A DNA stretch of 10,790 bases. Origin: Bacteroidales bacterium (GTDB lineage Bacteria > Bacteroidota > Bacteroidia > Bacteroidales > JALTDM01). Under the pieces are notes generated by a model. The model searched no databases. It was not told the origin of the DNA and saw only the letters and a list, made by a program, of their open reading frames with translations. The stretch covers positions 1 to 10,790 of the forward strand of contig JALWKH010000361.1 in assembly GCA_026996635.1 (NCBI GenBank), given 5' to 3'. Of the stretch, positions 1 through 10,790 are shown piece by piece (the stretch's first letter is position 1; the number at the start of each line of letters is the position of its first letter). Position numbers and translations under genes: made by a program.

Positions 1-1103
1 CCTCCGTGCAGAATTTTTACATCCACAGAAACGGTATCAGGCGCTATTTGTTTGATATAATCTGCAGCAAGTTTGCTTATTTTGTGGTGGTCTTGGTCCG
101 GCACCAATCTCATTGAAATTTTGGCACTTGCTTTTGACGGGATAATAGTTTTGGCTCCTTCGCCTATATATCCGCCCCAGATGCCGTTTACATCGAGAGT
201 TGGTCTAATGCCGAGTCTTTCAATTACGGTAAATTCTTTTTCTCCGCCAACTTCTTTTATGCCTATGTCTGATTTGAATTTTTCTATATCAAAAGGAGCT
301 TTGTTTAATTCCTTTCTTTCTTCTTCGGAAACCTCCAACACATCATCATAAAATCCCGGAATGAGAATTTTTCCGTTTTCGTCTTTCAGTTTGGAAATAA
401 TGCCGGCAAGTACATTTGCGGGATTGTCAACAGCACCACCGTATAACCCCGAATGCAAATCCCTGTTGGGTCCCGTTACTTCCACTTCTATGTAGGAGAG
501 ACCTCTCAAACCTGTGGTAATTGACGGTTGGTCGGGTCCTATCAAACTGGTATCGGATACGAGAATGATATCGGCTTTGAGCATATCTTTGTGGGCTTCG
601 CACCATTTGCCGAGATTCGGCGAACCGATTTCTTCTTCGCCTTCTATCATAAACTTTACATTGCAAGGCAGCGTGCCGGTTTTGTTCATCAGTTCGAACG
701 CTTTGGCGTGCATAAACGCTTGCCCTTTATCGTCGTCGGCACCACGTGCATAAATCTTTCCGTCTTTTATTACCGGTTCAAACGGGTCTGTTTCCCACAA
801 ATCAATTGGGTCAACAGGCATCACATCCATATGCCCGTAAACAAGAACCGTAGGCAACGAAGGATCTATAATCTTTTCGCCGTAAGTTACGGGATTACCG
901 TCTGTTTCGTAAACTTCAGCCCTGTCGGCACCTGCTTCCAAAAGAATGTTTTTCCAATATTCCGCCGCCTTGTACATATCTTGCTTGTGTTCAGGCAACG
1001 GACTTATTGAGGGTATGCGAATCAATCCGAAAAGTTCGTCCAAAAACCTGTCTTTGTTTTTTTCTATGTAATCTCTAATCAGGTTTAAATCAAGTGTTTT
1101 CAT
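1..1103 (-). CDS. M20-family metallopeptidase (dipeptidase/carnosinase-like), C-terminus cut by window edge
   Basis: This cytosolic zinc peptidase probably cleaves dipeptides or short peptides. The 367 visible codons read without interruption from the ATG at 1103 to the left edge; family members are usually about 450-470 residues, so roughly 90 are missing. Dinuclear metal-site motifs are in order: YGHMDV (His91, Asp93), RGADDDKG (bridging Asp near 123-124), IEGEEEIGS (catalytic and metal Glu pair near 156-158), SDT (Asp184) and RDLHSG (His217) at the start of the dimerisation/lid domain. LHGG at the left edge marks the return to the catalytic domain. The last metal-binding His would lie outside the window. 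It begins 18 bp after the AMP nucleosidase stop on the same strand, so the two are probably cotranscribed. The exact substrate cannot be read from the sequence. Confidence 0.93.
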   Translation of the reverse strand, partial: MKTLDLNLIRDYIEKNKDRFLDELFGLIRIPSISPLPEHKQDMYKAAEYWKNILLEAGADRAEVYETDGNPVTYGEKIIDPSLPTVLVYGHMDVMPVDPIDLWETDPFEPVIKDGKIYARGADDDKGQAFMHAKAFELMNKTGTLPCNVKFMIEGEEEIGSPNLGKWCEAHKDMLKADIILVSDTSLIGPDQPSITTGLRGLSYIEVEVTGPNRDLHSGLYGGAVDNPANVLAGIISKLKDENGKILIPGFYDDVLEVSEEERKELNKAPFDIEKFKSDIGIKEVGGEKEFTVIERLGIRPTLDVNGIWGGYIGEGAKTIIPSKASAKISMRLVPDQDHHKISKLAADYIKQIAPDTVSVDVKILHG

Positions 1104-1121
1104 ATTTGGTTGTTTTTATGT

Positions 1122-1895
1122 TTAATCAAATCTCAAATGTTTAACGGAACGGCCTTCATCGGCAATTTCTTCAAGTGCTTTTACTCCGATTCTAATGTGG
1201 TCGTGAACAAAATTTTGTGTAACCAGCTTATCGCTCTTGCGGGTTTTTACGCCTGTGCTTATCATCGGTTGATCACTCACGAGCAACAAAGCTCCCGTAG
1301 GTATCTTATTGGCAAATCCTACCATAAACAATGTGGCTGTTTCCATATCTATTGCCATTGCACGAATCTTGCGCAGGTATTCTTTAAAATTTTCGTCGTA
1401 TTCCCACACGCGTCTGTTGGTTGTGTAAACCGTACCCGTCCAATAATCCCTGCCGTAGTCGCGGATATTTGAAGAAACGGCTCTTTGCAAGCTAAACGCT
1501 GGCAGTGCAGGCACTTCTGGCGGAAAATAGTCGTTTGATGTACCTTCTCCTCTTATTGCCGCAATCGGTAAGATAAGGTCTCCGAGTTTATTTTTTGCTT
1601 TCAGCCCGCCACATTTCCCCAAAAACAAAACGGCTTTGGGCATAATGGCACTCAGCAAGTCCATAACGGTAGCGGCATTGGCACTACCCATACCGAAATT
1701 TATCATCGTGATACGCCCGTGCCTCACACTTTGCATAGGCTTGCCTTGACCGATAATTTCACCGCCGTATTCTTCGGAAAAAATTTCGAGGTAATTGCTA
1801 AAATTCGTAAGTAAAATGTAGTCTGAAAATTCGTCGAGTTCCCTGCCTGTGTAACGGGGTAACCAGTCTTTTACGATTTCTTCTTTTGTTTTCAT
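1122..1895 (-). CDS. amn: AMP nucleosidase
   Basis: This enzyme hydrolyses AMP to adenine and ribose 5-phosphate in purine salvage. The 257-residue protein has the nucleoside phosphorylase/nucleosidase fold signatures: NFGMGSANAAT (about 66-76), FLGKCGG (91-97), GDLILP (105-110), the AMP-nucleosidase-type RGEGTSNDY segment (115-123), AIDMETATLF (181-190, substrate ribose Glu) and SDQPM (207-211). The length fits the short Bacteroidota form; the E. coli Amn is much longer, with an extra N-terminal domain. I chose the ATG at 1895 over the TTG at 1913 because the TTG lies inside a -7 promoter element. The gene probably leads a two-gene unit with the downstream M20 peptidase. A purine nucleoside phosphorylase-like activity is the main alternative. 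Confidence 0.92.
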   Translation of the reverse strand: MKTKEEIVKDWLPRYTGRELDEFSDYILLTNFSNYLEIFSEEYGGEIIGQGKPMQSVRHGRITMINFGMGSANAATVMDLLSAIMPKAVLFLGKCGGLKAKNKLGDLILPIAAIRGEGTSNDYFPPEVPALPAFSLQRAVSSNIRDYGRDYWTGTVYTTNRRVWEYDENFKEYLRKIRAMAIDMETATLFMVGFANKIPTGALLLVSDQPMISTGVKTRKSDKLVTQNFVHDHIRIGVKALEEIADEGRSVKHLRFD

Positions 1896-1910
1896 AGAAC
1901 CAAGTTTTTG

Positions 1911-1918
1911 CAAAGGTA
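1911..1918 (-). promoter_or_regulatory. -7 promoter element for amn
   Basis: On the minus strand this reads TACCTTTG, a full match to the Bacteroidota -7 consensus TAnnTTTG. It lies 15 bp upstream of the chosen ATG at 1895, which implies a very short leader. I see no clear TTG -33 element at the usual spacing. It sits in the short gap between recC and amn, so amn can be transcribed separately from recC. Confidence 0.5.
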
Positions 1919-1962
1919 AAAATTATTTGTAAAAGTTGCTAGAGTGCTTAAATAATAGGTTT

Positions 1963-4900
1963 TTATGTGGCGGACAACAAGGCTTTAATTTTCGAAATAT
2001 TATCACAAAGTAATTTGTTGATATTAACCACATTATCTTCATCAAAGACCAAATCTTTTCCGTAATTTTCAATGGCGGAATTAAGTTTATTTATTACATT
2101 GTCTTCTAAACCATCAGTTTTGCAATCAACAAATTTTTCTTTTATATCGAACAACACCGGTACTTTCCTGTTTTTATAATGAGTAATGAAAATATCCAAT
2201 ATTTCTTTCCCTATTTTTAATGCAGTGCGTAAATTCTCTGAATCTAAATTTAATGTATAAATTCCTTTATAAATTTTTTTCTTGATTTTTCCTTTGTATG
2301 CCAATTTGATTCTTTCTATCCCTCCGTCGTAAATTTCCTTTTCCTGTAACAGATATGCATAAATAAACATTTTAAACACGGATTTATAGTAGGTAGAAGA
2401 TGTATCAATCAAAATTATGTCTTTATCGAAAATGTTTTCCAAAACACCGGCAAATCTCAACTCTTTATCATATTCCACAAGAAATTCTTTGTTTACTGCT
2501 TCTTTTACCGTTGGTTTGATTTGCATTGCTATTTGTTCAATATCTGCTGCAATAGTTTCATAAACCTTGTCACCGGCTAATGAAAGCGGCAAGTGCTTTT
2601 GCAATTTTTCTGCAAGTTTCAGCGTTTCACTATCGTTTGTTTCTTTTATCAGGTTTTCAAAAATTGCTTTGTACAAAATAAAATTGTCCAAATTATCAAT
2701 ATCCAATTTTTCCTCCGCATTAAACACATCTCCGTCAACTTCTTCATATACGCCGAGAATCCTTTTGCGAAACCAAGTTTCCCTGTCTTTGTAAAAACTA
2801 ATCACATCACCCAGCCAAAAAGTGTCAATTGGGTCAGGATCTATTTCCCCGAGTTCGTCTTTTCTGATTTCCGGTTCTTTCTGCAAATCGATGTAATTGA
2901 AAAGCCTGCTGTCATCTTTTTGATATTTACCGCTGAAGAGATGCAACGGATGTTGAACAAATAGCAAATCACGGACTTTTTTCCGCAGTTTGTTATTGTC
3001 CACATTGTCCTCAATAAAACTTATAAGCTCCTCTACGGCAGACGAAACAGGTTTTTCTTCGTTTGTTCTGATATCCCGCGAAATGTAGCTTAAATACAGT
3101 TTTTCTTCCGCCGACATTATCGTTTCCAAAAACAAATACCTGTCCGTTTCTTTTTCGTCGCGGTCGCCCAATTTTTTTTCTCTCTTTATCAAATCAAAGG
3201 AAGTTTTACGCCCTATTCGCGGAAATTTTTCTGCATTGAGCCCGAGGCCGCAAATAACCTTAAACGGAATGCTACGCATCGGCACGAGTGACGAAAAAGT
3301 TACTTTGCCGTTGATGAAATTGCTGCCGCGGAAATTGTCCAAATCCAAAATTTTGTCCAGGGCAAGCCTGAATGTATCAAAAGAAACCTCACCGCCGTAA
3401 GCGTTTTTCAGTTCTCCGATCCGTGTAATAATTTGGTCTTCGTTACGGATTTCCGCATCCGATATGTCAAAAATGGTCAAAACGCTTTTTTCCGCAAAGT
3501 CTGCCCACCCCTCAAGAGTTTTTATGCCGTGAATTCCTTTCAAAAAGGTTATCAAGTCTTGCGAAAGTGCAATAAACCTCAAAACATCGGCTGCAACACT
3601 GCCTTCTACGGTAGGCATCAACAGAAATTCATCGCCGTCAAAACCGTAAATTTCATCTCCGGTCATCGCATAACTGAGAGCAAGCCTTTTCAGTCCGTAT
3701 TCCCAACTGATAAGTCGCGTATCGTTTTTCTTATCTCCTTTCAGTCCGTTGAGAATACCAGATTCAAGAACAATGCGTGACAATGCCTGTAAATCCTCGA
3801 CTCCGTATTTTCTTCTGACAGGTTCATATTCCAACAAGTTCAACACAAATTCTACGGTAAAATTTTCTTCCGTGAGATCCAGAATGGATTTGAAAACGGA
3901 AATCAGGTTTCTTTCTGTTTTGTAACTCAAATCGGCAATGGCATAAGGCACTTTAAGACCTTCGTTTTGGTGGGATTTGGGCGAATAATTATCGAAAACC
4001 GCTTTGATGTACGGCGTGTATTCGTCAATATCGGTAACGGCAACAAGTATTTCGTGTGGTTTAATACCTTCTTCCAATCGTGCCAGAATGTAATTGTACA
4101 ATGCTTCCACCTCCCGCAACTTGTTGTAACTGCCGGAAATTATTATGCTTCCGTCAGTAATAGTACTTTCCGTCAGCTTTATGTTTTGTTTTTCGGCTAC
4201 TGATACGGCATTTTGTATTTCCGAAAGAAGGCTCTTATTGTTGCTTATTGTTTGTGGCGGCAATACTTCAAGGTTGTTGAAAATATCATCCGTGCTGTTT
4301 TGGAAAATTTGAATCATTGTTTCTTTGGCTACCGTTCCCAAGTTTGTAAGCAACCTGTTTCCTTCCTCAAAATGTTCATTGCTTTTGCTTAAATGTTTGT
4401 AAAAAAGTTTCCTTTTTTCTGCCGATAAAATCTTTTTTTCGGACATCAAATCATACCACCACACATCGGGTGCGGGATTGAACAAATAAAGATTTACATC
4501 AATAAACTCTGCAACATGATTCAGCAAAATCTCCAAATGGTAAGGCGTAAAAAACGAAAAACCGAAAATGTGCAGCTCGCCGAACTTTTCTATTATTTTG
4601 TCTTTCAGTTCGTTGTTGGTTTCAAACTCTTGCTTCAGCCTTTCCAAAAGTTCTACTCTGTCTGCTTCTCCGATGTCTTCTTTTATCAAATTCCACAAAT
4701 CCTTTTGCCATTTTTCGGTGCTGTCATCGTCTTTTACCTGCTCGCCGGCATTCCACTTTTGAATCATCTCCCTGCGGTAAATCTGGTATTGGTCAAACAG
4801 GTCGGCAAGCACAAACGAAATGGCAAACTTTTTTTCTTCCGACTCGCTAATGTAGTTTTTTATAGAATCTTCTTCTATTTGACTTATTTTATCGAAAATC

Positions 4901-5166
4901 GTCCAAACAAGGTTTCTGACTTTGTATCTCTCTGACAATGAAAGACCTGCCAACTCGAAAAACTCTTCCATCAATGAGTTGGGCGTGTAAAATTTATTGA
5001 GAATACTTATTTTGTTTTCTTCGGCAAGTTTAATGTTTACCCATTTGCGTAAGCCTTTGGTTTGCACTACTATATGGTTGTGATTGAAGTTGCCGCGGTT
5101 GGTTTTCTCAGCCAGTTTTTTTACCAAGCTGTTCAAATCCTTGGATAAATAAAGTTGTATTGCCAT
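1963..5166 (-). CDS. recC: Exodeoxyribonuclease V subunit gamma (RecC)
   Basis: RecC is the structural and Chi-scanning subunit of the RecBCD helicase-nuclease, which processes double-strand DNA ends for RecA-dependent repair and degrades foreign linear DNA. At 1067 residues it is close to the E. coli length (1122). The N-terminus (IVVQTKGLRKWVNIKLAE, residues about 32-49) matches the degenerate helicase-like start of RecC. The diagnostic central block begins with PMRSIPFKVICGLGLN (about 627-642), followed by FDLIKREKKLGDRDEKETDR (ends near 675) and YLFLE, then LYLSYI, as in E. coli RecC. The start at 5166 gives the expected N-terminus, and a -7 element lies 20 bp upstream. Its normal partners are recB, not in the window, and recD, about 4.4 kb upstream on the same strand beyond an oppositely oriented cassette. 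The 3' third looks more AT-rich than the centre. Confidence 0.95.
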   Translation of the reverse strand: MAIQLYLSKDLNSLVKKLAEKTNRGNFNHNHIVVQTKGLRKWVNIKLAEENKISILNKFYTPNSLMEEFFELAGLSLSERYKVRNLVWTIFDKISQIEEDSIKNYISESEEKKFAISFVLADLFDQYQIYRREMIQKWNAGEQVKDDDSTEKWQKDLWNLIKEDIGEADRVELLERLKQEFETNNELKDKIIEKFGELHIFGFSFFTPYHLEILLNHVAEFIDVNLYLFNPAPDVWWYDLMSEKKILSAEKRKLFYKHLSKSNEHFEEGNRLLTNLGTVAKETMIQIFQNSTDDIFNNLEVLPPQTISNNKSLLSEIQNAVSVAEKQNIKLTESTITDGSIIISGSYNKLREVEALYNYILARLEEGIKPHEILVAVTDIDEYTPYIKAVFDNYSPKSHQNEGLKVPYAIADLSYKTERNLISVFKSILDLTEENFTVEFVLNLLEYEPVRRKYGVEDLQALSRIVLESGILNGLKGDKKNDTRLISWEYGLKRLALSYAMTGDEIYGFDGDEFLLMPTVEGSVAADVLRFIALSQDLITFLKGIHGIKTLEGWADFAEKSVLTIFDISDAEIRNEDQIITRIGELKNAYGGEVSFDTFRLALDKILDLDNFRGSNFINGKVTFSSLVPMRSIPFKVICGLGLNAEKFPRIGRKTSFDLIKREKKLGDRDEKETDRYLFLETIMSAEEKLYLSYISRDIRTNEEKPVSSAVEELISFIEDNVDNNKLRKKVRDLLFVQHPLHLFSGKYQKDDSRLFNYIDLQKEPEIRKDELGEIDPDPIDTFWLGDVISFYKDRETWFRKRILGVYEEVDGDVFNAEEKLDIDNLDNFILYKAIFENLIKETNDSETLKLAEKLQKHLPLSLAGDKVYETIAADIEQIAMQIKPTVKEAVNKEFLVEYDKELRFAGVLENIFDKDIILIDTSSTYYKSVFKMFIYAYLLQEKEIYDGGIERIKLAYKGKIKKKIYKGIYTLNLDSENLRTALKIGKEILDIFITHYKNRKVPVLFDIKEKFVDCKTDGLEDNVINKLNSAIENYGKDLVFDEDNVVNINKLLCDNISKIKALLSAT

Positions 5167-5186
5167 TGTGTTTTAAACCTTTTTTG

Positions 5187-5194
5187 CAAAAATA
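5187..5194 (-). promoter_or_regulatory. -7 promoter element for recC
   Basis: The minus strand reads TATTTTTG, a match to TAnnTTTG, 20 bp upstream of the recC ATG. No convincing -33 TTG is visible. A promoter here would explain how recC is expressed although it is separated from recD by plus-strand genes. Confidence 0.4.
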
Positions 5195-5311
5195 AAATAA
5201 AAATCGTGTAGTCTAATTATCAGCGGTTAAAGGTTGGTAGTTTGATAATTTTGAAAAAATGTGGTAATTTGCTAATTATTAATGGTTAATGATTAGTTGT
5301 TAGTGATATGC

Positions 5312-5319
5312 TACCTTTG
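5312..5319 (+). promoter_or_regulatory. Plus-strand -7 promoter element upstream of structured block
   Basis: TACCTTTG is a full match to the Bacteroidota -7 consensus. Transcription would begin a few bases downstream, near 5325, and run through the structured block at 5384-5570, possibly into the adhesin gene. The nearest upstream TTG (5297-5299) is only 12 bp away, which is too close for a normal -33 element, so the call rests on the -7 element alone. Confidence 0.4.
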
Positions 5320-5383
5320 TCATTTATGGCAGGGTAAGAAAAAATACTTCCAATGATAGACATAAAAAACAAAGCGTCGGCCA

Positions 5384-5570
5384 GGTCAAAATGGCGGGGT
5401 TGCGGTGGGCGTGAATGGCAAAACATCTGCGAATACGAGGGAAAGTCCGCCGTAAGGCGGATTATAAACGAAAAATATGGCAATCGGCGTTGGCTTGTGC
5501 GATTTTTCGTTTTCCGCTTTTCCCGTAGTCGCCATGTTTTGACAGAGCGGGTGGAAGCATCATTTTGACC
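5384..5570 (+). ncRNA. Candidate structured RNA or structured repeat element (187 nt)
   Basis: I counted 94 G/C in 187 bases, against about 27-30% in the flanks. Pairing is nested. A 10-bp perfect closing stem joins 5384-5393 (GGTCAAAATG) to 5561-5570. After a 25/19-nt internal bubble come CAAAACAT 5419-5426 with 5534-5541, GCGA 5429-5432 with 5529-5532, TAC 5434-5436 with 5525-5527, and GGGAAAG 5439-5445 with 5517-5524 (one bulge). Two hairpins close the apex: TCCGCC-GTAA-GGCGGA (5446-5461, a GNRA tetraloop) and an 11-bp perfect stem 5466-5476 with 5502-5512. The plus strand is preferred because of the -7 element at 5312 and because the tetraloop reads GUAA on that strand. It could instead be a dispersed palindromic repeat. 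I do not recognise a named RNA family. Confidence 0.45.
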
Positions 5571-5748
5571 GAGATATTGATCTTTGTATCGAATAACAAA
5601 GAACGATAAAAAATCTAAGGATAAAGCCAATGCATTTTCTGACTTTAACTTCGAAATCGTATATCCTATCGTGTAATTTTATTCGCAATAAATATATACT
5701 GCACGAAAATTTTTTTAAAAAATTTTGCCAACAGAAAAAATTGAACGA

Positions 5749-5770
5749 AATTGCAATTCAAAATTTTGAA
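5749..5770. promoter_or_regulatory. Two overlapping perfect palindromes next to the adhesin start
   Basis: AATTGCAATT (5749-5758) and TTCAAAATTTTGAA (5757-5770) are both perfect palindromes sharing two bases, and they end 2 bp before the ATG at 5773. Such symmetry could be an operator for a dimeric regulator. The sequence is AT-rich, so chance is a real alternative. Confidence 0.25.
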
Positions 5771-5772
5771 GT

Positions 5773-5856
5773 ATGAATACTAAATTAATTCAAGCATTCA
5801 AGCATTCAAGCATTCAAGCAGGACAGCTGTTAAAAGGTTCTTATTATTATTTTTAA
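5773..5856 (+). CDS. Out-of-phase 5' end of the adhesin gene (27 codons, ends TAATG)
   Basis: From the ATG at 5773 the frame runs through four octamer repeats (reading IQAFKHSSIQA) and then stops at TAA 5854-5856, whose last A is the first base of the ATG at 5856. It is probably the detached start of the downstream adhesin gene rather than a separate peptide. With one octamer fewer, the same ATG would continue as MNTKLIQAFKHSSRTAVKRF and on through a hydrophobic core (LLLFLMLIG) to AFS-Q, a normal signal peptide. As it stands, only termination-reinitiation at the TAATG overlap would connect the two frames. A sequencing error in the repeat could give the same picture. Confidence 0.6.
   Translation: MNTKLIQAFKHSSIQAGQLLKGSYYYF
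5788..5820 (+). repeat. Octanucleotide tandem repeat, 4 x ATTCAAGC, inside coding start
   Basis: Four perfect units lie at 5788-5795, 5796-5803, 5804-5811 and 5812-5819, with one extra base matching the next unit. Eight is not a multiple of three, so each gain or loss of a unit shifts the frame. By my frame count, 3 or 6 copies join the ATG at 5773 to the adhesin; 4 copies (present) stop at 5854 and 5 copies stop at the TAA at 5831-5833. This is the form of a slipped-strand phase-variation tract. Confidence 0.85.
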
Positions 5857-7025
5857 TGTTAATAGGCAGTATTCAACTTGCTTTCTCACAATGGGCAATA
5901 GGCTGGACTAAAGATCCTTCCGATGGATGGTTGTATCACAACAAAGGTGTGACTTTAGGAGACAGTGTATATCCACATTATAAACTTCTTATTACTAACA
6001 AAGCTGCCGGTGAAGAAAATATTTTTATGCAAATTGCCAATACTATACTGACAGGATCTTTGGCAACAGACGGATTCTTGGTAGGATTAAACGGAATAAA
6101 CGCTATCCTCAACCAACAAGAAGATGCAGACATTATATTTAAAACCAATGCTACCGATAGAGCAGTTATAAAAAACAACGGATATGTAGGAATAGGAATA
6201 ATGGATCCGAAGCATAACTTACATGTTCACGGAACAGGCACAACAGGCGGCGGAACATCTGGAGGAGGATTATCAACCACACAGGTTTCCTCACACAGAA
6301 ATGCCCAAACAGACAATAAATCGTTACCGATTGGTCATATAACACCAACTGCTTACGGTGCAATACAGATAACAAACAATACAACGGGAACAAGTGCAAC
6401 AGACGGGCTATTGATAGAAGTAAGAAACAACAGTGCAGCAATTAACCTGCAAGAGCGTGGAAGCATCAGTTTCCGCAACTCGGGTAAGACATGCATGCAA
6501 ATAAGCCCTGAAAACAATCTTAAAATCGGAAAAATCACAAATATAACCGATGAGTCTAAAGTAGGTATATTCAGCGCCGGACAAAACGGCTTGCTCGTGA
6601 CAACCGTTAACAACCCCGACGGTTATATATTCAAAGCCAGAAATAGTTCATCTTCCAATGCTCTGGTTGTAAAAGGAGACGGGAAAGTTGGCATAGGTAC
6701 AGACAACACGCAAGGACATAAACTTGCAGTAAAAGGAACGGTTATTGCGGAAGAAATATTTGTTAAAGAAGCAAGTGACTGGCCGGACTTCGTTTTTAAT
6801 AAAAACTATAAAATATTACCATTGAACAAGTTGGAAAGTTTTATAATTAGAAATAAACATTTGCCCGGAATCCCCACAGAAGCGGAAGTAAAAGAAAACG
6901 GCATAAAACTCGGAGTGATGAACAAACTTCTGCTACAAAAAGTGGAAGAACTTACACTTTATATTATTCAACAACAAAAAGAAATTGAGACATTAAAAAG
7001 GGAAATTGTTAATTTGAAAAAATAA
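5856..7025 (+). CDS. Exported fibre/adhesin-like protein with C-terminal HLPGIP module; signal peptide out of phase
   Basis: This frame has 389 codons from the ATG at 5856. The body is built from repeated beta-rich units: segments with ATDG-F/L-L (70-75, 181-186), NxxxAxxNLQ-type turns, and GYVGIGxxDP...NLHVHG (109-126) or GKVGIGTDN...KLAVKG (276-294), as in trimeric fibre and tail-fibre-like proteins. A glycine-rich linker spans about 127-139. The C-terminus (about 296-389) is a module common in secreted Bacteroidota proteins: AEEI, WPDFVF, HLPGIP (335-340), NGIKLGVMN, KVEELTLYI, ending in a short coiled coil. No T9SS sorting tail is seen. The ATG at 5856 leaves only the last part of a signal peptide (AFS-Q). 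The upstream in-frame codons supply KRF and a leucine-rich core, but an in-frame TAA at 5781 precedes them with no ATG, GTG or TTG between, so the true start is probably the out-of-frame ATG at 5773. Adhesion is inferred. Confidence 0.8.
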   Translation: MLIGSIQLAFSQWAIGWTKDPSDGWLYHNKGVTLGDSVYPHYKLLITNKAAGEENIFMQIANTILTGSLATDGFLVGLNGINAILNQQEDADIIFKTNATDRAVIKNNGYVGIGIMDPKHNLHVHGTGTTGGGTSGGGLSTTQVSSHRNAQTDNKSLPIGHITPTAYGAIQITNNTTGTSATDGLLIEVRNNSAAINLQERGSISFRNSGKTCMQISPENNLKIGKITNITDESKVGIFSAGQNGLLVTTVNNPDGYIFKARNSSSSNALVVKGDGKVGIGTDNTQGHKLAVKGTVIAEEIFVKEASDWPDFVFNKNYKILPLNKLESFIIRNKHLPGIPTEAEVKENGIKLGVMNKLLLQKVEELTLYIIQQQKEIETLKREIVNLKK

Positions 7026-7039
7026 AAATATTTAAAATC

Positions 7040-7564
7040 ATGAAAAATACAACAATAATTTTACTGGTAATTTTTCTTGCAGTGGGTTTAAATTCCTGCA
7101 AGAAAACATACGAAGAAGGTCCTGCGATTTCTCTACGCTCCAAATTCAGCAGAATAACAGGCAAGTGGAAACTGGTATCAATTGAAGGTGTGCCACGCTT
7201 ACATCCGGAAGTTGACCAATATATGGAACTGACAAAAGAAAAAATTGACGGTGAGAAGTATAAAGCTATTTTTACTAATTTTCAAGACGAGTATTGCTTG
7301 GGAGATACTGCGACCGGTGATAGTTTGTTTAACGAAATAGGGTATTGGTGCTTTTTTGGAGGTGGAATTTGGGGGGATAATGAAGAAGTACTATCTGACA
7401 AAGAGGGATTAAAACTTGTAATTATTGACACACCTGATAAATGGGCAATGACTTCATGGAAAATCTTGAAATTAACGAATAAAGAATTAACAATAATAAG
7501 TCCTATTTCAGAATTTTATTGTTATTATCACACACAGAGAAAATTAACATTTGAAAAAGAATAG
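7040..7564 (+). CDS. Small lipocalin-like lipoprotein of unknown function
   Basis: This 174-residue protein has a lipoprotein signal peptide: a basic MK start, a hydrophobic core (IILLVIFLAVG) and LNSC with the lipidated Cys at 20, followed by KK. The mature part begins CKKTYEEGPAISLRSKFSRI and continues GKWKLVSIEG, a pattern I associate with lipocalin-like lipoproteins of Bacteroidota, where a GxW motif opens a small beta-barrel. Alternating hydrophobic strands follow to the end (KLTFEKE). It starts 14 bp after the adhesin stop and ends 3 bp before the T9SS cargo gene, so it is probably the middle gene of an operon and an outer-membrane-anchored partner of its neighbours. A G6 tract (7371-7376) lies in the gene. 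Ligand and function are unknown. Confidence 0.8.
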   Translation: MKNTTIILLVIFLAVGLNSCKKTYEEGPAISLRSKFSRITGKWKLVSIEGVPRLHPEVDQYMELTKEKIDGEKYKAIFTNFQDEYCLGDTATGDSLFNEIGYWCFFGGGIWGDNEEVLSDKEGLKLVIIDTPDKWAMTSWKILKLTNKELTIISPISEFYCYYHTQRKLTFEKE

Positions 7565-7567
7565 TTT

Positions 7568-9508
7568 ATGAAACATCTATTTGTATTACTCAGTACAGCA
7601 ATATCATTTTTTTCTTTTGGTCAAAACTATGAGAATATCGCAATAAAAGAAAAATATGATATTTTGAATCAACAACTTATTGCCAGTTATTCAACTTGCA
7701 CTATTGATCCAAATAATGATGCTAAAACTTTTGGTGATGGTTTGTCAAAAGTACTTGAGGGTTACATAATAATGTACAAAACTACAAAAGACAAAGCATA
7801 TTTGTATAAATTCATTATTCAGTCTATTTGTGTTATGGAAAATAGGCATGATTTTGTTGGCATAAATTCTGATCCACGTTGGAGTTGGGAACCTTTAATG
7901 TATGAAGATGGTTATATTATCGCTTCAATGTCACATTTTGTTTATTTAATAAAAAAAGAAGAACCTGAATTAATAAATTTGAAATTATACCCTTTCCCTA
8001 AAATAATAAATAACGAATTTGGGATTACATTCACTACTTTTGGACAATTTGCTAATTGGCTAGATAATAAAGTAAAAGAAACACTTGATTGGTATGTTTC
8101 AGAAGGATATTGGAAAAACAGTTGGGGTTTTCAACAATATACAGATGCACGTAGAGCTGCAATATTGAACCAGCAGGCTGGTTTTGCAATTACACTATTA
8201 TTTTTAGGTATATCAAATTCAAATTCTAATTATTTAGAAAAAGCATACAAAATAGCAGGTTTAATAAAAGGTAATGTACATTTTTATGATGAATGTAAAA
8301 ACAAATTTTATGCTTCACCTGTTTTGCAGTTAGGAAGTAATAATTCGTATTGGTGGTATGATAATGGCTGGAGTATTCCCACCAGAGATTGCTGGAAATT
8401 TATACCATTACCTCCATACGTTATATATTTATGGAATATACCCAATTACGATGGTTACACTTCTTACATTGAAGATTTAAGTCACGGGGCAATAGATAGC
8501 TGGTTATTTTACTATTATTTTCTTTATTTACCTAATTCTCCTCTTACAGAAAATGACATGATTAGATTTCATAACACTTTTACACAAAATATAAATAAAG
8601 ATGGATATTTGCACACAGGAGTTGATGGAAGTTTTAATACTGCTCTTGAAGGAAGGGAAGATTATAATTACCATAAAATTAATTTATTAAAAAAATGTTG
8701 TTCTATAGCTTTTATGCCTTTTTATAGATGGGATAATTGTTCCAATGCATATGGTAGTGTTTATGATGAGACTATGAATTATTTTTTAACATATTTTAAT
8801 TCATACGATATTATTCCTCCGTATTACTATGGTCAAGCAAATTTATCCCATGCATTTGTAGTTCAAGCACAGTGGGATAAAGAATGTCCTAACCTTACTC
8901 TATACAATAGAAAAGTTGTGTACGACCAAGATTTTTTTTCTAAAAGTACTTTAACTGTTGCTCCACAAGAATCACAAGGTGATTCGTATGCCGATCCAAC
9001 AATTCAAGATAAAACATTTACTGTTGAACCCGGTGTTACAGTTAATATGCGTGCAGCCAAAAGCATCGTACTTAAGCCGGGCACACAAATAAAAGCCGGT
9101 TCATATTTTCATGCATATATTGATCCAAGTCTTTGCTCAAATAGCAAAAACAATAAAAATATAATAACAGATAATTCAATTTTACCAAAAGAAAATATTC
9201 AAGAAGAAAGTACAGATCAAACAAAAATAGTAGAAGAAAATACATTATTTGATGTTTCATTAAATATTTATCCTAATCCTTTTTCCGAACAAACGCTAAT
9301 TAATTTTTCCTTACCGAAAACAAGTAAAGTAACTCTTAAAGTTATTGACAGTTATGGGAAAATACTTTTTAACAAAATAACAGATAAAACATTGTCGGAA
9401 GGGATTTATAACATACCTTTCATAGGGAAGGACTTGCCTGATGGGTTTTATTTCTGTATTTTAATTGTTGACAATAAAACTTTTACAAAAAAAATAATAA
9501 AACAATAA
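7568..9508 (+). CDS. Secreted T9SS cargo protein, putative alpha/alpha-toroid N-terminal domain
   Basis: This 646-residue protein has a signal peptide (cleavage likely after SFG at 18, before Gln19). Residues about 20-440 are rich in Trp and Tyr and look like paired helices (WSWEPLMYEDGYIIASMSHF near 105-124, NQQAGFAITLLFLG near 201-214, EDLSHGAIDSWLFYYYFLYL near 302-321). This resembles alpha/alpha-toroid carbohydrate-active enzymes; candidate polar residues are Glu/Asp in EDLSHG and GREDYNYH (362-369), but no catalytic motif is certain. A linker domain follows (about 480-520: FTVEPGVTVNMRAAKSIVLK and AGSYFHAYI), frequent in T9SS substrates. The last 85 or so residues form a type A sorting domain (IYPNPFSEQTLINFSLP, SYGKILF, LPDGFYFCIL, KKIIKQ). 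The gene is clearly AT-rich: 43 G/C in 180 bases in the blocks starting at 7981, 8221 and 8761. Polysaccharide degradation or binding is a guess. Confidence 0.85.
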   Translation: MKHLFVLLSTAISFFSFGQNYENIAIKEKYDILNQQLIASYSTCTIDPNNDAKTFGDGLSKVLEGYIIMYKTTKDKAYLYKFIIQSICVMENRHDFVGINSDPRWSWEPLMYEDGYIIASMSHFVYLIKKEEPELINLKLYPFPKIINNEFGITFTTFGQFANWLDNKVKETLDWYVSEGYWKNSWGFQQYTDARRAAILNQQAGFAITLLFLGISNSNSNYLEKAYKIAGLIKGNVHFYDECKNKFYASPVLQLGSNNSYWWYDNGWSIPTRDCWKFIPLPPYVIYLWNIPNYDGYTSYIEDLSHGAIDSWLFYYYFLYLPNSPLTENDMIRFHNTFTQNINKDGYLHTGVDGSFNTALEGREDYNYHKINLLKKCCSIAFMPFYRWDNCSNAYGSVYDETMNYFLTYFNSYDIIPPYYYGQANLSHAFVVQAQWDKECPNLTLYNRKVVYDQDFFSKSTLTVAPQESQGDSYADPTIQDKTFTVEPGVTVNMRAAKSIVLKPGTQIKAGSYFHAYIDPSLCSNSKNNKNIITDNSILPKENIQEESTDQTKIVEENTLFDVSLNIYPNPFSEQTLINFSLPKTSKVTLKVIDSYGKILFNKITDKTLSEGIYNIPFIGKDLPDGFYFCILIVDNKTFTKKIIKQ

Positions 9509-9520
9509 CTCACCTGCCAC

Positions 9521-10790
9521 TTACAGCCTGTCTTCAATTCCCGATGATCGTCTTACCCCGCGTGCAGCCATAGCTTTCAACACATTTGCTTGCGAGATTA
9601 CGGTTACTTTTTCTTTTGCCCGCGTTACGGCAGTGTAGAGTAATTCGCGTGTTAAGATGTTTATGTCAGCATTGTCCGGCAAAACCACGATTACATCGTC
9701 AAATTCTGATCCTTGACTTTTGTGTATCGTCATCGCATAAACCGTTACCAATCCGCTGAGCTTGTCAGGGTCAAATGACCTTATCTCGCCAGATTCCGTA
9801 GGAAAATATATCCGCAACTTCCCCTCTTCATTCATTCTCACTAGTCCCACATCACCGTTAAAAATCATATTGGTATAATCGTTTTGTGTCATCATCACAG
9901 GTTGGTTGTGGTAATAGCGTGATCCGGGTTTTATTTCTATCAAGTTTTTTTTCTGCAAATATTTCTCTACAACCGAATTGTAATAATCCACTCCCGCAAT
10001 GCCGTTCCTCAATGCACACAGAATCTTTATCCTGCCGAGTTTTTCAAGGGCACTTGCCACATCTTTTTCGCGAGTGTATTCCTCGTAAGGTTTAAAAATG
10101 TCTTTCACCTTCCAAAAATCATTGCAAATCCTTACATCACCGGCATCGCAATTGCTAAATTCCTTAATAATGCTGTCGTCCAATTTGTTGTTTATTATGC
10201 TGTCAGACAGCTTCCCGATGCCCTTTGTGGAATCGAAGCGGTAGCTCTTTTTCAAATGTACAATATGTCCCGAAAGTGTTTTAATTTTATCAGCGAGTAA
10301 TTCCAAGTTTTCTAACCGTTTGCCATAAAATTCATTGATTTTCAGGAAAATATCCGCAGGAAATTTGTTTTCACTCTCTTTTACCGACCTGCACAAATCA
10401 CCGAAAACAGACCCTGCTTCAACCGATGCAAGTTGGTCTTTGTCTCCAATCAGGATAACTTTTGCTCCCGTAGGCACGGCATTCAGCAACTTTGACATCA
10501 AAGCCACATCAATCATCGACGACTCGTCCACAATAATCACATCATACGGCAAGCGGTTATCTTCGTTGTAGCGGAAAGACGAGTCGCTGCGAAAAACAAG
10601 CAGGCGGTGAATGGTTTTGGCTTCAATGTTTTGCAATTTATCTACCACTTCGGGATCAGCTTTTACCTTCGCATTCCGTATTGATTCGTTCAATCTGGCT
10701 GCTGCTTTGCCCGTTGGTGCAGAAAGTGCTATTCGCAAATTTCCATTAAGAGTAAGAAGCAAAGAAATGATTTTTGCCACCGTTGTTGTT
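9521..10790 (-). CDS. recD: Exodeoxyribonuclease V subunit alpha (RecD), N-terminus cut by window edge
   Basis: RecD is the 5'-3' SF1B helicase motor of RecBCD. About 423 residues are visible. The frame stays open to the right edge, where it reads TTTVAKIISLLL, the residues just after the Walker A lysine (GxxGTGKTTT in relatives), so roughly the first third and the P-loop glycines lie outside. Helicase motifs in order are SAPTGKAAARL (Ia), TIHRLL, VIIVDESSMID (Walker B), LIGDKDQLASVEAGSVFGDL (III), LKKSYRF (IV), ILCALRNGIAGVDYYN, PVMMTQNDY, TIHKSQGSEFDDVIVVLP (V) and LLYTAVTRAKEKV (VI). The methionine-like codon at 10780 is an internal GTG, not the start. The nearby recC argues for RecD of RecBCD rather than the stand-alone RecD2. 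Its stop faces the T9SS cargo stop across 12 bp, with no visible terminator between them. Confidence 0.95.
   Translation of the reverse strand, partial: TTTVAKIISLLLTLNGNLRIALSAPTGKAAARLNESIRNAKVKADPEVVDKLQNIEAKTIHRLLVFRSDSSFRYNEDNRLPYDVIIVDESSMIDVALMSKLLNAVPTGAKVILIGDKDQLASVEAGSVFGDLCRSVKESENKFPADIFLKINEFYGKRLENLELLADKIKTLSGHIVHLKKSYRFDSTKGIGKLSDSIINNKLDDSIIKEFSNCDAGDVRICNDFWKVKDIFKPYEEYTREKDVASALEKLGRIKILCALRNGIAGVDYYNSVVEKYLQKKNLIEIKPGSRYYHNQPVMMTQNDYTNMIFNGDVGLVRMNEEGKLRIYFPTESGEIRSFDPDKLSGLVTVYAMTIHKSQGSEFDDVIVVLPDNADINILTRELLYTAVTRAKEKVTVISQANVLKAMAARGVRRSSGIEDRL

Follow-up and report, generated by a model that had tools for sequence, protein, structure and literature searches.

The window analyzed here, a stretch of 10,790 nt, is contig C361 of a draft genome of 2.2 Mb (G000; 461 contigs, completeness 88.69), and it carries a gene for a fibre-like protein with an octamer array at its start and two further genes close behind it (Table 1). 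Both TRF and a script of our own identified the unit ATTCAAGC in 4.1 perfect copies (four full units and one base, 33 nt in total), beginning 15 nt past the A of the ATG at 5773, which bears out the four perfect octamers that the original prediction had read behind this ATG. A search of the whole draft genome for two adjacent units returned three overlapping matches, all at the window array and none elsewhere.

The frame of the ATG at 5773 runs for 27 codons and then meets TAA at 5854-5856, where the prediction had placed its end, and the third frame is closed as well. Upstream, a TAA at 5781-5783 closes the frame of the fibre-like gene, which stays open thereafter for 413 codons to 7025, reading INSSIQAFKHSSRTAVKRFLLLFLMLIGSIQLAFSQWAIG..., with a basic patch and hydrophobic core (VKRFLLLFLMLIGSIQLAFSQ) and a hydropathy maximum of 2.86 versus 1.08 and 1.02 in the other two frames. 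The open frame and the hydropathy maximum agree with the predicted signal peptide and 389-codon protein in another frame, and the frame translations with the claim that a single register yields the full protein and the others end early. Only in part did a further claim stand, namely that the gene frame has no ATG, GTG or TTG start: this is true of 5781-5855, but halfway through the hydrophobic core comes a first standard start, ATG 5856, from which the ORF lister begins its 389-codon ORF.

Table 1. Features of the window, with strand and the evidence or remark for each
Feature	Position	Strand	Evidence or remark
Conserved upstream segment, presumed promoter and start-codon context	5713..5772	+	Alignment with relatives
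Start codon ATG and leader ATGAATACTAAATTA	5773..5787	+	Sequence; ATGAATACTAAATTAATT also precedes the heptamer array of G001 C68
Octamer array (ATTCAAGC)4.1, proposed slippage switch	5788..5820	+	Codes for SSIQAFKH in every frame, zero stops
OFF-state reading, 27 codons and stop (MNTKLIQAFKHSSIQAGQLLKGSYYYF, stop)	5773..5856	+	Frame translation
Signal peptide in the gene frame (VKRFLLLFLMLIGSIQLAFS, mature start Gln 5889)	5829..5888	+	Translation, hydropathy; cleavage site inferred by eye
Open frame, fibre-like protein (413 codons stop-free; 389 from ATG 5856)	5784..7025	+	ORFs, dN/dS ~0.2, Bdellovibrio-fibre profile match
Second gene of putative operon, 174 aa, lipoprotein-like start (SCKK, by eye)	7040..7564	+	14 nt past the fibre stop
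Third gene, 646 aa, type IX secretion cargo (Por_Secre_tail / TIGR04183)	7568..9508	+	3 nt past gene 2
Segment with the fibre cassette, absent at the matching G001 site	5321..9497	.	Genome comparison; recC-/recD-like genes flank

This arrangement would allow switching by reading frame. The array sits a few codons past the start codon, in what would be the part coding for the basic n-region of the signal peptide, and slippage during replication would gain or lose 8-nt units; one register of three would then join the start codon to signal peptide and fibre (ON), and the other two would terminate within about 30 codons (OFF). In ON members of the family, the repeat-coded residues preceding the hydrophobic core are SSIQAFKH, ATSNKQQ and SSIKHQA. 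Whichever frame is read, the octamer and heptamer units contain no stop and yield hydrophilic peptides with lysine, although stop-free coding alone is a weak argument, as 65% of 8-mers and 69% of 7-mers are stop-free in that sense.

Repeats at the starts of related genes

Four family starts were visible in G001, a genome of the same genus. On contig C2, the ATG is followed after 7 nt by 3.4 copies of ATTCAAGC, out of frame (OFF); on C57, 5.7 copies of AAGCAAC stand directly after the ATG, again out of frame (OFF); C68 has the window leader ATGAATACTAAATTAATT and then 12.7 copies of AAGCAAC, in frame up to the contig end, 52 nt past the array; and C288 has 4.4 copies of CATCAAG in frame, ON for 554 codons. 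In a fifth copy, on C234, the upstream region is present and the N-terminal part absent. Across the upstream segment and leader, identity to the window was 88% for C68 (66/75), 87% for C2 (62/71), 81% for C288 (50/62) and 65% for C57 (41/63), with gaps omitted; such figures (65-88%) come out high for any pair in A+T-rich DNA. The segment may act as a promoter.

The joint between array and gene on C68 (L061, 3776-3990) was compared with that on C57 (L022, 8984-9110). After the heptamer array the two are identical at 52/52 nt, the stretch on which the family membership of C68 rests; before the array 44/57 aligned sites agree, and there C68 is closer to the window (the 66/75 above). Contig C85, identical to C57 at 298/300 nt, begins within the last 32 nt of C68 and extends its frame, and is a candidate for its true continuation. 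These identities suggest recombination at the array, with a mosaic joint between C68 and C57, the alternative being a chimeric contig.

A different kind of repeat was found in G385, a 2.5-Mb genome from another family of the order with three members (C43, C142 and C130). In C43 and C142, (CA)7 follows shortly after the ATG (19 and 17 nt; positions 4344-4357 of L106 and 1501-1514 of L192, respectively), and both are out of frame, with C142 seen for 72 codons only because its contig stops about 190 nt past the repeat. Genome-wide, (CA)7 occurs in G385 at only these two places, both being starts of fibre family members, and a whole-genome search found none in G000 and G001. In C130 an interruption breaks the CA tract (CACACGCACTTAGC) and reading continues in frame; this member is a natural in-frame control. 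The N-terminal profile gave no match reaching its first position in the five other genomes of the family to which G385 belongs.

A pure repeat thus follows the ATG in 7/8 members whose start was seen as DNA (the window included), a tally that omits C85, whose start is off the contig, C234, which has no N-terminal part, and the partial matches at other places in G000, G001 and G002. The distance from the A of the ATG to the repeat is 3-19 nt, and the repeats fall into three classes, with units of 8, 7 or 2 nt, never a multiple of 3. Two of the seven are ON (C68, to the contig end, and C288) and five OFF (the window, C2, C57, C43 and C142), which is close to one register in three. This recurrence of repeats at one position in related genes, some of them ON and others OFF, supports the phase switch that had been proposed. 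That the candidate switch is real is well supported by its anatomy and by a comparison in which copy number differs between paralogues and between species rather than among strains at a single locus. The relatives suggested earlier as a check, whose copy number differs and whose frame is whole, accordingly turned up as paralogues and in other species, and not at the same locus in other strains.

Further family members were available as protein sequence only. Two of these, P0008 and P0009 from metagenomes, are in the ON state, and their N-termini are those that octamer arrays of ATTCAAGC (MNINSSIQAFKHSSSR... in P0008) and AATCAAGC, respectively, would encode. Four proteins (P0003, P0005, P0006 and P0007) are annotated from internal starts in or just past the signal peptide, which fits OFF; P0004 starts without Met and may be cut, and P0011 has a signal peptide and no repeat. 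When N-termini of P0002-P0227 were scanned by script for peptide repeats, only P0147, a collagen-like protein, was flagged, and P0008 and P0009, whose arrays span little over one peptide period, were missed.

Residues 24-160 of P0008 were matched by 10 proteins (of 185 candidates) in the protein database, and the N-terminal family therefore looks small. The whole profile gave 2,947 protein matches at E 1e-20, of which the best 120 are listed. Within the order it matched 115/393 genomes; among the matches listed, only those in G000, G001 and G385 reach the N-terminal part, and those in the remaining genomes are confined to the common C-terminal half. The N-terminal profile matched 12/395 genomes in the class, the window's genome included, and a short repeat near the start was found in 0/17 of the more distant relatives obtained in this way (14 distinct N-termini; the fetched DNA ends at the start in two). 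A genome contig collection yielded five loci, four being C85, C2, C57 and C288 of G001, and the fifth (L075) starting differently and showing no repeat close to the match. Among viral contigs, 100 stretches matched a pattern, none encoding a relative by the family profile.

The fibre-like protein and its gene row

The fibre-like protein matched no Pfam family. Its model, built as one chain from a 35-sequence alignment (pLDDT 70.5, pTM 0.47), consists of repeated strands and a C-terminal helix at residues 352-388, and the top Foldseek matches were the Bdellovibrio fibres 8ond, 8oml and 8onc (five chains, E 2e-6 to 4e-4, TM-scores 0.10-0.25). A single chain was modeled, and this fold match counts only alongside the profile match, in which the sequence profile finds Bdellovibrio fibres as well (8ond, E 4.4e-13; 8ojn, 8.8e-10). 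By fold and profile together, the mosaic adhesive trimer (MAT) fibres of Bdellovibrio are the closest solved structures (8ond, 8oml, 8onc/8ojn), and a putative beta-helix region of the protein may resemble the solved MAT fibre tips. The excerpted text of PMC10769870 describes MAT proteins as surface-located and typically ~1,000 aa long, whereas the window protein has 389-413 aa and ends in a long helix; phase variation of MAT fibres goes unmentioned in that excerpt. MAT proteins are further marked by a conserved beta-rich domain of ~130 aa behind the signal peptide. The motif SDxxxK of the S74 end, which marks the S74 subgroup of MATs, was absent in 13/13 family proteins checked. The capping-loop motif as printed in the same excerpt (V-G-G/N-x-x-x-P-x-x-x-L; PMC10769870) was found in 0/9 proteins, and the near variant [VL]GI[GN]xxxPxxxL in 9/9. 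A role as surface fibre or adhesin is likely, and the protein would be exported and displayed on the surface.

In the window and in the gene rows of relatives, spacings between genes are -14 to 22 nt, and in the window, C57 and C288 the fibre gene heads a tight putative operon with type IX cargo. The second gene of the window had no Pfam or NCBIfam match. Downstream of C57 lies a C10 peptidase with a sorting domain; downstream of C85, a metallophosphoesterase with a GCX_COOH domain and a beta-helix protein, with no sorting domain found up to the contig end; and downstream of C288, a 146-aa protein with a sorting domain, two matchless proteins and an RHS/YD-repeat protein. The last of these, which ends the C288 gene row (L024, 3-4256), is large and has a partial SpvB-type N-terminal match. 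A C-terminal type IX sorting domain was absent from the fibre proteins scanned and present in downstream genes. Given the tight spacing, an OFF fibre gene may also lower the genes behind it, i.e. exert polarity on the cargo.

At the corresponding site, G001 (L172, C121) holds 413 nt between its recC- and recD-like genes instead of window positions 5321-9497, and the fibre cassette is a variable piece of the genome. Inverted or direct terminal repeats were sought within 5167-5790, with nothing clear emerging. Elsewhere in G000, contig C205 (L178) matches the flank of G001 C68 with 88% identity over 1,390 nt; there a similar upstream segment stands ahead of another protein, one that carries a type IX sorting domain, and the fibre gene is missing. 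This flank is perhaps a site of cargo gene exchange.

Chance arrays and alternative explanations

To gauge chance, arrays were counted in simulated and real DNA. At a threshold of at least 24 nt, units of 5-11 and at least 2.9 copies, 200 first-order Markov runs of the window gave 0 arrays versus 1 in the real window. A scan for units of 4-12, at least 20 nt and at least 2.8 copies, with contigs cut at 20 kb, found 2 arrays in 200,683 nt of G000 (40 of 461 contigs) and 0 in 116,679 nt of G001 (20 contigs), a density at which the five 40-nt start regions in G000 and G001 should together hold about 0.001 arrays. The pattern CAAGC-N(2,3)-CAAGC-N(2,3)-CAAGC matched 26/295 genomes of the order and its reversed control also matched in many, so that the motif alone is not diagnostic. 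Where inspected, CAAGC-type heptamer arrays in other Bacteroidales (L062, L065, L068 and others) do not lie at fibre-family starts. In nine regions from other genomes, a script placed one array (L063) in a long open frame, before a lipoprotein-like gene with its own ATG; two more (L062 and L065), read by eye, lie at no such start.

We put the probability at about 0.87 that the window gene is an SSR contingency locus switching by translational frame, of which the window holds an OFF copy. Slippage would be the source of the copy-number change, and may be slow because the 33-nt array is short. It is hardly credible that the assembly has miscounted the units and that the gene is in truth fixed in frame: the assembly is a draft of 461 contigs and contig C68 of G001 ends 52 nt past its array, but an array of 33 nt fits within a usual short read, and the separate assemblies G001 and G385 have arrays in the same slot. 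A recently dead gene or plain frameshift, which would leave the array as a passive remnant and make a pseudogene of this strain's fibre gene, is very unlikely, though it would be in keeping with the closed ATG frame and with the existence of C234, a relative without the N-terminal part. Against it, paralogues and members from another family, some of them ON, hold differing repeat units in the same slot, and the 413-codon frame is intact, with pairwise dN/dS (Nei-Gojobori) of 0.20 versus C2, 0.20 versus C85 and 0.22 versus C57, although dS in these pairs (1.35-1.81) is near saturation and a recently dead gene would give similar ratios; versus C288, dS is saturated and the ratio not computable.

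Expression independent of register, whether from a non-standard start (e.g. ATT 5784), from ATG 5856 or by ribosomal frameshifting, is in our judgment highly improbable. The ATG at 5856 is in frame, and Bacteroidetes mRNAs are said, in the excerpt available, to be without Shine-Dalgarno sites, which makes starts hard to predict (PMC6847099), but a product begun at 5856 would be without the basic n-region of the signal peptide, and ON members use a plain upstream ATG. Moreover, in C57, which is OFF, the gene frame is free of ATG, GTG and TTG until 9237, well beyond the signal peptide, so that no alternative start of these kinds is common to OFF members.

A more far-reaching reading, which we offer as tentative and somewhat doubtful, is that a "repeat slot" is kept after the start codon and filled by turned-over or unrelated repeats (8-mer, 7-mer, CA), that it would serve as a crossover point swapping promoters and signal peptides between paralogues, and that polarity would switch a whole type IX operon; in this reading the 8- and 7-mers would code for a hydrophilic n-region in all three frames. 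If this were true, the population would display random combinations of fibre-plus-cargo sets.

Known parallels and meaning

Repeat-driven ON/OFF switching is best known in Neisseria and Haemophilus, and Bacteroides is best known for DNA inversion. In Neisseria, opa occurs as several paralogues per genome, and Opa is an outer-membrane barrel, unrelated to the fibre-like protein. In the portion of PMC3960869 available, CTCTT pentamers in the leader-peptide region of opa switch a surface protein by frame. Frame switching of the window gene would resemble this in having 5' coding repeats within the leader peptide of a surface protein; here, too, the repeat codes for part of the predicted signal peptide, as in an opa-like switch. 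The opa unit, however, has 5 nt versus 8, 7 or 2 nt within one fibre family, and the fibre gene, unlike opa, stands first in a putative operon with type IX cargo in the window, in C57 and in C288.

The neuO gene of E. coli K1 prophage CUS-3 offers a second likeness, with AAGACTC heptamers in the 5' coding region and frame-based switching, ON when the copy number is divisible by three and OFF in 42/64 genomes (PMC13001214, in excerpt), but neuO is an O-acetyltransferase and its repeat belongs to the enzyme, whereas that of the fibre gene belongs to the signal peptide. In Haemophilus influenzae, heptamer and octamer SSRs are described at hmw1A/hmw2A and the HI1369 homologue, one heptamer lying inside an ORF (PMC2651432, in excerpt); units of 7 and 8 nt, and unit classes that differ at the same kind of gene between strains, are common ground, but at hmw most of the repeats sit ahead of the gene, in its promoter region, where they tune transcription, and the fibre repeats lie in the coding region. 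PMC4692102, in its accessible part, describes SSRs of 6-9 nt as rare. Phase variation by inversion in Bacteroides concerns the same order, surface products and random switching, but operates through invertible DNA, not repeats, and the excerpted text of a 2025 review mentions Bacteroides in connection with inversion-type switching, with a temperature-dependent report of 1990 and with studies still under way, but not with repeats (PMC11868660). No published description of repeat-driven switching of a Bacteroidales surface gene was found among the titles and openings of abstracts searched, mostly in the open literature, which is weak evidence of absence. What we describe looks like a mechanism already known, in a group where such repeat switching is little described.

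Three repeat classes in one slot, together with an in-frame control, indicate an opa-type switch in Bacteroidales. Gene callers begin OFF genes at internal codons and thereby hide the switch, and the frame of the first 100 nt may serve as a marker for ON and OFF states in metagenomes.
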